The notes under the pieces: model-generated
Told to the model about the DNA's origin: nothing
The model's database searches: none
The model's input: the letters and a program-made list of their open reading frames with translations, nothing else
Position numbers and translations under genes: made by a program
Part shown: positions 1 to 64,000 of the stretch, one piece after another
How positions within the stretch are numbered: the first letter of the stretch is position 1
Layout of the letters: every line of letters begins with the position of its first letter
Assembly: GCF_000443995.1 (NCBI RefSeq)
Contig: NZ_AUMC01000010.1
Coordinates: forward strand, 868,001-932,000
Direction of reading: 5' to 3'
Length of the DNA stretch: 64,000 bases
Source of the DNA: Bacteriovorax sp. BAL6_X
Lineage (GTDB): Bacteria > Bdellovibrionota > Bacteriovoracia > Bacteriovoracales > Bacteriovoracaceae

Positions 1-2
1 AG

Positions 3-875
3 TCTCGAGAGCAGCAGACCCGTATGGCCGAGTTTAAGAATGAAACAAGAGCAAATGCTGATGCTATTCAAGCTCGCTCTCAAAGACAGCACGAAATAAA
101 AAAGTCTCAATATAATAGAAATATCACTCACGAAAAGAAAGTTGCTGAAGATAGTGTTGTTCAGAAAGAAAATCAATTTCGTGAGTTAATGGATAACCAA
201 AGGGATCACTTTAGAGATAATTTGGTTCGCACAGAAGAAAAAAATATTGAAACAGTTAAGTCACTTCAAGACTCTTTTAGAGAAGAAAAAGAAGAGATCA
301 ATGCTCGTAATCATGAGATGTATGCGGAGACTCTTAAGTCGCACCGTCAGGAAATGGATAAGAGAATTTCTGATATTCAAGCTTCATATGAAGGTAAGTT
401 TCAATTACAAGAAGAGCAGTTAAAAAAGTCTATCGCTGATGCAGAAGAAAAGCTCTATATGCTGAGGACTTCTTCTAAGAGAAAACAGCAATCTGAAAGT
501 GAGTTCTTTCAAGAACAGTCTCGTATGCAAAGAACAGAAATGAAAGAAAGCCTTGATCATATTAAAGATCAATATGAAAAAAGGTTTCAGGCGCTTCGTG
601 ATGACTTCAATACACGTTTAAAAATGGTTAAAAGAGAAAATGAAGTTAAATCATCTCGCATGACTCATAATCATAATCTTGAAAAGCAGAAGATGACAGC
701 TGATCACAATACAGATATGAGAAGAAAGCTTAATCTTGCCCAAAAGAAACTAGAGAGACAAATGAGCGACTCTCAAAGACTCAGAGATCAACTTGTTTCA
801 AGCTATGAAGAGAAGATTAAGAATTTAAAAAAGCAATATGAATTGAAACAAATTGAAGAGTATAAGCAGAGTTAA
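3..875 (+). CDS. Coiled-coil protein, 5' end cut by window edge
   Basis: The reading frame is open to the left edge, so the gene probably begins outside the window; the first in-frame ATG (24) has no Shine-Dalgarno before it. The visible 290 or so residues are almost entirely charged alpha-helix (Glu, Lys, Arg, Gln) with heptad spacing and no signal peptide, membrane segment or catalytic motif. It looks like a long cytoplasmic coiled coil. The stop codon overlaps the start of dtd (TAATG), so the two genes are translationally coupled, but the coupling does not reveal its role. No family recognised. Confidence 0.75.
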   Translation, partial: SREQQTRMAEFKNETRANADAIQARSQRQHEIKKSQYNRNITHEKKVAEDSVVQKENQFRELMDNQRDHFRDNLVRTEEKNIETVKSLQDSFREEKEEINARNHEMYAETLKSHRQEMDKRISDIQASYEGKFQLQEEQLKKSIADAEEKLYMLRTSSKRKQQSESEFFQEQSRMQRTEMKESLDHIKDQYEKRFQALRDDFNTRLKMVKRENEVKSSRMTHNHNLEKQKMTADHNTDMRRKLNLAQKKLERQMSDSQRLRDQLVSSYEEKIKNLKKQYELKQIEEYKQS

Positions 876-1309
876 TGAAAATAGTTATCCAACGAGTCTC
901 AAGTTCCAATGTAAAAGTTAATAATGATGTAGTTGCTCAGATTGAGAGAGGACTTCATTTACTTGTTTGTATTGAACATGAAGACAGTCAGCAAACACTC
1001 AAGAAAGCAGCAGATAAGATTTTGGCCTTAAGAATATTTGCGGATGAGCAAGGACGGATGAATCGTTCTGTTGTTGATATCCAAGGAAGCATTCTTGCTG
1101 TTTCACAGTTTACTCTTTCTTGGAATGGTAAAAAAGGTAATCGTCCAAGCTTTGATGGAAGTGCAAAACCAGATATAGCAAATAAGATGTTTAATGAATT
1201 TATTGAGATACTACAAAGCACTGTCCCTGTAGAGAAGGGAGTCTTTGGAGAAAGCATGGCCGTCGAAATACATAACGACGGGCCAGTGACTTTTCATATT
1301 GAATTCTAA
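875..1309 (+). CDS. dtd: D-aminoacyl-tRNA deacylase
   Basis: Cytoplasmic enzyme that hydrolyses the ester bond of D-aminoacyl-tRNAs (and Gly-tRNA-Ala), proofreading chirality before translation. The 144-residue length is normal for the family. Visible signatures are the SQFTL motif at residues 77-81 and the NDGPVT motif at 134-139, whose Gly-cisPro pair forms the chiral selectivity filter. The ATG shares one base with the stop of the coiled-coil gene upstream. The stop codon directly abuts the stop codon of the convergent gene on the other strand, leaving no intergenic terminator. Confidence 0.96.
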   Translation: MKIVIQRVSSSNVKVNNDVVAQIERGLHLLVCIEHEDSQQTLKKAADKILALRIFADEQGRMNRSVVDIQGSILAVSQFTLSWNGKKGNRPSFDGSAKPDIANKMFNEFIEILQSTVPVEKGVFGESMAVEIHNDGPVTFHIEF

Positions 1310-1531
1310 TTAAGCAGTAACTTTTGACTTAGATCCTTCTTTTTCTCTTCTTTCCATCCTGACAGCTGTTTTCCAAATTCCAGCAAAGATAAAGGCAAAG
1401 ATCACAAAGAAAGTCATAACGTGAAGAACTTCAATCGTTAGAGAAGATGCAACATATGCAGTATCTCTAACTGGCTCTAGCATTTCACCTTTAGGAACAA
1501 TAGACGTCTCGTAAACTTTAGTGTTTTCCAT
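1310..1531 (-). CDS. Small single-pass membrane protein
   Basis: A 73-residue protein with one hydrophobic helix at about residues 33-54 (rich in Phe, Ile, Ala), followed by a basic and charged tail, suggesting a cytoplasmic C-terminus. The N-terminal 30 residues are polar. The start follows a purine-rich GGAGAC (on the minus strand) at suitable spacing. No family recognised. It is convergent with dtd and is transcribed alone from the 1532-1754 intergenic region. Confidence 0.6.
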   Translation of the reverse strand: MENTKVYETSIVPKGEMLEPVRDTAYVASSLTIEVLHVMTFFVIFAFIFAGIWKTAVRMERREKEGSKSKVTA

Positions 1532-1571
1532 GGGGTCTCCGTTTAAGTAGTCGATATTGCGTCAATATTAA

Positions 1572-1589
1572 ACAATTTTAGAAAATTGT
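1572..1589. promoter_or_regulatory. Perfect 18-base palindrome in intergenic region
   Basis: ACAATTTT-AG-AAAATTGT forms an 8-bp dyad in the 223-base gap between the divergent genes starting at 1531 (minus) and 1755 (plus). It lies about 40 bases upstream of the minus-strand gene, a position fitting an operator. The rest of the gap is AT-rich and I see nothing else certain in it. Function is inferred from symmetry and position only. Confidence 0.35.
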
Positions 1590-1754
1590 CCAGTTTTAAC
1601 TTACTACAAATATGAAATATAAAACATGTTCTCTATCAGCTTTTTGTTTAGTCCCGAAATAAGTATAAATTTCATGTCAATTATGCAAGTATGGACAATC
1701 CATTTTTTGTGTTTTAAATACAATTTATTTTAATGTTCGTCATATGGAGGGGAT

Positions 1755-2324
1755 ATGAGATTTTTTACATTTGCCTTGTTACTAGGGCTACTAGTTGGTT
1801 GTAAGACTGAATTCAAGGGGACACTTTCTGTTGATTCAGAAGTAGAGCTTAAGTCAAAAGACGATAATATTTCACTTGCTAAAGGTGAGTACAATGCAAA
1901 GCTTAAGTTCATTGGAAAAAGAAAACTTAAGATTTTAGTTGCTGGTGAAAAGTTAACAGTTAAGTTTGATGAAAAGTTTAAACTTCCAAGAAACGGAGAG
2001 TTTACACTAGATAAGGCCGATACAAGTCTTAATTATGATCTTCATGGAACGATTACAACAGATGTTGAACGAGGGCCTATTCGCCACCGTGACGAGTTCT
2101 GTGAAATTACTATTCCAGAAGTTATTTGCAGCAGAAGAAGAGGTCATTGTACGACTGTTTATCGTCGCTACCCTGGACGTCGTTTTGTAGAATACCGTGA
2201 CGATATCATTTCTAAGGTTTTCAAAATTGACGTTGCAGATGCTGGTCAAACTTACTCGACTTTCGATGCAACTTCTAGAGACTACGATCGTGTATACCTT
2301 TATCATGGACGTTGTGGTTTTTAA
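1755..2324 (+). CDS. Hypothetical lipoprotein
   Basis: A 189-residue exported protein. The N-terminus is a lipoprotein signal peptide with a hydrophobic core and Cys16 preceded by LVG, a good lipobox. The mature part starts with a Lys/Glu-rich beta-strand-like region (about 20-110); the C-terminal part (115-189) contains four cysteines and many Arg and Tyr residues, which could form disulfides in the periplasm. A strong GGAGGGG Shine-Dalgarno fixes the ATG start. Single gene followed by an intrinsic terminator. No family recognised. Confidence 0.7.
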   Translation: MRFFTFALLLGLLVGCKTEFKGTLSVDSEVELKSKDDNISLAKGEYNAKLKFIGKRKLKILVAGEKLTVKFDEKFKLPRNGEFTLDKADTSLNYDLHGTITTDVERGPIRHRDEFCEITIPEVICSRRRGHCTTVYRRYPGRRFVEYRDDIISKVFKIDVADAGQTYSTFDATSRDYDRVYLYHGRCGF

Positions 2325-2349
2325 TTTAATCTAAATGAAGCAAATAAAA

Positions 2350-2376
2350 GGGCCCTCTTAGTGAGGGCCTTTTTTT
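2350..2376 (+). terminator. Rho-independent terminator
   Basis: Stem GGCCCTC / GAGGGCC with a 5-base loop followed by seven T. It ends the lipoprotein gene at 1755-2324 and its T-run touches the stop codon of the convergent gene. Confidence 0.93.
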
Positions 2377-2791
2377 ATGCAATACCTTTGTTGATATCAT
2401 CAATTTGTTCATTGAGTGTCCAGAAGTCGTAAAGAACTCCAAAGAGAAGGAAGCCTCCTGTTAGAAGGTAGAGTATCCCCATCACTATTTTTCCTTGATA
2501 GAATTTGTGAAAGCCAAAGACTCCAAGGAAAGTTAGAAGAACCCACGCAATATTATAATCAAGAACACCTTCAAGGTAGCGATTATCACATTCCTCATCC
2601 ATTGTAGGTATAAGAAAAAGATCAACTAGCCAACCGATTCCTAGAAGCCCTAGTGTAAACATCCAAATTGTACCCGATACTGGTTTACCGTAATAGAAGC
2701 GGTGTGCACCCATGAAGCCAAGGAGCCATAATAGATAGCCCATGACCTTACTGTGTGAGTTATTTGGGAGAATACCTTGTTGTTGATTCAT
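2375..2791 (-). CDS. TM2-domain membrane protein
   Basis: A 138-residue inner-membrane protein with two TM2-type units. Each has the characteristic G-x-H-(R/K)-F-Y-x-G-K motif (GAHRFYYGK and GFHKFYQGK) following a hydrophobic helix, and each is followed by a Gly-rich hydrophobic helix and a W/D-containing segment. The TM2 family (Pfam) is widespread and its function in bacteria is unknown. The start lies in a TAATG overlap with the stop of the gene before it, with AAAGGAG as Shine-Dalgarno, so the two are one operon. Confidence 0.85.
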   Translation of the reverse strand: MNQQQGILPNNSHSKVMGYLLWLLGFMGAHRFYYGKPVSGTIWMFTLGLLGIGWLVDLFLIPTMDEECDNRYLEGVLDYNIAWVLLTFLGVFGFHKFYQGKIVMGILYLLTGGFLLFGVLYDFWTLNEQIDDINKGIA

Positions 2792-3135
2792 TACTTATAC
2801 TCCTTTAGGCCCCATGGAGGTGCCTGACGATCACTTAGTAGTAGCTCAAACGCATCTTCGATCTTTTCAAAGATTTCTTTGGCCTCAAAAAAATCTTCTA
2901 GCTCCTGCGTTTGCTCTTCTTCATCTAGAGAGAGTGGAATTCCCGTTATAAAATAATTTAGCTCAGTACCTTGGTACTTAGCGCTTATCGTTAATGTATG
3001 AAATTTCATTTCATCATTTTGGTACTTGGTAAGCTTTGGCCCTGATAGAAATAAATGGTATTTATCATTGGTGTCTGGACCAATTTCTGTAGTGAAAAAA
3101 TACTCAATATCATTAAATTCGCAAGAGAACTTCAT
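2791..3135 (-). CDS. Hypothetical cytoplasmic protein
   Basis: A 114-residue acidic protein without signal peptide or membrane segment. It is rich in Glu, Phe and Leu and has no motif that I recognise. It is the first gene of a two-gene minus-strand operon with the TM2 protein, coupled through TAATG. The gene starts only about 60 bases from the divergent histone gene, so both promoters share the region 3136-3204. Confidence 0.6.
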   Translation of the reverse strand: MKFSCEFNDIEYFFTTEIGPDTNDKYHLFLSGPKLTKYQNDEMKFHTLTISAKYQGTELNYFITGIPLSLDEEEQTQELEDFFEAKEIFEKIEDAFELLLSDRQAPPWGLKEYK

Positions 3136-3204
3136 ATTTTGCTCGTTGGTTTATTAGATTTAAATTTAAGTTACACTATTATTATACTAGACTTGGAGAT
3201 ATAT

Positions 3205-3507
3205 GTGAAAGTTGATTATTTAAAGAACTCAAATGGAGACAACGTGAGCGAAGAAAATAACTCGAAAGAGAGGAAAGAGCCTCGTCGCATTCTAGTATCA
3301 AGTGATAAAAAAACTCTTAATCTTACAGATAAAGATATCTTAATTGTGGCCTCAAAACTTAAGAAATATATTAAGGACAAGCATAATCTCAATACATCGG
3401 CCAATGTGATGGAGATCCTATCTGATATTGTCCGAGTAAAATGTGACTCTGCAGCACAGCGAGCTAAGCAAGATGGGCGAAAGACACTACAAAGCAAAGA
3501 TTTCTAA
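3205..3507 (+). CDS. Bacterial histone-fold protein
   Basis: A small basic protein with a single histone fold in its C-terminal half. Counting from GTG 3205 (100 residues), helix 1 covers about 44-58 (IVASKLKKYIK), helix 2 about 64-88 starting at NTSA, then the GRKT loop (91-94) and the short final helix ending in KDF. This is the pattern of the DNA-binding bacterial histones known from Bdellovibrio bacteriovorus (Bd0055 type). The first 40 residues form a charged tail, unusual for this group. Two GTG starts are possible: 3205 (GGAG 6 bases upstream) and 3244 (GGAG 5 bases upstream, 87 residues). A TATACT -10 box at 3183-3188 would place the transcript start near 3195, which leaves little leader for 3205 and favours 3244. 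A NadD-like gene follows after 3 bases. Confidence 0.82.
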   Translation: MKVDYLKNSNGDNVSEENNSKERKEPRRILVSSDKKTLNLTDKDILIVASKLKKYIKDKHNLNTSANVMEILSDIVRVKCDSAAQRAKQDGRKTLQSKDF

Positions 3508-3510
3508 CGA

Positions 3511-4068
3511 ATGAGTAAATTAGAAGAGATTGCTAGTCGAGTAGAGCTCTATTCTTCCAAGTCTAAATCATCTGTCACATTATTCGGTGGTAGCTTTCAT
3601 CCATTTCACGATGGCCATCTCGAGTGTCTTAATCAGTGTAGTGAATATGAAGACAATATTATCATTGTCCTAGACTATAGTCCTTGGAAGTCAAATGAGC
3701 AGGAAGACCCCTACGGTGAGTACCTAAAGATTAAAGAGGCAACAGGAGAGCGTTTTCCTATTTATACGGGGTTTTGGGCCCAAAAGCTAAGAAGGCCTAC
3801 ATATGAGTGGCTACAAGAGGTGAAATATCCTGAGGTGAATTGGCTAATGGGTGATGATACCTTCGGATCATTTCTTAAATGGTTTGAGGTTGAAAAGGTC
3901 TGTCAGTTTCTAACAAAAATCTATGTTGTCCCACGTGACGAGAAAATGGATGAGTATAGAGAAGTGGAAAAGAAGATAAAAAATTATAATTCTAAAATTG
4001 AGGTGATTTATCTAAGGCCTCATGATTATCAAAATTTAAGTTCGACGAAAATAAGATCAAATAAATAA
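3511..4068 (+). CDS. NadD-like nucleotidyltransferase
   Basis: Cytoplasmic nucleotidyltransferase of the cytidylyltransferase-like/NadD superfamily. The N-terminal GGSFHPFHDGH (26-36) carries the HxGH-type signature (HDGH 33-36) and the C-terminal LSSTKIR (176-182) is the ISSTxIR-type signature; both bind and activate ATP. NadD makes nicotinate adenine dinucleotide from nicotinate mononucleotide. The protein (185 residues) is slightly short for NadD and the middle is divergent, so the substrate may differ. It follows the histone gene with only 3 bases between and is likely co-transcribed; an intrinsic terminator follows. Confidence 0.75.
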   Translation: MSKLEEIASRVELYSSKSKSSVTLFGGSFHPFHDGHLECLNQCSEYEDNIIIVLDYSPWKSNEQEDPYGEYLKIKEATGERFPIYTGFWAQKLRRPTYEWLQEVKYPEVNWLMGDDTFGSFLKWFEVEKVCQFLTKIYVVPRDEKMDEYREVEKKIKNYNSKIEVIYLRPHDYQNLSSTKIRSNK

Positions 4069-4070
4069 GT

Positions 4071-4101
4071 AAAAAAAAAGGGCTTCAAAAATGAAGCCCT
4101 T
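4071..4101. terminator. Bidirectional terminator
   Basis: Stem GGGCTTC / GAAGCCC with loop, flanked by nine A on the left and a T/A stretch on the right. The A-run reads as a T-run on the minus strand, so it best serves rpsD, but it can also end the NadD-like gene. Confidence 0.88.
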
Positions 4102-4127
4102 ATATATAGTCCTAATTTGGTTAGGTT

Positions 4128-4760
4128 CTATTTTACCTTCCAGTAGTACTCAATAACTAGCTGAGAGTTGAATTCAAATGGTACATCTGATTCAAGAGGA
4201 GCTGCAACCATAGTTGCTTTCTTCTTATCTGTACCTTCAACATTGTAACAAGCAGGAACTGCTGCGAAACGTGGAGTTTCTTGAGTTTGCTTGTAAAGTT
4301 GGTTGTTATAACCTTTCTCTGTTAGAGAGATAACGTCACCTTGACTAACGATGAAAGATGAACGGTCAACTTTCTTACCATTAACTAGGATTTGTCCGTG
4401 AGAAACCATTTGAGAAGCTGCCATCATTGATGGTGCAAATCCAAGTCTGAAAACAACGTTGTTCAGTCTTGACTCTAGGTTAGTTAGAAGTACTTCCATC
4501 CATGGCTTACCAGCAGTGTTCTTCTTAGCTTGCTTTACGTAAGTAACAAGTTGCTTTTCTCTTAGACCGTAGTGGAATACTAGTTTTTGTTTTTCTTTAA
4601 GACGTACGGCATAGTCAGAAATTTTCTTTCTTTTGTTACCGTGTACACCTGGTCCGTATGGACGACGTGCTAGTGCACCTGCTTTTCCAAGACCTGGAAG
4701 TTCGATACCTAGTGCTCTTTGGATTTTAAAGCGTGATCTCGCTGTAGTACTCTTTGCCAT
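4128..4760 (-). CDS. rpsD: 30S ribosomal protein S4
   Basis: Primary 16S rRNA-binding protein that nucleates assembly of the 30S body and often represses its own synthesis. The 210 residues include the S4 N-terminal domain (no zinc-binding cysteines, the C-minus form) and the S4 RNA-binding domain around 95-160 with SRLNNVVFRLGFA and the VSHGQILVNGKKVD motif. Start fixed by AAGGAG 7 bases upstream. The gene is alone here rather than in the alpha operon with rpsK/rpsM/rpoA. It has its own promoter and a structured 110-base leader. Confidence 0.97.
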   Translation of the reverse strand: MAKSTTARSRFKIQRALGIELPGLGKAGALARRPYGPGVHGNKRKKISDYAVRLKEKQKLVFHYGLREKQLVTYVKQAKKNTAGKPWMEVLLTNLESRLNNVVFRLGFAPSMMAASQMVSHGQILVNGKKVDRSSFIVSQGDVISLTEKGYNNQLYKQTQETPRFAAVPACYNVEGTDKKKATMVAAPLESDVPFEFNSQLVIEYYWKVK

Positions 4761-4871
4761 TGTTGGCTCCTTTTGAATAAAAAAGACTTTAGGGACAAGG
4801 AAAAGTTACATCACATCTCAAAGGCTAGTGCCTTAGGCCCATCAATCTTACTTAATAATTTCGGATGTAAC
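4761..4871 (-). promoter_or_regulatory. Structured rpsD leader, candidate S4 autoregulatory RNA
   Basis: The predicted transcript begins at about 4871, exactly with GTTACATC, which is complementary to GATGTAAC further down the leader (plus-strand positions 4864-4871 and 4805-4812). This 8-bp stem would enclose about 50 bases including a hairpin AAGGC-loop-GCCTT (4821-4834). The Shine-Dalgarno AAGGAG (4767-4772) lies outside the stem. r-protein leaders with such architecture are known for rpsD in several phyla; that this is one is inference. Confidence 0.5.
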
Positions 4872-4877
4872 TGAAGC

Positions 4878-4907
4878 TTTATAGCGAACAATGGCCACTG
4901 TTGTCAA
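4878..4907 (-). promoter_or_regulatory. Sigma-70-type promoter of rpsD
   Basis: On the minus strand a perfect -35 TTGACA (4907-4902) is followed after 18 bases by TATAAA (4883-4878). The predicted start is near 4871, giving a 110-base leader before the rpsD ATG. Confidence 0.75.
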
Positions 4908-4943
4908 TGGGAAAGGATGTAAATATTAGATATTATAGAAGTT

Positions 4944-5804
4944 TTAGAGTTCGGATTTAAAGATATCAAGTACTTGCAGAGTTTTGCATCCAGGTTTTCC
5001 ATTTCCTATTATTGTGTCGTCAACTTTAACGATGGGGACAAGGTATTTTGTTGATGACGTCAAAAAACATTCATCTGCATCTTTCAGCTCACTTCCTGTG
5101 AAATTTACCTCTTCGAAAGCAATGCCATGCTTACCAAGTATGCGAATAACATTTTCTCTGGTGATACCTTTTAGAAGTCCTGCTGCAATAGGCGGGGTTT
5201 TGAAAATGCCATCTTTTACAATCCAGATATTACTGGTTGTACATTCCGTAACGTTGCCGTCCTGATTTAACATGATGGCATCAAAATATCCTGCTTCCTT
5301 GGCCTCGTTATAGGCGAGGATATTGTTAAGATAATTTCCTGACTTAATATTAGGGTCCATGGACTTTACAGGATTTCTAAGAGTTGAAGCAATGATGACT
5401 TCAACGCCGTCGTCATACCAAGACGTAGGGTTTTCTGGAAGCTCTTTTCCTATAATGATAACATTTTGGTTGCTGGCCGCTTGTGGGTCTAGAGTGATTT
5501 CACCTTCTCCACGTGTGACCACTAATCGAATGTAGCACCTGTCATGACCAGCTTCATGAAGTCTAGTTGCAACTTCAATAATACGTCTTTCATACTCTTT
5601 GAAACTTAATTGCAGGTGCATGTGCATCTTTAAAGCTGAGTTTTGAAGACGATCGAGGTGTGCTTTTAAAAAACCAACTTTTCCATTTCGAACCTCTGTT
5701 ACTTCGTAAACAGAGTCTCCGTAAAGAAAACCACGATCAAGTACTGAGATTTTTGCATCCTTTTCGAGATCTAAAATTTGGCCATTAATGCTAATTACTT
5801 TCAT
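4944..5804 (-). CDS. Class IV PLP aminotransferase (IlvE/Dat-like)
   Basis: PLP fold-type IV enzyme, most similar by eye to branched-chain or D-amino-acid aminotransferases. Visible: RGFLYGDSVYE (24-34), the PLP-binding Lys154 in the NIKSGNYLNN stretch, and NVTECTTSN (184-192) with the conserved Glu187. Length 286 residues, as expected. The start at 5804 overlaps the stop of the rhodanese-like gene by ATGA; an in-frame start further upstream would overlap that gene by 43 bases and has no advantage. Substrate (branched-chain amino acid, D-Ala, or aminodeoxychorismate as in PabC) cannot be decided from sequence alone. Confidence 0.85.
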   Translation of the reverse strand: MKVISINGQILDLEKDAKISVLDRGFLYGDSVYEVTEVRNGKVGFLKAHLDRLQNSALKMHMHLQLSFKEYERRIIEVATRLHEAGHDRCYIRLVVTRGEGEITLDPQAASNQNVIIIGKELPENPTSWYDDGVEVIIASTLRNPVKSMDPNIKSGNYLNNILAYNEAKEAGYFDAIMLNQDGNVTECTTSNIWIVKDGIFKTPPIAAGLLKGITRENVIRILGKHGIAFEEVNFTGSELKDADECFLTSSTKYLVPIVKVDDTIIGNGKPGCKTLQVLDIFKSEL

Positions 5805-6310
5805 GGGAGAATTGCTTTGTATCCTTCTGGGATAATATTCCACGCATCATTTTCAAAACGAATCTCTTTTGTTTCTTTACCCTTTAGATAAATCTTTTGA
5901 CCACATTGTAGCCAATCAAGAATTCCACCAAATAGATTCGAAAACTTTGTATTTGGATTAGTTTTTGTAAGCTCGAGTATAGCTTTAGTTGAACGCGTTC
6001 CAATCGTAGAATAGACAACGACTTCCTTACCTTGCAGTTGAGGGTAGACTTCGTGAAGCTTTGACAAAGGAATAGCTCTCTCAATTTGAGAGACCTCGAA
6101 TTGATAAATATTTCGTGCGTCGACGACAACAAGGCGGTTATCCTTAAGCCTAAGGCGCCTTGTTAAGTAGTCGCAGTCCACATTCTCAACACTTGGGTAT
6201 TTTTTAGAAAGGGCCGAGGCCATACTGCCAATAACTTTTCTCTGATCCTTAATTCCATCCGTTCCAATACATGAACTTAATAGAAGCATTGAGAGTACGA
6301 TATATTTCAT
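5801..6310 (-). CDS. Rhodanese-like lipoprotein lacking the catalytic Cys
   Basis: A 169-residue exported lipoprotein: hydrophobic signal ending in LSSC with Cys14 as lipidation site. The mature part is a single rhodanese domain (about 45-150): VVVDARNIYQFEVSQIERAI is the VDvR-x-E-(F/Y)-x-x-GHI-like first half and VVVYSTIGTRS (97-107) is the active-site loop. In active rhodaneses this loop starts with Cys; here Ser101 takes its place, so sulfur transfer is unlikely and a binding role is inferred. ATG 6310 is preferred over an in-frame TTG 12 bases upstream because it gives a standard signal peptide. It is coupled by ATGA to the aminotransferase gene. Confidence 0.75.
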   Translation of the reverse strand: MKYIVLSMLLLSSCIGTDGIKDQRKVIGSMASALSKKYPSVENVDCDYLTRRLRLKDNRLVVVDARNIYQFEVSQIERAIPLSKLHEVYPQLQGKEVVVYSTIGTRSTKAILELTKTNPNTKFSNLFGGILDWLQCGQKIYLKGKETKEIRFENDAWNIIPEGYKAILP

Positions 6311-6380
6311 AATTTGATCCAAACCTTTGTCATTTAAACTACTTAACTATTTCAATTTATCATGCCAAATCTTTAATTAT

Positions 6381-6415
6381 TTGACCATGAATAAAACTTA
6401 ACCCATAATTTTACT
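6381..6415 (+). promoter_or_regulatory. Promoter for a probably leaderless mRNA
   Basis: TTGACC (6381-6386), 17-base spacer, CATAAT (6404-6409). Six bases separate the -10 box from the ATG at 6416, so the transcript would begin at or next to the start codon. No Shine-Dalgarno is present. Confidence 0.65.
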
Positions 6416-7729
6416 ATGCAGAAATTATTTAAAATCTTCATTTTTCTTTACCTTACAATCACAAGTGCCTACGGTGCCAGTCTTGGATTAGATGACACTA
6501 AAGAGCCTATTTTTTACCTCAGAAATTCAACAGGTGAAAACTTAAATGAGCTTTTTTATAATTTAGGTGGAGACGGCTCTACTGCCGAGGCCGCTATCAC
6601 TCTCTATGTACCTCTTAGCCTTGGTACTGGTGTACAAGATTTTGCATATTATCTTGCTGACTCAAGTGGAACATCTCCTAATTTGGCCGATGCTACGTCT
6701 GATGTCGGAGGGCTCTTTTTACGAGATGTTGACTCTCTAGCTTATACAAACGAAGAGCTATATGTAGCATTAAAAGATAATGATAACTCAAGTCCGGCTT
6801 ATCGTATTGTTAGTGAAATCCCAAGCTCGCAGGTTGAAGCACCATTTGTAAGCTTTCTTGATATCTGCTCAACAAGCGAATTAAATTGTGCTGGAATTAC
6901 TGATTCAATTGCCTCAATTAAAGACAATATCGAGTTGGTTCTATTCTACATGCCTAAAGATACGGATTATAGTTCAAACGAAGAAGTGGAAATTCCTGAT
7001 ACTGTAGGAAGAGCGATTTATTTTAAACTTATCATTAGTGCTGCTGTAACAGATTTAAGAACACGTGCAAGCCTAAATATCACTGGGACCTATGCAGGGG
7101 ACCAGACTGCGGTTCTCGATTACTTTGGTGATCATGGTGGAAATAGTGCTTACATTTCCCGAATTGCTCTCTATGTTAAAAATGGAGGGGGACTCGTCAC
7201 TAGGGCCGTTGATGATATTCGAGTTATCGAAGACCAATCAAATGAAGGTAATGTTAAGGTTACAAATTTGGCCAATAACTCAACTTATAGCTCCGCCATT
7301 GCGTATTTGGATCACTTTGGGTTTATAGGGCCAGGTAGTACAAGTAATGCTGACCTTGATGTACAGACGGCAGATTATCAACCTGAACCAATAGAGAAAC
7401 TACTTTCTGAAAACCAGTGCTATCTTGTAACTGCTGGCTTTCAAAGAAACCACTATGTCTTAGAATACTTTCGCGTTATTAGAGATGACTATCTGATGAA
7501 GACAGCTCTTGGAGCTGCATTTGTAAAACTTTACTATAGCACTGCGCCATTTTTTGTGGAAACAATCTTAAATAACGAGGCCTTGGCCTCAATGATTAAA
7601 AGGTATAGTTTCTCAATCTATTTTGTTTTACAAAATATCCTATTTATATTAGGATTCATGACTATAGTTACGTTTTTAACGTTTAGAAGAGAAGTTATCT
7701 ATGCCTTACAAAGTTTTAATCGTCGATGA
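6416..7729 (+). CDS. Exported protein with C-terminal membrane anchor
   Basis: A 437-residue protein with an N-terminal signal peptide (about 1-20, ending AYGA), a long beta-rich, Ser/Thr/Asn/Asp-rich extracytoplasmic region with two nearby Cys (the CSTSELNC stretch, about residues 151-158), and a hydrophobic helix near the C-terminus (about 398-422) followed by a short basic tail (RREVIYALQSFNRR). The topology suggests a periplasmic domain anchored in the inner membrane with a cytoplasmic stub. No domain recognised. Its end overlaps the start of a response-regulator gene by 29 bases, which suggests a shared function in sensing or surface regulation. Confidence 0.65.
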   Translation: MQKLFKIFIFLYLTITSAYGASLGLDDTKEPIFYLRNSTGENLNELFYNLGGDGSTAEAAITLYVPLSLGTGVQDFAYYLADSSGTSPNLADATSDVGGLFLRDVDSLAYTNEELYVALKDNDNSSPAYRIVSEIPSSQVEAPFVSFLDICSTSELNCAGITDSIASIKDNIELVLFYMPKDTDYSSNEEVEIPDTVGRAIYFKLIISAAVTDLRTRASLNITGTYAGDQTAVLDYFGDHGGNSAYISRIALYVKNGGGLVTRAVDDIRVIEDQSNEGNVKVTNLANNSTYSSAIAYLDHFGFIGPGSTSNADLDVQTADYQPEPIEKLLSENQCYLVTAGFQRNHYVLEYFRVIRDDYLMKTALGAAFVKLYYSTAPFFVETILNNEALASMIKRYSFSIYFVLQNILFILGFMTIVTFLTFRREVIYALQSFNRR

Positions 7730-8066
7730 CGAACCAGATATTCTAGAGTTACTGGCCGAGGAGCTTCAGTTTGAAGGCTATAAGACGGAGTGTGCGAGCT
7801 CTGGAAATAGTGCTGTTAAGCTAATCAATAGTGGCCAAACTTTTGATGCCATAATTTCCGATTACAAGATGCCAGATGGAAATGGAAAGGTTGTTCTTGA
7901 TTGTACAAATAGTAATGACAACCAGAAGGAGAAAGTATTCTACTTTGTTTCAGGACAAGCAGATATTTCTCTGAAAGAGGCAATGAAGGAAGGGGTGACT
8001 CGTTTCTTTTACAAGCCTTTTGATCTAGATGAATTACTGACAAGTTTAAAAAAAGATCTACAATAA
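7701..8066 (+). CDS. Stand-alone response-regulator receiver protein
   Basis: A 121-residue CheY-like receiver domain with no output domain. Acidic pocket Asp9/Asp10, phosphoacceptor Asp54 in ISDYKMPDG, the Thr/Ser switch as Ser84 (FVSG) and conserved Lys105 (FYKPFD) are all present, so it should be phosphorylatable. It overlaps the preceding membrane-protein gene by 29 bases in another frame. No histidine kinase is nearby, so its partner is unknown. A strong terminator follows. Confidence 0.9.
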   Translation: MPYKVLIVDDEPDILELLAEELQFEGYKTECASSGNSAVKLINSGQTFDAIISDYKMPDGNGKVVLDCTNSNDNQKEKVFYFVSGQADISLKEAMKEGVTRFFYKPFDLDELLTSLKKDLQ

Positions 8067-8095
8067 AAAAAAGGGACCTTATAAGGTCCCTTTTT
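8065..8095. terminator. Bidirectional terminator
   Basis: AAGGGACCTT / AAGGTCCCTT, a perfect 10-bp stem with a 2-base loop, flanked by an A-run on the left and T5 on the right. It serves both the response regulator and the convergent oxygenase gene, and forms the left edge of the biosynthetic cluster. Confidence 0.93.
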
Positions 8096-8102
8096 AATTT
8101 GG

Positions 8103-9116
8103 CTAGTTTAGGATTGTCGAATGCGTACCTCGTACGTATCGATTTTTTCCTAGGTGATCTTCCTTGCTTTCTTCAAGCAACAGATCCCAGAAACCATCCA
8201 TCTCATTATATTTGGCCAGTAGCTCATATGTACGGCCAAGCCCCTGCCTCGAAAAGGCACTTCGTTGGAATTCTACATTCGTACGAAGTGATTCAAATTC
8301 GCTTTTTAATTGATTAACAGTTTCCTGTGAAAGATCACTGAACTCTTCTTGCATTAGTTCTAAAATTCTTCCAGCAAGTCTCTTAGGTCCAAAGTATGAT
8401 GAAATGAACTTAACAAAGACGCTGGCATTAATCTTTCTAAGGATTGGATTGGCCTTGTCGTAGAAAGACGCAAGGAAGCATTCGTCAATTTGTTGGTGTC
8501 TAACTTCATCAAGCATATGATAGTAGTGACATTGCCAAAAGTTCCAGTCTACATCACCGGCCTTAAGTGCCTTATTATATTTTTTAGAGATATCTAATGT
8601 CCTCTCTTCAAAGAATAGGGCAATCCAAATCCACCATAAAAAGATATTTGGAAATGTTGTGACAACTTTCATAATGAAGTTTTGCACAGGACTTAGTTTA
8701 AAAATTCGTAAAGGGTTCTCTTTTGAATAATTTTCTGGTTCGGCCTTCATAAGCATTCTTAGAAAAATTTCACCGTGCTTATCCTCTTCTTCCATAAAGT
8801 GATCAATGGCCTCTGTCATTTGAGGATTTAGCTTATAAATTCTTTTACAGCTTCTTAGGGCCGGATTTAGAAGAACGTTTTCAAACCAAATGAATTGCTC
8901 GCAAATAGAAAGTCCAATCAATTGGTTGAATCTAAGTTTTTGGGCCTCTGTAAGTAAGTCATAACTTGGAAGGTAAGAGATAGTCACCATTTCATCTGGT
9001 GTCCACTTAAGCTTCTTATCTATTGGTTTTGACCAATCGAGTGCTTCAACAGTGAAGGCGCGATCGACAGATTGTTTATTAAGTTTCTCTAATTTGCTAA
9101 TAAGTCTCGATTCCAT
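8103..9116 (-). CDS. AurF-type diiron oxygenase
   Basis: A 337-residue helical protein of the AurF (p-aminobenzoate N-oxygenase)/diiron oxygenase family. Ligand pattern: a Glu at 73 or 79 (EQFIWFE), E111-x-x-H114 (EEEDKHGE), Glu at 170/171 (FFEERTLD), then H200, E204 and H207 in YYHMLDEVRHQQ. The H-x3-E-x2-H arrangement with its extra histidine is the AurF type and separates it from ferritins and fatty-acid desaturases. Known members oxidise amines to nitro groups or hydroxylate carrier-bound substrates. It is the last gene of an operon with ACP, acyl-AMP ligase and the reductase/kinase fusion, so an acyl-ACP or an amine attached to it is the likely substrate (inference). The start follows 11 bases after the ACP gene. 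Confidence 0.82.
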   Translation of the reverse strand: MESRLISKLEKLNKQSVDRAFTVEALDWSKPIDKKLKWTPDEMVTISYLPSYDLLTEAQKLRFNQLIGLSICEQFIWFENVLLNPALRSCKRIYKLNPQMTEAIDHFMEEEDKHGEIFLRMLMKAEPENYSKENPLRIFKLSPVQNFIMKVVTTFPNIFLWWIWIALFFEERTLDISKKYNKALKAGDVDWNFWQCHYYHMLDEVRHQQIDECFLASFYDKANPILRKINASVFVKFISSYFGPKRLAGRILELMQEEFSDLSQETVNQLKSEFESLRTNVEFQRSAFSRQGLGRTYELLAKYNEMDGFWDLLLEESKEDHLGKNRYVRGTHSTILN

Positions 9117-9127
9117 CTTAGCTCCAA

Positions 9128-9397
9128 TTATGAAATTACTTTCTTTAGTTCTTCATTAAAATTTTTTTCTAAGTAATTAATTAAATCCTGCGTTGTTTGG
9201 CATTGTAAAAAGATTGTAACAGGCAGCTCTTCGAAGTCTTCTTTTAAACGGCCAACAAAAGACATGGCATCATATGAGTCAAGGCCAAGTGTAATAAAGC
9301 TTGTTTCAAGATTCAGTGTGATTTCTTTTTCATCACTGATTTCTGCAATTATTTCATTTAGATATTTTAAAATTCTCTCATTCATAGCAGTATCCAA
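9128..9397 (-). CDS. Acyl carrier protein
   Basis: An 89-residue acidic four-helix carrier protein. The phosphopantetheine attachment site is Ser41 in GLDSYDAMSF (38-47), the usual (L/G)(G/x)xDS motif. It begins one base after the stop of the acyl-AMP ligase gene, which should load it. An alternative ATG four codons downstream also exists. As a dedicated ACP separate from fatty-acid synthase genes, it marks this locus as a carrier-based biosynthetic cluster. Confidence 0.93.
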   Translation of the reverse strand: MDTAMNERILKYLNEIIAEISDEKEITLNLETSFITLGLDSYDAMSFVGRLKEDFEELPVTIFLQCQTTQDLINYLEKNFNEELKKVIS

Positions 9398-9398
9398 G

Positions 9399-11015
9399 TT
9401 ATCCCAATTTCTCTTTAATTAAGAAATTAAACTTAAATTTATTTTTTATGTATCGAGATACTATAAGATTAAATCGATAATTTTTCTCGATTTTTGTAAT
9501 TTCTCCGGCCATGTATCTTTTTTGAGCACTTTGACGCTTTACCTTCCCACTTGTCGTTTTCTTAAGGGTTAATTCTGGCACGATCGAGATATTGTCTTCT
9601 GATAGGGAAATCTTTGACTTAAGTGCATTAACGACGTCTTGTTTAACTCTCTTACGGGCCTCTTTTGACTTCTCATTAAGCTCAATGATGAGATGTGGTA
9701 GCTCGCTCTTATCCGTTTGGATAGAGAAGGCAACCATGCGGCCAAGCTTTACCGCTGGAACTTTGGCGGCCAAAAATTCGAGGTCATTGGCAAAGATATT
9801 TACACCGTTACAAATGATCAGATCTTTGCTTCTTCCTGTTACGTAGAGCTTACCTTCTTTATCGAGGAAGCCTAGGTCTCCTGTGTTTAGCCATCCATTT
9901 TCAAGATGTGATTTTCTTCCAAAGTAGTGAGTTGAAATTGATGGCCCTTTTATATAGATTTCTCCAATACCTTGGTCTTGATTTCTTATCTCTAGCTGAG
10001 TAGGAGAAAGGACCTTCCCACATGAAATAAATTCTTCATTCTTAAGCGTTAATGTTTCAAACTTAGTTCCTACTTCATGAAATGTAACAGCAAGAGTTGC
10101 TTCTGCTAATCCATAAACAGGCATAATAGCGTTTGCACTGAAACCGTATTTTTCAAAACGTTTACTAAACGCTTTTAAAACGTTGGCCTTAATTGGCTCG
10201 GCCCCACATTGAGCGAAACGAATATGTGAAAGGTCGAGTCCTTGTAATTTCTTTTCAGGGATTTTAGTCGCACAAACATAGTAGGCCGAATTAGGAATAC
10301 AAAGGGCACTACACTTTGTTTCAGATACTAAGTGAAGCCATTTGTGAGGTGCTATCACGTAATCCTGAGTACGAATAATATGACATTCTAAATTCTTTAA
10401 GAGAGCAGTTAGAAGACTTCCAATTAGCCCCATGTCATGATGAAGTGGAAGCCAAGTACATATTGAATCAGATTCTCTAAGTTTGATCCCTTGATTAATT
10501 TGATCATTATTTGCTAGTAGGTTGCTATGACTGATAACAACCCCTTTAGGGGACGAAGTTGAACCTGAAGAAAATTGGATAAAACAAGTTTCTCTGCTTT
10601 CTGGATTAGCAAATTGTGCTGCCATTTCAACGTCGTTAAACTTTGCTATATTTGTAAATCCCTCTGGAGAGTTCTTTGCTGCGATATACTTCGTTTGTGC
10701 TGCTGAAGAGAATTGGAATAGTAACTCTTGATAATCATCTTTTAGCATTAGGGCATTTGAAGCCATTGGTACTGGTACATTTCCTGAAAGAATAATACCA
10801 AAGAAATATGTCACAAAGTTTTCTTCATTTTCAAATGAAAGAATTATATTACTATCCGTGATCTCATTTGCTTTAATTTTTGAAGCAATTAGGCGGGCCT
10901 TCTCCATAAGCTCATTGATAGAAAGAGTGCTAACAAGCTTAAAGTTCTTGTAAAAGAAGAGAACCTTCTTTTCTAGATCTTTATTTGAAAGTAGCTTGTC
11001 AATTAGGTTAGTCAT
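9399..11015 (-). CDS. Fatty-acyl-AMP ligase (FAAL-like)
   Basis: A 538-residue ANL-superfamily adenylating enzyme. Visible: the P-loop motif FIQFSSGSTSSPKGVVISH (145-163), the FAAL-typical WLPLHHDMGLIG (188-199), VYGLAEATLAV, the GWLNTGDLGFL segment and GRSKDLIICNGVN near residue 400. FAALs activate fatty acids as acyl-AMP and pass them to an ACP rather than to CoA; the adjacent ACP gene supports this. The FAAL-specific insertion cannot be judged without an alignment. Its ATG lies inside the end of the reductase/kinase gene (8-base overlap), indicating coupled translation. Confidence 0.88.
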   Translation of the reverse strand: MTNLIDKLLSNKDLEKKVLFFYKNFKLVSTLSINELMEKARLIASKIKANEITDSNIILSFENEENFVTYFFGIILSGNVPVPMASNALMLKDDYQELLFQFSSAAQTKYIAAKNSPEGFTNIAKFNDVEMAAQFANPESRETCFIQFSSGSTSSPKGVVISHSNLLANNDQINQGIKLRESDSICTWLPLHHDMGLIGSLLTALLKNLECHIIRTQDYVIAPHKWLHLVSETKCSALCIPNSAYYVCATKIPEKKLQGLDLSHIRFAQCGAEPIKANVLKAFSKRFEKYGFSANAIMPVYGLAEATLAVTFHEVGTKFETLTLKNEEFISCGKVLSPTQLEIRNQDQGIGEIYIKGPSISTHYFGRKSHLENGWLNTGDLGFLDKEGKLYVTGRSKDLIICNGVNIFANDLEFLAAKVPAVKLGRMVAFSIQTDKSELPHLIIELNEKSKEARKRVKQDVVNALKSKISLSEDNISIVPELTLKKTTSGKVKRQSAQKRYMAGEITKIEKNYRFNLIVSRYIKNKFKFNFLIKEKLG

Positions 11016-13353
11016 TCAGTTGACCTTCTAAGTAAGCAATTATCTCAAGTGTCTTATTAAAGATATGTGGCATGAATTCATATTCATTTACACTATGACC
11101 TACATAGTAGAATAGAACACGGTTAAGAAGATATTCATTTGCACATGAAAGCATATTTTCTAATTTTTCTTCTCTAGTTAGTTCTAGGCCATCTTTTGCG
11201 AAGTAGTATTCGATATCACTTGCGATCTCTCCGCTTGGCGTTGTGAAACTCATGAACTCAACTAAGTCTCTGTATGGAGAGTTAAAGCGTGATAACTCCC
11301 AATCATAGAAGCATGGACGCCCATTCTTGAAGCAAATATTCCTTGGATTAAAGTCATTGTGAGTTAGCGTTTTAGGGCCCTCATTGATGACTTTTGCCCA
11401 TTGTTCTACGTTATCTAGAACTTCTTCTAATTTCTCTTCTGTTTTTGCACTAATATAGTTTTGTGCACGAATATAAGTGATAATCGATTTAGATAAATCC
11501 TTATCAATATTTACTTTACCTAGGTTTAGTGAAGATTCAGCTACTTCTTGTGAATTTGCAAAGCCCTTGTGTATTTTTGATATTGCATCGTAGATTAACT
11601 CACGCGTTGAACTAATCCAAAGCTCTAAGCTTCCTTGAGTATTCATGAGTTCAATTTGTGAGAAGTTTAGATTTTCAAGAAGAAGTAAATATGCTTCTTT
11701 TTGAACATTTACATATGTACCATGAAGCTCTGGCATATAGCGTGCGTAGTTCTTTGAAACCATACGGTATGCTTCAATTTCTCTAATATGACATTTTGTA
11801 AATTCATTATTATGAATTGTTTTGATAAATTTTCTTCTGATATCACTATCGGCAAAACCTGCGATAGCTGCAAAACCTGCTATTACATCAGTATCTAGAG
11901 GCTTAGACTTAAGTATAATCTTGTCTTCTTTATTTATTTCTAATGAAGTAAATCCTAGTGATTTATTGACCACTCGAGATGTTGCTTCTGTGATAATACC
12001 ATTTTCGATATTGATCTTATGATCGTGCTCTATTGATGTACTTTCCTTTACAAGCGCCGACTGATCAGTGAAGTTTTCATTGATAAACTCTTTAGTAATG
12101 TCTTTTGTCTTAAGTTGATCTTTTGGATTATTTCTTCCTAGCTTATCGTGAGCATAAGCAAATTGTCCTCCACAGATGGCCGACATTGTAGAAAGCTCTA
12201 GTGAAAGGGCGGCTCCAGCTATAATTTTTGCGAACCTCTCAACTTTTCCGGCACCAGAACAACCAATCGATTTTAGGCAATCTTTATAATGGCCAAGGCC
12301 TGTTCCTCCACCAACTGTTCCAATTACTAGTGAAGGTAGGGTTAAGCTTACATATAAACCTTTTTCATGTTTTTCAAAATTTAAAACTGCTGTTGAAGAT
12401 TCATGAATACAGGCAAGGTCCTGTCCAGTTGAAGCAAAAATGGCAGCAACAGCATTGGCCACGTTTACGTTATATCCTGTCATACCTTCAAGGCGTGTGA
12501 TAGGAAGAGATCTAAGGTATAAATTGACTAGGTCTGTACTTGAAGTTTTTAAGATACGTTTTAAAACTTTCTCAGTAATTACACACTCTGCAGTTACATA
12601 AGTTCCACGAGTCTGCATGGCAGATCCAACTGAAACTTTCTTATCACTTGAACCATTTCCTTCAAGAAAGAATTCCACTAGTTTAATTTTGGATGTTAAT
12701 AGTTCTTCTTTGATCCACAAACATGACTGCCATGTACAAACAGTTGTCATATTTTGACCAGAGGCATCCGCGCACTCATAAATAAATTTAGCATGAACGT
12801 TACGGCCAATAAGAACTGGTTTAATCTTTTTAAGATCAGCAAAGTTTGAATACTTCTTAGTTATACTCTTAATCGTATCGAAATTATCTTCTAGCCATGA
12901 GATAAATTCATCAGCATGGTCAATATCATCAAATGTAAATACAGGGGCACGGTACATTCTCTTTCTTAATACTTTTGCCTTAAATCCACCACATAGTGAA
13001 ACAGCAAGTGCACCACGAGTGATAGAGGATACTAGTGCTCCTTCAGATGTTGCAATTGGAATATAAAGATCTTCTTTTTCACCTTTTTCATTAATTTTTA
13101 AAGGTCCACAAATTCCCATTGGAATGGAAATACTTCCAGCATAAGATTCGATATTACCCTTGAGGTTTAATCCATCTAAGTCCGTTTCTTGAATTGAATC
13201 GAGGTTCTCTCCGCACTGGGCCTCTAGAATCGCAATACGATTTAGTCTTGCTGCCTCAGAGTAGTCAAAACGAGATGGGGCCGAAAGCTTCTGCTTGACG
13301 ACTTTTGCTTCCTGCTCAGAAGCTGAATCTGTGTGTGTTTCATTGATCTTCAT
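11008..13353 (-). CDS. HMG-CoA-reductase-like domain fused to an APH/choline-kinase-like domain
   Basis: A 781-residue two-domain protein. Residues about 28-410 align by eye with class I HMG-CoA reductases: GNIESYAGSISIPMGICGPL (66-85), ATSEGALVSSITRG (101-114, catalytic Glu104), DASGQNM (196-202), SDKK (236-239), TGQDLACIHESS (309-320, catalytic Asp312), GTVGGGTGLG (345-354) and His402 as the C-terminal acid/base. The lysine that follows the DAMGMNM-type motif in true reductases is Val205 here. Residues about 515-781 are an aminoglycoside phosphotransferase/choline kinase fold: hinge LLLLENL (556-562), catalytic loop HNDFNPRN (665-672) and metal-binding YDWE (683-686). Such a fusion could reduce a thioester and phosphorylate the alcohol formed (inference). 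First gene of the operon; the ATG has no Shine-Dalgarno and a TATATT box sits 6 bases before it. No other mevalonate-pathway gene is present. Confidence 0.85.
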   Translation of the reverse strand: MKINETHTDSASEQEAKVVKQKLSAPSRFDYSEAARLNRIAILEAQCGENLDSIQETDLDGLNLKGNIESYAGSISIPMGICGPLKINEKGEKEDLYIPIATSEGALVSSITRGALAVSLCGGFKAKVLRKRMYRAPVFTFDDIDHADEFISWLEDNFDTIKSITKKYSNFADLKKIKPVLIGRNVHAKFIYECADASGQNMTTVCTWQSCLWIKEELLTSKIKLVEFFLEGNGSSDKKVSVGSAMQTRGTYVTAECVITEKVLKRILKTSSTDLVNLYLRSLPITRLEGMTGYNVNVANAVAAIFASTGQDLACIHESSTAVLNFEKHEKGLYVSLTLPSLVIGTVGGGTGLGHYKDCLKSIGCSGAGKVERFAKIIAGAALSLELSTMSAICGGQFAYAHDKLGRNNPKDQLKTKDITKEFINENFTDQSALVKESTSIEHDHKINIENGIITEATSRVVNKSLGFTSLEINKEDKIILKSKPLDTDVIAGFAAIAGFADSDIRRKFIKTIHNNEFTKCHIREIEAYRMVSKNYARYMPELHGTYVNVQKEAYLLLLENLNFSQIELMNTQGSLELWISSTRELIYDAISKIHKGFANSQEVAESSLNLGKVNIDKDLSKSIITYIRAQNYISAKTEEKLEEVLDNVEQWAKVINEGPKTLTHNDFNPRNICFKNGRPCFYDWELSRFNSPYRDLVEFMSFTTPSGEIASDIEYYFAKDGLELTREEKLENMLSCANEYLLNRVLFYYVGHSVNEYEFMPHIFNKTLEIIAYLEGQLND

Positions 13354-13410
13354 AGTTCAAATATAGCTTATAAAGATGAACGAGAACGTTTTATTGAAAA
13401 TTGTACTATG

Positions 13411-13431
13411 GCCGTCTACTGTGTAGACGGC
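13411..13431. promoter_or_regulatory. Hairpin between cluster operons
   Basis: GCCGTCTAC-TGT-GTAGACGGC, a perfect 9-bp stem with a triloop, 27 bases beyond the stop of the acetyltransferase gene and 58 bases before the reductase/kinase start (both minus strand). There is no adjacent T-run, so it may be a weak terminator, an mRNA-stabilising structure or an operator for the downstream operon. Confidence 0.5.
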
Positions 13432-13457
13432 ATATAAATTACTGTGAAATCAGGTAC

Positions 13458-14378
13458 TTAGATGTTGAAAAGGTGATAGTATCGAGTCTTCTGAGAAATG
13501 TCTTTCGCAAATAGTGAAGGAAGGTTCCCATCTCGCATTAGGCATAGGTAGGCCTGGTCATATTGAGATCGAACCTGTGGGATGATCTGCTTAAGTAGGT
13601 AGATAAAGCTTAGGCCCATATGGCGATGATCTGGATGGACTCCCATGGTCTTAATAAGCAGCCTCTTTGTATTGAGCGCTGTGGGGTCCACAAAGTTTAA
13701 GATGATACCAATTATTGAATTATCTTCTTTTGAAATTAGAGCACGAGAGGTGTGAGGGCAAATTAAAGTAGCGGCCTGGGCGCCATACTTAAGCTTGAAT
13801 GTCTCAAAAGAAATTGATGAGTAGGCGATATTCTCTCCAAAGACTTGATCTGCACTTTTATAAAATCGTTCAAGATTATCTAACCAAAATTGGCCGTTGA
13901 TCACTTTAAGTTCATAATTATGAGTCATGGCCGAGTCATCGATTTCAGCAAATTGCTCAGACCATTTTAAGAGCTTATCAAAGTCATTAATCTCATAAGT
14001 TACATATCTCTCAAAGACTTCTCCGTTAGCATTTAGTAGATCGTAGAGGCCCTTATCATATGGCGGCTCCATTAAGTGATGAGGAAGGTCTTCGTTTTGT
14101 TTAAGTCGATAGGTATTATAAGTTGAAAAATTAAGGGGACCGACTATTTTATCGATACCATGTTCACAGCGATATGCTTTTGCTGCTTTTATAAAGCTAT
14201 CTGATAAATCTCCAGAGCAGAAGCCAAAGTAGGCTTCAATACCTATAAGAAAGAAAATTGCCGAAGCTTTGCCATCAACAAATTGCTCAATACATGAGAT
14301 TGCTTCGTTATCTTTAAAAAGAAGAAACTCTTGTTTCTGTTCCTGTGTAAGTAGGTCTAAATTAATTTGCATAAACAC
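13458..14378 (-). CDS. GNAT-family acetyltransferase
   Basis: A 306-residue protein. The C-terminal part carries the acetyl-CoA binding motif A of GNAT enzymes, MGVHPDHRHMGLSFIYLL (about 242-259), of the form (R/Q)xxGx(G/A) with the first Gly position varied. The N-terminal half contains KIVGPLNFST and a PPY segment that resemble the long YghO-like GNAT proteins. In the cluster it could N-acylate an amino group, for example the 3-amino-3-carboxypropyl group that the neighbouring DUF3419 enzyme would add (inference). It overlaps the end of the UbiA-like gene by 17 bases and is co-transcribed with it. ATG 14372 is a close alternative start. Confidence 0.7.
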   Translation of the reverse strand: MFMQINLDLLTQEQKQEFLLFKDNEAISCIEQFVDGKASAIFFLIGIEAYFGFCSGDLSDSFIKAAKAYRCEHGIDKIVGPLNFSTYNTYRLKQNEDLPHHLMEPPYDKGLYDLLNANGEVFERYVTYEINDFDKLLKWSEQFAEIDDSAMTHNYELKVINGQFWLDNLERFYKSADQVFGENIAYSSISFETFKLKYGAQAATLICPHTSRALISKEDNSIIGIILNFVDPTALNTKRLLIKTMGVHPDHRHMGLSFIYLLKQIIPQVRSQYDQAYLCLMRDGNLPSLFAKDISQKTRYYHLFNI

Positions 14379-15297
14379 CTACTATAAGAGCGATATAAAG
14401 TAGGAGAGCAAAGAGTCCAAATGATTTTTCGTTCTTCTTGCGTCCATCTAGGCTTGGTTTTTTAAGGTATTTAAAAAGAGTTGATTGTGCCGCTGCAAAA
14501 CCAGCAATTCCCATGGCCGCTAAGATTGAGCGTAAGTTTGGCATAAGTGGAATTAGATAGAGGAAGCAGCCTAGAGTTATCATATTCATAAGCGTGATAA
14601 TTAGAACACTGCCACCAGCTCCATAAATTTTTGTATATGAATCAAGAGTTTCAGTTTCCTCTTCTGGCCCTCTCGTCTTTCTTGTGAACTCATATGAAAA
14701 GCCTGAAGCAAATGCCATGGCGAGAATTAGATATACGTAGAATTCAAATGTTGGAACTTGCCATTTTGCTGACATAATCCAAATAATGATTAAGGGAGAG
14801 ACTAACATATGGCTAATCGAGTAGAGTGTTAAGCGCTTTTCTAGCCAAGTGCCAATAAAGAACTCCTTGGCCATAAGAACTGACCATAAGTAAACGGCTC
14901 CATAACAAATGAGACTAAGATAGTTATTTGAAATTAAGAATGAATAACTTAGTCCAATAACCGTAAAAATTGCTGCAATAATATCGAGGTGCCAAAGTTT
15001 AATGAGACCTCTTTGAAGAGCACGCTCTGGGTGATTAATACAGTCAACTTTAAAGTCTTTATGTTCATCGAATACTCTTAGAACAAAGTAATGACCAACG
15101 ACAGCAATAGCTCCGAGGAAGTCCAAAGGAGTGAAGTCTAGTGCTTTATCTTGTAAGAAAAGCGCTAGGCGACTCATGACAAAGAAAGTAATAAGGCCAG
15201 AGATGACATTGGCCATTGGAAAACGCTCGTTTGACCATGCTAAATATCTCTTAATAAATGAATCTTCCATTGTAATATGACTTATATCTTTGCTCAT
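14362..15297 (-). CDS. UbiA-type prenyltransferase homologue
   Basis: A 311-residue integral membrane protein with about eight or nine hydrophobic helices. The first Asp-rich motif is RVFDEHKDFKVD (74-85; Asp77, Asp81, Asp85), equivalent to NDxxDxxxD, followed by HPERALQRGLI as in UbiA enzymes. The second motif region reads YEFTRKTRGPEEETETLDSY (about 204-223), where the usual DxxxD is partly replaced. UbiA enzymes move isoprenoid diphosphate chains onto aromatic or glycerol acceptors in the membrane. Here it may attach a prenyl or similar chain to the cluster product. The start has GAGGA as Shine-Dalgarno and is divergent from the DUF3419 gene. Confidence 0.8.
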   Translation of the reverse strand: MSKDISHITMEDSFIKRYLAWSNERFPMANVISGLITFFVMSRLALFLQDKALDFTPLDFLGAIAVVGHYFVLRVFDEHKDFKVDCINHPERALQRGLIKLWHLDIIAAIFTVIGLSYSFLISNNYLSLICYGAVYLWSVLMAKEFFIGTWLEKRLTLYSISHMLVSPLIIIWIMSAKWQVPTFEFYVYLILAMAFASGFSYEFTRKTRGPEEETETLDSYTKIYGAGGSVLIITLMNMITLGCFLYLIPLMPNLRSILAAMGIAGFAAAQSTLFKYLKKPSLDGRKKNEKSFGLFALLLYIALIVGVYAN

Positions 15298-15333
15298 ACA
15301 TCCTCATTTGAATTTAATTTCTTTGTACCATTA

Positions 15334-15360
15334 TATAATGAAAACAACTATAATTGTGAC
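15334..15360 (+). promoter_or_regulatory. -10 boxes before the BtaA-like gene
   Basis: Two perfect TATAAT boxes lie at 15334-15339 and 15349-15354. The second is 6 bases before the ATG at 15361, which has no Shine-Dalgarno, so a leaderless mRNA is possible. No convincing -35 box is found at 16-18 bases for either one. Confidence 0.4.
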
Positions 15361-16398
15361 ATGGCAAAATATTTTACTGACAAATTAAATTACTCACTAG
15401 CAAATGAAGATATTGAGATGGAGTCTAAGGTTTGTAGAAAACTTTCTCCAAAAAGTATTGGTTCAATCTGTGGTGCGGGGCCTAGAGGCCTATATCTTGT
15501 AACACAAGATAACTCAAGACTTGACCTCTTTGATGTATCTGGTCTTCAGATAGAGTGGGCCCGAGCGTATGAGAAGGCCATCATTGCCCTAGATGAGGTT
15601 GATTTCTTAAGAGCTTATCACGATGATTGCGCAATCTTAAAAACTGTTGGAGCAAATGTCGGACTTAATGAATACTTTGAGGCCAATGAAATTGCGGCCC
15701 TTGCTGGTTCGTGGGAGAAAACGTTTATTACGTTTTCAAAGCTATGTCGCAAGATTCTTGGTCACCGAATTATTGATGCCCTTAAAAATTGTAAAACGAT
15801 TCAAGAACAACTCAATATTATGGATACAGTGAGCTTTAAGATAAAGTGGACTGTCGTATTATCGATTGTAGGAAATAAAGCTCTTATGAATTCTCTCTTA
15901 TATCGAGGTGATTTTATAAGAAAGAATATTCCTGAAAGCTATGTGAAATTTTATCGAAATCGTTTTGCTCGTTTATTTAAGAATAACCTTATTAAAGATA
16001 ATTTCTTCTTAAGCTTATGCTTTTTTGGAGAAGTTACTTTGACAAATACGCCTCTTCGTTGTCGAAACTTCTCAGAGCTTAAAGAGAGTATTGGATCAAC
16101 TCAAGTGAATTATCATATTGGTGATGTGGTTGCTGAACTTGCCAGTGGAAAGCACCAATTTGATTATTTTTCTTACTCAGATGTTCCTAGTTACTTTAAT
16201 GATGAACTAGGTCGGGACTTTCTTCAAAAGGCCAAGTCTTCAATTTCTATTGGTGGTGTGATCTGTGTTCGTTATTATCTACGTGTTCATTCGCCAAACT
16301 TAGAGAGTTTTGAAGATATCACAGCTGACTTCTCTGATCTTATTAAGAAAGAAAAAGTTGGGGTGTACGATATAAAATTTTATAAAAGAGTCTCATAA
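15361..16398 (+). CDS. BtaA-like (DUF3419) SAM-dependent transferase
   Basis: About 345 residues with the DUF3419/BtaA pattern: YSLANEDIEME near the N-terminus (the Y-x-x-x-x-E-D segment), SIGSICGAGPRGLYLV (SAM-binding loop), LFDVSGLQIEWARAYEKAI (the DLNPxQ-x-LLELK equivalent), LDEVDFLRAY, and a later FDYFSYSDVPSYF. BtaA moves the 3-amino-3-carboxypropyl group of SAM to diacylglycerol in betaine-lipid synthesis. The Asn-Pro of DLNPxQ is replaced by Ser-Gly, so donor chemistry or acceptor may differ. I chose ATG 15361 because an in-frame ATG at 15277 lies inside the divergent UbiA-like gene. No BtaB-type N-methyltransferase is adjacent. Confidence 0.68.
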   Translation: MAKYFTDKLNYSLANEDIEMESKVCRKLSPKSIGSICGAGPRGLYLVTQDNSRLDLFDVSGLQIEWARAYEKAIIALDEVDFLRAYHDDCAILKTVGANVGLNEYFEANEIAALAGSWEKTFITFSKLCRKILGHRIIDALKNCKTIQEQLNIMDTVSFKIKWTVVLSIVGNKALMNSLLYRGDFIRKNIPESYVKFYRNRFARLFKNNLIKDNFFLSLCFFGEVTLTNTPLRCRNFSELKESIGSTQVNYHIGDVVAELASGKHQFDYFSYSDVPSYFNDELGRDFLQKAKSSISIGGVICVRYYLRVHSPNLESFEDITADFSDLIKKEKVGVYDIKFYKRVS

Positions 16399-16400
16399 AT

Positions 16401-16425
16401 AAAGGCTTCCTCGGAAGCCTTTTTT
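16401..16425 (+). terminator. Rho-independent terminator
   Basis: AAAGGCTTCC-TC-GGAAGCCTTT followed by T. It separates the BtaA-like gene from the convergent dikinase gene, whose stop codon touches the T-run. Confidence 0.93.
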
Positions 16426-19099
16426 ATTCTTGGTTTTCTTGAAGTAGGTTAATTAAACCTTTTTCACAATCCATCTCGATCTCTTGCCCATTTTCAACAA
16501 TTTTTGTAATTCCTGGAACACCAACAATCGTTGGTATTTTAAGTTCTCTTGCGATAACCGCAGAGTGCGATAGTGTCGATCCTTTTTCTACGAGAAGTCC
16601 CTTAATTGATGGAAATAAAGGGGCCCAGCCTGGGTCAGTTCTTACCGTACAAAGAATCTTATCATTAACATCGATTCCATCATCTGGTTTAAAGAGTAGG
16701 GCGACTTCTCCTGTGATATGTCCTGGATAACATCCAATACCCTTAAGTGCACCATCGTGATCGAGATTTGTATTACCTTCATAGATAAATTTATTTCCCG
16801 CATGAACAAAGCCAAAAGTCTTAAAGTGATGACCAGGCTCTTCATCTTCATATGATTCATACTCAGACTTTCTTAAGCTAATTAGCTCTTTTAGACTTGT
16901 CTGTACAATGCGCCCATCTTTCAATTCTTCGATCTCGCCTAGAGTTAGAAAGAAGATATCTTCAGGTAAATTGATTAAGTTGAAGCTTGCTAGCTGATTT
17001 CCCATCTCACGGTATATTTGGCGTGAAATTCCAAAAGACTTAGTTCGTAGAAGCCTTGTGTTTTCTCTGTAGCGAATTGCCTTTCTGAGTTTTCTAAGGT
17101 CTTTATAAAAACGTTTTCTTGCAAATGATGAAAGCTTCTTTTTAACGAGAGGAGCTATTTTAGCTTCTTCTGACTCTCTAAGTTCAAGCTCATTTGCAAT
17201 AAAGCTTTCATAGCTTAGACTTTCTTTAATGACGTAGTTTTTTAGAATATTAATAAGAAAGTCTGGGTTTTCACGTAGAGTTAAACTTTCTAACTTAAGT
17301 TCACCAATTGTACGGTCACCATAATTATCAATATATTTCTGACATAGCTCAAAGATGGCCTTATTGTTAATATAGAAGAAGTCCATGACTTTTAAGTTTT
17401 CTAGTTTTAAGAATTGATCTTGAAAGCCCTGATCACACTTCTTGATTTCATCACTAATCTTTAGAAGTTCTTTTGTTGGCTGGGTACTGGCTATATCGTG
17501 CTCTCCAGATAATAAGTTACCAAGCGTGATATCGGCATTTTCAACCGCAAGTTTCTCCATCCAACGATACATCTTTCCATTCATCATCATAACGTAGAAG
17601 TCATTAATTAGTGGAGCATGCCACTTACTTGTGATTTTTTGATCAAGCTCTTCTGTTAGGTCATAGAGCTGTGTGAGATTTAGCCTATTAAGTTTTGAAA
17701 AATCAATGTCATCATAGACCTTATAAAAATCTGACATAAAGTCTGCAACAACTTTATCAATCTTAGAGAAGTACCACATTAGGCTGCCAAATGTTTTAAT
17801 CATTCCAGGTAACATCTTTAGTCTTTCGCAAAGAGAAAGATCCTTATCTTCTATGAAATCGACAGGGTCTGTAATTCCCATCATTTTTTCCATATCACCT
17901 TTTGATTGTTTAAAAGAGGGAAGTAGCAGAAGTCCTTTATACCATGATTGGATATTGTAGAAGACTCGTCCCTCGATAAGAGCAATCATATTCTTATGTC
18001 TTTTTTCATGCTTCTTTAATTCTTCTTCACTTAATCCTGTTAAGCCCAGAAGTTGGTGATAGACTTTGTAGTACATCTTAGAGGCATAAGAGAAAGTTAG
18101 GGGAGTCGTTACACCATTGAATGATTCCTGTATATTTGAATTATCAAAGACATTGGCAAACTCTTCTCTTTTATCCATTGGAAGAGAAGTGATATCTCTT
18201 GTTTGAACTATATAGATTTTCCCACCTTTGAAGCAAAACTCAATGTCTTGTGGTTTCTTCTTTAGTGCAAGGATACCAAGAGCGATCTCATTTAACTGGA
18301 TAATTTCAGCATGAGTTAAAACGCTTGAGTTTATATCACGACCAGTTACTTCGACTTTCTTAGTTGTCTTATTTTCGTAGTCTGCGACTATTTTAAAATC
18401 TTTTTCTCTAATTTCGTCTCTAATAATTCCGCTATCATTGATCGTGTATTCGTCAGTATTACACTCACCACTAACGACGCCTTCGCCTTGTCCATAATTT
18501 GCTGAAATTAGCATTTCGTCTCTATGGCCATTAATTGGGTTGGCCGTAAAGAGAACCCCTGATTTATCTGGATCGATCATCTCTTGTATGATGACGGCCA
18601 TCTTAGGTGTTGATTGGTGAATTTGATTCTTAAATCGATAAGTAAGAGCGGTAAGGGAAAAATTGCTTTTGAAGCAATTTCTTATAGCAGCTTCTATTCT
18701 TTCCCTCCCTTGAACATAGAGGAAGGATTCAAGTTGTCCAGCAAATGAAAATTGGCTACCATCTTCATCAGCAGCAGAACTTCTAATGGCATAATGAATA
18801 TCTGGATTGATTCTATTCATCACTTCATCAATAATTACAATTTCACATTTATTAATCTCATTGTGAATTTTTTCAATGAGCTCTTTGAGATCATCGATGT
18901 ACTCAAGTTGCGTGTACTGAGAAATTAGTTGTTTTAATACTTCGTTTTGGTCAACTAATGTTTGAAAGTAATCACTAGTAATGCAAAACCAATCAGGTGT
19001 ATTAACACGACATTTTTCAAGCTTAGCAAGGTTATAGGCCTTACCTCCAACTTGTGTTTTTGTTGTAAGAAGAGAATCAAATTTACTTAATAGATACAT
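16424..19099 (-). CDS. Rifampin-phosphotransferase-like ATP dikinase (PPDK/PEP-synthase family)
   Basis: An 891-residue protein with three regions. Residues 1-315 are the ATP-grasp domain of pyruvate phosphate dikinase/PEP synthase: VGGKAYNLAKL (17-27), AIRSSAADEDGSQFSFAGQ, SGVLFTANP and DIEFCFKGGKIYIVQTR. Residues about 320-780 are a helical domain without recognisable motif. Residues about 795-885 are the swivelling phosphohistidine domain with GSTLSHSAVIARELKIPTIVG and His845 as phosphoacceptor. The pyruvate-binding TIM barrel of PEP synthase is missing, so the order ATP-grasp, substrate domain, His domain matches rifampin phosphotransferases. Expected chemistry: ATP + acceptor-OH + water gives phosphorylated acceptor + AMP + Pi. 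In the cluster it may phosphorylate the product or confer self-protection (both inferred). Confidence 0.83.
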   Translation of the reverse strand: MYLLSKFDSLLTTKTQVGGKAYNLAKLEKCRVNTPDWFCITSDYFQTLVDQNEVLKQLISQYTQLEYIDDLKELIEKIHNEINKCEIVIIDEVMNRINPDIHYAIRSSAADEDGSQFSFAGQLESFLYVQGRERIEAAIRNCFKSNFSLTALTYRFKNQIHQSTPKMAVIIQEMIDPDKSGVLFTANPINGHRDEMLISANYGQGEGVVSGECNTDEYTINDSGIIRDEIREKDFKIVADYENKTTKKVEVTGRDINSSVLTHAEIIQLNEIALGILALKKKPQDIEFCFKGGKIYIVQTRDITSLPMDKREEFANVFDNSNIQESFNGVTTPLTFSYASKMYYKVYHQLLGLTGLSEEELKKHEKRHKNMIALIEGRVFYNIQSWYKGLLLLPSFKQSKGDMEKMMGITDPVDFIEDKDLSLCERLKMLPGMIKTFGSLMWYFSKIDKVVADFMSDFYKVYDDIDFSKLNRLNLTQLYDLTEELDQKITSKWHAPLINDFYVMMMNGKMYRWMEKLAVENADITLGNLLSGEHDIASTQPTKELLKISDEIKKCDQGFQDQFLKLENLKVMDFFYINNKAIFELCQKYIDNYGDRTIGELKLESLTLRENPDFLINILKNYVIKESLSYESFIANELELRESEEAKIAPLVKKKLSSFARKRFYKDLRKLRKAIRYRENTRLLRTKSFGISRQIYREMGNQLASFNLINLPEDIFFLTLGEIEELKDGRIVQTSLKELISLRKSEYESYEDEEPGHHFKTFGFVHAGNKFIYEGNTNLDHDGALKGIGCYPGHITGEVALLFKPDDGIDVNDKILCTVRTDPGWAPLFPSIKGLLVEKGSTLSHSAVIARELKIPTIVGVPGITKIVENGQEIEMDCEKGLINLLQENQE

Positions 19100-19118
19100 T
19101 TACTACCTAATATTACAA

Positions 19119-19147
19119 ATTATATTATTTTCATTTAATATTATCAT
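19119..19147 (-). promoter_or_regulatory. Probable promoter of the dikinase gene
   Basis: On the minus strand ATGATA (19147-19142) is followed after 17 bases by TATAAT (19124-19119). The predicted start is near 19112, giving a short leader with AGG before the ATG at 19099. The region is shared with the divergent adenylating-enzyme gene. Confidence 0.5.
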
Positions 19148-20716
19148 ATGAAAAAAATTGAAGATATAAGGCAAGAACTGGGTTATATCGGCGTACCAAT
19201 AAATGGCTGCCATTACCTCGACTCTCATTTTAGAAATAATTTAGAAAAGCGATGCTTAATATACCAAGATAAAGATCTGACTTACGGTGAGTTTATGTCA
19301 CAGGTTGGGGCCTGGATTTCGACTTTATCAGATGCTGGAATTAAGAGGGGTGATCGAATCATTGTTCTTATCCCTCTTCGTCTTGAACTCTATCAGATTA
19401 TGGTTGCCTTATTTTATATGGGAGCAGTTGTTGTCTCGATTGACTCGACTATGCCTAAGGAGAAACTTAAGCAGGTTATTGAAGATGCAAATGCTCAGGG
19501 GATTATCTCTGTTAAAGAGCTTTTAAAGTGGACTCCACTAGTTCCTGCTCTTTGGAAAATGAAGCGTTTTACGTACAATCAAGATTGTATCTTTGCCAAG
19601 TCTCTAACAAATATCAGGGCCAAAGATAATCTTAATTTCTCGCAAGTACCAATTGAGCAAGATGCACAAACTCTTATCTCCTTTACGACTGGCTCAACAG
19701 GAAAGCCAAAAGCGGCAAATAGAAGCCTTGATATCTTTCTTGCCCAAAAGATTGTTTCAGAATACTTCTGGCTACATCGAGAAAATGAAGTTGATATGCC
19801 ATTCTTTCCAACTCTTGTTCTACAAAATTTGGGACTTGGGATTACGACAATCTTTCCAGATATCGATTACCGAAAACTGTCAGAGTTTGATGCTGCAAAA
19901 GTAATTGATCAAATGAGTAAATATGGTGTGACGCGCTTTAGTGCCAATCCTATGATTATTAAGAGACTTGCAAATTATCTTGCTAAAAATAATATCAAGA
20001 TTTCAAGCCTGAGAAGTATCATTATTGGTGGTGCTGAAATTTCAACGAAGCATGCAAGTTTTGTAAAGGAACAATTTGAAAAAGTAAGTGAAGGTGTTGA
20101 AATTCATATTATCTACGGTTCAACTGAAGTTGAACCAATAAGTTTTGTACCAATTGATGAATATATCTCAAATAAAAAAACAGGACTTAAGCTAGGCCAT
20201 GTGATTGAAGTCTTAGACGTTAAAGTTGATAAAGTTACTAGTGGTTTTGACTTTCAAGAAGGTCTTAGCTGGGGGGAAATTTGTTTAAGTGGCCCTCATG
20301 TCATTAAGGAATATATCGATAACCATCCGGCCAATAAGACAACTAAGAGATGGGATGAGCATGGAAAGTTATGGCACTTAACTGGTGATGTTGGTTATAT
20401 CAGTGATGGACAGATTTATTTACTAGGAAGATTAAAGGATTGTTTGAGTGTTGATGGAAAGCTAGTTCCTACATTTCATTATGAAAATGAATTAACGCGA
20501 ATCGATGGCATTGAACGAGCTGCACTTGTGCAAGTTGGAAATAAGATTAAATGTCTTATCGAAGGCGAGGTAAAGATTAAAGATCATATTAGTGAAATTT
20601 TAAAAGATTGGAATTTAGCGAATGCAATTATTGAGTTTGGAAGAGTTCCTGTTGATTCGAGACATTTTTCACGCGTTGATCGCAATGCCATAAGAGAAGG
20701 TATCCAGCACAAATAA
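19148..20716 (+). CDS. OleC-like AMP-dependent ligase/synthetase
   Basis: A 522-residue ANL enzyme. The P-loop reads FTTGSTGKPKAANRS (about 178-192), the adenine-binding region IIYGSTEVEPIS resembles the YGATExLPVS of OleC, and LTGDVGYISDGQIYLLGRLKD contains the TGD motif and hinge. Near the C-terminus VPVDSRHFSRVDRNAI matches the xPVDxRHNxKxxR segment of OleC-type proteins. OleC makes beta-lactones from beta-hydroxy acids by adenylation; related proteins make acyl-AMP. It is the rightmost gene of the cluster, divergent from the dikinase across 48 bases, so it may be co-regulated. General adenylate-forming function is sure; beta-lactone formation is only a hypothesis. Confidence 0.8.
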   Translation: MKKIEDIRQELGYIGVPINGCHYLDSHFRNNLEKRCLIYQDKDLTYGEFMSQVGAWISTLSDAGIKRGDRIIVLIPLRLELYQIMVALFYMGAVVVSIDSTMPKEKLKQVIEDANAQGIISVKELLKWTPLVPALWKMKRFTYNQDCIFAKSLTNIRAKDNLNFSQVPIEQDAQTLISFTTGSTGKPKAANRSLDIFLAQKIVSEYFWLHRENEVDMPFFPTLVLQNLGLGITTIFPDIDYRKLSEFDAAKVIDQMSKYGVTRFSANPMIIKRLANYLAKNNIKISSLRSIIIGGAEISTKHASFVKEQFEKVSEGVEIHIIYGSTEVEPISFVPIDEYISNKKTGLKLGHVIEVLDVKVDKVTSGFDFQEGLSWGEICLSGPHVIKEYIDNHPANKTTKRWDEHGKLWHLTGDVGYISDGQIYLLGRLKDCLSVDGKLVPTFHYENELTRIDGIERAALVQVGNKIKCLIEGEVKIKDHISEILKDWNLANAIIEFGRVPVDSRHFSRVDRNAIREGIQHK

Positions 20717-20728
20717 TATGTGCTGGAT
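20702..20728. terminator. Hairpin containing a stop codon, putative terminator
   Basis: ATCCAGCACA / TGTGCTGGAT, a perfect 10-bp stem whose loop holds the TAA of the adenylating-enzyme gene. A T-rich stretch follows (TATGTGTTTTAG). It lies between convergent genes and marks the right edge of the cluster. Confidence 0.65.
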
Positions 20729-20736
20729 TATGTGTT

Positions 20737-21558
20737 TTAGTTTTCGTAATTTTGACAAAGTATTGAAATTTTCTTTGTTAGCTCTTTAGGCAGAGTAGAA
20801 AATAGGTTTGACCAGCTATTTACTTTATGACCATAGCATCTTTGCCAATGTGGAGTATAAAGCTGACCTTTATCTCTTAATAGGTATTCTTCCATATAGC
20901 TTTTTAAATGTAAGTCTTGAAGATCTTTTGAATCAGATCTTTCTAATACTTTTCTCTGATAGAGCGTGTCGGCAATTTCAAATGGTGTTATAAAACTTGC
21001 TTGACCCTTATAAAGCTTATTTGATTCATCAAAATTATATGCTGCTCTAATGAAAGTGTGGAATTTGATACCTGGGTAAGTTTGTTTTATACCATTGTAA
21101 AAAGAGTTATCGTGCTCTCCATTATCACCAACAAGAATAACAGTGTCTGGCCTGTGCTCAGAGATTAGCTCTTCAAGTCTTTGGGCCTTAAAGACCTTGC
21201 TGGAAACTTTTATGGGTCTAATTTCAAGGCTACCTTCTGGGAAATTTCCATTCTTAAGTAATTCTGTGTGTGACCATGCCATCACTTCTTCTGGTGCATT
21301 TGTTAGGTAGAATACATCTGCATCAAGGCGATTCTTTATAATACGGTAAAGATCGGCCATACCAAGGAAGATATTATTTGTGCGGTATGCATTCGAAACA
21401 GCATCAACTTTTGATCTGATATGTCCGACTTTGATTGTGTCATCGATATCTGAGATTAGAAGTGTTTTTCCACTATCTTTAGAAAAGGCCAGCGTTGCTG
21501 ATGCTAATAGGTTTAATGTAAGTACTAGGATTACAGATTTGAAGTTTCTTGTTTTCAT
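20737..21558 (-). CDS. App1-like phosphatidate phosphatase (HAD-type), exported
   Basis: A 273-residue protein with a signal peptide (about 1-25, ending in LAFS) and an APP1/DUF2183 domain. Motif I is SDIDDTIK with Asp37, Asp39 and Thr41 (DxDxT phosphatases); YLTNAPEE corresponds to motif II and VGDNGEHDNSFY to motif IV with metal-binding Asp. App1 proteins hydrolyse phosphatidate; export suggests action in the periplasm or on prey lipids, which is inference. The ATG has no Shine-Dalgarno and is preceded by a promoter placing the transcript start at the codon. It lies next to the lipid-related cluster, but in its own transcription unit. Confidence 0.8.
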   Translation of the reverse strand: MKTRNFKSVILVLTLNLLASATLAFSKDSGKTLLISDIDDTIKVGHIRSKVDAVSNAYRTNNIFLGMADLYRIIKNRLDADVFYLTNAPEEVMAWSHTELLKNGNFPEGSLEIRPIKVSSKVFKAQRLEELISEHRPDTVILVGDNGEHDNSFYNGIKQTYPGIKFHTFIRAAYNFDESNKLYKGQASFITPFEIADTLYQRKVLERSDSKDLQDLHLKSYMEEYLLRDKGQLYTPHWQRCYGHKVNSWSNLFSTLPKELTKKISILCQNYEN

Positions 21559-21564
21559 GAAGAA

Positions 21565-21593
21565 ATCATATTGAATGAATTCATAGATTTCAC
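21565..21593 (-). promoter_or_regulatory. Promoter for a probably leaderless mRNA
   Basis: On the minus strand GTGAAA (21593-21588), 17-base spacer, TATGAT (21570-21565), then 6 bases to the ATG at 21558 of the App1-like gene. No Shine-Dalgarno. Confidence 0.5.
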
Positions 21594-21616
21594 CATGTAT
21601 CGCGTTAGTATGAACA

Positions 21617-22102
21617 TTATACAGAGATTTCGTTAAAGTTTTCCATCCAAGTGCTGAATTGTTTGCATTTTTTGACCTCTTTGGCCTTGAGAAGATAGAG
21701 ATTCTTGTGTGATCTAAAGGTTAAGATACTGCCTTTATCCTTGAGGTCCTTGAGTCTTTCGATTTCTTTATAATGCTCAATATTGCGATAATCACAAGTG
21801 CTAATGGTTTCTGCCTGAATTTTCTGTTTTTGAGTGACTTCATTTTGAAGTACTTTCATAAGATTGAGCTGATCTTGGGAGAGTTCGTGACTAATTTCTC
21901 CTAATCTCGTTAGGTAGTCTTTTGATTCATTTAAGCTTCTGGCCGCAAGATGTCCAAGTCCTTTCTTTGAGAAATTATTGAATTCCTCAATCTTTACTTG
22001 AGAACGAAAGAGGTAGTCATTGGCCCTTAGTCCAGCTGCGTGGACAGTGTTTGAAAGCCAGTAGACCCCGAATAATATAAAGATAAAGTATCTTAGTTTC
22101 AT
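21617..22102 (-). CDS. Hypothetical exported protein behind a sigma-54 promoter
   Basis: A 161-residue protein with a signal peptide (about 1-22, ending VHAA). The mature part is mostly alpha-helical and basic, with two cysteines in the C-terminal half (one in STCDYRN, one in KKCKQF) that could pair in the periplasm. No family recognised. There is no Shine-Dalgarno; the start sits only a few bases downstream of the predicted start site of the sigma-54-type promoter, so translation from a very short leader is likely. Confidence 0.6.
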   Translation of the reverse strand: MKLRYFIFILFGVYWLSNTVHAAGLRANDYLFRSQVKIEEFNNFSKKGLGHLAARSLNESKDYLTRLGEISHELSQDQLNLMKVLQNEVTQKQKIQAETISTCDYRNIEHYKEIERLKDLKDKGSILTFRSHKNLYLLKAKEVKKCKQFSTWMENFNEISV

Positions 22103-22115
22103 ATGTATTTATAGG

Positions 22116-22131
22116 AGCAAGAAAAGTGCCA
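22116..22131 (-). promoter_or_regulatory. Sigma-54 (RpoN) promoter
   Basis: On the minus strand TGGCAC-TTTTC-TTGCT matches the -24/-12 consensus TGGCAC-N5-TTGCW; the invariant GG and GC are 10 bases apart as required. The predicted start is near 22105, just before the ATG at 22102. An enhancer-binding site was not identified. Confidence 0.65.
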
Positions 22132-22249
22132 AGAAATAGGGCACTGTAATACGAGATTTCAATTGTTTACAGTGTTTATGATATGGACAGTGTCTAAAAA
22201 TATCGTTATTTAAGGTACTTACTGTTTAAAACATGGTATAAGGCAATTT

Positions 22250-23341
22250 ATGTACTATTTTGATCACGCGGCCTCTACTAAGCTCTATCCTGAAGTTATT
22301 GAAGTTTTATCGAAAAGCTTTGAATCGGACTATTCAAATCCAGCTGCTAAGCATTTAGCTGGAAAGGAATGCGCCAAGAAGATTGAGTTTGCCAGAGATA
22401 ATATTTTAAAGCTTATTCAGGCAAAGAATTATGGCCTGATTTTCACTTCTTCTGCAACAGAAGCTAATAACCAAATTATTCGCTCTATTGAGGAAGGGAT
22501 TATCTTTTTAAGTGGAGATCACCCTTCGGTTACAAAAGTTATTGATAACGGAGAAGGTTTTAAGCGTATTGAAGAGATTGTGGATGCAGTAACAAGTGAA
22601 ACACAACTTGTTTGCATCAGCCTTGTAAACTCTCAGTCTGGAGAGTATTTTGAAGTTGAAAAAATCGCACAAGCTGTAAAGGCAAAGAATAGTAAGTGCC
22701 TCGTGCATGTCGACGCTACCCAAGGTTTTGGGAAGGTTGCTTTTACTCTCAAAGATTCGGAAATTGACTTTGTTACTTTCGGTGCCCATAAAATGGGAGG
22801 ACCAAGAGGTATTGGCGGTCTTATCTTTAAAGAGAGTAAGGTACATTTTCTTAAACGCTATCTAAGAGGTGGAGCGCATGAAAAAGGTCTTAGGGCCTCA
22901 ACTCCCTCTACTTCACTAGTACTCGCTCTGGCAAAAGCTTGTGAGCTCGCTTTCACAGATTTGGATGATTCATTTGAGAAAGCAAAGACATTAAAAGAAG
23001 AAATTAAAGCTGGGCTAAGTGGCCTGCATAAGAATATTAGTTATCCATTTGAGGATCAAAACACTTCACCATTTATTCTGTGTGTTCTCTTTGAGGGAAT
23101 TGCGAGTGATATTATTATGAGACACCTTGAAACGAAGGGAATCATGATCTCATCATCAACTGCCTGCTCTTCTAAGATTAAGGGATTAAATCCACTTTTT
23201 GCGGGCCTTGGAATTGAAGAGAAATTTCATAAGAATATTTTGAGAATCTCAATTGGAAAGTCTACGACACAAGAAGAAGTTCAGGGTATGTTGCAAGGCT
23301 TTGGTGAAGTAATCGAAGAAATTGGTTTTTTAATTAAATAG
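22250..23341 (+). CDS. Cysteine desulfurase (NifS/IscS family)
   Basis: A 363-residue PLP fold-type I enzyme that removes sulfur from cysteine as a persulfide. Visible: DHAASTKLYPEV at the N-terminus, SSATEANN, HVDATQGFGK with the PLP-contacting Asp, the Schiff-base lysine in TFGAHKMGGPRG (about 183) and the mobile active-site cysteine in SSSTACSSK (about 306). It is 12 bases upstream of thiI, so it is probably the dedicated sulfur donor for tRNA thiolation, as NifZ is for ThiI in Bacillus. The ATG has AAGG 6 bases upstream. Confidence 0.92.
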   Translation: MYYFDHAASTKLYPEVIEVLSKSFESDYSNPAAKHLAGKECAKKIEFARDNILKLIQAKNYGLIFTSSATEANNQIIRSIEEGIIFLSGDHPSVTKVIDNGEGFKRIEEIVDAVTSETQLVCISLVNSQSGEYFEVEKIAQAVKAKNSKCLVHVDATQGFGKVAFTLKDSEIDFVTFGAHKMGGPRGIGGLIFKESKVHFLKRYLRGGAHEKGLRASTPSTSLVLALAKACELAFTDLDDSFEKAKTLKEEIKAGLSGLHKNISYPFEDQNTSPFILCVLFEGIASDIIMRHLETKGIMISSSTACSSKIKGLNPLFAGLGIEEKFHKNILRISIGKSTTQEEVQGMLQGFGEVIEEIGFLIK

Positions 23342-23352
23342 GAATAAGAAAG

Positions 23353-24564
23353 ATGTATAAGAGTTTAATTTTAACTGTTGATGAATTATGGCTTAAAGGT
23401 AAGAACAGAAAGTCCTACTATAAGAAGTTACAAACAAACCTAAGTCGAATCTTTAGCAAGTACCATCATACGTCTTGGAAGTTAAAAAATAATCAACAAC
23501 GTTTAGTTGCTGAAAGTGAAGAAGAGTTTAGTGAAGAATTAATTCACAGGCTCACTTCAGTTGCAGGATTGAGCTCAGTTACTCCTATGAGATCATGTCC
23601 ACTAGATCTTGATTATGTGTGTGAACTTGCCGTTAAGGAATTAAGTCAATTAACGAATGTTAAGACATTTAAAGTTCAAACAAAGAGGGCCTTAAAGCAA
23701 TTCCCAAAAAACAGTGATGAAATTAATCGCTATATTGCAACAGCTATTCTTAAGAATACAGACCTTAAGGTAGATGTTAGAAATCCAGATCTTATGGTTG
23801 ATGTAAAAGTTATGAATGAAGAGATCTACTTATCATGGGAAAAAATTCCATGTATTGGAGGACTTCCTGTAGGAACAAGTGGCCATGCAGTAACACTACT
23901 TTCAGGTGGAATTGACTCGCCAGTTGCTAGTTATCTTATGGCAAGAAGAGGCGTGAGGCAGTCCTTTGCCTTTTTCTATGCCTACCCATATGTTGGCGAA
24001 GAAGTTAAAGAGAAAATTTTAGAACTTGGAAAAATTCTATCTAAGTTTCAAGACAGTTTTAAATTATATGTTCTTCCTTATGGTGATATCCAAAACTATA
24101 TTGCTAAAAATTGCAAGGAAGACTACCGTACTTTATTTTTCAGAAAGTATATGATGGATACTTCTGCATATCTTGCAAGAAGGGCCAAGGCCAGTGCACT
24201 AATTATGGGCGATGCTCTAGCACAAGTTTCTAGTCAGACTCTTCAGAATATGAGTGTACTTGATCGTTCTTGTCCGATGCTTGTTATGAGACCTCTTATT
24301 GGTATGAACAAATTAGATATTATCACTGAGGCCAAGAAGATTGATACTTTTGAAACTTCTATTATTCCACACGATGATGCCTGTTCGATGTTTGCACCAA
24401 AGCATCCAGTAATTAAGGCCGACACGAAGTATTTTATGGAATTCTGTGAAGAGCATGATCTTTCAGAGTTAATTAAAGAATGCGTGAATAATGCTGAAGT
24501 ATATCAGTATGATATTCAGGGGAACTTTGAAAAGAAAGAAAAGAGAAATAACGAGCAGGAGTAG
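23353..24564 (+). CDS. thiI: tRNA 4-thiouridine synthase ThiI
   Basis: A 403-residue cytoplasmic enzyme that adenylates U8 of tRNA and inserts sulfur. An N-terminal ferredoxin-like/THUMP region (about 1-165) is followed by the PP-loop ATPase domain with LLSGGIDSPVASYLMARRG (about 180-198) and a conserved DDACSMFAPKHP segment. The C-terminal rhodanese domain of the E. coli enzyme is absent, so sulfur must come directly from a desulfurase, consistent with the gene upstream. The short ThiI form is common outside the gammaproteobacteria. Confidence 0.94.
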   Translation: MYKSLILTVDELWLKGKNRKSYYKKLQTNLSRIFSKYHHTSWKLKNNQQRLVAESEEEFSEELIHRLTSVAGLSSVTPMRSCPLDLDYVCELAVKELSQLTNVKTFKVQTKRALKQFPKNSDEINRYIATAILKNTDLKVDVRNPDLMVDVKVMNEEIYLSWEKIPCIGGLPVGTSGHAVTLLSGGIDSPVASYLMARRGVRQSFAFFYAYPYVGEEVKEKILELGKILSKFQDSFKLYVLPYGDIQNYIAKNCKEDYRTLFFRKYMMDTSAYLARRAKASALIMGDALAQVSSQTLQNMSVLDRSCPMLVMRPLIGMNKLDIITEAKKIDTFETSIIPHDDACSMFAPKHPVIKADTKYFMEFCEEHDLSELIKECVNNAEVYQYDIQGNFEKKEKRNNEQE

Positions 24565-24679
24565 AGTTTTTTGTGCGTTGCAAGTAATTTCTTCCTGAAT
24601 AATTAATCTTTGATTAATGTTAAAGAGGCTTTAAAATATAAATTAGGAACTACCTAATATTATTAGAATTGGAGCTTCA

Positions 24680-26872
24680 ATGCACAAGAAATTTCGAAAG
24701 TCGTTGGGACTATTTTTAGGTCTCATTCTTTTATCAACGCCATTTGTCTTAAGAGCTGAAAATGGAATTTTTAGCATCAATAAAGATCAAGTTTTAGGAA
24801 ACTTATTAATCGAAGTTCTCGAAAAACTTCATTATAAGAAATTAAAAATTAATGATGATCTTTCTAAGAATGCATTCAAAGAATTCGTTCAAAAAATCGA
24901 TTATTCAAAGCAATTCCTATATGACACTGATGTTAAGGAACTCAAGAAGTACGAGTCTTTAATGGATGATGAAATGCGATCGGGGAATTATAAATTAGTT
25001 CTTGATGCAATGAAGATTAAAACACAAAGAATTAAAGAAGCGGATGCTCTGAGAAAGAAAATGTTCAAAGAGAAGTTTAATTTTTACGGGAATGAAGTTG
25101 TTGAGCTTGATCCTGAAAAGAGAAGCTTTGCTAAGAATAAGAGTGAATTCGAAAAGAACTGGCGTCTAACTTATAAGCAATCTGTAATGGCCCGTTATAT
25201 TTCGATGAAAGAAGATCAAGAAGATCTAAAGAATCCTAAAAAAAATAATAAGAAAAAGAATGGGAAAAAAGAGAAGAAACTTAGCACTGAAAAAATCCTA
25301 ACTGAAAAGGAAATCGTTGCTAAGGCCCATGAAGCGATTGATAAGAAATATCGTTTATACTTCGAAAGACTTCTTAAGGACACTAGAGAAGACTATATGG
25401 AACTTTTCTATAATTCAGTTGGTGCTGTTTTTGATCCGCACACAGCTTACCTTGCTCCAAAGAGAAAAGAAGATTTTGATATTGATATGTCTGGCCAATT
25501 AGAAGGTATTGGTGCCGTTTTATCTGAAGACGAAGGTTATATTAAAGTTGTTGAAATAGTTCCTGGTGGGGCCGCATGGAGACAAAAAGAACTTGAAGTT
25601 GATGATTTAATTCTTGCTGTTAGTGAAGGAAGCTCTGAGAAGGAGCCTGTTGATCTAGTTGGGATGAGAGTTGATGATGCCGTTAGATATATTCGTGGTA
25701 AGAAAGGAACTGTTGTAAAACTTCACGTTAAGAAGGCCGATGGATCAAGAAAAACAATTGGTATTACAAGAGACGTTGTTAAGATTGGTGCTTCATTTGC
25801 AAAGTCATCTGTTCTTGAACTTAAGGGTGTAAAAGGGAAGTTTGGTTATATCAATGTTCCAAAATTCTATCGTGAGTTTAATGGAACTATTAACTGTACT
25901 GATGATGTTAGAGCAGAACTTAAAAGATTAAAGAAGCAAAAAGTTAATGGTGTTATACTCGATCTTAGAAATAATGGTGGAGGTGCTTTAACAGACGCAC
26001 AACTTATGTCTGGACTTTTCATTAAGGAAGGGCCAATTGTGCAAACTAGAAACTACTTAAACCAAGTTGAGACACTCGCTGATACTGATCCAGGTGTTGA
26101 ATATAGTGGCCCGTTAATTGTTATGGTAAATCGTTACTCGGCATCTGCTTCAGAAATTCTAGCGGCGGCAATGCAAGACTATAAGAGAGCTGTTATTGTT
26201 GGTGGTGCAGTTACTCACGGTAAAGGTACAGTTCAAGTTGTTTATAGCCTAGATCAAGGTTTAAACAAAATGATGGGACAAGAGTTTGGGGCGCTAAAGC
26301 TTACAATTCAAAAATTCTACAGAGTTAATGGTGGTTCAACTCAATATAAAGGTGTAACACCTGATATTGTAATTCCTGATCCAATGTCATATGCTGAAAA
26401 TCGTGAACAAGATTTAACTTACTCACTTAAGTGGGATCAAATTAAGCCTAAGAAATATCAGAAATGGTCAGGTGATGAATACAATATGAAGAAGCTAATT
26501 AAAGCTTCTGAAAAGCGTGTTGCTAAAGATGATCGTATGAAGAAGATTCAGGAAAGTGTTGCTTATTTAAAGAAGAGACGCAAAGAAACTGAACTTAAGC
26601 TTAATATTGACTCTTGGATGAAAGAAGAGGAAGCAAATAAGAAGAAGTTAGAAGATCTAAAACTAGATCAAGAAAATATGAACCTAGTTGTTACTCACTT
26701 TGAAGAGTCTCTAAAGTCACATGAAACTGTAAAGAAAGGCGAAGAGAAGCAGTGGAAGGAAGACTTTAAACAACGTAAAGAAGAGTGGGTTTCTTCACTA
26801 CGTAAAGATGCAGGTTTAGAAGAGGCAATCTATATTATGCGTGATATGATTGCTCAACAAGCTAAGAAATAA
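24680..26872 (+). CDS. prc: C-terminal processing (tail-specific) protease
   Basis: A 730-residue periplasmic protease of family S41. Signal peptide about 1-25; N-terminal helical domain to about 240 with a Lys-rich linker (about 175-200); PDZ domain about 265-355; catalytic domain about 380-580 with LDLRNNGGG, RYSASASEI (catalytic Ser489) and THGKGTVQ (catalytic Lys515), the Ser-Lys dyad of Prc. A long charged helical C-terminal tail follows. Length and domain order match the E. coli Prc type rather than short CtpA. It processes or degrades envelope proteins. GGAG precedes the ATG. Confidence 0.94.
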   Translation: MHKKFRKSLGLFLGLILLSTPFVLRAENGIFSINKDQVLGNLLIEVLEKLHYKKLKINDDLSKNAFKEFVQKIDYSKQFLYDTDVKELKKYESLMDDEMRSGNYKLVLDAMKIKTQRIKEADALRKKMFKEKFNFYGNEVVELDPEKRSFAKNKSEFEKNWRLTYKQSVMARYISMKEDQEDLKNPKKNNKKKNGKKEKKLSTEKILTEKEIVAKAHEAIDKKYRLYFERLLKDTREDYMELFYNSVGAVFDPHTAYLAPKRKEDFDIDMSGQLEGIGAVLSEDEGYIKVVEIVPGGAAWRQKELEVDDLILAVSEGSSEKEPVDLVGMRVDDAVRYIRGKKGTVVKLHVKKADGSRKTIGITRDVVKIGASFAKSSVLELKGVKGKFGYINVPKFYREFNGTINCTDDVRAELKRLKKQKVNGVILDLRNNGGGALTDAQLMSGLFIKEGPIVQTRNYLNQVETLADTDPGVEYSGPLIVMVNRYSASASEILAAAMQDYKRAVIVGGAVTHGKGTVQVVYSLDQGLNKMMGQEFGALKLTIQKFYRVNGGSTQYKGVTPDIVIPDPMSYAENREQDLTYSLKWDQIKPKKYQKWSGDEYNMKKLIKASEKRVAKDDRMKKIQESVAYLKKRRKETELKLNIDSWMKEEEANKKKLEDLKLDQENMNLVVTHFEESLKSHETVKKGEEKQWKEDFKQRKEEWVSSLRKDAGLEEAIYIMRDMIAQQAKK

Positions 26873-26884
26873 TAAGGATAAAAA

Positions 26885-27130
26885 ATGGACTTTAACAAAT
26901 TAATTGATAATTCAGATATTGATCGTGTGATGACAGTTCTTGAAGAAATGGATGATGAGCAATTATCAGTTGAGTTACTTAGAAAATTTAATGATAGTAC
27001 GAAAGAGCTAGGTGAGTTACTTATGAATAAGGATCCTGAGTTGAATCACGCGCATTGGAAAGCGCAGTGTGACGATGCTAAAAAGCTTGTCGATAAAGTC
27101 GTAAAAGAAATACTGTCACATCAAAAATAA
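26885..27130 (+). CDS. Small acidic helical protein
   Basis: An 81-residue acidic protein without signal peptide or membrane segment, predicted to be entirely helical. It begins 12 bases after prc with AAGGAT as Shine-Dalgarno and is in the same transcription unit; a terminator follows. No family recognised. Confidence 0.7.
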   Translation: MDFNKLIDNSDIDRVMTVLEEMDDEQLSVELLRKFNDSTKELGELLMNKDPELNHAHWKAQCDDAKKLVDKVVKEILSHQK

Positions 27131-27187
27131 TTTTTTAAGGTAAAGAAGAGTAAAAGTTTCAGTTTTTTTATATATTTAAAATTAAGT

Positions 27188-27220
27188 AAGGCCAAGTCAT
27201 AAGTACTTGGCCTTTTACTT
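27188..27220 (+). terminator. Rho-independent terminator
   Basis: AAGGCCAAGT / ACTTGGCCTT, a perfect 10-bp stem with a 7-base loop followed by TTACTTTTT. It ends the prc operon. Confidence 0.92.
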
Positions 27221-27234
27221 TTTATTTTCTGAAA

Positions 27235-27366
27235 ATTGTTCCCCTTAATAAAAAGAGAAAAATGGCGAATAATAAATACTATGTAAGTCTTTTCTTACTA
27301 TCCTCACATCAAGTTAGTCTAATTCGCGTTAGACGGATTGGCCCTGGCCCCCACCAGGGCCTTTTC
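27235..27366 (+). ncRNA. Candidate small RNA with its own terminator
   Basis: Between the prc terminator and the convergent PilT-like gene lie about 130 non-coding bases that contain a hairpin GTCTAA-loop-TTAGAC (27317-27334) and then GGCCCTGG-loop-CCAGGGCC-TTTT (27340-27365), a good plus-strand terminator. No protein-coding gene ends here, so the second terminator suggests a separate short transcript. I did not find a convincing promoter. A 41-codon frame (27263) reads through the terminator stem and is unlikely to be real. Confidence 0.35.
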
Positions 27367-27392
27367 TATTCTAGAGGCACTATTTGAGATCT

Positions 27393-28490
27393 CTACTTTG
27401 TAAGCATTAGTTTTCTCATGAAGTCACTTGCACTGCGAACTTCTTTAGCAGCATCTTCTTCTGTAATGTAATTACCTTCAAGAAGATTTAGAATTGCTTG
27501 ATCAAAGCTTTGGCAAGGAATATCTGCTGAGTTTGTTCCACCGTTTTCAATAATAGGAATAATACGATCTAGTGGCTCATCGCCACGAATACATTCTTTA
27601 ACTCCTGGACCTGTTACCATGATCTCTTGTGCAACACGAACTCCATTGGATGACTTCTTTGAACGAATCATACGTTGTGAGATTGTCGCATAGAGTGAGT
27701 CTGAAAGACGCTTCCTCGTATCTGCTTGCTCCTCTGCTGGGAACATTGAAATTATACGACTTATTGTCGAAATAGCATCTGTCGTATGAATTGTTGCCAG
27801 TACTAGGTGTCCTGTTTCTGCTGCTTTTAGAGCTATCTCAATTGATTTCTGGTCTCTAAGTTCTCCTAGTAATATAATATCTGGATCTTGTCTTAGCGCA
27901 AATTTTAGAGCGTCTTCAAAATTATCTGTATCAACCCCAAGCTCTCTTTGAGTAATACGAGATTTCTTTTGTTCATGGATGAATTCAATTGGGTCTTCAA
28001 TCGTAATAATATGCTTTGCTCTGCGCTCATTTATATAATTAATCATACTGGCAAGGGTTGTTGACTTTCCAGATCCTGTTGCCCCTGTAACTAGAATAAG
28101 TCCACGTTTTGCACGAATAATTTGTTTAAGAGAGTCACTTAAGCCTAGTTGCCTATAGCTTGGAATGTCCTTTTTTATGACTCTAAAAACAAGACCGTTC
28201 TTATTATTAAATTTAAAATAATTGAACCTTAGTCGGCACTTATCTTCAAAGTCAAAAGATCCATCAAGGTCTTTGATTGCCTCAAGTTCTTGCTGATCTT
28301 TATCGCCGATAAGTAGACGAAGAATATCGTAGATACTTTCTTGTGAGAGTAGCTTATTTGATTTTACTGCGACCATATCGCCACTAATTCTAAAACAAGG
28401 AGTCTCATCCGCCCTTATATGTATGTCACTAGCATTATTATCAATTGCGACATTGATTAGTGATTTGAAATGAGTATACTCAAACGCCAT
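27393..28490 (-). CDS. PilT-like type IV pilus retraction ATPase
   Basis: A 365-residue hexameric secretion ATPase of the PilT/PilU family. N-terminal PAS-like domain with ASDIHIRADETP, Walker A GATGSGKST (about 134-142), the Asp box ITIEDPIEFIHE, Walker B DIILLGELRD, and the His box GHLVLATIHT. PilT powers pilus retraction; predatory bdellovibrios use type IV pili to enter prey. The AIRNLIRE motif of canonical PilT is not clearly kept (KECIRGDEPLDRI is at that position), so it could be a PilU-type paralogue. AAGGAT precedes the ATG. Confidence 0.88.
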   Translation of the reverse strand: MAFEYTHFKSLINVAIDNNASDIHIRADETPCFRISGDMVAVKSNKLLSQESIYDILRLLIGDKDQQELEAIKDLDGSFDFEDKCRLRFNYFKFNNKNGLVFRVIKKDIPSYRQLGLSDSLKQIIRAKRGLILVTGATGSGKSTTLASMINYINERRAKHIITIEDPIEFIHEQKKSRITQRELGVDTDNFEDALKFALRQDPDIILLGELRDQKSIEIALKAAETGHLVLATIHTTDAISTISRIISMFPAEEQADTRKRLSDSLYATISQRMIRSKKSSNGVRVAQEIMVTGPGVKECIRGDEPLDRIIPIIENGGTNSADIPCQSFDQAILNLLEGNYITEEDAAKEVRSASDFMRKLMLTK

Positions 28491-28570
28491 TTATGTCATC
28501 CTTCATCGTATAGTTAAATACTTGTCGGAAGACCGTGTGAAAAAGTTTAGTATTATGTGTTTTTAATACC

Positions 28571-30214
28571 TTACTTAGCGTATCTCTTGCGCATTTCCCA
28601 AAGGAGATTACTGATATATGGCCTTCTTGACTCCTTCGTTGTTAACATCAGGAGTTTTGTAATCTTAAGATTTTTAGGATCTGAGTAGAGGAGGATTAGC
28701 ATTTCGCGAATGAAGTTTGTTGAGAGAGTAATGTAATTATCTGTTCCAACACCTAGTCTTACACCTTTTTTCTCCCACCAAGAAAATGGATGATCCTTAA
28801 AATCTGGGAAGACTCCTGTTAGCTTAAGGTTTGAAGAAGGAAGTGCCACTAGAGAAACACTCTTTTGAATAATACGATTTAAAATATCGTGTTGATAGTG
28901 TTCGACTTCACGGGCATTGTGAAACTTTGTTTTTAAGAATAAAGTGACTTCGTCAGCATTCAGAGGCTCTCCTTTAAAGAGTTTCTTTTTCACGCCAATT
29001 GAATATGATTCCCATTCCATTTCTTCCAACTCATATCCTTCTGTGGACTTCTTATCAATTGCTTGGTGTTTAGCATTTAATTCAATAATTCTTTGAAAAA
29101 GGCGGTGGTAATAATAATTTGGGTTAATACCAAGGCTAAGTCCGTGCTCTAGGGTATCGATATGCCAAATATTCATAGCATTATCGACTGATTGGATTCC
29201 TTTTTTGAGCGTAAGCCAAGTTTCTCCGTGGTGAGAGCGAATCTTTAATCCACGATACTGTAGCTTACGTAGGCCACTTTTAAGCTCTTTAAAATGCGCT
29301 TTACGGTAAAGGGCCTTCTCATCTCCAACTGTATCGACTTCAACTAGGTTTTCTTTTAAGTATGGGTACTTTTCTAAAATTTCTAAAAGTGCATCAACTT
29401 GATGTTCAAAGTGTTCTTTTTTTGTTTCAAAATTTGTATCATCAAAGAAGTTCAGTTCCTTTCTAAATGAAGGTGAGAGGATAAACTTGAAGCTTGGCAC
29501 TTCTTTTTCAAACTTTTTAAAACCTTCATAAAGACCTAAGACAACATCTTCCTCTGTTACTTCTCCAATACCAGGGATTTGCTCGGCATCCATTTTTGAA
29601 GCACGAGAAAGTGTAAATTTTAGTCTAATACTTCCAACATTATAATTTTCGTATAATTCTTTTGCCATGTGATAGGCAGCATCTTGGTGAGCTTTCTTTG
29701 AAGTTAGGATTAGCTTCGCTAGAAATAGAATACGAAGGTAAGTCGCAAATTGTTCTCCTTCTTTTAGACGGATTAGGTTATCTACATCTTCGACACAAGT
29801 TATAGGAAGGGCATCCTCACCATATACTTCTACAATTCTCTTCTCATAGATTTTCTTGTTCTTACCACTTAGCAGTTTCTTAAGTCTTGGATAGATAAAC
29901 TCTGCATTAAGTGAGCCTGTTAGGTGGATATGTTCTTCATAGTATGGAATTGGAAATTTTTGAAAGAAATTAAAGACCGCATCTGATACAGGGTGATTTA
30001 GAAGAGTTTCAATATCAACTTCATCAATTTGAAAAGAAGAAAGTAGCTTCATGAATTCAAGAACGGGCTTTTCCAGTAGTTGGTTATCACGAATACTAGG
30101 AGAGTGAACAAGTAATTCTAGAGTGTCATTCAATGAGATACCATTGGTTTCACTGACAGTTCTAATCAGCTCACATTCAATACTGTTGATGATTTGTTCT
30201 TTTCTTTTTTGCAT
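28571..30214 (-). CDS. Adenosine-deaminase-family amidohydrolase
   Basis: A 547-residue cytoplasmic protein with the adenosine/AMP deaminase motifs in order: EEHIHLTGSL (94-102; zinc-binding His95 and His97), SHHGETW (about 326-332; catalytic Glu), DTLEHGLSLG (about 352; metal or catalytic His), ALPSSNLKLTG (the CPxSN equivalent) and VGTDNYITLST (the STDDP equivalent). It is much longer than bacterial Add (about 340), with a 90-residue N-terminal helical extension and a 60-residue insertion, and the Cys of CPxSN is replaced. The substrate is uncertain. Salvage of prey nucleosides is a plausible role. Confidence 0.8.
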   Translation of the reverse strand: MQKRKEQIINSIECELIRTVSETNGISLNDTLELLVHSPSIRDNQLLEKPVLEFMKLLSSFQIDEVDIETLLNHPVSDAVFNFFQKFPIPYYEEHIHLTGSLNAEFIYPRLKKLLSGKNKKIYEKRIVEVYGEDALPITCVEDVDNLIRLKEGEQFATYLRILFLAKLILTSKKAHQDAAYHMAKELYENYNVGSIRLKFTLSRASKMDAEQIPGIGEVTEEDVVLGLYEGFKKFEKEVPSFKFILSPSFRKELNFFDDTNFETKKEHFEHQVDALLEILEKYPYLKENLVEVDTVGDEKALYRKAHFKELKSGLRKLQYRGLKIRSHHGETWLTLKKGIQSVDNAMNIWHIDTLEHGLSLGINPNYYYHRLFQRIIELNAKHQAIDKKSTEGYELEEMEWESYSIGVKKKLFKGEPLNADEVTLFLKTKFHNAREVEHYQHDILNRIIQKSVSLVALPSSNLKLTGVFPDFKDHPFSWWEKKGVRLGVGTDNYITLSTNFIREMLILLYSDPKNLKITKLLMLTTKESRRPYISNLLWEMRKRYAK

Positions 30215-30237
30215 TTTTCTAACTCTCTCTATCTTTA

Positions 30238-31179
30238 TTATTTGGTCTTATTATAGATATTTTGTATTTTATTAAAGTTTTCATTTAAACGATCATCAAT
30301 AATCTTCGACTTAAACTTTGTACTCCACTTATCTGGGTGGTAAGTCTGTACTAGTTTTTTATACTTCTTCTTTCGGTCACTTTCGTCTTTAAGTGAACTA
30401 AATTCAACCGTTAACTTACTTTCATCAATAGGGAGAATTGCGAAGAGTTCATCGTATGAAGCATTTATCTTTTTAGTAAAACTTTCGAATAAAGCTTCAT
30501 ATCTTTTTGGTAATGTAATTAACTCATCTTTTATGAAACTTTCTAATACCCCCACGTGATTTGTCGATTTCGTAGAGTAGTTAATTAAGAATATATGGAC
30601 ATTGTTTTCGTAGCGTTTATGTTCAATACGATCTAAGTTTTGAAATAAGAACATTGTTGTTGCATAAGAGATAAATGCTTCTTTAGTAAGCTTGGACTGA
30701 TTAATTTTTCCTAACTTTAGCAGTTCATCCTTAGTGAAGAATTGCTTTATAAAAGGATTAATTAAAGCATTTAATTCTTCTTTATCGAATTTATAATCTT
30801 TACGTAATCGATTTAAAATTTCTTCCCCTTCCTTGAAGTCACCCCACTGAAGGGAAGAGAGAAGACCTTGAAAGAATTTTAAATCTTCTTCTGAGGCAAA
30901 CATTTGCTTCTCTTCAAAGTATGATAATAAAGTACGATGACCACTCTTTGTCGACTTAGATGATTGAGACTCAGCAGGGGCCGAGCTTCCAGAAATAGAC
31001 ATTCTCTCTATCTTTCTTCTAACCATTTCATCAAATTCCTCTTTGGAATGTGACTTATTGGTTTTCTTGTGAGGATTAAATATTCCATCAAAGAACTCTT
31101 TGAATAGAGGCGCAAGCATATAGGCCAAGATAATGGCAATAAATGCTAGTGTGATATTTGAAATTATTTTTGGTAACAT
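30238..31179 (-). CDS. Membrane-anchored J-domain protein
   Basis: A 313-residue protein with one N-terminal membrane helix (about 8-30), a charged linker with Ser/Lys-rich segment, a helical middle domain (about 80-240) and a C-terminal J-domain fragment (about 255-313) with KLVQTYHPDKW; the HPD tripeptide (281-283) stimulates Hsp70. The layout resembles DjlA-like membrane co-chaperones with the J domain at the C-terminus. The middle region resembles a TerB-type helical domain in composition, which is a guess. It starts 35 bases from the divergent epimerase-like gene. Confidence 0.75.
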   Translation of the reverse strand: MLPKIISNITLAFIAIILAYMLAPLFKEFFDGIFNPHKKTNKSHSKEEFDEMVRRKIERMSISGSSAPAESQSSKSTKSGHRTLLSYFEEKQMFASEEDLKFFQGLLSSLQWGDFKEGEEILNRLRKDYKFDKEELNALINPFIKQFFTKDELLKLGKINQSKLTKEAFISYATTMFLFQNLDRIEHKRYENNVHIFLINYSTKSTNHVGVLESFIKDELITLPKRYEALFESFTKKINASYDELFAILPIDESKLTVEFSSLKDESDRKKKYKKLVQTYHPDKWSTKFKSKIIDDRLNENFNKIQNIYNKTK

Positions 31180-31223
31180 AATTTTGTCTTTTTAATAATT
31201 ATTTTAACGCTTTAAGGCATAAT

Positions 31224-32222
31224 ATGGAATGGGCAATAGATACACGACTAGTAAACTTAAATAAACCTTGGAAGATCTCTGGAGCAAAGGTTTTGGCCAA
31301 GGAGATTATCTACGTAACACTCAAGAATGGTGATTATAAAGGTTATGGAGAAATTAGCTATGGCTCAAAAGAAGATATTAGCGTTGACGATTTAAAATTA
31401 GAACTTGAGAGATTTGCATCAGATTATGAATCGGCAGGGATCGTTCAATATAATGAGTTAACTCAATATCTTGACCAATATGATTTCCATATTCCTCGTC
31501 TAAGATTAGGGGTTGAAACGGCCTTCCTCGATTATCTCGTTAGGGCCACAGAACTTAGTCCTTGGAAAATCCTTGGAACAAATACAGTTAAAAGTGTTGA
31601 GTCACTTGATTCATTTCCTGTCTTTGATTCTTTGGAGGAGGGAAAAAAGCTTCTTGAAGAAGCTGATACTAATGGAGTTATTAAACTTAAGATTACTCAT
31701 GAAACTTTTCCAGTTCAAGTTGAATTGATTAATAAATCAAATCGTGTATTTGTTCTTGATGCTAATGAGTCTTATACAAATAATCTCGACTTATTACTTG
31801 AGCATTTATCTCTTATTAAAGATGAGAATGTTCTCTTTATTGAGCAGCCTCTCTATCGCAATGAATTCGATTTATATAAAGAATTAAAAGATAAATCGCC
31901 AATTGATATCTTTCTCGATGAAGGTATTGAAGATCACAGATTCCTCGATCCGTTTAAAGACCTTTGTCATGGCGTTGTACTAAAAACATCAAAGGCAAAT
32001 GGCCTTATGAAGACATTTGCTCAATTACAGCAGGCGAAGAAGCTTGGACTAAAGACAATGCTTGGCTGTATGGTTGAATCAACAGTAGGGATCGCGTCAC
32101 TTTTTAATATTGCATACGGATTTGATTATTTTGATTTTGATGGTTTTACAAAATTAAAAGATGATTCAGAACCTCATGTCATTTGGGAAAAAGGAAAAGT
32201 GATTTTGTCTAATATGAATTAA
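31224..32222 (+). CDS. Enolase-superfamily enzyme, dipeptide-epimerase/MenC-like
   Basis: A 332-residue protein with the muconate-lactonising subgroup layout. Visible active-site set: K154-x-K156 (VIKLKIT), metal ligands Asp179 (LDANES), Glu207 (FIEQP) and Asp232 (LDEGI), and the second lysine at 254/257 (VVLKTSK), followed by LGCMVESTVGIAS. This order fits both L-Ala-D/L-Glu (dipeptide) epimerases and o-succinylbenzoate synthase. The GCMVES segment is typical of the epimerases, and the nearby murein transglycosylase gene supports a role in murein peptide recycling (inference). AAGG lies 6 bases before the ATG. Confidence 0.83.
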   Translation: MEWAIDTRLVNLNKPWKISGAKVLAKEIIYVTLKNGDYKGYGEISYGSKEDISVDDLKLELERFASDYESAGIVQYNELTQYLDQYDFHIPRLRLGVETAFLDYLVRATELSPWKILGTNTVKSVESLDSFPVFDSLEEGKKLLEEADTNGVIKLKITHETFPVQVELINKSNRVFVLDANESYTNNLDLLLEHLSLIKDENVLFIEQPLYRNEFDLYKELKDKSPIDIFLDEGIEDHRFLDPFKDLCHGVVLKTSKANGLMKTFAQLQQAKKLGLKTMLGCMVESTVGIASLFNIAYGFDYFDFDGFTKLKDDSEPHVIWEKGKVILSNMN

Positions 32223-32321
32223 ATTCCCCCCCTCGAAAAATCGTGGTGTTCATTTAAAATAGTAAGATATGTAAATTGGTAGAATTACAGTAAACCTGTA
32301 TGGAAGCTTTTTGGGAGCCCA

Positions 32322-33791
32322 ATGAAAAAAATCAATATCTTAATACCTTTATTTATTCTTGTATCATGTGCGAATGTTAAGCCTACCTATGTAGGTGAAG
32401 CACCAGGACAAAATCCAAAAGTGATTGTAAAGGAAGTCGTAAAGTATAAATCAAAGGATGTAGGGAGCGTTAAGGCCTATACCATTAATAATATGGATAA
32501 GCTTGAACTACATTATCATCAAAAGCACTTCGACTTTTGGGTGAAGTATTTTACTGAAAAAGAGCGTGATCTCTTTCTTCGTTATGTTAATAATGGTGCC
32601 CGTTATCGTAACGTGATTGAAAAGATTATGCGCTCTCATGGAATTCCTGAAGATTTATTTTTCGTTGGTCTGATTGAATCAGGTTATAACACTTTTATTA
32701 AGTCGAAGGCCGCAGCAGTTGGCCCATGGCAGTTTATCAAGGCGACAGGAAAGAGATATAAGCTAAGAGTTGATAGTTATGTTGATGAAAGAACTCATAT
32801 CATTAAATCAACAGAGGCCGCTGCTCAGTACTTTAAAGATCTTTATAATATCTTTGGATCTTGGGAACTTGCTCTTGTTGCTTACAATAAAGGTGAGTAT
32901 GGAATTATTAGAGCTATAAGAAAAGGTAAGACTCGTGATTATATGAAGCTTGTTTCTCGAAAACTTATTCCTACAGAAACAATTTACTATGTTCCAAAAG
33001 TTGCCGCTGTTCGTGAGATTTATAATAATGCGGCCAAGTATGGGATGAAAATCACTGAGTCAAAAGATAGTCCTTTTGAAAAAGTAAAGCAGCTAAATGT
33101 TAGAGGATCTTTTGACCTTTATAAATTAGCTCGTGCTCAAGGTGTAAACGTTAAAACATTAAAAGTTTTAAACCCAGATTTAAAAAGAAAGTGGGTTAAG
33201 GTAAATAGAAGACATACTCAGAGTATCTTCCTACCTTCTAAAGATTTTACGGACTATGCTTCTTTAGCAGAGTATGAAACTCGCAAATATATTAAAGTTG
33301 CAAATACTTCAAATGGAAAAAACTCGAATGGTGTTTATAAAGTAAGACGCGGTGATAATTTATCTATTATTGCTAATCGTCTTGGTGTCAGAGTTACTGA
33401 TCTAAAGAGAATTAATGGTATTAGAGGATCAAAGATTCTTGTGGGACAAAGACTAAAGTATAGCACTAAAGGGGATATCGTTACTCATAAAGTAAGAAGA
33501 GGAGATAACCTTTCTGATATTGCACGTAAGTACGGTGTAAGCGTTTCAATGATTAAATCTTTAAATAATTTACGATCTAGTCGTATCTTCATTGGTCAAA
33601 GATTAAAGATTTCTACAACAAGAGTACCGTCAAGTGTGGCCTATAAGAGATACCGTGTTCGTCGTGGTGATAACTTAACGGCCATTGCTAGAAGGTTTAA
33701 GACTTCAATCGGTACGATTAAAAAAGTGAATGATATCTCAGGATCTGCCTTATATGCAGGACAAGTAATAAAAGTTCCAAGTGAGGGATAG
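32322..33791 (+). CDS. mltD: MltD-like membrane-bound lytic transglycosylase with three LysM domains
   Basis: A 489-residue lipoprotein (Cys16 after ILVS) that cleaves the glycan strands of murein. The SLT domain (about 100-215) shows GLIESGYNT with the catalytic Glu, KAAAVGPWQFI, YVDERTH and AYNKGEYGI. Three LysM repeats (about 339-382, 387-432, 442-487) each begin with (Y/H)(K/R)VRRGDNL and bind peptidoglycan. Length and order match E. coli MltD, with one extra LysM. In predators such enzymes may also act on prey walls. Confidence 0.93.
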   Translation: MKKINILIPLFILVSCANVKPTYVGEAPGQNPKVIVKEVVKYKSKDVGSVKAYTINNMDKLELHYHQKHFDFWVKYFTEKERDLFLRYVNNGARYRNVIEKIMRSHGIPEDLFFVGLIESGYNTFIKSKAAAVGPWQFIKATGKRYKLRVDSYVDERTHIIKSTEAAAQYFKDLYNIFGSWELALVAYNKGEYGIIRAIRKGKTRDYMKLVSRKLIPTETIYYVPKVAAVREIYNNAAKYGMKITESKDSPFEKVKQLNVRGSFDLYKLARAQGVNVKTLKVLNPDLKRKWVKVNRRHTQSIFLPSKDFTDYASLAEYETRKYIKVANTSNGKNSNGVYKVRRGDNLSIIANRLGVRVTDLKRINGIRGSKILVGQRLKYSTKGDIVTHKVRRGDNLSDIARKYGVSVSMIKSLNNLRSSRIFIGQRLKISTTRVPSSVAYKRYRVRRGDNLTAIARRFKTSIGTIKKVNDISGSALYAGQVIKVPSEG

Positions 33792-33817
33792 GCAAATAGA
33801 GGCCTTTCCCTTATACT
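33789..33817 (+). promoter_or_regulatory. Candidate promoter for a leaderless mRNA
   Basis: TAGGCA (33789-33794), 17-base spacer, TATACT (33812-33817), then 6 bases to the ATG at 33824. The -35 box is weak (4 of 6) and overlaps the stop codon of the transglycosylase gene. No Shine-Dalgarno precedes the ATG. Confidence 0.4.
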
Positions 33818-33823
33818 AGCCAA

Positions 33824-34954
33824 ATGAAAATTGGATTTGACGCAAAGAGAGCATTTCATAACTTCAGAGGTCTTGGAAATTATTCTAGAGACCTCATCGC
33901 AAGTTTAAGTCGCTATCACACACAGAACTCATATTATCTTTTTACTCCAACATTTGATGACCCAAGGGCCACTCACTGGTTAGATCAATATGATAACCTA
34001 AATATTGTTAAACCTAGTGACTTTTGGTCAAAGAAGTTTCCAGCTGCATGGCGATCATTCAAGGTTGCAGACGAAGCTAAGAGTTTAGAAATTGATATTT
34101 TTCATGGCCTATCTCATGAACTTCCACATGGAATTGAGAAAACAGGAATTAAGAGCGTTGTGACAATTCATGATCTTCTCTTTCTGCGTTTTCCAGAGAA
34201 CTTCAAATGGCTTGATCGTCAGGTTTATCTTAGAAAAATAAAATATGCGACTGAAGTTGCAGATGTTGTTTTAGCTATTTGTGAGCAAACCAAGAGTGAT
34301 TTAATAAATTATCTTGGTTGTGACCCTAGTAAAATTAAGGTGGTATATCAAACATGTAACCCTCGTTTTTATTCACCTATTCCTGTAGAAAAACAAGTTG
34401 CAACTATTGAGCGTTATGGTGTTAATGATAAGTTCATTCTCTATGTTGGCGCGATAGAGCCAAATAAGAATGTTTTAACGCTTGTTAAAGCCTATGCCGA
34501 TATCAAGAAATCAATAAATCATAAACTCGTTATTATTGGAAATGGTGGTAGTTACAAGAAAGAAATTGAAAGCTATATTCACTCAAAGGGTCTTGAAGAT
34601 CGCATCATAATCCTTTCAAATGTGACAAACGATGATCTTCCTGCTTTCTATCAAAGAAGCGACTTATTTGTTTTTCCTTCCTTTTTTGAAGGTTTTGGTA
34701 TTCCAATTATTGAAGCTCTATTTTCAAAGACACCTGTTATCACTTCTAAGGGCTCTGTATTTCCAGAGGCAGGCGGTCCAAATACAATTTATATTGACCC
34801 TAAAGATAAACATGAAATGAGTGAGCAAATAGTCAATGTTTTAACGAATGAGGATCTTGCTTTTGAGATGGTTGAAGAGGGCCGTAACTTCGTTGAAAAA
34901 TTTCATCGTCGTAAGACGGCCCAGAATTTAATTGATTTGTATTCTTCTATGTAA
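33824..34954 (+). CDS. Family 4 glycosyltransferase
   Basis: A 376-residue cytoplasmic GT-B enzyme. The N-terminal half begins with GFDAKRAFHNFRGLGNYSRDL, which places the acceptor-binding Gly loop, and the C-terminal half contains LYVGAIEPNKNV and the E-x7-E donor-binding motif in PSFFEGFGIPIIEAL. It is similar to mannosyl/glucosyl transferases of O-antigen or exopolysaccharide pathways. No other polysaccharide gene lies nearby, so the acceptor is unknown. Confidence 0.9.
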   Translation: MKIGFDAKRAFHNFRGLGNYSRDLIASLSRYHTQNSYYLFTPTFDDPRATHWLDQYDNLNIVKPSDFWSKKFPAAWRSFKVADEAKSLEIDIFHGLSHELPHGIEKTGIKSVVTIHDLLFLRFPENFKWLDRQVYLRKIKYATEVADVVLAICEQTKSDLINYLGCDPSKIKVVYQTCNPRFYSPIPVEKQVATIERYGVNDKFILYVGAIEPNKNVLTLVKAYADIKKSINHKLVIIGNGGSYKKEIESYIHSKGLEDRIIILSNVTNDDLPAFYQRSDLFVFPSFFEGFGIPIIEALFSKTPVITSKGSVFPEAGGPNTIYIDPKDKHEMSEQIVNVLTNEDLAFEMVEEGRNFVEKFHRRKTAQNLIDLYSSM

Positions 34955-34966
34955 ATTTTTAAAAAT

Positions 34967-35365
34967 TTACTTTTCAGTAATTAGTGAGAGGTTAGTTAAG
35001 CTGTATTTTTTTAATACATCTAAAATACGTACTAGCCTCGAATACTGAACTTCTTGATCAACCCTTAGGTCAATCGCCTTATTCTTATCTTTTATTGCGG
35101 CAAGCTGTGCATCTAGTTGTTCGACTGTATACTTCTTTCCAGCGATAGCAACTTCCTCTTTAGACAATTCAATTGTTAATACTTTGGAGTCTGTAGATGC
35201 CTGTTCTCCAGATTCTGTTTTTGGCAGACTTAAGAGCAGAGCAAGCTCAGACTTCTTAAATACAGTTGAAGTCATAAAGAAAATTAAAAGTAAAAAGACA
35301 ACGTCAATTAACGGAGTGATATCAGCATTTGCTTCTTGTCTTGTTCTTTTTGTACGAGAACTCAT
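34967..35365 (-). CDS. exbD: ExbD/TolR-family transporter subunit
   Basis: A 132-residue inner-membrane protein with one N-terminal helix. The conserved protonatable Asp sits in ITPLIDVVFLLLIFFM, followed by a periplasmic domain. ExbD works with ExbB to turn the proton gradient into motion of TonB-like proteins. The ATG overlaps the stop of the ExbB gene by ATGA. No tonB is adjacent. Confidence 0.92.
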   Translation of the reverse strand: MSSRTKRTRQEANADITPLIDVVFLLLIFFMTSTVFKKSELALLLSLPKTESGEQASTDSKVLTIELSKEEVAIAGKKYTVEQLDAQLAAIKDKNKAIDLRVDQEVQYSRLVRILDVLKKYSLTNLSLITEK

Positions 35366-35880
35366 AGAACTTTTTCCATAATTTCTTTCTCAAGCTTTGT
35401 CTCTAGTTTATCTACTGAACCTAGTAGGTAGTTGTGACCAACAAAGTGAGGAATAGCAACGATCATTCCACCAACAGTTGTAATTAGTGCCATTGAAATA
35501 CCTTGAGCAAATGATGCAGGATTAGAGAGTCCTGTTTCTGACATAACATGGAATGCTGTGAGTACACCAACAACTGTACCAAGAAGGCCTAGAAGTGGTG
35601 AGATCGTAGCAATAATTTTTACTGTGTTTAGACCTTTCTCAACATTCATAATATGTCCGGCCAGATATTGCTTTGCTATTTCGATCGTTGATGAAGTATC
35701 CATATGTTCACCATTATCTTTAATTTTCTTTTTAATATCATTTGATGTTTGTGCCGTCATTTTCATTTCTACAGAAAGAAAATAAGCTTTTGATAACATG
35801 ATTGCCCATCCTACTACGTTGATAAATAGTAGAATATACATAATTATTCCACCCTGTTGGATGTATTCATATAAGCGCAT
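35362..35880 (-). CDS. exbB: ExbB/TolQ-family proton channel subunit
   Basis: A 172-residue protein with three membrane helices. The signature ATISPLLGLLGTVVGVLTAFHVM and the final Gly-rich helix are those of MotA/TolQ/ExbB. I use ATG 35880, 6 bases after a perfect AAGGAGA, rather than an in-frame ATG 96 bases upstream that would add a polar extension before the first helix. Operon with exbD. Whether the pair serves TonB transport, Tol-Pal or gliding is undecided. Confidence 0.9.
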   Translation of the reverse strand: MRLYEYIQQGGIIMYILLFINVVGWAIMLSKAYFLSVEMKMTAQTSNDIKKKIKDNGEHMDTSSTIEIAKQYLAGHIMNVEKGLNTVKIIATISPLLGLLGTVVGVLTAFHVMSETGLSNPASFAQGISMALITTVGGMIVAIPHFVGHNYLLGSVDKLETKLEKEIMEKVL

Positions 35881-36086
35881 TGCGTCTCCTTTATTATAAA
35901 ACATTTTAATTTTATTATAAAAATGGGGCCATGAGAACACTAAAATATTTTGATCAGATATGCTCATATCAAACAATTTATTACTTTTAGAGAATTTTAC
36001 AGAAATCTAACATACCTCAGATAATTAATTGTGCGTGCCTGATATTATATATTCATAGAGGAACACAGGAAAATATTGGAGGTCCT

Positions 36087-36365
36087 ATGAACTACGAATT
36101 AAGCTTTCATAACGTTGATCACTCATCTGCTTTTGAGAACTATGTTGCCAAAAAGTTAAAGGGGATTTCAAACGATTTTAGGAATGTGGGGCATATTCAG
36201 TTCGTGGCCGATAAAAAAGGTCCAGAATATGTATTCTCGGCCAATGTGAATGGTCACAAACATCAGTTCCACAAAAAAGCCAAAGGAGATAATGTATACC
36301 AGGCAGCTTCAGATGTCTTAGTTGCTTTTAAAAATTGGTATCGCGATCAAAAGATTGCTAGCTAG
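36087..36365 (+). CDS. Hibernation-promoting-factor-like protein (short S30AE/RaiA type)
   Basis: A 92-residue protein whose pattern fits a single S30AE domain: LSFHNVDHSSAFENYVAKKLKGI for strand 1 and helix 1, paired strands in the middle (FSANVNGHKHQFHKKA) and GDNVYQAASDVLVAFKNW for helix 2. HPF/YfiA proteins bind the decoding site of idle 70S ribosomes. The usual DxYxAID motif appears as DNVYQAAS, so it is divergent. Start fixed by TTGGAGG. An intrinsic terminator follows. Confidence 0.68.
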   Translation: MNYELSFHNVDHSSAFENYVAKKLKGISNDFRNVGHIQFVADKKGPEYVFSANVNGHKHQFHKKAKGDNVYQAASDVLVAFKNWYRDQKIAS

Positions 36366-36421
36366 TTAAGTACGATACTACAGTAATTTATTATTTAAAC
36401 TCTCAATTCTAACTAAGTATG

Positions 36422-36468
36422 TGCCCAAAGTTTTTTTACTGAAACGTATAAACTTTGGGCATTTTTTT
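36422..36468 (+). terminator. Rho-independent terminator
   Basis: TGCCCAAAGTTT / AAACTTTGGGCA, a perfect 12-bp stem with a 16-base loop and T7. It ends the HPF-like gene, and its right arm and T-run double as part of the flagellin promoter. Confidence 0.92.
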
Positions 36469-36475
36469 CCGATAA
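36449..36475 (+). promoter_or_regulatory. Sigma-28 (FliA) flagellin promoter
   Basis: TAAACTTT (36449-36456), 11-base spacer, TCCGATAA (36468-36475), against the consensus TAAAGTTT-N11-GCCGATAA (7 of 8 in both boxes). It lies 65 bases upstream of the flagellin ATG. Confidence 0.8.
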
Positions 36476-36540
36476 ACTTTAAGTAACAGACTCTTTCATG
36501 GTGGAAAGGGATCTTAATATTTAAAGGATAGTCTTCAGGG

Positions 36541-37359
36541 ATGAGAGTAGGGACTAATGTCACATCACAGCTGGCGCAAAGAATGCTAGGTGAAGTGAAC
36601 GATCACCAAACGAGTGAGGTTCGCAAGCTAGCAGGTTCTAAGCGTATTTACAAGGCCGCAATTGATCCGGCCGGTGCAGCTATATCTCTAAAGATGACGG
36701 CCCAGAATCGTTCCAATCTACAGGCACAGCGAAACTCTAATGATAGCTTTTCAATGCTTGAAGTTGCAGACTCAACGATGGGGAGCATGCAAGACATAGC
36801 CATTCGCTTAAAAGAACTTTCGATTCAAATGGCCACTGATACCTATAATGATAATGATCGAATCAATACAAATCGTGAGTTTAAGCAACTTGCGCGTGAA
36901 ATTATTCGTATTCAAGAGAATGCTGAATATAACGGAACCAAGCTTTTAAATGGTGGCCGTGATTTAGAGATGCAAATTGGGATTCGTAACTCTGAACAAA
37001 ATGATCGTATAAAATATAATATTAATGATGTCATGAGTTCTAATCGCAAGTTACTCAATCAAAATGTACTTACTAAGGAAGGGGCCAGGTCCGCAATGGG
37101 GGCGGCCGATGCCTTAATCGATAAAATTTCACACTCACGCTCTAAAGTAGGCTCAACAATGAAGAGAGTTGAAAGTACAACAACAAATCTTCAGCATAAT
37201 TATGAGAACTCAGAAGCGGCAAGATCAAAAATTGAAGATACAGATATCGCAAAGGCAACAGCGGCAAAAGCACTCGATTCGATTAAAATGGAGTCTGCAA
37301 CAGCATTCCTAGCGCAAGCTAATACCGCGCCAGGAGCAATTGCAAAACTTATTGGCTAG
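36541..37359 (+). CDS. Flagellin
   Basis: A 272-residue flagellin with only the conserved D0/D1 helices and a very short variable middle. The N-terminal part includes MRVGTNVTSQLAQRML and AAISLKMTAQNRSNLQAQRNSND; the centre has EFKQLAREIIRIQENAEYNGTKLLNGG; the C-terminal part has the RIEDTDIA-like KIEDTDIAKATAAKALDSIK and AFLAQAN. Expressed from the sigma-28 promoter upstream, as expected for a filament gene. Predators of this group carry several flagellin genes; this is one of the set. Its stop codon overlaps that of dsbD on the other strand through a shared CTAG. Confidence 0.94.
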   Translation: MRVGTNVTSQLAQRMLGEVNDHQTSEVRKLAGSKRIYKAAIDPAGAAISLKMTAQNRSNLQAQRNSNDSFSMLEVADSTMGSMQDIAIRLKELSIQMATDTYNDNDRINTNREFKQLAREIIRIQENAEYNGTKLLNGGRDLEMQIGIRNSEQNDRIKYNINDVMSSNRKLLNQNVLTKEGARSAMGAADALIDKISHSRSKVGSTMKRVESTTTNLQHNYENSEAARSKIEDTDIAKATAAKALDSIKMESATAFLAQANTAPGAIAKLIG

Positions 37360-39536
37360 TTTACTCCAAGCGCTTTCTTTACCTTTCCAAGAGTAATAGT
37401 TTCACCAAGCTTAATTAATTCACCACTTTCATTGATCACAAAATAAGCTGGAACTCCAACCATTCCTTGAGATTCTAGCCATTTTCCAATGGCCTCATCT
37501 TTACGTGTCCAGTCTCCAAGCAGAAGGTCGACTTGATTCTCAGCAACCATGTCTTTAAATGAATCAGTGTTAATCACAAGTTTTTCATTCACTTTACAAG
37601 TGATACACCAGCGTGCAGTAAAGTCGATGAATGTAAGTTTTCTTTGGTCAATACGCGTATTCATTTCGGCTTCTGTCCACTTCGTCCAGTTAAGTCCCTC
37701 TCGCTTTTTGTCTTCAATAAGAGAGTTTCCATTTCCACCTGTATTTAGAGGTGTTGTAATGGCCGAGTATCCTAAGTAAAAAACAGGCACAATCATAAGC
37801 AATGTCGCAATTACTTTCTTCGTCATATGTTTTCTCATATAGAAAAGGAAGAAAGTAAAAACGAGGGCCGAGTTTATATACATCATTGCAACAGGAGAGC
37901 CTACAAGTGCTGAGTAAACATCTAGTAACCACACAGCTGTAAGGATAAGAGTAAGCCCTAAAAGCTTTTTAACGTGATCCATCCACATGCCTGGCCTTGG
38001 AAGAAAGCGAATAAGGGCCGGAAAGATTCCAGTTAATATGAAAGGCGCACTTAAACCTAGTCCAATAGCAAGAAAGATCATCACGATATTTGTACTTGAT
38101 TCAGAAAATGCAAATGTCAGAGCTGTTCCAAGAAATGGAGCTGAGCATGGAGTAGAAAGAATTGTGGCCAGAACACCACTTATAAAGTCTCCGTAGAAAG
38201 TATTTCTAACTTCTACATTTCCAAGCTTAGTTCCTCCTGGTGTTTTAAACTCAAATAGTCCAAAGAGGTTAAGTGCCATTGTAAAGATAACAAATACCAT
38301 GATGGCAACAAACATCGGCGATTGAAGCTGAAAACCCCAACCAATTTGTTCTCCTGATGCCTTTAGTCCTACAACAGTAAAAGCAAGTGCTGCAAAAGTT
38401 GCGAGAACACCTAGAGAGTAGAATAGGTTATGTTTTAGAACTTTCGAACGACTTTCATTTGAATGCTTAATAAGACCAAATAGTTTTAAAGAAATAACAG
38501 GTAGAACACAAGGCATAATATTTAAGATTAAACCACCAATAAATGCCATTAGTAAAAAGTAAGGTAGGGAAGAAGAGCCTTCTTCATTGCTTACAATATT
38601 TGTCTCCTGAAGAGTTCGATCATTATTAACTTTTGTAAGTCTTGAATAGAATGTTTTAAAAGATTCTTCATTAGTTCCAAATGAACTGATATCGAAATCT
38701 ACTCGATATGTCTCACCATTAACAGGGTCATTAAAAACAAATTTAAAAGATAGAGGTTCGTTAAAGCGTCCATCTGTTGGTAGCGGATATTCTGGTTCTA
38801 GGTATTCACCATCCCAATCTAGTTGATAGAGGCCATAGTGATTTCCCTTTGTGTCCTTGTAGAGAGCTTCTCTTTTAAAACTAATTGGACTTGTCGTGTA
38901 AGGTGTTAATACATTTTGTCCGACAGTAAGCTTTTGATTGTCCCCTGTAATATTGTAAACGAGAGCTAGTCCACCTTCATACTTTGTTAATTGAAGGTTT
39001 AGGTATGTCGGAGTTTCTCTTAGTGTTGGAAGATTATTAAATCTTTTTTCCATTTCTGAATTTGCAACCTGAATCTGATTGTCTTTCGAGTTAAAGACTC
39101 CGCCGTCAAAGTCACCCTTAATAATCTTTTCCTGAGGAATACAAATATCGTGGCAAATTAAATACTTTAAATGAACTTCAAAATTCTTTGCGTTATCGAA
39201 TGAATTACCTAAATAATAAAAGTAAGTATAGTCTCCTTTATGACCGAAAGTTTGAATATCACCTTTTTCAATAAATTTATGAGGAGTTGGCCATTCAACT
39301 AAATCAAGAACGATTTTATCGCCACCTTGTTTAAACTCAACTTCTGTTGCAAGTCCTGAGTCCCCAGGGTTTTGCCAATATGTATGCCAACCGTCTTTAT
39401 TTCTTAAATTGATGGTTAAGTACTTATTACTGTCCCTTTCAATTGTTGTTACCTGGGCCTTGAGCAGGTCTGAGTAATCTTTTTTATCGGCGTAGGCAAA
39501 GAGAGTGATGGCAAGGGCCAGTAGGATTCTATACAT
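37356..39536 (-). CDS. dsbD: Thiol:disulfide interchange protein DsbD
   Basis: A 726-residue inner-membrane protein that carries electrons from cytoplasmic thioredoxin to the periplasm. Signal peptide; N-terminal periplasmic domain with the CHDIC pair (Cys128, Cys132); about eight membrane helices with the transmembrane cysteines in MPCVLPVISLK and STPCSAPFLG; C-terminal thioredoxin-like domain with WCITC (Cys644, Cys647). All three cysteine pairs of the relay are present. It is transcribed alone and is convergent with the flagellin gene without a terminator between. Confidence 0.94.
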   Translation of the reverse strand: MYRILLALAITLFAYADKKDYSDLLKAQVTTIERDSNKYLTINLRNKDGWHTYWQNPGDSGLATEVEFKQGGDKIVLDLVEWPTPHKFIEKGDIQTFGHKGDYTYFYYLGNSFDNAKNFEVHLKYLICHDICIPQEKIIKGDFDGGVFNSKDNQIQVANSEMEKRFNNLPTLRETPTYLNLQLTKYEGGLALVYNITGDNQKLTVGQNVLTPYTTSPISFKREALYKDTKGNHYGLYQLDWDGEYLEPEYPLPTDGRFNEPLSFKFVFNDPVNGETYRVDFDISSFGTNEESFKTFYSRLTKVNNDRTLQETNIVSNEEGSSSLPYFLLMAFIGGLILNIMPCVLPVISLKLFGLIKHSNESRSKVLKHNLFYSLGVLATFAALAFTVVGLKASGEQIGWGFQLQSPMFVAIMVFVIFTMALNLFGLFEFKTPGGTKLGNVEVRNTFYGDFISGVLATILSTPCSAPFLGTALTFAFSESSTNIVMIFLAIGLGLSAPFILTGIFPALIRFLPRPGMWMDHVKKLLGLTLILTAVWLLDVYSALVGSPVAMMYINSALVFTFFLFYMRKHMTKKVIATLLMIVPVFYLGYSAITTPLNTGGNGNSLIEDKKREGLNWTKWTEAEMNTRIDQRKLTFIDFTARWCITCKVNEKLVINTDSFKDMVAENQVDLLLGDWTRKDEAIGKWLESQGMVGVPAYFVINESGELIKLGETITLGKVKKALGVN

Positions 39537-39779
39537 TATTTTTTCCTTAAAATTTCTTAATTAATTTCATACCTTAGCGGTATTATACGCTAAAGCATGA
39601 CGCTAAATCTAGGAATTGACAAAGATTTGACGATAAAAGCTGTTTCCTTAACATTGTGAATAGATCTTGACATTCCCGTTGGTAAATCCTTGAAAATACG
39701 TAGTTGCAGATTTTGCTAAATATTTTAGTCCATTATCCGAAAAGAAGAGCGAAGAGGTACTAATAACGAGGAAAAAAAA

Positions 39780-40499
39780 GTGAAAACCGTTAATTCTTTA
39801 TTCTTTGGACTTGCATTGATGTCGCTAACATCATGTAGCTATGTGGAGCATTTTGAAAAACGCGCCCAGGCCATTAACGAGTTAGAGGATAAGATTCTAG
39901 TTTTATCAAAAGAGAATCAAGAGATGAATAATAAGCTTATGCAAGCTAATTATAAAATCAAAACTCTTGAAAGTAAGAATTACTATCTCGAAACGCAATT
40001 GAAAGATAAAGCTCCTATGAAGGAGAGTTATACAAAGAGAACAATTGCAAGCGTTGCTCGTGTCGACAGTAATGATCTCGTTAAATATGACGTATACAAG
40101 TGGGACGCAAAGGAGATGGTCTCTATTGCTCAAAAAGAATTTGATTCAAAGAATTTTGAAAAGAGTGCGCAATTCTTCAATGCATATACAAAGAACTTCC
40201 CTAATTCAAAAGAGGTGGATGCTGATTTCTTATTTCAGGCCGGTGTTGCAAGCTATGAATCAGGTAAGCATTATGACTGGAGTGAGAAGTACTTTACATA
40301 TTTAACAAAGAAGTATCCTACTTCAAAGTACTACCTTGGTGCAAAACTATGGCTAGGGATGAGCTATTTAAAACAAAATCGTAAAGACGAATTCTTCGCA
40401 GTAGTGGAAGAGTTTAGAAAGAAATATAGAAACACTCCTGAATGGAATATCCTAAGTGGGCACTATGAGAAAATCGTACAGAAATATAAAAAGAACTAG
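39780..40499 (+). CDS. TPR lipoprotein, CpoB/YbgF-like
   Basis: A 239-residue lipoprotein starting at GTG, with Cys19 after LTS. A coiled coil (about 30-78) is followed by tetratricopeptide-like repeats (about 110-235: AQKEFDSKNFEKSAQFFNAY, FPNSKE, YPTSKYYLGAKLWLG). This coil-plus-TPR layout is that of CpoB (YbgF) of the Tol-Pal/murein system. No tol or pal gene is nearby. The 243-base gap upstream holds a hairpin (TTAGCG-loop-CGCTAA, 39574-39593) and TTGACA boxes at several places, but no clear single promoter. The stop overlaps the next gene by 35 bases. Confidence 0.8.
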   Translation: MKTVNSLFFGLALMSLTSCSYVEHFEKRAQAINELEDKILVLSKENQEMNNKLMQANYKIKTLESKNYYLETQLKDKAPMKESYTKRTIASVARVDSNDLVKYDVYKWDAKEMVSIAQKEFDSKNFEKSAQFFNAYTKNFPNSKEVDADFLFQAGVASYESGKHYDWSEKYFTYLTKKYPTSKYYLGAKLWLGMSYLKQNRKDEFFAVVEEFRKKYRNTPEWNILSGHYEKIVQKYKKN

Positions 40500-41742
40500 T
40501 TTTCTAATCTTAGCATTTATCTCAAGTCTCGCTCTTGGTGCCGAAGCGGCAAAAACACCAAGGGCCGTCGTTGCGAGAGTGCAGGGAAATGTTTTTGTTA
40601 CTAGTAATCAACAAACTAAGAAATTGGATGCTGGCAGCTTCATTTATGACTTTGATGATATCTTTACTGAGGTAGGAGCTGAACTTGTTTTTAGAGACTA
40701 TTTCGATCACGAATATCATGTTTCAGGTTCAAGTTATATTTCAATGCTTAATAAAATTGTTGAGCTTAAATCAGGATATGTCTGGGTTAAGTCAATTGAA
40801 GAAACAGATGATAAATTTCAGCTTCAAACAGTAAATGCCACAATCTCTTACGATAGTGGAGAGTATATTGCTTCTTATGATCCAGAAAATGGAAAGACAC
40901 AAATCCTAAGTATTACTGGAACTCATACGATCAATAATAATGTTTACGAGTTTATGAAAGAGCAAGTTGGGCCTGGCCGTTTTTCATTTATCAAAGAAGA
41001 TTATGAGAATGGAGCGCCAAGAGTTCCAACCCCTATTTCTTCAAGTGCTTATGAGGCAGTAACTTCTTTATTTCCTGCTGTTAAGCCGATGAATGAACGC
41101 ACTCTAGTTGCTAGAGCACCAAGACATAAGGATAATAAAATCTCGCAAGAGCTTTATAAGAAAAATCCAAAAAGATCAACAGCTTCAGTTACTCTTAGAG
41201 AAGATATGAGAGTCTCAAATAAACCTGGTGAAATTGTTGTTAGGCAATCACATACGGTAAAAACTCGTCGTGATATTGCTTCTGTTGGAGTTGAAGGAGG
41301 AGCGAGAGCGACTCGTCTTGAGCAATTCTATGAAGAGAAGCTTAAGGAAATGGCCAAAGAAGCTCCTAAAAAGAAAGTTGTTAAGAAATTTAAGCCAAAT
41401 TATAAAACAAAATCTGATGTTGAAGTTAATGTTTATGGACCGAATACAAGAGTTCCAGCATCACAAGAGAAGGCACCGACTCAAATGCATAAAGAGCATG
41501 AATATGAGAGGGAAGCTCCACAAGAAGGAGTTCGTCCTGAACGTAAGTTTAGACCTGAGAAACCTCAATCATTACGTAATCCTGCATCGGTACCATCACC
41601 AGTTGATGATGAGATTAAGAATGATGTATTCGAGTCTTCACTAAGAAGAGAGTATTTAAGTCAACAAAAGCATAGTGATGCTGTAAACAGCCTCATAAAT
41701 GATCTTGAGAGTTACAGTCAGGATTATAAAGAAGCCTACTAA
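40465..41742 (+). CDS. FecR-domain exported protein
   Basis: A 425-residue protein with a signal peptide (about 1-28 from ATG 40465, ending ALGAEA), a FecR-type domain (about 30-160: VVARVQGNVFVTS, GSFIYDFDDIFTEVGAELVFRD, the KSGYVWVKS segment) and a long basic, Pro-rich, probably disordered C-terminal half. FecR domains act in surface signalling or bind polysaccharide in the periplasm. A GTG three codons upstream is possible, but the ATG has better spacing to the purine-rich AAGTGGG. It overlaps the TPR lipoprotein gene by 35 bases, so the two are coupled. Confidence 0.8.
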   Translation: MRKSYRNIKRTSFLILAFISSLALGAEAAKTPRAVVARVQGNVFVTSNQQTKKLDAGSFIYDFDDIFTEVGAELVFRDYFDHEYHVSGSSYISMLNKIVELKSGYVWVKSIEETDDKFQLQTVNATISYDSGEYIASYDPENGKTQILSITGTHTINNNVYEFMKEQVGPGRFSFIKEDYENGAPRVPTPISSSAYEAVTSLFPAVKPMNERTLVARAPRHKDNKISQELYKKNPKRSTASVTLREDMRVSNKPGEIVVRQSHTVKTRRDIASVGVEGGARATRLEQFYEEKLKEMAKEAPKKKVVKKFKPNYKTKSDVEVNVYGPNTRVPASQEKAPTQMHKEHEYEREAPQEGVRPERKFRPEKPQSLRNPASVPSPVDDEIKNDVFESSLRREYLSQQKHSDAVNSLINDLESYSQDYKEAY

Positions 41743-41776
41743 GAAAAAAATCCCGGTATGATAATAAAATGATCTC

Positions 41777-41815
41777 AGTTAAAATATAAGCAATTATTTT
41801 GCTTATATTTTAACT
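41777..41815. promoter_or_regulatory. Perfect 17-bp inverted repeat upstream of guaB
   Basis: The two 17-base arms, 41777-41793 and 41799-41815, are exact reverse complements around a 5-base loop. The left arm reads AGTTAAAATATAAGCAA. The repeat ends 21 bases before the guaB ATG. There is no T-run after it. It could be an attenuator or operator for guaBA, or a terminator for the FecR gene. Confidence 0.75.
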
Positions 41816-41835
41816 ATTTAGATGGGATCAATTGC

Positions 41836-43314
41836 ATGTCTATTTCACAAATTCCTCAGGCCCTTACTTATGATGATGTCTTAATAAAGCCAGGCTACTC
41901 AGAAGTTTTGCCAGGAGATGTTTCACTAAAAACAAAGTTTTCACGTAATATTTCTTTAAATATTCCAATCGTTTCAGCTGCTATGGATACAGTAACTGAA
42001 TCCAAGACAGCAATAGTTATGGCCCAACAAGGTGGCATTGGTGTTATTCATAAGAATATGACACCAGAGGATCAGGCCTGGGAAGTTGAGAAGGTAAAGA
42101 AGTTTGAATCAGGAGTCGTACTCAACCCAATTACAGTAAGGCCAGAAATGCAATTAGAAGAGGTAATTAGGCTTACTAGTAAGAATAAGATCACTGGCGT
42201 TTTAGTTGTTGATTCAGATAATTATCTTGTCGGTATTCTTACAAGTCGTGATATTCGTTTTGAACAAAACTTAAATCAGAAAGTAAAAGATATCATGACG
42301 CCAAAAGAGAAGTTAGTTTCTGCTCTTGAGGGAATTGAATTAGATGAGGCCCAAAAAATTCTTCATAAGAACAGAATTGAGAAGCTTCCAATTGTTTGTA
42401 AGAACGGAAAGCTTAAGGGTCTAATTACCATCAAAGATATTCTAAAGCGTATTAACTTTCCAAATTCAAATAAAGATGCTCTTGGACGCCTTAGAGTTGC
42501 TGCTGCTATAGGAGTTGGGGACAAGGAAGTTACGCGAGCTAAACACCTTATTGCAGCAGGTGTCGATTGTATTATTATTGATACAGCTCACGGCCATTCT
42601 AAAGGAGTCATCGGAATGGTGAAAACTGTTCGTGGCCTAATTCCTAAAGATCAAAGCGTTGATATAATCGCTGGAAATATTGCAACTCCTGAAGCTTGCT
42701 TAGCACTTATTGATGCTGGAGTTGATGGTGTAAAAGTTGGTATTGGGCCTGGCTCAATTTGTACAACTCGTGTTGTTGCAGGGATTGGGGTTCCTCAACT
42801 TTCTGCCGTTATGGATTGTGCAGATGTTTGCTCCAAAGCGGGAATTCCATTCATTGCAGATGGCGGAATAAAGTACTCTGGAGATATTGTTAAGGCGCTA
42901 GCGGCCGGTGCAAGTTGTGTCATGCTAGGTTCAATGTTTGCTGGTTGTGATGAAACACCAGGTGAAATGGTTCTTTATCAGGGGCGTACTTATAAGGTTT
43001 ACCGTGGAATGGGCTCTCTTGGGGCAATGAAGCTTGGTTCAAAAGATCGTTATGGCCAAGGTGATGTCGATGATCAAAAACTTGTTCCAGAAGGAATTGA
43101 AGGGCAAGTGCCTTATAGAGGAAGTCTTGCTTCAAATATCTATCAACTAAATGGTGGGATTAGAAGTGGTATGGGGTATGTCGGAGCTTCAACAATTGTT
43201 GAAATGCAAGAGAAGGCACAGTTTGTAAAAATTACGGCAGCATCTCTTAAAGAAAGTCACCCTCATGACATTATGATTACGAAAGAAGCACCAAATTATC
43301 AAATCGAAAAATAG
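41836..43314 (+). CDS. guaB: Inosine-5'-monophosphate dehydrogenase
   Basis: A 492-residue enzyme that oxidises IMP to XMP with NAD+, the committed step of guanine nucleotide synthesis. The TIM barrel is interrupted by two CBS domains (about 90-205). Visible: [35 protein letters not shown] with the catalytic Cys (about 308), [12 protein letters not shown] and the flap with [10 protein letters not shown] and [15 protein letters not shown]. Full length. guaA follows after 11 bases. Confidence 0.97.
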
Positions 43315-43325
43315 GAATTAAATAT

Positions 43326-44879
43326 ATGAGTGCAAGACAAATTTGGATCGTGGACTTTGGTTCACAGTACACACAATTAATTACAAGAAAATCACGTGAG
43401 CTAGGTTATTCAAGTGAGATTATCACTGTAAAAAAGGCCCGTGAATTATTTAAAGAGGGAAAGAAGCCGAATGCTCTTGTTCTTTCTGGTGGCCCACAAT
43501 CAGTTTTTGAAGATGAAACAAATTATGACTTTGTCTTTGAGAATGAAGACCTGCCAATTCTCGGTGTATGCTACGGAATGCAACTTATGGGCAAGTACTT
43601 CGGTGGTGTTGTTGAGAAGGGAACTATTGGAGAATATGGACACGCTAAGATTCACCTTTTAAATGGCTTTAAGATGGACGGCGTCCCAGAAGAAGTTAAT
43701 GTCTGGATGTCTCACTCAGATCATATTTCAAAACTTCCAAATGACTTTTCACTCGTCATGGAATCTGCAAATGGACTTGTCTCTGCAATTGAACACAATA
43801 CGCGTCCAATGATGGGACTGCAATTTCACCCAGAAGTTGAACATAGTGAACATGGAAAAGATATTCTTAATCACTTCTTTAAAGATATCGCCAAGCTTGA
43901 AAAAGATTGGGATGCAACAGAAATGCTTGAAGAAGCAAAAGAGCTTGTTCGTGGAATTGAGAAATCAAAAGTTCTTTGTGCATTTTCTGGTGGAGTAGAT
44001 TCTCTCGTAGCTGCTCAGCTCTCACATGAAGTAATCGGTGATAATCTATATTGCTTCTTTGTTGATCATGGACTTCTTCGTCCACAAGATTATCAGCATA
44101 TTGAAACATTAAAAGAGAAGACTCAATTAAATATCGAAGTAATTGATGTAAAAGCAGAGTTCATGGCAAACCTCAAAGGGAAGTCTGATCCTGAGGATAA
44201 GCGTAAGGCCATAGGTAAAACCTTTATTGATATTTTTGAAATGAAGGTGAAAGAATATCAAGAAAACCATGGAATTAACTTTGAGTACTTACTTCAGGGA
44301 ACTTTGTATCCAGACGTTATTGAATCAATCTCTCCCCATGAAGAAGATGGGAAATCTGTAACGATTAAGTCTCACCACAATGTTGGTGGTCTTCCTGAGA
44401 GAATGAATTTAAAACTTCTTGAACCACTTCGCTACCTCTTTAAAGATGAAGTTAGAAAGATGGGTGAGGAGCTAGGACTTGAGCATGGCTGGGTTCATCG
44501 TCATCCATTCCCTGGACCGGGAATTGGTATTCGCGTTCTAGGTGAACTTACAGAAACTCGCATCGCTCAGGTTCAGCAAAGTGATCAAATCCTTTTTGAA
44601 GAATTACATAAGAATAGTCTCTACGAATCAACTTGGCAGGCACTAACTGTTTTACTTCCAGTAAAAACAGTTGGAGTAAAAGGTGATGGCCGTGCATATG
44701 AAGAAGTTATTTGTCTTCGTATGGTTAACTCAAGTGATGGGATGACTGCGACGTGGACTGATATGCCACACGCTTTCTTATCTCGTGTTTCAAATCGCAT
44801 CACTAACGAAGTTAAGGGCATCACTCGTGTGGTTTATGACATTACGTCGAAACCTCCTGGTACTATTGAATGGGAGTAG
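43326..44879 (+). CDS. guaA: GMP synthase (glutamine-hydrolysing)
   Basis: A 517-residue two-domain enzyme turning XMP into GMP. The class I glutamine amidotransferase domain (about 1-195) has GVCYGMQLMG with the nucleophile Cys and FHPEVEHS with the catalytic His; the ATP pyrophosphatase domain has AFSGGVDSLVA (about 220) and the dimerisation domain ends in KPPGTIEWE. Operon with guaB. The last codon lies at the edge of a large hairpin. Confidence 0.97.
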   Translation: MSARQIWIVDFGSQYTQLITRKSRELGYSSEIITVKKARELFKEGKKPNALVLSGGPQSVFEDETNYDFVFENEDLPILGVCYGMQLMGKYFGGVVEKGTIGEYGHAKIHLLNGFKMDGVPEEVNVWMSHSDHISKLPNDFSLVMESANGLVSAIEHNTRPMMGLQFHPEVEHSEHGKDILNHFFKDIAKLEKDWDATEMLEEAKELVRGIEKSKVLCAFSGGVDSLVAAQLSHEVIGDNLYCFFVDHGLLRPQDYQHIETLKEKTQLNIEVIDVKAEFMANLKGKSDPEDKRKAIGKTFIDIFEMKVKEYQENHGINFEYLLQGTLYPDVIESISPHEEDGKSVTIKSHHNVGGLPERMNLKLLEPLRYLFKDEVRKMGEELGLEHGWVHRHPFPGPGIGIRVLGELTETRIAQVQQSDQILFEELHKNSLYESTWQALTVLLPVKTVGVKGDGRAYEEVICLRMVNSSDGMTATWTDMPHAFLSRVSNRITNEVKGITRVVYDITSKPPGTIEWE

Positions 44880-44921
44880 ATGCGTCATTGTTTGCCTGAC
44901 GGCAAACTATTGGACGCATCT
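44878..44921 (+). repeat. Two-step hairpin at the end of guaA
   Basis: Outer stem AGATGCGTC / GACGCATCT (44878-44886 and 44913-44921) enclosing an inner stem GTTTGCC / GGCAAAC with a 4-base loop. It starts inside the guaA stop codon. No T-run follows, so it is not a standard terminator; it may stabilise the mRNA 3' end. Confidence 0.75.
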
Positions 44922-45193
44922 ACAGCGCCCCATGCTTGAATTTCAATACTTATTCAACAGGCCGACGTTTATGTCGGCCTTGTTGCCTCAGGAGCAATGG
45001 GAAAGTTGTCGCATTTGACCGAAAGCCGCACCTACGGTTTGCTTTCTTGAATCACATCCATCTCTGCATCAAAACTACCCTTTAGGGTACTTTTGCCACA
45101 GGATGTGCCTCAGGCGCAATGGGAAAACTAACGAATTATAGTACCACCCAACTAGCGAAAATTAATCACGAAGTGATTAATTAAGCGGTAGCC
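44922..45193. repeat. Hairpin-rich non-coding region with a direct repeat
   Basis: No gene is visible here. It holds a strong hairpin CAACAGGCCGAC / GTCGGCCTTGTTG with one bulge (44955-44985), two copies of GCCTCAGG(A/C)GCAATGGGAAA (44985-45004 and 45107-45126, 19 of 20 identical), a TACCCT/AGGGTA hairpin with flanking A and T runs (45071-45094), and AATTAATCAC-GAA-GTGATTAATT (45160-45182). Function unknown; it may be a non-coding RNA locus or remains of a repeat element. Confidence 0.6.
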
Positions 45194-45541
45194 TTACTTA
45201 GTACAAACCAGTTTATAAACAGTTGCGCCATCGACGCTTACTAGTTCAAATCGCCCGTTTTGATCAAATGTTGCAGTTGAAACGATCCCTTGAGTATAGT
45301 CCGGACCAAATGTGATTTTAGCGACAAATTGCTCTTCGTCGTACTTTGTGAAAACGAAGTATGCTTCATCGATATCTGCGTGAATTTTTGCATCTGTATA
45401 ATCAAATGCTCGTTCAAGTTTGATTTCTTTAAGTTGAGATTGGCCTCTGTCATCTAAATATCTCTTAGAAGCAGTACAGTCCATAGATAAGGCCGAAGAC
45501 GCTAGAAGTAGTGTTAATGTAATTTTTGCGATCTTTGTCAT
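45194..45541 (-). CDS. Small exported protein with two cysteines
   Basis: A 115-residue protein with a signal peptide (about 1-19, ending ALSM) and a mature part predicted mostly as beta-strands. It has only two cysteines, one near each end of the mature protein (Cys22 and Cys113), which could form one disulfide. AAGGAG precedes the ATG by 6 bases. Single gene. No family recognised. Confidence 0.65.
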   Translation of the reverse strand: MTKIAKITLTLLLASSALSMDCTASKRYLDDRGQSQLKEIKLERAFDYTDAKIHADIDEAYFVFTKYDEEQFVAKITFGPDYTQGIVSTATFDQNGRFELVSVDGATVYKLVCTK

Positions 45542-45645
45542 TTGAACTCCTTATCCTGATTTATGAGATATGAAATTCTAGTGAAAAAGAAACATCAAAG
45601 CAAAAGATGAAGCATAATAGTTAGAAAGTGTTAGATTTGATTACG

Positions 45646-48420
45646 CTACCAGCCAAATAACACGGTTTCATCCTCGTCACCACTTGCGCTGTTATTATTA
45701 GGCTGATACCAAGCCTGAAACTTATCAGGGGACTCGAATACTGTACCTGAGGCAATATTAGAGCTTAGATAGGCTCGATAAGGGACGTTGTCCTCGTTGG
45801 TGGTGCGCGTCAATGTTATTGTTGATGTTGAACCATCGCTTCCATCTATTACTGTGATAATAGCTGGAGAGAGGGAAGTAAAGGCAACATAGTCTGCATT
45901 AGTATTAATTCCAAATGAGTTCTTCATTAGCGCTGTTGGTACAAATGGTGCTGCACAGTATCCGTTTGAGTCAGCTGTTGAGTTTCCAATCATTGGAATA
46001 GATACGTCTGAAATAATACGTGTTGCTTGTGTGTCATAAAGATTTTTATTTCCACTTACTTTGTGTGCATATGTTGTACCTGCCGTAAGAGTTGTAGCTT
46101 GAGTTGTGGACTCTGAATTGTATATCGTTACACTATTGCTGCTGGCCGCAGTTGTGATATTTCCTGTTGTGGAAGGGAAGCCAATTATGTCTGTTGCAGT
46201 TGGTAGGAGCGGTTTGGGATCCACATGATCACTACCTGTTCCTGCCATCATGTAGGCCAGAATATATCCTGTTGAGTTAAGCTCGTAAGAAGCATATGTT
46301 GAAACAGTTAGGGTTGTAGAAGTCCCTGCAACTAAACTAGCAGAAGTAACAACTGTTCCATTTCTTGTGATTTCAATATCAGAGTCAGTGTAGGCGTATA
46401 CTGAAATATTGCTGACACTTTGTCTTGTGTGATTAAAGAGAAAGCTTTTTCCTACCCAGCTTGTAGGGCTCCAAACGATATTAGCATTCTTACTTGCTGA
46501 AGTGCTATTACTGTCACTTCTTCTTCCTGCAACAAAGAATTTTCCTGTTGCCTCAATAGTGTCGAATTGAGCACATGTAAAACTATGAGTATCTGTCTTA
46601 TTGAAAGTTCCAGCTATTGGTACTCCATTGTGTTCAAATGAATTTCCATCTTCAAGTGAAACTAGTCGACAAGAAGTGGCCCCTCCTACGTTAACGGCCA
46701 AATAGTTGGATTGAAAAATTGGAATATCCGGAAGCGTTTGTGAAATTAGAATATTCGAAGATTCAGAATTGTAGGCGCCATTTGTTGCATAGACGCGGTA
46801 GCTATACTCAGTATCTGGTGTTAGTCCTGTGTGTGTAAAATCAGTCAGGGTATGTGAAGCCGTGATTGTTTGCCAATTCCCAACTCCTTCTTTGTAATCA
46901 ATTTGATACCCTGTAATTGCTGGGCCATTAGGATCTGGAGTTGTCCAAGCAATCTTAATTGAGTCTGTTGTTCTCTCTACTAGAGAGAGGTTATTAATCT
47001 TATTTGGCGGTGCTAGAACGTACCATGAATTAGATGAAGTAATTGTTTCATTTCCTGCAGCATCAATTGTTTTTAGGATGAGGTAGTACTGTTCGCCCTC
47101 TGTTAATGTGACACCAGTGTACTGGTATGAAGCTGACATAAAGGGAGTATAATTTGCTCCAGGTAATATATCTGCTTCTGCCGGAGATGTTGAAATTGCC
47201 ACTTCATAACCTGCAATAGAGCTTCCAGTTCCGTCAGCACTTGCTAATGTAAATGAATCTGAGGCGCTTGTTGTTGCATCCGAATTTAAGCTTATTGTAG
47301 GGGCCGTTGGAGCGATATCATCGTGAATGATGTCGTCACTAAGGCATTCTGATTCATAAAGCGTTACAGTTCTAAACTTAATATAGACATTGTTGACACT
47401 ATTTAATGAAGAAAGAGTCCAAGGGTGAGATGTTGCATAGGCTTGCCAACTTCCTCCCGAAGAGCAGCTCGCATCTGTTGTAATATACATTTCGTTCGCA
47501 TTTGATGCTGTTATACTTAAGGTTGTACTTGTTTGATTGGTTGCGCTTGCGCCACTATTGATTGAGAAAGTTATTGTGTGTGGAATATCATTTGTAATCT
47601 TAATTCCACTAGTATCTCCAGAAGTGATCGCCAGATTTGCATCATGGCCAGCTCCGTCCTTAATTGTTCCACCATTAAGTGCAATTGTAGACGAGAGAAG
47701 AACTCCGTCTGTTGGGTCGTTGTCTGAACTTGTGATTGTATATTCAAAGATAAGTGTGTTTGTTCCAGATCCACTCTTGTAATCGAGAAAGACGTTACCA
47801 CTATCAAGTTGTAGCTCTATTCTTGGTGTCCCAGTAATCACTATATTTTCGTCAAAGGTAACCGCAAAGCTTAGAGTGTCATCAGTGATATAGTTGTTAT
47901 TATTAGGAAGTGTAATAGAAGAGAAGCTTGGTGCTTGAGTGTCGACCAAGACAGAAGGAAAGTTACTAGTATTGAAAATACTTGTTAAATCATTAGCTTG
48001 ATCGTCTTGAATTGTCGCACTTGAAATATCTAGAGGTGAAAGCGTGGAAATTCCATCGCTGTCGTTATCTGATGCACTTACGACATATTCAAAAATAAAT
48101 TCATCTGTACCACTACCTGAGATATAGTCTGCAAATACAGAACTTGATCCAATTTCTAATTCGAGTCTAGGGGCACCTGTTATTAGTGTTGCGGCCTTAT
48201 TAAAGTTAACCGAGATCGATATAGTCTCTCCCAAAGTATAGTTACCAGGGGATAAGATCGTAATCTGGTCAATAAAGAGTTCTCCCTGAGGAAGTTGTTC
48301 ATTGCCAATATTTACTTTTTTTAGGGCCTCTTCGTCTGCTCCAGCAGAACATGACGTTAATGTTACTAAGAGGAAAGCGACGGAAGTTATTAATATTACA
48401 AACTGTTTTATTTTGAACAT
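45646..48420 (-). CDS. Large surface lipoprotein with Ig-like and fibronectin type III domains
   Basis: A 924-residue lipoprotein (Cys24 after LTS). Two tandem Ig-like repeats of about 110 residues (about 48-165 and 168-275) share the pattern ...G-x-P-R-(L/I)-E-L..., (F/D)-D-Y-x-SGSGT and FEY; they resemble SwmB-type bacterial Ig-like domains. A middle Ser/Thr-rich region (about 280-465) is followed by a fibronectin III domain (about 470-560: SIKIAWTTPDPNGPAITGYQIDYK, LTPDTEYSYRVYATN). The last 350 residues are Ser/Thr/Gly-rich with no recognised domain. An adhesin or surface-contact role is inferred. The ATG has no Shine-Dalgarno. Confidence 0.82.
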   Translation of the reverse strand: MFKIKQFVILITSVAFLLVTLTSCSAGADEEALKKVNIGNEQLPQGELFIDQITILSPGNYTLGETISISVNFNKAATLITGAPRLELEIGSSSVFADYISGSGTDEFIFEYVVSASDNDSDGISTLSPLDISSATIQDDQANDLTSIFNTSNFPSVLVDTQAPSFSSITLPNNNNYITDDTLSFAVTFDENIVITGTPRIELQLDSGNVFLDYKSGSGTNTLIFEYTITSSDNDPTDGVLLSSTIALNGGTIKDGAGHDANLAITSGDTSGIKITNDIPHTITFSINSGASATNQTSTTLSITASNANEMYITTDASCSSGGSWQAYATSHPWTLSSLNSVNNVYIKFRTVTLYESECLSDDIIHDDIAPTAPTISLNSDATTSASDSFTLASADGTGSSIAGYEVAISTSPAEADILPGANYTPFMSASYQYTGVTLTEGEQYYLILKTIDAAGNETITSSNSWYVLAPPNKINNLSLVERTTDSIKIAWTTPDPNGPAITGYQIDYKEGVGNWQTITASHTLTDFTHTGLTPDTEYSYRVYATNGAYNSESSNILISQTLPDIPIFQSNYLAVNVGGATSCRLVSLEDGNSFEHNGVPIAGTFNKTDTHSFTCAQFDTIEATGKFFVAGRRSDSNSTSASKNANIVWSPTSWVGKSFLFNHTRQSVSNISVYAYTDSDIEITRNGTVVTSASLVAGTSTTLTVSTYASYELNSTGYILAYMMAGTGSDHVDPKPLLPTATDIIGFPSTTGNITTAASSNSVTIYNSESTTQATTLTAGTTYAHKVSGNKNLYDTQATRIISDVSIPMIGNSTADSNGYCAAPFVPTALMKNSFGINTNADYVAFTSLSPAIITVIDGSDGSTSTITLTRTTNEDNVPYRAYLSSNIASGTVFESPDKFQAWYQPNNNSASGDEDETVLFGW

Positions 48421-48525
48421 ATTTGCATTATCGGATTATCATAATAAATATTTATAAATAAAATAACTGACTAAAATTAGCATCTTTAGGAAGTAATGCT
48501 AACACTTTGTAAGTATTAAATATTG

Positions 48526-48633
48526 TTACTGAATTAACTTTAAAATATCTTTGCTAAAAGCATTAGACATCAGTGCCGAGAATAAGAAGATGAAGAATGT
48601 TGCCATGACTTGTTTGATAAATTTCTTTTCCAT
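48526..48633 (-). CDS. Possible 35-residue exported peptide
   Basis: A short frame encoding a basic N-terminus (MEKKFIKQ), a hydrophobic stretch rich in Phe, and ALMSNAFSK, which looks like a signal peptidase site with almost no mature part. It fills most of the 291-base gap between the lipoprotein and the HAD-like gene, but there is no good Shine-Dalgarno. The rest of the gap is AT-rich and I see no other feature in it. Confidence 0.3.
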   Translation of the reverse strand: MEKKFIKQVMATFFIFLFSALMSNAFSKDILKLIQ

Positions 48634-48711
48634 GGAGAAATCTTACTGGATTTTAATAATTGAAAATACTTTTTTGAAAATTGCCTAGGCAGTGTTCAGT
48701 TCTTTACTGGA

Positions 48712-49623
48712 CTATTGTGCAAAAAGGTTAAGCTGATCAAGACGTGACTCATGCTTAGAGAAGATTGTTTCAACTGAATGCTCATGAACTTCGCGTTTCT
48801 CAAAACCATTGTCATAAGTTTGAATAACAAAGAAAGACATACGAGGAAACTTCGCTTTAAGCTCTTTCATCGCATCTGTAATCAGATCAATATTTCCTGC
48901 ATCATCATCGCTCATACCAAAACGGTGATAATCAGAGTAGCCATATTTTTGGATGGCAAGCTCAACAGACTCGATTATTGCCTTATACTTAAGCTCTGGG
49001 ACATTATAGTCTTCATCGCGTCCGCCAAGGCGTACACGTGTCTCAGGGTTTGAAACGGCATAAACAGTGTGGAAGTTTGGCATATTAGGCAGGTGACCTT
49101 CGTTATAAATAACTTCAATTCCTTGCTTAATAGTGTCTTCTCTGTGACCACGAGCTGTAATGATTGATACAGGTCTTTGATTATAAGTTGCATGGAAGAA
49201 GTGATTCCAGCTTGGAGCTTTCCAAGTCGAATCACTTCTTTCAAGTGCATCCTGGATATCTGTGATAAGTGATTGCTTTCTTCCGGTTAGTCGTTGAGTA
49301 AGCGAAAGATCTGAATCGCGGAAATTTCTGAAAGTTCCCGTCTCATCATCGAAATCCATGTGATAATTTGCGTATGGCCCTTCTTTTCCAATGATCTTGT
49401 TATGAGCAGCAAATTCGTGAGAAGAAAGAAGTTTTTCTTCACCTGTCTCATTGTGAAAGATGATAATTGGAGTTGAAAGGAAAACGACATTGTCGTCAAA
49501 GTCGAAGAAATAGAAAGACTTTCCACCTAGGTGGAAGTTGCGATCATTTTCGCGAGGAAGCTCAAAGTTAAACTCAAGCTGCTCCTTATTCTTTGGCGTT
49601 TTTTTCTTACGAGTAAAAACCAT
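48712..49623 (-). CDS. HAD-superfamily-like protein
   Basis: A 303-residue cytoplasmic protein with the HAD motifs: FYFFDFDDNVVFLST (motif I, DxDxx near 40-46), SIITARGHRED (motif II Thr), a lysine-containing middle segment, and FGMSDDDAGNIDLI (motif IV acidic pair). Two insertions (about 70-140 and 175-200) have no recognised fold. Substrate unknown. AGAGAG lies before the ATG. It is transcribed alone. Confidence 0.72.
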   Translation of the reverse strand: MVFTRKKKTPKNKEQLEFNFELPRENDRNFHLGGKSFYFFDFDDNVVFLSTPIIIFHNETGEEKLLSSHEFAAHNKIIGKEGPYANYHMDFDDETGTFRNFRDSDLSLTQRLTGRKQSLITDIQDALERSDSTWKAPSWNHFFHATYNQRPVSIITARGHREDTIKQGIEVIYNEGHLPNMPNFHTVYAVSNPETRVRLGGRDEDYNVPELKYKAIIESVELAIQKYGYSDYHRFGMSDDDAGNIDLITDAMKELKAKFPRMSFFVIQTYDNGFEKREVHEHSVETIFSKHESRLDQLNLFAQ

Positions 49624-49729
49624 GTTGTCTCTCTATAAACTTTTATGCCGTATATTCGCAGAAGTCATGGTCGCGTTCAAGAAAAGAACTTAGTATCTGC
49701 AATATTTACAGATACTAAGTTATTGAAAC

Positions 49730-50806
49730 TTAATAGCATTTACTATCGTTTAGTAAAGTAATCGTCGCGGAGGTCATCATTTTAAGATCGCTGCTATCAA
49801 ATACCAGTGAGCTATTTGATAGCGCCGAGAGACTTTGCTCAATTCCCGTACATATCATCCAATCTTCAGAGGCAAAGCTAATTGCACTTAAAAGATCATT
49901 CGTATAGTTTGAAATAATATAACTATTTTCTTTAGTTAGTTTAAAATTAGTCATTCTAATTTTAAAGAAGAAGTCGCGTAAAAGGATAAGTGTTAGGCGA
50001 TTTAATAAAGCGTAGTTCGGATTGTTCTTAATTTGAGCAAAAGATAATTGGTCCACCATTGGGATTATCTCTCTAAGAAGTTTATAATCTGCTCTTAGGT
50101 TCTTTAATCGATTTAGATCATTAGATTTTGCATATAGCTCTTTTGATAACTTCAGATTTAAAGTAATGAGTGGCGCAAGATCGATAGTGTTATAGCTATC
50201 AAGAGCAGTATTTGCTCGTATAAAGTATGAAAGTTCTTCTTTAATTGAGCGTGAATTAAATGAGCGCAGCTGAGTGTTTTCCACGATGTCAAATGACTGC
50301 TTGGCCCATTTCATTTTGAAGTCTCCAAAACTTAAAATATCTTGTTTTACCAATACCTTTGTTGAGTAGACATAATTATCATCATTGATACCCTGGGCCC
50401 TAAGAAGCTCATGAAGAACCATGATATTAGCGAGACGTGAGTTCTTAAAAATATTATTCCAGTGAAGCTCTGGAATGTCCTCTCCAACATAGAGTATGAT
50501 TTTTCCAGGCTCTCCAATAGCACTAACTGGGTTTCCAAGGTTATCAATTAAGATTTCCTTCGATGTGCTAATTGTTTTGATATTTAAATGGGGCTTCAGA
50601 AACAGAGGTGATATGAGTACGTTACTTATCGACTTAAAACCTTCTTTATAATATTCCAAAATGCCATTACCTGTACTGATAAAACGAAGTCTAACAGTAT
50701 CGCCACCATTACCGACTCCTGATCCACCTTCTCGTAGAAGTGGACGTTCTCCTGCATGTGTAGAAAGAGTTAAAAAAGATAGTGCTAAAATTAAAAGTAC
50801 TTTCAT
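49730..50806 (-). CDS. Hypothetical exported protein with HELLR motif
   Basis: A 358-residue protein with a signal peptide (about 1-18, ending THAG). The mature N-terminus GGSGVGNGGD is a Gly-rich segment often seen in exported proteins of this group, and VLHELLRAQGINDDNYVYS (about 131-149) contains an HExxR sequence that resembles, but is not, the HExxH zinc site. The rest is helical. It is coupled by ATGA to the TIGR02147-type gene, so the two are expressed together. Confidence 0.65.
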   Translation of the reverse strand: MKVLLILALSFLTLSTHAGERPLLREGGSGVGNGGDTVRLRFISTGNGILEYYKEGFKSISNVLISPLFLKPHLNIKTISTSKEILIDNLGNPVSAIGEPGKIILYVGEDIPELHWNNIFKNSRLANIMVLHELLRAQGINDDNYVYSTKVLVKQDILSFGDFKMKWAKQSFDIVENTQLRSFNSRSIKEELSYFIRANTALDSYNTIDLAPLITLNLKLSKELYAKSNDLNRLKNLRADYKLLREIIPMVDQLSFAQIKNNPNYALLNRLTLILLRDFFFKIRMTNFKLTKENSYIISNYTNDLLSAISFASEDWMICTGIEQSLSALSNSSLVFDSSDLKMMTSATITLLNDSKCY

Positions 50807-51666
50807 TGGTCAACCTTATTTGAAATAGCAAAAAAGTTAATTGCTAAGTGATATAATTGATTTCCTTCAAAGTCCTTTTCGATAAATTTTTGAGAAAACT
50901 CTTCTCTGAATTTTCTTAACTCTTCCTTGGCCTTTGGAAGGTTTTCAGCGCGAATTCCAAATGTAAAGCCAGCGAATTCTCTGTCTTGTACATCTTGTTT
51001 TTCAACGGCTTCTTTTGCAAGATCAGCGATATTCTTGTGGTACTCTTGCTTAGCAAGATTTGGGATATCATTTGCTGTAAAGACTGTCCCATGGGCCTTG
51101 CGGTAGCTCCCATCAATAAGAGTGAGCATTTCAAGCTTTGTTAATAACTCGACACTCTTTCTTATCTCTGTAAGAGGGTAGTTATGAATTAATAATTTTT
51201 GAATTTTAATTGGTGTAAGCTTAGTATCTATCAAGCAAAATAATTCAAGGATAAAGAAGTTAAGAGGGTTACGAATTAACTCGTAACTATCAACTTCATA
51301 AACTTCAAGAGTTTCATTATTTCTTTGAATCGATTTTAAATAGAAAATCTTTTCTTCTTCAGACTTCGCGGCTTGAAGTTTAACAAGTTTTTCAAAGTAG
51401 TCAGCTTCTTCTTGTGTAAGTTTTAAGTCCTTCGCAAGAGTCATAATATACTTACTTGGAAGGTTACGCTTTCCATTTAGAACTTGGTGAAGCTGAGAAT
51501 GAGAAGTTATTCCTAGCTTTTGGGCCCATGATCTAATTGAGAAATTGGGATTTAGTTCTTTCTTCTTAAGCCACGTATCTCTTAGATAAAGAGAAGCATT
51601 CACGTAGTTGTAAATATCTACGGAATGCCTTTCTGATAAATATGGGGAAGTTGTTTGAATATCCAA
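50803..51666 (-). CDS. TIGR02147/DUF4423-type putative regulator
   Basis: A 287-residue protein of a family found in Bdellovibrionota. The N-terminal 60-90 residues contain the typical YLRDTWLKKKELNPNFSIRSWAQKLG, then SHSQLHQVLNGKRNLP, which reads as a helix-turn-helix of the Cro/C1 type. The C-terminal part, including a winged-helix-like stretch around 150-190 and RKAHGTVFTANDIPN, is the DUF4423 region. A transcriptional role is inferred. It is the upstream gene of an operon with the exported HELLR protein, a common arrangement for this family. Confidence 0.82.
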   Translation of the reverse strand: MDIQTTSPYLSERHSVDIYNYVNASLYLRDTWLKKKELNPNFSIRSWAQKLGITSHSQLHQVLNGKRNLPSKYIMTLAKDLKLTQEEADYFEKLVKLQAAKSEEEKIFYLKSIQRNNETLEVYEVDSYELIRNPLNFFILELFCLIDTKLTPIKIQKLLIHNYPLTEIRKSVELLTKLEMLTLIDGSYRKAHGTVFTANDIPNLAKQEYHKNIADLAKEAVEKQDVQDREFAGFTFGIRAENLPKAKEELRKFREEFSQKFIEKDFEGNQLYHLAINFFAISNKVDQ

Positions 51667-51667
51667 T

Positions 51668-52174
51668 CTATTTTACTTTTAAATCAAGTCCGTAATCTAA
51701 ATTCCAAGAACAAGTGTAATTATTTGTCCCTTTTGTTTTTTGCGTCATATTCTCAGGGATTGAAATATTCACTTTGCCTTTTTGATATGTAAGAGTTCCG
51801 ATGTTTAGGTTTTGTAAATAGTCTTTCTTGTTACGATATAAATCGTATCCTCCGAAACCGTCTTCTTCACCGATGAAACTCATTGCAAAACCTGCACATT
51901 TCTTTCTGTCTTGTGACTTTATTAAAACAGTGATTCTGCCTGTACTTGATTTTGTAATCTGAACGTCTAATTTAATATTTAGAGTCTTACTTTTTGCATA
52001 GTAGTCTTCGTAATCAAAACAAAGAAACTTGCTACAATCAACCTCAAAATAACCAGTGTAAGTTAAAGAGATCTTTTTCTTTCCACTATATTCGCCTTCA
52101 ATAGATTTCTTTCCAAGTGCCTGACTACTTAAAGAGAGTGTTAGTAGGATTATTGCTGCAATTAATTTTTTCAT
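51668..52174 (-). CDS. Exported protein, tandem paralogue A
   Basis: A 168-residue protein with a signal peptide (about 1-20, ending QALG). The mature part shares with the next gene upstream (52192-52821) the segments G-x-Y-x-GKxxISLxY, (D/K)RKKCAGF and GGYDL(Y/F)(R/K)NK, with conserved cysteines, so the pair arose by duplication. The fold is unrecognised, probably beta-rich. Start follows AAGGAT. Confidence 0.68.
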   Translation of the reverse strand: MKKLIAAIILLTLSLSSQALGKKSIEGEYSGKKKISLTYTGYFEVDCSKFLCFDYEDYYAKSKTLNIKLDVQITKSSTGRITVLIKSQDRKKCAGFAMSFIGEEDGFGGYDLYRNKKDYLQNLNIGTLTYQKGKVNISIPENMTQKTKGTNNYTCSWNLDYGLDLKVK

Positions 52175-52191
52175 TCTTTATCCTTATAATA

Positions 52192-52821
52192 TTATTTCTT
52201 TAGGTTTACGTTAAGACCGTGCTTGAGGTCCCATACACATTTATGTCCATGGCGACCTTTCGTTAGTAGTGTTAAACTTTCTGATACTGCGATATCCAAT
52301 TCATTTGCTGCGTAAGTAGCTGTTCCAAATATTTCATTATTCAGGTATGACTCTTTATTTTTGAAAAGATCATAACCTCCAAATCCATCTGGTTCACCAA
52401 TTAGCTTTACTGAAAATCCAGCACATTTCTTCTTGTCTTTAGATGTAATCATGAGAGTGATTCTTTCTGAACTTGTCTGAACAACTTTTGCTTCTAGTTT
52501 TACTTTGAAAATATTTTCGCGAGTGTAGCTGTTGTCAAAACATACACCTTGTTTCCATCCTTGAACGAGAAAGAATGTTCCAATAATTCCCAGTGGTCCA
52601 AGTGACCAAGCTGCAGCAGCGGCACCAACAGATAGAGCGTTGAAACCAAGCTTTCCGTCAAAAGAACACTTGTTAAGTATTTTTACTCCATCGTAGTTTA
52701 AAGAAATGCTTTCTTTCCCTTTATACACTCCAGCAATGCCATTATCTTTTTTTCCAAATAGTGCGTATGTATTTGAACTAAGTAGTGCCACTAGTGACAA
52801 CATTGAAATTAGCTTTTTCAT
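52192..52821 (-). CDS. Exported protein, tandem paralogue B
   Basis: A 209-residue protein, paralogue of the gene at 51668-52174, which follows it in the same direction after 17 bases. Signal peptide about 1-20 (ending TYAL). It has a hydrophobic insertion absent from the paralogue (about 65-95, Ala/Gly-rich), which may be a membrane segment. Then KKDKKKCAGFSVKLIG and GFGGYDLFKNK match the paralogue. I start at ATG 52821, which gives a normal signal peptide; an in-frame ATG 45 bases upstream would not. Confidence 0.65.
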   Translation of the reverse strand: MKKLISMLSLVALLSSNTYALFGKKDNGIAGVYKGKESISLNYDGVKILNKCSFDGKLGFNALSVGAAAAAWSLGPLGIIGTFFLVQGWKQGVCFDNSYTRENIFKVKLEAKVVQTSSERITLMITSKDKKKCAGFSVKLIGEPDGFGGYDLFKNKESYLNNEIFGTATYAANELDIAVSESLTLLTKGRHGHKCVWDLKHGLNVNLKK

Positions 52822-52853
52822 AAATTGCTCCAACTTCTTCTTCGATTTAAATA

Positions 52854-53483
52854 TTAATATCCACAACTTCCGTTTCTCATAATTCTATATGCGCTTAAAA
52901 CATTCTTTCTCTTAGTCACGACATCGTTTATGATAAGAACAAAAGTTAAGCTCTTTTTTGCACACTCATAGCTTCTAGAAAATGTACTTTCTTCGATCAA
53001 TTCGATGGCCAGACTTGCAACACGATTTAAAACTGCAATTTCTGTTTCATCATTCTTTGATCTTTCACCTTCTGTTAAACCTCTTGAAAGGATGTCTTGA
53101 ACATATTCTCTATGGTTTCCATAGCACCAAAGACATAGTTTTCGTGAGAGTCTATCGTGAAACTTGTTCAGGTCACCAATCGCGTCTCTTAAATGTCTTC
53201 TTAGAAAGAGAACTTTGCGCTCTGGTGAATCGTAAATTTCTGTCCCCTCAATTGCACTTGCAAGAGTTGTGTAGAAGTAGAAGAAGTTCTTTTTTGGAGT
53301 GCTATCTAGAACAAAGTGTGAAGCATCTAAAAGGATTTCTAATTCCTCTTCGTATGTCACGCTTTCAAAACCTGATACAATTGCGTTCTCTAAAATAAAA
53401 CTCGTGTCTTTACACCACTTGCTAACTTCAGCGTTTGCCGAAAGTGCTAAAAATGTACAAATAAAAACTAATAACTTTCTCAT
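52854..53483 (-). CDS. Hypothetical exported helical protein
   Basis: A 209-residue protein with a signal peptide (about 1-18, ending ANAE) and a helical mature part with six scattered cysteines (WCKD, a CLWC pair, ECAKK and SCGY among them), which may be disulfide-bonded. The CLWC pair resembles a CxxC redox or metal site by form only. GGGAGG lies 7 bases before ATG 53483, which fixes the start. Same direction as the paralogue pair. Confidence 0.62.
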   Translation of the reverse strand: MRKLLVFICTFLALSANAEVSKWCKDTSFILENAIVSGFESVTYEEELEILLDASHFVLDSTPKKNFFYFYTTLASAIEGTEIYDSPERKVLFLRRHLRDAIGDLNKFHDRLSRKLCLWCYGNHREYVQDILSRGLTEGERSKNDETEIAVLNRVASLAIELIEESTFSRSYECAKKSLTFVLIINDVVTKRKNVLSAYRIMRNGSCGY

Positions 53484-53616
53484 CGAATCCTCCCAGATCG
53501 TTTCCAATGGGGGAGTTCTATCGACTTAAAAATAAAAGTTGAACGCATTTGTACACAAACTGTATCAAAAATGTAAACAGCTAGATGGTGTGTCAGTAAA
53601 ATCTATGTAGTCTGGG

Positions 53617-54090
53617 CTACCAATTGGTCCCTTTCATATTGTGAATCACTTCAAAGACAGTGGTTCTTTCAATGATTCCAATAACTTTACCATTTTCAAC
53701 TACGGGGAAGGCATGGAAGGGGTAATGGAGAAAGAGCTCCACTATAAAGGTCAGTGTGGATTTTGCCGGGATCGTCACAACATTTTCGCTCATATAGTGC
53801 TCAACGAGAGAAGTGGGGTGGTTGTAGTACTTGGCATCGAGGCTATATTTGAGGCAGTCTTTTTGTGAAAGAAAGCCCACGATATTTTCATAATCATTTA
53901 CCACGGGAAGTCCCGTTATATTGTGCTTAATAAAGTATTCTCCAGCTTCCTGCATATCCATATCCGTATGGAGGGGGATGAACTCCTTGATAACTCGATT
54001 GATAATATTGTAGCTGGAAGTGAATAATTCTTCTTTTTCTTTTTGTCTTGGGGCCTTATCTCTTTCGATAGGCGGAGTGTAGTTAACCAT
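53617..54090 (-). CDS. CBS-domain-pair protein
   Basis: A 157-residue cytoplasmic protein with two CBS domains (about 38-90 and 95-152), each with the (G/A)-(L/F)-PV-V(N/E)(D/N)-x-x-(N/K)-(I/V)-(V/I)-G motif (TGLPVVNDYENIVGF and HAFPVVENGKVIGI). Such pairs bind adenosyl nucleotides such as AMP or ATP and control partner proteins. A 35-residue charged N-terminal extension precedes. AGGGAT is its Shine-Dalgarno. Target unknown. Confidence 0.88.
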   Translation of the reverse strand: MVNYTPPIERDKAPRQKEKEELFTSSYNIINRVIKEFIPLHTDMDMQEAGEYFIKHNITGLPVVNDYENIVGFLSQKDCLKYSLDAKYYNHPTSLVEHYMSENVVTIPAKSTLTFIVELFLHYPFHAFPVVENGKVIGIIERTTVFEVIHNMKGTNW

Positions 54091-54150
54091 TACTTATCCC
54101 TTTTTCGTTTGAACATATGACAAATTGTATTGTTAAAACTTGAAAAGATT

Positions 54151-54187
54151 TTGATTAAATGTAGAGAAATCATCATAATAGCTCGTA
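54151..54187 (+). promoter_or_regulatory. Promoter for a probably leaderless mRNA
   Basis: TTGATT (54151-54156), 17-base spacer, CATAAT (54174-54179), and 8 bases to the ATG at 54188. No Shine-Dalgarno. Confidence 0.6.
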
Positions 54188-54625
54188 ATGGAATTTATTC
54201 ATGAATATGGCATTGTAGGACTCTTTTTTATAAGCTTTGCTGCCGCAACTATTCTTCCTTTTAGTTCAGAAGCATTTCTCTTTGGTGCTGTAAAGGCGGG
54301 GCTATCGAAGGCCGATATCTTTTGGTCTGCTAGTCTTGGAAACTTTTTGGGAGGGGTTAGTTGCTTCTACCTCGGTCACTTGGGAAAGCTAAGCTGGTGT
54401 GAAAAATATCTAAAGATTAGTAAAGGTCAAATCAATCGCTGGCAGAACTTAATTCAAAGCTATGGGCCAGGACTAGCGGTTTTGACATGGCTTCCCATTA
54501 TTGGGGACCCTTTGGCCGTCGCGCTGGGTTATTTTCGTTGTCATCCCAAATTTGTTTTTCTCACAATGTATATCGGCAAGGCAATGCGTTATGTCTTTGT
54601 AATCTGGTTAGCAAATAAGCTCTAA
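54188..54625 (+). CDS. YqaA/DedA-family membrane protein
   Basis: A 145-residue inner-membrane protein with about four hydrophobic segments and the SNARE-associated/YqaA pattern: EYGIVGLFFISFAAATILPFSSEAFLFG, SLGNFLGG and the Pro-Gly-containing WLPIIGDPLAVALGYFR. Related DedA proteins move lipid carriers across the membrane. This is the short YqaA form. It lies upstream of dnaE. Confidence 0.85.
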   Translation: MEFIHEYGIVGLFFISFAAATILPFSSEAFLFGAVKAGLSKADIFWSASLGNFLGGVSCFYLGHLGKLSWCEKYLKISKGQINRWQNLIQSYGPGLAVLTWLPIIGDPLAVALGYFRCHPKFVFLTMYIGKAMRYVFVIWLANKL

Positions 54626-54703
54626 GAATATGACAAAAGACCTTTAAAATGGGATAATTAAATAGCACGACACACTGATTAATTAAGACATTTTGAGGAA
54701 TTC

Positions 54704-57700
54704 ATGGAACAAGATAGTAACGTCGAAACGAATGATACTACTGAAGCAGAAGTACAAAGGCCACTTAAAGAAACGCACCCAGATAGCTTTGTCCATCTAC
54801 ACTTACATACGCAATACTCTCTCCTTGATGGAGCAATTAGATTAAAGGATCTTATTCCTGAAGCACAAAAGCTTGGGGTTCCGGCAATTGCTCAAACTGA
54901 TCATGGGAATATGTTTGGTGCCATTGACTTCTACACTCGATGTAAAGACGCTGGGATTAAACCAATCCTTGGTTCTGAAATTTACTTTACACCTGGTTCT
55001 CGTTTTGATCGTCGTGCGGCCAGAAAGTCTGCAAATATAAGCTCGCAAGATGCTGAAGAATCTTCAAGACAAATTCACCATTTAATTCTTCTTGCAAAAA
55101 ATAATACTGGTTACCAAAACTTATGTAAGTTACTTTCAAAAGCTTATCTTGAGGGGTTCTATTATAAGCCTCGTGCCGATGTTGAACTACTTCGTGAATA
55201 CTCGGAAGGTTTAATTTGTACGACAGCTTGTCTAAAGGGAGAGGTTGGCTACAACTTTTTTACCGGCCAAGATGATAAGGCCATTCGTGCGATTGAAAAG
55301 TTAAGCGATATCTTTGGCCCTGATGACTTCTATCTTGAGATTCAAGAAAATGGAATTCCGGAACAAAAAATTGTAAATGAGAAAGTTATTGAGTTTGCAC
55401 GCAAGAATAATATTAAACTTGTGGCAACTAATGATTCACACTATATGACTCCTGAAGATGCGACTGCTCAGGAAGTTCTTCTTTGTATTCAAACAGGAAA
55501 GACTTACGCAGATGAAAATCGTATGCGTATGACGTCGCAAGAATTCTATTATAAGTCCCCAGAAGAAATGAGAGCTGCCTTCCACTATGCGCCAGATGCA
55601 TGTGATAACACTCTTGAGATTGCAGATAAGTGTAATGTAGAACTTTCTTGGACTGATGAGAAAGGGAATCAAATTTATCACCTTCCAGATTATGAAATCG
55701 ATACAGATGAATCACTTGATGATTACTTTGTTCGCGTAACAAAGGAAGGACTGCAGGCTCGTTTTGATGGGCCACAATTTAGAAATATTGTTAATCAACC
55801 TGATTGGGAAGAACAAAAGCCAAAGTACTATGAGCGTCTTCAATATGAAATGGATCTCATTATGCAAATGGGATTCGTTGGTTACTTCCTGATCGTTGCG
55901 GACTTCATTCAGTGGTCAAAAGATAATGGAATTCCTGTTGGTCCTGGACGTGGTTCCGGAGCAGGTTCTCTGGTTGCCTATGCACTAACTATTACAAATA
56001 TTAACCCACTTCCATATAATCTACTCTTTGAGCGTTTCATTAACCCTGAGCGTATCTCAATGCCTGACTTTGACGTCGATTTCTGTCAAGCAGGACGACA
56101 GCGAGTTATTGAATATGTAACGCAAAAATACGGGGAAGATAAAGTAGGGCAGATCATTACCTTTGGTAAGCTGCAAGCAAAGGCCGTTGTAAAAGACGTT
56201 GCTCGTGTTTACGACTTAACATTTGCTGAAGCAAATATGATTTCAAAACTTATCCCAGATGAAATTGGAATCACACTTGATAAAGCAATTGAAATGGAGC
56301 CGAAGCTTCAGGAGTTAATTGAAACAGATCCTAAGATTCGTCAAATCTTTACTATTTCAAAAAGACTTGAGGGTCTTTATCGTCACGCTGGTATTCACGC
56401 GGCTGGAGTTATCATTACCTCTGAGCCACTTGTAAATTACTGTCCACTTTTTAAAGGTGCAAAGGGAGAAAAGGTTGTTCAATTTGATAAGGACTTTTCA
56501 GAACTTATTGGTCTTGTAAAATTTGACTTCCTTGGGCTAAAGACTCTAACTGTAATTGATTACGCTTCTGATTTTATTAAGCGTGACTATATGCCAGACT
56601 TTGATATTGAGGCCATTGATTACGAGGATGAGAAAGTTTATGACTTAATTTCTGAAGGGGATACAATTGGTGTCTTCCAGCTGGAATCTTCAGGGATGCA
56701 GGATTTATGTCGTCGTATTTCACCGGATACTCTAGATGATATTACGGCCATCAACGCCCTTTATCGTCCAGGTCCAATGGGATCGGGAATGCATGATGAG
56801 TTCGTTGAAATCAAGCACGGGCGCAAGGAAGAAACTTATCCATTTGAAGATCTAAAGCCTATTCTAAACGATACTTACGGGATCATTATTTACCAAGAGC
56901 AGGTAATGAATATCGCTCGTAAGGTTGCAGGATACTCTCTTGGACAAGCGGATATGCTTCGTAAGGCAATGGGGAAAAAGAAGCTTAAGGAGATGGAGCG
57001 CCATAAGCAAATCTTCTTAGATGGTGCAAAAGAGAGAGACTACGATCTTAAGATTGCAGAAACTCTCTATGATCAGATGGCGAAATTTGCGGAATATGGT
57101 TTCAACAAATCTCACGCCGTTGCTTATTCATATATTGCATATCAAACAGCTTTCTTAAAAACTTATTACCCTCCAGAGTTTTATGCAGGTCTATTAAGTA
57201 CGGAACTTTCTAATACAGATAAGATCACGACAATTATTAACGATGCAAGAAATCACGATATTGAAGTTCTTGCTCCATGTGTGAATGAATCTCTTTGGTT
57301 ATTTAACGTTGTTGATGGCAACCTTCGTTTTGGTATGGGTGCTATTAAAGGTGTTGGAGAAGGTGCGGTTGAAGAGATTGTTCGTGAGCGAACAGAAAAT
57401 GGGCCATTTGTTGGCTTCATTGATTTCTGTGAGCGAGTAAACCTTAGACAAGTTAATAAGAGAACAGTTGAAGCATTAATTCGCGTAGGTGGATTCGATG
57501 GTTGTGAAAAAGAATTAAACCGTCGCACTATGCTTGAAAATATGGAAATGGTTGTTGCTTACGCAAGTAAGCGCCAAAAAGAAAAAGAGATGGGGCAGAC
57601 TAACCTCTTTGATATGGCCGAAGGGTCTGAGGATACGGGAGCAAACCAACTCGATATTGAATACACGGCCGATTGGGACGATAGAGAAAAGCTTCTTTAC

Positions 57701-58342
57701 GAAGCTGAATTAATCGGAGTTTATGTTTCAGGTCACCCTCTTGATCGTTACCAGGGAGTCATTGAGCAGATGGCCTCAATGCCTATTGGGCAAATTCAAG
57801 ATATTGATGGTACATCAAAAAGAGATATGGTTCTTGCTGGGATGATCGTTGAAAGAAAGCCGATTATGACAAAGAAAGGGGATCGCATGTGTTTTGCTAC
57901 CCTAGAAGACTTGTCAGGTAAGATTGAGTGTATTGTTTTTCCAAAAACTTTTGTTCAATATGAAGAGATTCTATTAAGTGATGATCCAATCATTATGACT
58001 GGACAGGTAAATTTGGCCGAGGAACCGCGAAAATTCTTCCCGTCAAAGATTCAAAAGCTTAAAGAGCAGGCCGAGGAAAGAGTGTCATCTGTTCGTCTTA
58101 ATGTTCCTATGACTTCTTTAAATGAAGGCCGTCTAAACCGTCTTAAGCAGACGATTTTAGGTCATAGGGGAACTGTTCCACTTCATATTATTTTTGAACA
58201 TGATTCGGGGAGAGCGAGAATGCCACTAGGAAGTGACTATCTAGTAAACCCAACGCCACAAATGGCAGCAAAAATTAATGAAATTTTTGATGCAGACGCG
58301 GTGAAGTTTATTATTGATGGAAAAATCAGCGATGTAGGGTAA
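54704..58342 (+). CDS. dnaE: DNA polymerase III alpha subunit
   Basis: The replicative polymerase, 1212 residues. N-terminal PHP domain with FVHLHLHTQYSLLDGA (about 29-44), the catalytic palm with PGRGSGAGSLVAYAL and PDFDVDFCQ (three catalytic acidic residues), the beta-clamp-facing fingers, the helix-hairpin-helix region, an OB domain (MVLAGMIVERKPIMTKKG, about 1045-1065) and a C-terminal domain. The first 27 residues are an acidic extension without counterpart in E. coli. TGAGGAA precedes the ATG. Confidence 0.97.
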   Translation: MEQDSNVETNDTTEAEVQRPLKETHPDSFVHLHLHTQYSLLDGAIRLKDLIPEAQKLGVPAIAQTDHGNMFGAIDFYTRCKDAGIKPILGSEIYFTPGSRFDRRAARKSANISSQDAEESSRQIHHLILLAKNNTGYQNLCKLLSKAYLEGFYYKPRADVELLREYSEGLICTTACLKGEVGYNFFTGQDDKAIRAIEKLSDIFGPDDFYLEIQENGIPEQKIVNEKVIEFARKNNIKLVATNDSHYMTPEDATAQEVLLCIQTGKTYADENRMRMTSQEFYYKSPEEMRAAFHYAPDACDNTLEIADKCNVELSWTDEKGNQIYHLPDYEIDTDESLDDYFVRVTKEGLQARFDGPQFRNIVNQPDWEEQKPKYYERLQYEMDLIMQMGFVGYFLIVADFIQWSKDNGIPVGPGRGSGAGSLVAYALTITNINPLPYNLLFERFINPERISMPDFDVDFCQAGRQRVIEYVTQKYGEDKVGQIITFGKLQAKAVVKDVARVYDLTFAEANMISKLIPDEIGITLDKAIEMEPKLQELIETDPKIRQIFTISKRLEGLYRHAGIHAAGVIITSEPLVNYCPLFKGAKGEKVVQFDKDFSELIGLVKFDFLGLKTLTVIDYASDFIKRDYMPDFDIEAIDYEDEKVYDLISEGDTIGVFQLESSGMQDLCRRISPDTLDDITAINALYRPGPMGSGMHDEFVEIKHGRKEETYPFEDLKPILNDTYGIIIYQEQVMNIARKVAGYSLGQADMLRKAMGKKKLKEMERHKQIFLDGAKERDYDLKIAETLYDQMAKFAEYGFNKSHAVAYSYIAYQTAFLKTYYPPEFYAGLLSTELSNTDKITTIINDARNHDIEVLAPCVNESLWLFNVVDGNLRFGMGAIKGVGEGAVEEIVRERTENGPFVGFIDFCERVNLRQVNKRTVEALIRVGGFDGCEKELNRRTMLENMEMVVAYASKRQKEKEMGQTNLFDMAEGSEDTGANQLDIEYTADWDDREKLLYEAELIGVYVSGHPLDRYQGVIEQMASMPIGQIQDIDGTSKRDMVLAGMIVERKPIMTKKGDRMCFATLEDLSGKIECIVFPKTFVQYEEILLSDDPIIMTGQVNLAEEPRKFFPSKIQKLKEQAEERVSSVRLNVPMTSLNEGRLNRLKQTILGHRGTVPLHIIFEHDSGRARMPLGSDYLVNPTPQMAAKINEIFDADAVKFIIDGKISDVG

Positions 58343-58378
58343 AATACTTTAAGATATATTTAAATCTAGGGATGGATA

Positions 58379-59776
58379 ATGAAGAAACTAATATTATTGC
58401 TATTTTTAGCAACAAATACTCTTGCAGCATCTGTAAGTGCAAGAGGTCAGTTCACATCAAAAACAGGTGACTCTTTATCTTTTATTAAAGAGCAACTTTA
58501 CGCCAACGCTGTTAGAAATGTTCTCGATTCAGAACTTGAAAAACTAGGTCTAGACGCTAAGACATTCTGGCAGAATTACGAAACGCAATTTGAAGAATAC
58601 TTTGCTCCAATTAAAGAAACATATGATCGCCAAACAGGCGCAGTGGATGATGAAGGAAATCCTGTCTCTCTAACTGGTAGTGCCCTTGAAAGGTATGAAA
58701 GAGGCCTAAGAAATAAGAGATTAAATGCTCGTGCTTCATTTGGTGGGTTTAACTCAATCATCTCTTCTTATACCGTTAAGAAAATGTCTAAGTCATTATC
58801 CCGTGCTGATACTCACTACTACAATATTGATGCAAAGGTTGATCGCAAACTTGTTTCTGAGATTTATTACCGCTATATCGGGCAAGGAAAGACAAGAAGT
58901 TTTACTAAATTATACTTAAATATCAATTATAAGCTTAAAGACCTTACTTGGGAAGAAGTGGGAGTAAGCTCTCAGTCCAAATTTACAGATGTTGTTGAAG
59001 ATCACTGGATTAAAGAACTAACTGGAAATGTAGGTGGTGTTTTTCTTGAAGGAATTGAGATTGTTAACCCTTCGACAAGACAAGAAATATTTGAGCATTT
59101 AAAGAAGCCTCTTTCTGCTTTACGCTCAAGTGAAGGTGAAATTTTAGGGACTCGTCAAGAAGAGTTAAGAAATTCACTTATGCTAACTCTTGATATTGTT
59201 CTTGAGAAAGAGTTTAAGGATGAAAAGCAAAAGCAAATCAATATTCAAACTTATGGAGGAATTGTTTTAACGGATCTTCGTGATGGAACAATTGTAAACT
59301 TCAAAGATTTTGATGCCAAAGGACAACAGTATTCAACAGTCGATCCACATAAGCAAAGTTCAGATATTGCGAGTTTTGTTTATCAACTACCAATATCAGA
59401 AATGAAGGGCCTAAAGAGGACTATCAAGGAGAAGGTCTCTGTAAAGAATTCTTTTGATATCGTTTTAAGAAATACTCATAATATTAATGAAGCCTTTGAC
59501 TTTGCAGGTATGCTTAAAGAAGAAGGTGTTGTTTACTTCTTTGACCCACAAATTACTTCGACTCTTCAAAATGTCGTAAGTATTAGTATCACATTCTCTG
59601 GTGATAAGGATAAGGCCATGGATGTTTTGAAAAAGTTTTCAAATACAAAACTGTCAGAACAGGCTTTAATTAAAAGAGACGAGAATCTACCATTTGTCTT
59701 CAATATTATTCATGTTGATGAGAATGGAAAAGTTATTAAAGAAAATAAAGAAGCCACGAAGGCCAAGAATTTATGA
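58379..59776 (+). CDS. Hypothetical exported protein, partner of a FlgT-like lipoprotein
   Basis: A 465-residue protein with a signal peptide (about 1-17, ending LAAS). The mature part is mixed helix and strand, begins with SARGQFTSKTGDSLSFIKEQLYANAVRNVL (reminiscent of the opening of FlgT N-terminal domains), and has no cysteine. It overlaps the next gene by ATGA and begins 36 bases after dnaE, so it may share a transcript with dnaE. The function is unknown; the neighbour suggests a role in the envelope or flagellar basal body. Confidence 0.68.
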   Translation: MKKLILLLFLATNTLAASVSARGQFTSKTGDSLSFIKEQLYANAVRNVLDSELEKLGLDAKTFWQNYETQFEEYFAPIKETYDRQTGAVDDEGNPVSLTGSALERYERGLRNKRLNARASFGGFNSIISSYTVKKMSKSLSRADTHYYNIDAKVDRKLVSEIYYRYIGQGKTRSFTKLYLNINYKLKDLTWEEVGVSSQSKFTDVVEDHWIKELTGNVGGVFLEGIEIVNPSTRQEIFEHLKKPLSALRSSEGEILGTRQEELRNSLMLTLDIVLEKEFKDEKQKQINIQTYGGIVLTDLRDGTIVNFKDFDAKGQQYSTVDPHKQSSDIASFVYQLPISEMKGLKRTIKEKVSVKNSFDIVLRNTHNINEAFDFAGMLKEEGVVYFFDPQITSTLQNVVSISITFSGDKDKAMDVLKKFSNTKLSEQALIKRDENLPFVFNIIHVDENGKVIKENKEATKAKNL

Positions 59777-60696
59777 TTAAGTATTTATTGCCAATTTTAC
59801 TGATTATTACAACATCGTGTTCTCTTCTAGCTCCTACGCAAAGAAGAGACTATCACGGAAGAAAAGAAAGAACGACCCAACGTCAACACTTTACAGGTGT
59901 TAAGAAGAAAGTTGCACTATTAACTTTCTTTAATGAATCTCCGTTTGGAGGGCAAGACCTAGGTGTTGTAGCGACAGAAGAATTACGCCGTGAACTTCAA
60001 AAGACGGGACAATTTATTGTTGATCCTATGTCGGCAAGATTATTTGGTTCATCAAAGCAAGTTTATTCTCAAGGTGGATCTAAGCTTGTACAGATGACAA
60101 GAAAGGCCAAAGGCGAAGGTGTAAATTTTGTCGTTTTTGGACGTATTATTGAGGCCAGAGTTAGAGAGAAATCTGATGAGGTTGGATTTGTAAGAAGTAC
60201 AAAGAGCTACAGTGAAGCTAAAGTTGAAATAAGAATTTATGATGTAAATTCAAATAAAGAAATATATACAGATACTCTTGATGGTTATGCTGATGATAAT
60301 AGCTACCGCTTTTTTAAATCTGATCGAAATTCTCAATCAAAGTATCGCCAAGATCTTCTTCGTTATGTAACAAAGGTATCTGTTAGAAAATCAATCCCAA
60401 GAATTCTTGATACTGCCCAAAAACTAGAGTGGATAGGCCGTGTTGCAAAAATCATTGGAAATAATATCTATATAAATGCTGGACGTGATTCAGGGCTTAA
60501 TATTGGTGACGTTTTAAAAGTTGTAACTGAAGGTGTTGATATTTATGATCCTGAAACTGGGGCACTCATCGGGGTTTCTAAAGGAGAGATTAAGGGAACA
60601 ATTGAGGTTGTGGACTTTATTGGTGCCGATGCTTCAATTGGTATCTTACATTCTGGAGGCTCTGTTCACGAAGGTGACTTTGTTAAGTTGTACTAA
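59773..60696 (+). CDS. FlgT/CsgG-like lipoprotein
   Basis: A 307-residue lipoprotein (Cys16 after TTS). The middle (about 45-160) has the CsgG/TolB-type pattern KKVALLTFFNES, DLGVVATEELRRELQKTGQF and GVNFVVFGRIIEA. The C-terminal part (about 218-307: GRVAKIIGNNIYINAGRDSGLNIGDVLKV and VHEGDFVKLY) is the FlgT C-terminal domain. FlgT forms the H-ring at the flagellar basal body in vibrios. Coupled by ATGA to the preceding gene and by TAATG to pyrD. Confidence 0.78.
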   Translation: MIKYLLPILLIITTSCSLLAPTQRRDYHGRKERTTQRQHFTGVKKKVALLTFFNESPFGGQDLGVVATEELRRELQKTGQFIVDPMSARLFGSSKQVYSQGGSKLVQMTRKAKGEGVNFVVFGRIIEARVREKSDEVGFVRSTKSYSEAKVEIRIYDVNSNKEIYTDTLDGYADDNSYRFFKSDRNSQSKYRQDLLRYVTKVSVRKSIPRILDTAQKLEWIGRVAKIIGNNIYINAGRDSGLNIGDVLKVVTEGVDIYDPETGALIGVSKGEIKGTIEVVDFIGADASIGILHSGGSVHEGDFVKLY

Positions 60697-61730
60697 TGAT
60701 TTACTCTCTTGCACGCAATTTCTTATTTAAGCTCGATGCAGAAGATGCACACGACTTAACGATTGATCTTATGGAAAAGTTTCCAGTTATCTCAGAAATT
60801 TTTCCAAGCTATCGTCGTAATAATTTAAAATTGAAAATAGGTAATAATATCTGGGCAACTCCCATCGGACTTGCTGCAGGTCTTGATAAGAACTGCCGAG
60901 GCTACCAATTTCTTTCAAACCTTGGGTTTGGTGCCGTGGAAGTTGGAACAGTTACTCCTAGAGCTCAGGCCGGAAATCCAAGGCCAAGACTCTTTCGCTA
61001 TATAGAAGAGGAGTCGATACGTAACTGTATGGGTTTTAATAATGAAGGTGGAGAGTTTCTTAAGAATCAAGTTCGCTTGGCCCAACGTTCAATCCCATTG
61101 GGAGTGAATATTGGAAAGAACAAGGATACTCCTGATGAGCTTGCTTACGAAGACTACGCATCATTATATCAAGATTTTAAAGAACTAGCTGACTATATTG
61201 TCATTAATGTTTCTTCTCCTAATACTCCTGGACTTCGCTCTCATCAAACTCGTGAATCTTTAGAAAAGATTTTTTCAGCTCTTGAACGAAAAGAAGGCGA
61301 GGTCGATCTCTATTTAAAAATCTCTCCTGATATCGATGAAGATGAGATTGATAGTATTATCAAAGTGGCCAACGACTATAAACTTACTGGTATCATTGCT
61401 ACTAATACGACGATTATGCAGGAACGAGGTGTTGGCGGTATATCTGGTAAGCTCTTACTTAATAAGGCCCGTGATATTCGAAAGGCCTGTCTTACTAAAA
61501 TGAAAGACTATCCAAACTTAGAATTCATTGGCGTAGGTGGATTTTCATCATATGAAGATGTTATGGATTACTGGTGTGATGGTGGGAAGTTCTTACAAGT
61601 CTATTCTGCATTTGTTTTTCAAGGGCCGAAGCTTTTACAAGATCTTAATAAGGCCATCTTAAAGGATATGGAACTAAAGGGTTTTAATTGTATTGAACAA
61701 TTAATCGAGCACTATCATCATATAAATTAA
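60696..61730 (+). CDS. pyrD: Dihydroorotate dehydrogenase (quinone, class 2)
   Basis: A 344-residue enzyme of pyrimidine synthesis that feeds electrons to quinone at the membrane. The N-terminal helical extension (MIYSLARNFLFKLDAEDAHDLT) marks class 2. GLAAGLDKNCRG, EVGTVTPRAQAGNPRPR, NCMGFNNEG and INVSSPNTPGLR (with the catalytic Ser) are all present, as are the FMN-contacting NTT and GVGGFSS segments. The ATG overlaps the stop of the lipoprotein gene. Confidence 0.96.
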   Translation: MIYSLARNFLFKLDAEDAHDLTIDLMEKFPVISEIFPSYRRNNLKLKIGNNIWATPIGLAAGLDKNCRGYQFLSNLGFGAVEVGTVTPRAQAGNPRPRLFRYIEEESIRNCMGFNNEGGEFLKNQVRLAQRSIPLGVNIGKNKDTPDELAYEDYASLYQDFKELADYIVINVSSPNTPGLRSHQTRESLEKIFSALERKEGEVDLYLKISPDIDEDEIDSIIKVANDYKLTGIIATNTTIMQERGVGGISGKLLLNKARDIRKACLTKMKDYPNLEFIGVGGFSSYEDVMDYWCDGGKFLQVYSAFVFQGPKLLQDLNKAILKDMELKGFNCIEQLIEHYHHIN

Positions 61731-61832
61731 TTATAAGTCTTTAAATTTACTTATGAACTAAAAGTAAAACTTAATCTTTCCTGATATTAACCGAAAAGAG
61801 TAAAAAGGTTGGTTAAACATTTAAGGATAGAA

Positions 61833-62654
61833 ATGATTAAAGGCTTAGTTCATACTGTCGTTATTGCATCATTAAGTGCATTTGTATTTTTCACGAGTAG
61901 TGATATTGAAAGTACTCTTAAGCAAGAGCTTGGTAGTGGTGCGAACCCTTATAAACATGTTGATCGCTCTCCTGATTTTGTTAAACGCTCTATTGCATCC
62001 TTGTCTGATGACGTTACGGCCCGCGCTCTAAAAAAGAGAAGGGTTGAGGATATGCATATATATAAATCTTATGAAGAGTCCCTGTCGAAGCTTAAAGGTT
62101 GTATGCGAAATATTTGTCAGGAGTATTTCACAAGTGAAGATGTTTCTGAAAATTATGATAAATATGGGGATTTTGTCACAGCTAAGATTAACGAAAATAT
62201 TAATCAGCTATATAATTTCACGTTAAAAAGAGGCTTTCGTTCTCATTCAATTATTACAACAGCTCTAGACTTTATTGATCTTGGAAATGAAGATTTAAAG
62301 AAGAACCTCGTTCTACTATTAAGTACACAAAAGAGTGATCTAAGATCTTTGAATGCTCTTATTCAGTTATCTCAAGGGGTGTATGGGAAAGATCTTCATT
62401 CACTCATTATTTTAGAACTAGAAAAGTATGCAGGATCTAAAGATTTTAAAGATAAGGTAAGTGATCAAATTGTAATGGTTTTAGCTTCTAGTCGTAGTAA
62501 CGAGAACTCTCTGATTACAAAAGAGCTTTACCGATTTATTAATAAAGATAATCTACAGAAGTTTAATCAACTTCTGACAAAGATTCCTAATGAGAGTCTT
62601 GTTTATTCTCAGCTCTCTAATCATATTGAAAAGTTTGAATCCACTAATTTATAG
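61833..62654 (+). CDS. Hypothetical envelope protein
   Basis: A 273-residue protein with an N-terminal hydrophobic segment (about 4-22) that could be a signal peptide or anchor. The rest is helical and charged, with two cysteines close together (GCMRNICQE). Short leucine-rich helices in the C-terminal half may form HEAT-like repeats; this is a guess. ATG 61833 follows AAGGAT by 6 bases and is preferred to an in-frame TTG 24 bases upstream. Convergent with sfsA, with 6 bases of overlap. Confidence 0.62.
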   Translation: MIKGLVHTVVIASLSAFVFFTSSDIESTLKQELGSGANPYKHVDRSPDFVKRSIASLSDDVTARALKKRRVEDMHIYKSYEESLSKLKGCMRNICQEYFTSEDVSENYDKYGDFVTAKINENINQLYNFTLKRGFRSHSIITTALDFIDLGNEDLKKNLVLLLSTQKSDLRSLNALIQLSQGVYGKDLHSLIILELEKYAGSKDFKDKVSDQIVMVLASSRSNENSLITKELYRFINKDNLQKFNQLLTKIPNESLVYSQLSNHIEKFESTNL

Positions 62655-63401
62655 GACAACTTTCAATTTCTTTGCAATTGCTATTTCTTTTTCATTTAAA
62701 CTTAGTTGATAGGCGAGTATTTGTACCCCGACTTCTTTGGCCTTAATTAGCAATTTCTTGTATTCCATATCAACTTCACTAACATTAAAGCTTTTAACAT
62801 CTTCACGTGAAATAATATAGAGCATTGTTGCCTCATGACCTTGTTCTTTTAATGCCATAAGTTCTTCAAGATGCTTTTGTCCACGAGTTGAAACTGCATC
62901 TGGAAATTGAGCTTGTTCACCAACTTTTAATGTAACATTCTTTACTTCAACAAAATTATACTTAAAACTTGCGTCTTCAAGCTGTAGATCTTTCTTATCA
63001 ACCTCTTTATTGCTTAAGAGAAAGTCAATTCTACTTTTTCCTATTTTAACTTCACTCTTAAAGTATTTATAACCTTTAAGCTCTTTAAATTTTCCTAATT
63101 CAAGGCCCTCTTGAACAATTTTATTTGTCAGTCCAGTATTAACCATAATCCAAGTTTCATTATTAGATATCATTTGGGCAGAAAATTTTAGTTTTCTTTT
63201 TGGATCATCGGAATGAGTCATAAGAACTTTCCAGTCTGGCTCCCAACATGTCTTCATACTTCCAGTGTTAGCGAGATGGGCCGTTAAGACATCCGTAGTC
63301 TTGAACTCTTTAAAGTTTTTATCCAATTTAAAGTCTAATAAAAATCGTTTATAGCGTTCAATAATTGTTCCTAAAACCAATTCTTTCTCTTTAAATTGCA
63401 T
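62649..63401 (-). CDS. sfsA: SfsA-family nuclease-like protein
   Basis: A 250-residue cytoplasmic protein of the SfsA family (restriction-endonuclease-like fold; effect on sugar fermentation in E. coli). Visible: AHLANTGSMKTCWEPD (the N-terminal OB-like CPNPGxM pattern), SRIDFLLSN with the catalytic Asp, NFVEVKNVTL (the ExK of PD-ExK nucleases) and FPDAVSTRGQKHLEEL. I start at 63401, 5 bases after AAGGAAAA; an ATG 30 bases upstream is less likely. Confidence 0.9.
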   Translation of the reverse strand: MQFKEKELVLGTIIERYKRFLLDFKLDKNFKEFKTTDVLTAHLANTGSMKTCWEPDWKVLMTHSDDPKRKLKFSAQMISNNETWIMVNTGLTNKIVQEGLELGKFKELKGYKYFKSEVKIGKSRIDFLLSNKEVDKKDLQLEDASFKYNFVEVKNVTLKVGEQAQFPDAVSTRGQKHLEELMALKEQGHEATMLYIISREDVKSFNVSEVDMEYKKLLIKAKEVGVQILAYQLSLNEKEIAIAKKLKVVL

Positions 63402-63482
63402 ATTTTTCCTTGTGTGTATGTTGCTAAGCATCTGTAATTATATGTTACAATTAGCAATACAATATCATTTTAAGAGGACTTT

Positions 63483-64000
63483 GTGAAAACCGCTTTAGTT
63501 ATTTGTGACAATGAAGTTTTAAATGCAATCTATAGTGTAAATCTCAAGACATATACTGAGTTGAATTTAATTTTTACGTCTTCATTAGATGAGGCCCTCA
63601 AGCACATCGAAAACACAGAGGTTTCAATTGATTTGCTCGTAACAATGGCATCCATTGGAGATGAGGATACCGCTCTTTTGGCCTTTCATAATCTAATCGA
63701 AAATGATCGTGATATCCCTTCAATTGTTATTGGAGAAGGGGATCTTATTCCAGATGAGAATTATGTCGTAAAAAATCAATTTGATATTCCAGGAATTTTA
63801 CAAAATATTTTTGAATGCTTGAAAATTACACCAAAAGAAGTTTTGGCCGTTGTAACTGAAGAGTTATATGAAATGCCAATTCGTCTTTTCTTTCCATTTA
63901 ATAAAGCCTTTTGTGACACATACTATATGCTGGAAAATGATGGTATTAAAACTCCAACTAAGATCTATGACACAGACAGTGATGTTTGGCCCAAGGTAAG
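63483..64000 (+). CDS. Receiver-like regulatory protein, 3' end cut by window edge
   Basis: The frame is open from GTG 63483 (after AGAGGACTT) to the right edge, at least 172 residues. Residues about 1-125 resemble a degenerate receiver domain: CDNE replaces the acidic pocket, SLDEALKHIE is a plausible helix, and no phosphoacceptor Asp or conserved Lys is in the expected place (KNQF at the KP position). A second domain begins at about residue 130 (LYEMPIRLFFPF, TPTKIYDTD) and runs out of the window. It probably takes part in signal transduction; the output domain cannot be judged. Confidence 0.65.
   Translation, partial: MKTALVICDNEVLNAIYSVNLKTYTELNLIFTSSLDEALKHIENTEVSIDLLVTMASIGDEDTALLAFHNLIENDRDIPSIVIGEGDLIPDENYVVKNQFDIPGILQNIFECLKITPKEVLAVVTEELYEMPIRLFFPFNKAFCDTYYMLENDGIKTPTKIYDTDSDVWPKV

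Follow-up and report, generated by a model that had tools for sequence, protein, structure and literature searches.

HMG-CoA reductase (HMGR) is among the best-studied enzymes. The locus described here encodes a protein, HMGRK, with the fold of class I HMGR and its catalytic Glu, Lys, Asp and His. It differs from class I HMGR in carrying a fused kinase, in having Glu or Asp in place of a serine that contacts HMG, in the loss of the carboxylate lysine and, judging from genes rather than from activity, in standing outside isoprenoid supply. Other parts of the locus recall other described systems. With BtaA/BtaB betaine-lipid synthesis (PMC10685587) it shares a DUF3419 protein that would add the aminocarboxypropyl group of SAM to a lipid alcohol, but this protein is divergent, its gene is set among those of HMGRK, a UbiA transferase, an RPH-like dikinase and AMP ligases, and no BtaB-type methyltransferase was seen among the nine cluster genes. 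The OleABCD olefin pathway has an OleC-like AMP ligase in common with the locus, yet OleA, OleB and OleD are not among the nine proteins and OleC scores are below cut-off. The dikinase has the three-domain PEP-synthase architecture of rifampin phosphotransferase and PigC, including the swivelling His domain, but scores below the named-family cut-offs and is a constant partner of HMGRK and UbiA. Finally, PF01864 and PF01066 of the archaeal CarS/CDP-alcohol phosphotransferase pathway are common to operons related to this locus, though not to the locus itself, and these operons have no recognised isoprenoid ether genes alongside. We find it somewhat probable that the locus is a version of a widespread cluster family making a non-standard polar envelope lipid, built via a reduced, phosphorylated acyl alcohol and a head group.

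The cluster lies in the window, the whole stretch of 64,000 nucleotides that was analysed. An earlier sequence-only reading had described nine genes bounded by terminators, with tight junctions in the operon of AurF, ACP, FAAL and the fusion. All nine open reading frames and their junctions were confirmed with one corrected start, and terminator-like stems were found at both boundaries, with a third inside:

8068..8095, no strand: terminator-like stem of 12 pairs, cluster boundary (pattern match only)
8103..9116, minus: AurF-type diiron oxygenase (PF11583 51.2 bits, cut-off 29.6)
9128..9397, minus: stand-alone acyl carrier protein, ACP, with LGLDSYD (PF00550 46.3 bits)
9399..11015, minus: FAAL-like fatty acyl-AMP ligase (Pfam AMP-binding; 3pbk E=7e-69; NCBIfam PRK09192 374.7 bits, under the cut-off of 600)
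11008..13353, minus: HMGRK, class I HMGR-like thioester reductase with a homoserine-kinase/APH-fold kinase (PF00368 346.5 bits; PF01636, APH, 38.8 bits; AF2 model)
13458..14378, minus: GNAT-fold acyltransferase-like protein (model match to tandem GNATs; Pfam sub-threshold)
14362..15297, minus: UbiA-superfamily membrane transferase (PRK05951 98.9 bits, under cut-off)
15361..16398, plus: BtaA-like (DUF3419) protein, probable SAM aminocarboxypropyl transferase (PF11899 63.1 bits, cut-off 28.2; reading frame opens at 15277)
16401..16422, no strand: terminator-like stem between the BtaA and RPH genes (pattern match)
16424..19099, minus: RPH/PEP-synthase-like dikinase, catalytic His in STLSHSAVIAREL (PPDK_N, PF01326, 240 bits; PEP-utilizers, PF00391, 71 bits)
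19148..20716, plus: OleC-like AMP ligase of PRK09274 type (PF00501 139.5 bits)
20702..20728, no strand: terminator-like stem, cluster boundary (pattern match)
20737..21558, minus: neighbouring gene for a protein with an APP1 (phosphatidate phosphatase) catalytic domain and an apparent signal peptide (PF09949 87.5 bits)

From AurF to OleC in gene order, the junctions measure 11, 1, −8, 104, −17, −21, 25 and 48 bases, with the ACP gene 1 base from the FAAL-like gene. When started at 15277 the BtaA frame overlaps the UbiA gene by 21 bases; the ATG at 15361 is the more likely start because it better fits the alignment with relatives.

The nine genes are one version of a cluster family that recurs across several bacterial phyla. 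We used HMGRK as the marker of this family and obtained 272 relatives from one genome scan; the neighbourhood counts rest on the 80 that were kept, are unweighted for phylogeny and assess co-occurrence by searches. The sequence-only reading had asked whether five or more of its nine genes stay together in unrelated genomes. They do: 23 other loci, from several phyla, combine five or more of the families, and the grouping therefore goes beyond chance. Nearly all of these loci (21 of the 23) have the identical five: UbiA, the HMGR-kinase fusion, the RPH-like dikinase, GNAT and the OleC-like ligase. This core is common in Gammaproteobacteria and forms a single operon in Marinobacter, Thalassolituus, HdN1 and others of that class. 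HMGRK is found in lipid-type clusters of Marinobacter, Thalassolituus, Kordia (Bacteroidota), Myxococcota and Bdellovibrionota-type genomes, and also in Streptomyces, whereas in the window's own phylum no more than 11 of 369 genomes have it. That a predator uses the product for signalling or as an antimicrobial, as had been suggested, finds no support. Within the phylum, one relative (L046) repeats AurF-RPH-HMGRK-OleC with UbiA-GNAT, and another (G130) has eight of the nine families over two contigs, with BtaA-UbiA-GNAT contiguous. Viral contigs scanned for the fusion gave no relatives, and no description of the cluster was found in the literature searched, which left most subscription journals outside its scope.

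Two alternative head-group modules accompany HMGRK. One consists of CarS-like (PF01864) and CDP-alcohol transferase (PF01066) genes, which close the related operons; either or both are present in 53 of 89 distinct HMGRK loci, and in L109 both domains are fused with an AMP ligase in one protein. The other is the BtaA-like DUF3419 gene, present in five of the 89, window included. The two modules never meet in the same locus (0/89), a count to be read with only five BtaA loci and with loci that are not independent. The window protein, with 17-22% identity to other DUF3419 proteins (alignment A5), is a probable SAM aminocarboxypropyl transferase. Because its gene occupies the place taken in relatives by the CDP-lipid head-group genes, the evidence fits what the sequence-only reading had proposed, i.e. 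an unusual lipid or acyl-derived metabolite of non-standard class with a polar amino-acid-like group. Natural-product clusters also contain AurF enzymes, FAAL/ACP pairs and RPH-like ligases (relatives of PigC and RedH), and the distribution inside the phylum is patchy, so that one might think of a small molecule secreted as a signal or antimicrobial instead of a structural lipid. We consider this unlikely given that lipid-type head-group enzymes (CarS, CDP-alcohol transferase, DUF3419) recur beside HMGRK, as do PlsC and desaturases, and that the nine proteins hold no PKS or NRPS domain; the earlier remark to this effect was upheld by the absence of ketosynthase and condensation domains.

It is quite unlikely that the window is composite, with the five-gene core making one product and AurF-ACP-FAAL plus BtaA forming an adjacent but separate pathway. 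The gammaproteobacterial core does lack AurF, FAAL and ACP, and the window HMGRK groups in the tree with Bacteroidota-type sequences whereas the RPH, UbiA and GNAT proteins are closest to gammaproteobacterial ones. Yet loci from other families of the phylum (L045, L046, L048, L148 and L149) also have AurF next to RPH or HMGRK, and FAAL, which in the window is inside the HMGRK operon, lies near HMGRK in two relatives, and only two (L045 and L048). No ACP was detected in relatives when small open reading frames were screened by motif. The diiron-ligand motifs of AurF (E, ExxH, E, H..DExxH), at positions that we take to be those of AurF structures, are conserved in relatives wherever the sequence covers them; a PDB sequence search with this protein had no useful match. 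The FAAL-like protein has known fatty acyl-AMP ligases as its best solved relatives and a carrier protein as partner.

The AF2 model of HMGRK (pLDDT 86) matches human HMGR with a Z of 36.9, at 34% identity in the structural alignment, and homoserine kinase 2ppq with a Z of 18.9. HMGRK sequences form one clade (89/89, support 0.795) and keep the class I catalytic residues Glu559, Lys691, Asp767 and His866; retained among 90 aligned sequences are E559, R590, D690, K691, K692, D767 and H866 (E559 and R590 in 89, with one gap). With fold and catalytic residues intact, a kinase fused to the HMGR domain, and prenyl diphosphates the usual substrates of UbiA enzymes, HMGRK could be thought to make mevalonate and mevalonate 5-phosphate from HMG-CoA, as prenyl supply for UbiA and a prenylated product. 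This is very unlikely. The HMG carboxylate site is altered in all 90 sequences: the S684 position is Glu or Asp in 90/90 and the K735 position is variable. In HMGR both residues contact the HMG moiety, K735 through the carboxylate salt bridge (PMC9500038). The reductase domain has apparently lost HMG-CoA as a substrate, although Glu or Asp at S684 may still be compatible with HMG binding. The window genome (G000) has another, stand-alone HMGR, as do 11 of the 12 other genomes of its phylum checked, and DXR is missing from all 13. Conversely, DXR is present in six gammaproteobacterial HMGRK hosts and one Streptomyces, five of which have no HMGR-family protein besides HMGRK. Given the changed HMG contacts, the second HMGR in mevalonate users and the MEP route in the six Gammaproteobacteria, HMGRK is very probably not an isoprenoid enzyme. 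The remark of the sequence-only reading that there is no mevalonate gene holds for the cluster, since none other than HMGRK could be counted as one among the nine; more telling is that the HMGR domain itself seems to have left mevalonate metabolism. A distinct and widespread bacterial branch of HMGR appears to have changed its substrate pocket, in lipid-type clusters, which cautions against taking an HMGR match as a sign of a mevalonate pathway. Human, plant and archaeal HMGRs served as class I controls, after those of HdN1 and Fluviicoccus, both stand-alone, had turned out to be unorthodox, with Ala at the Ser684 position. No claim is made for a PilZ-like extension at the N-terminus of gammaproteobacterial and myxococcal HMGRKs, for which Pfam gave a score in a single case, below threshold.

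Also very unlikely is that bacteria use the cluster family to make ether lipids of archaeal type, in which case UbiA would play the part of DGGGP synthase ahead of CarS and CDP-alcohol transferase: UbiA, CarS-like and CDP-alcohol transferase genes do share one operon in relatives, and archaeal-lipid genes have been proposed for FCB bacteria (PMC7852524), but the scanned cluster proteins had no recognisable prenyl synthase, GGGP synthase or G1P dehydrogenase and include acyl-type enzymes instead (FAAL/ACP, AMP ligase, PlsC, desaturase).

For the polar envelope lipid that we favour, the following order of events can be envisaged. The FAAL-like ligase would activate a fatty acid and transfer it to the ACP, where the bound chain would be oxidised by the AurF-type enzyme. 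The HMGR-like domain, with its conserved catalytic residues and changed pocket, would draw on NAD(P)H to take some acyl thioester, though not HMG-CoA, all the way to a primary alcohol. The fused kinase, which has a kinase fold and catalytic motif, would presumably phosphorylate that alcohol. The OleC-like ligase, GNAT, UbiA and the RPH-like dikinase, all associated with HMGRK across phyla, would complete the lipid backbone. The head group would be the 3-amino-3-carboxypropyl of SAM here, added by the BtaA-like protein, and in most relatives a phospho-alcohol attached via the CarS-like cytidylyltransferase and the CDP-alcohol phosphotransferase. Many relatives carry an additional MMPL-family transporter, suggesting delivery across the envelope; the window cluster has no MMPL gene. 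As a general scheme, and tentatively, this could be a phylum-crossing pathway in which a repurposed HMGR reduces an acyl thioester and the same polypeptide phosphorylates the alcohol, so that a backbone arises without the usual glycerol-3-phosphate acylation and accepts interchangeable phospho or aminocarboxypropyl head groups. If the polar-lipid reading is right, well-known and culturable marine bacteria would have an unnoticed class of envelope lipids.

The remaining core proteins are less readily classified. UbiA was detected only by NCBIfam PRK05951 and PRK13592, both under cut-off. Its R74, D77, K80, D81, D85, R92, E203, R206 and K207 are invariant among 31 core homologues, the first Asp-rich motif being DExKD...D and the position of the second reading ExxRK. 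The idea that these metal motifs are peculiar to the core was dropped, DExKD and ExxRK being common to stand-alone UbiA proteins of the same phylum. The AF2 model of the GNAT protein matches tandem GNATs with a Z of about 14, while a PDB sequence search had no useful match; its homologues occur in the core operon of relatives. The OleC-like ligase scores 311.9 bits with PRK09274 and about 145 bits with OleC models, all sub-cut-off. In the RPH-like dikinase the ATP-grasp domain and the swivelling His domain are both present, and in an alignment with chain 5fbs, a PDB entry named phosphoenolpyruvate synthase, the catalytic His is conserved. The neighbouring APP1-domain gene is possibly linked to the cluster.

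The nine-gene grouping that the sequence-only reading proposed at 8103-20716 does exist, and its core recurs in distant bacteria. The nine reading frames have the coordinates first given to them, the BtaA-like (DUF3419) one probably starting at 15361 rather than 15277, and the junctions agree with the first description, measuring 11, 1, -8, 104, -17, -21, 25 and 48 bases. The family names are backed by Pfam and NCBIfam, with some qualifications. UbiA scores under all curated cut-offs, GNAT is sub-threshold by sequence score but has a predicted structure (mean pLDDT 70.6) that resembles tandem GNATs at Z about 14, and several NCBIfam matches, among them PRK09192, PRK09274 and the OleC models, fall under cut-off. 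Terminator-like stems lie at three positions:

8068-8095, terminator-like stem
16401-16422, terminator-like stem
20702-20728, terminator-like stem

Convergent with the OleC-like gene, a reverse-strand frame (20737-21558) encodes a protein with an apparent signal peptide and the catalytic domain of phosphatidate phosphatase APP1. This protein is a possible source of a dephosphorylated lipid acceptor.

Related clusters were sought with HMGRK, the fusion of a class I HMGR-like reductase and a kinase (11008-13353, reverse strand), as the tag. HMGRK occurs in 11 of 369 genomes of the window's phylum, with five taxonomic families represented, and was not found in the other members of the genus that were examined. 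When the genome collection was scanned with an 11-sequence alignment as query, 272 relatives appeared. Going by record titles, the best 80 (L049-L128) belong to Bacteroidota, Gammaproteobacteria, Oligoflexia/Deltaproteobacteria, Myxococcota, Streptomyces and further groups, many being metagenome bins. We clustered the neighbouring genes of 91 loci, the window included, and assigned families with profiles grown from every window protein. Besides the window, 23 loci have five or more of the nine families together, which answers the check proposed in the sequence-only reading in the affirmative. In 21 of these the same five are present: UbiA, HMGRK, RPH-like dikinase, GNAT and OleC-like ligase. 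In Gammaproteobacteria these core genes form a single operon, typically ordered MMPL-UbiA-HMGRK-RPH-GNAT-ligase, whose last genes encode a CDP-alcohol phosphotransferase and a CarS-like protein.

HMGRK is most unlikely to be the enzyme for isoprenoid supply. Besides it, the window genome encodes another HMGR, of 427 residues; stand-alone HMGRs are found in 11 of 12 other phylum genomes tested, and DXR, the marker of the MEP route, was found in none of these 13; in the incomplete genome G340, HMGRK is the sole HMGR-type protein seen. A second HMGR and no DXR is likewise the pattern in the other hosts tested, four from Bacteroidota and one from Myxococcota. DXR is present in all six gammaproteobacterial hosts tested and in one Streptomyces, and HMGRK is the only HMGR-family protein in five of these seven. 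Fluviicoccus and HdN1 have a second one, likewise unusual: these stand-alone HMGR-like proteins of MEP-using hosts (L158 4954-6123 and L159 5041-6237, both reverse strand) carry DAAGQNM, with Ala at the Ser684 position, and perhaps represent another non-mevalonate branch.

The AF2 model of HMGRK (mean pLDDT 86) superposes on human class I HMGR (Z 36.9, rmsd 1.7, 312 residues), and its C-terminal half on homoserine kinase 2ppq (Z 18.9); the kinase half has the motifs HND....N and DWE. In an alignment of 90 HMGRKs, catalytic Lys691, Asp767 and His866 are kept in all, as are Asp690 and Lys692, and Glu559 and Arg590 in 89, the remaining one being a gap. In place of Ser684, common to the human, plant and archaeal enzymes compared, the HMGRKs carry Glu (78) or Asp (12), and lysine is not conserved at position 735. 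According to PMC9500038, Ser684 and Lys735 both contact the HMG moiety, Lys735 through a salt bridge to its carboxylate. From these altered positions we therefore infer, a step beyond the residue comparison itself, that the substrate is not HMG-CoA. In L053, L073, L101, L118 and L119, 100-140 extra residues precede the HMGR domain, with a sub-threshold PilZ match in L053 and a PilZ-like RxxxR in L119; c-di-GMP control of these proteins is possible.

The guess of an unusual lipid or acyl metabolite with a polar group has partial support: we read the system as lipid biosynthesis with a repurposed enzyme, and found no support for a predator signalling or antimicrobial compound. Among 89 loci, two duplicates removed, a gene for a CarS-like protein or a CDP-alcohol phosphotransferase is present in 53 and DUF3419 in five; none has both, a mutual exclusion based on few, related loci. 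BtaA converts diacylglycerol and SAM to diacylglycerol-O-homoserine (PMC10685587). In the simplest reading, HMGRK supplies a lipid alcohol or its phosphate, which is then completed with either of two head-group types. Judging from the families, FAAL would load ACP, AurF would oxidise the bound chain, the HMGR-like domain would yield a primary alcohol, the fused kinase would phosphorylate it and BtaA would add the aminocarboxypropyl group. Direct support concerns gene content, conserved association, catalytic residues, the altered pocket and separation from isoprenoid supply; a backbone without glycerol is a possibility only, and the pathway as a whole has a fair chance of being new.

Of the four families outside the core, AurF has relatives in 13 of 369 phylum genomes, the stronger matches mostly at L045, L046, L048, L148 and L149; AurF lies at a contig end in L048 and adjoins RPH in the four others, each a different genome. 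FAAL is close to HMGRK in L045 and L048, DUF3419 shares a neighbourhood with HMGRK, UbiA or MMPL in L053, L079, L086 and L119, and no relative shows an ACP. G130 reaches eight of the nine families because DUF3419, UbiA and GNAT sit contiguously on a second contig (L151). The G004 copy (L032 7889-12966) looks decayed, an intact HMGRK standing beside a truncated AurF with an in-frame stop, a FAAL remnant, a short GNAT and a split OleC-like gene. In the tree, HMGRK is a single clade (89/89, support 0.795), where the window protein pairs with that of G004 and next groups among mainly Bacteroidota-type sequences, whereas the closest relatives of the window RPH, UbiA and GNAT are gammaproteobacterial; clusters hence seem to exchange parts.

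Bacteroidota and the window's phylum also share a second type of cluster, in which HMGRK-CarS-RPH is accompanied by genes for PlsC, a desaturase, a methyltransferase and a small membrane protein. Twelve loci, mostly of Flavobacteriaceae, have only HMGRK, CarS and CDP-alcohol transferase of the profiled families. At L109 a single protein contains the AMP ligase domain together with those of CDP-alcohol transferase and CarS, and CDP-alcohol transferase-CarS fusions occur elsewhere, e.g. in L114. L150 (G165:C8, 2203-13239) has AurF-like, two RPH-like, UbiA, GNAT-like and CarS-like genes, with no HMGRK match in the fetched stretch or the phylum search. A conserved protein of 523-573 residues, without Pfam match, adjoins HMGRK, RPH or AurF in some clusters from the window's phylum (L045 5310-6881, L048 5059-6630, L149 3073-4794). 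In a third neighbourhood type, RPH and NTP_transf_5 lie near HMGRK (L050, L065, L090, L093, L094, L104, L115, L121), and several of these loci also have an epimerase and P-loop proteins resembling thymidylate kinase.
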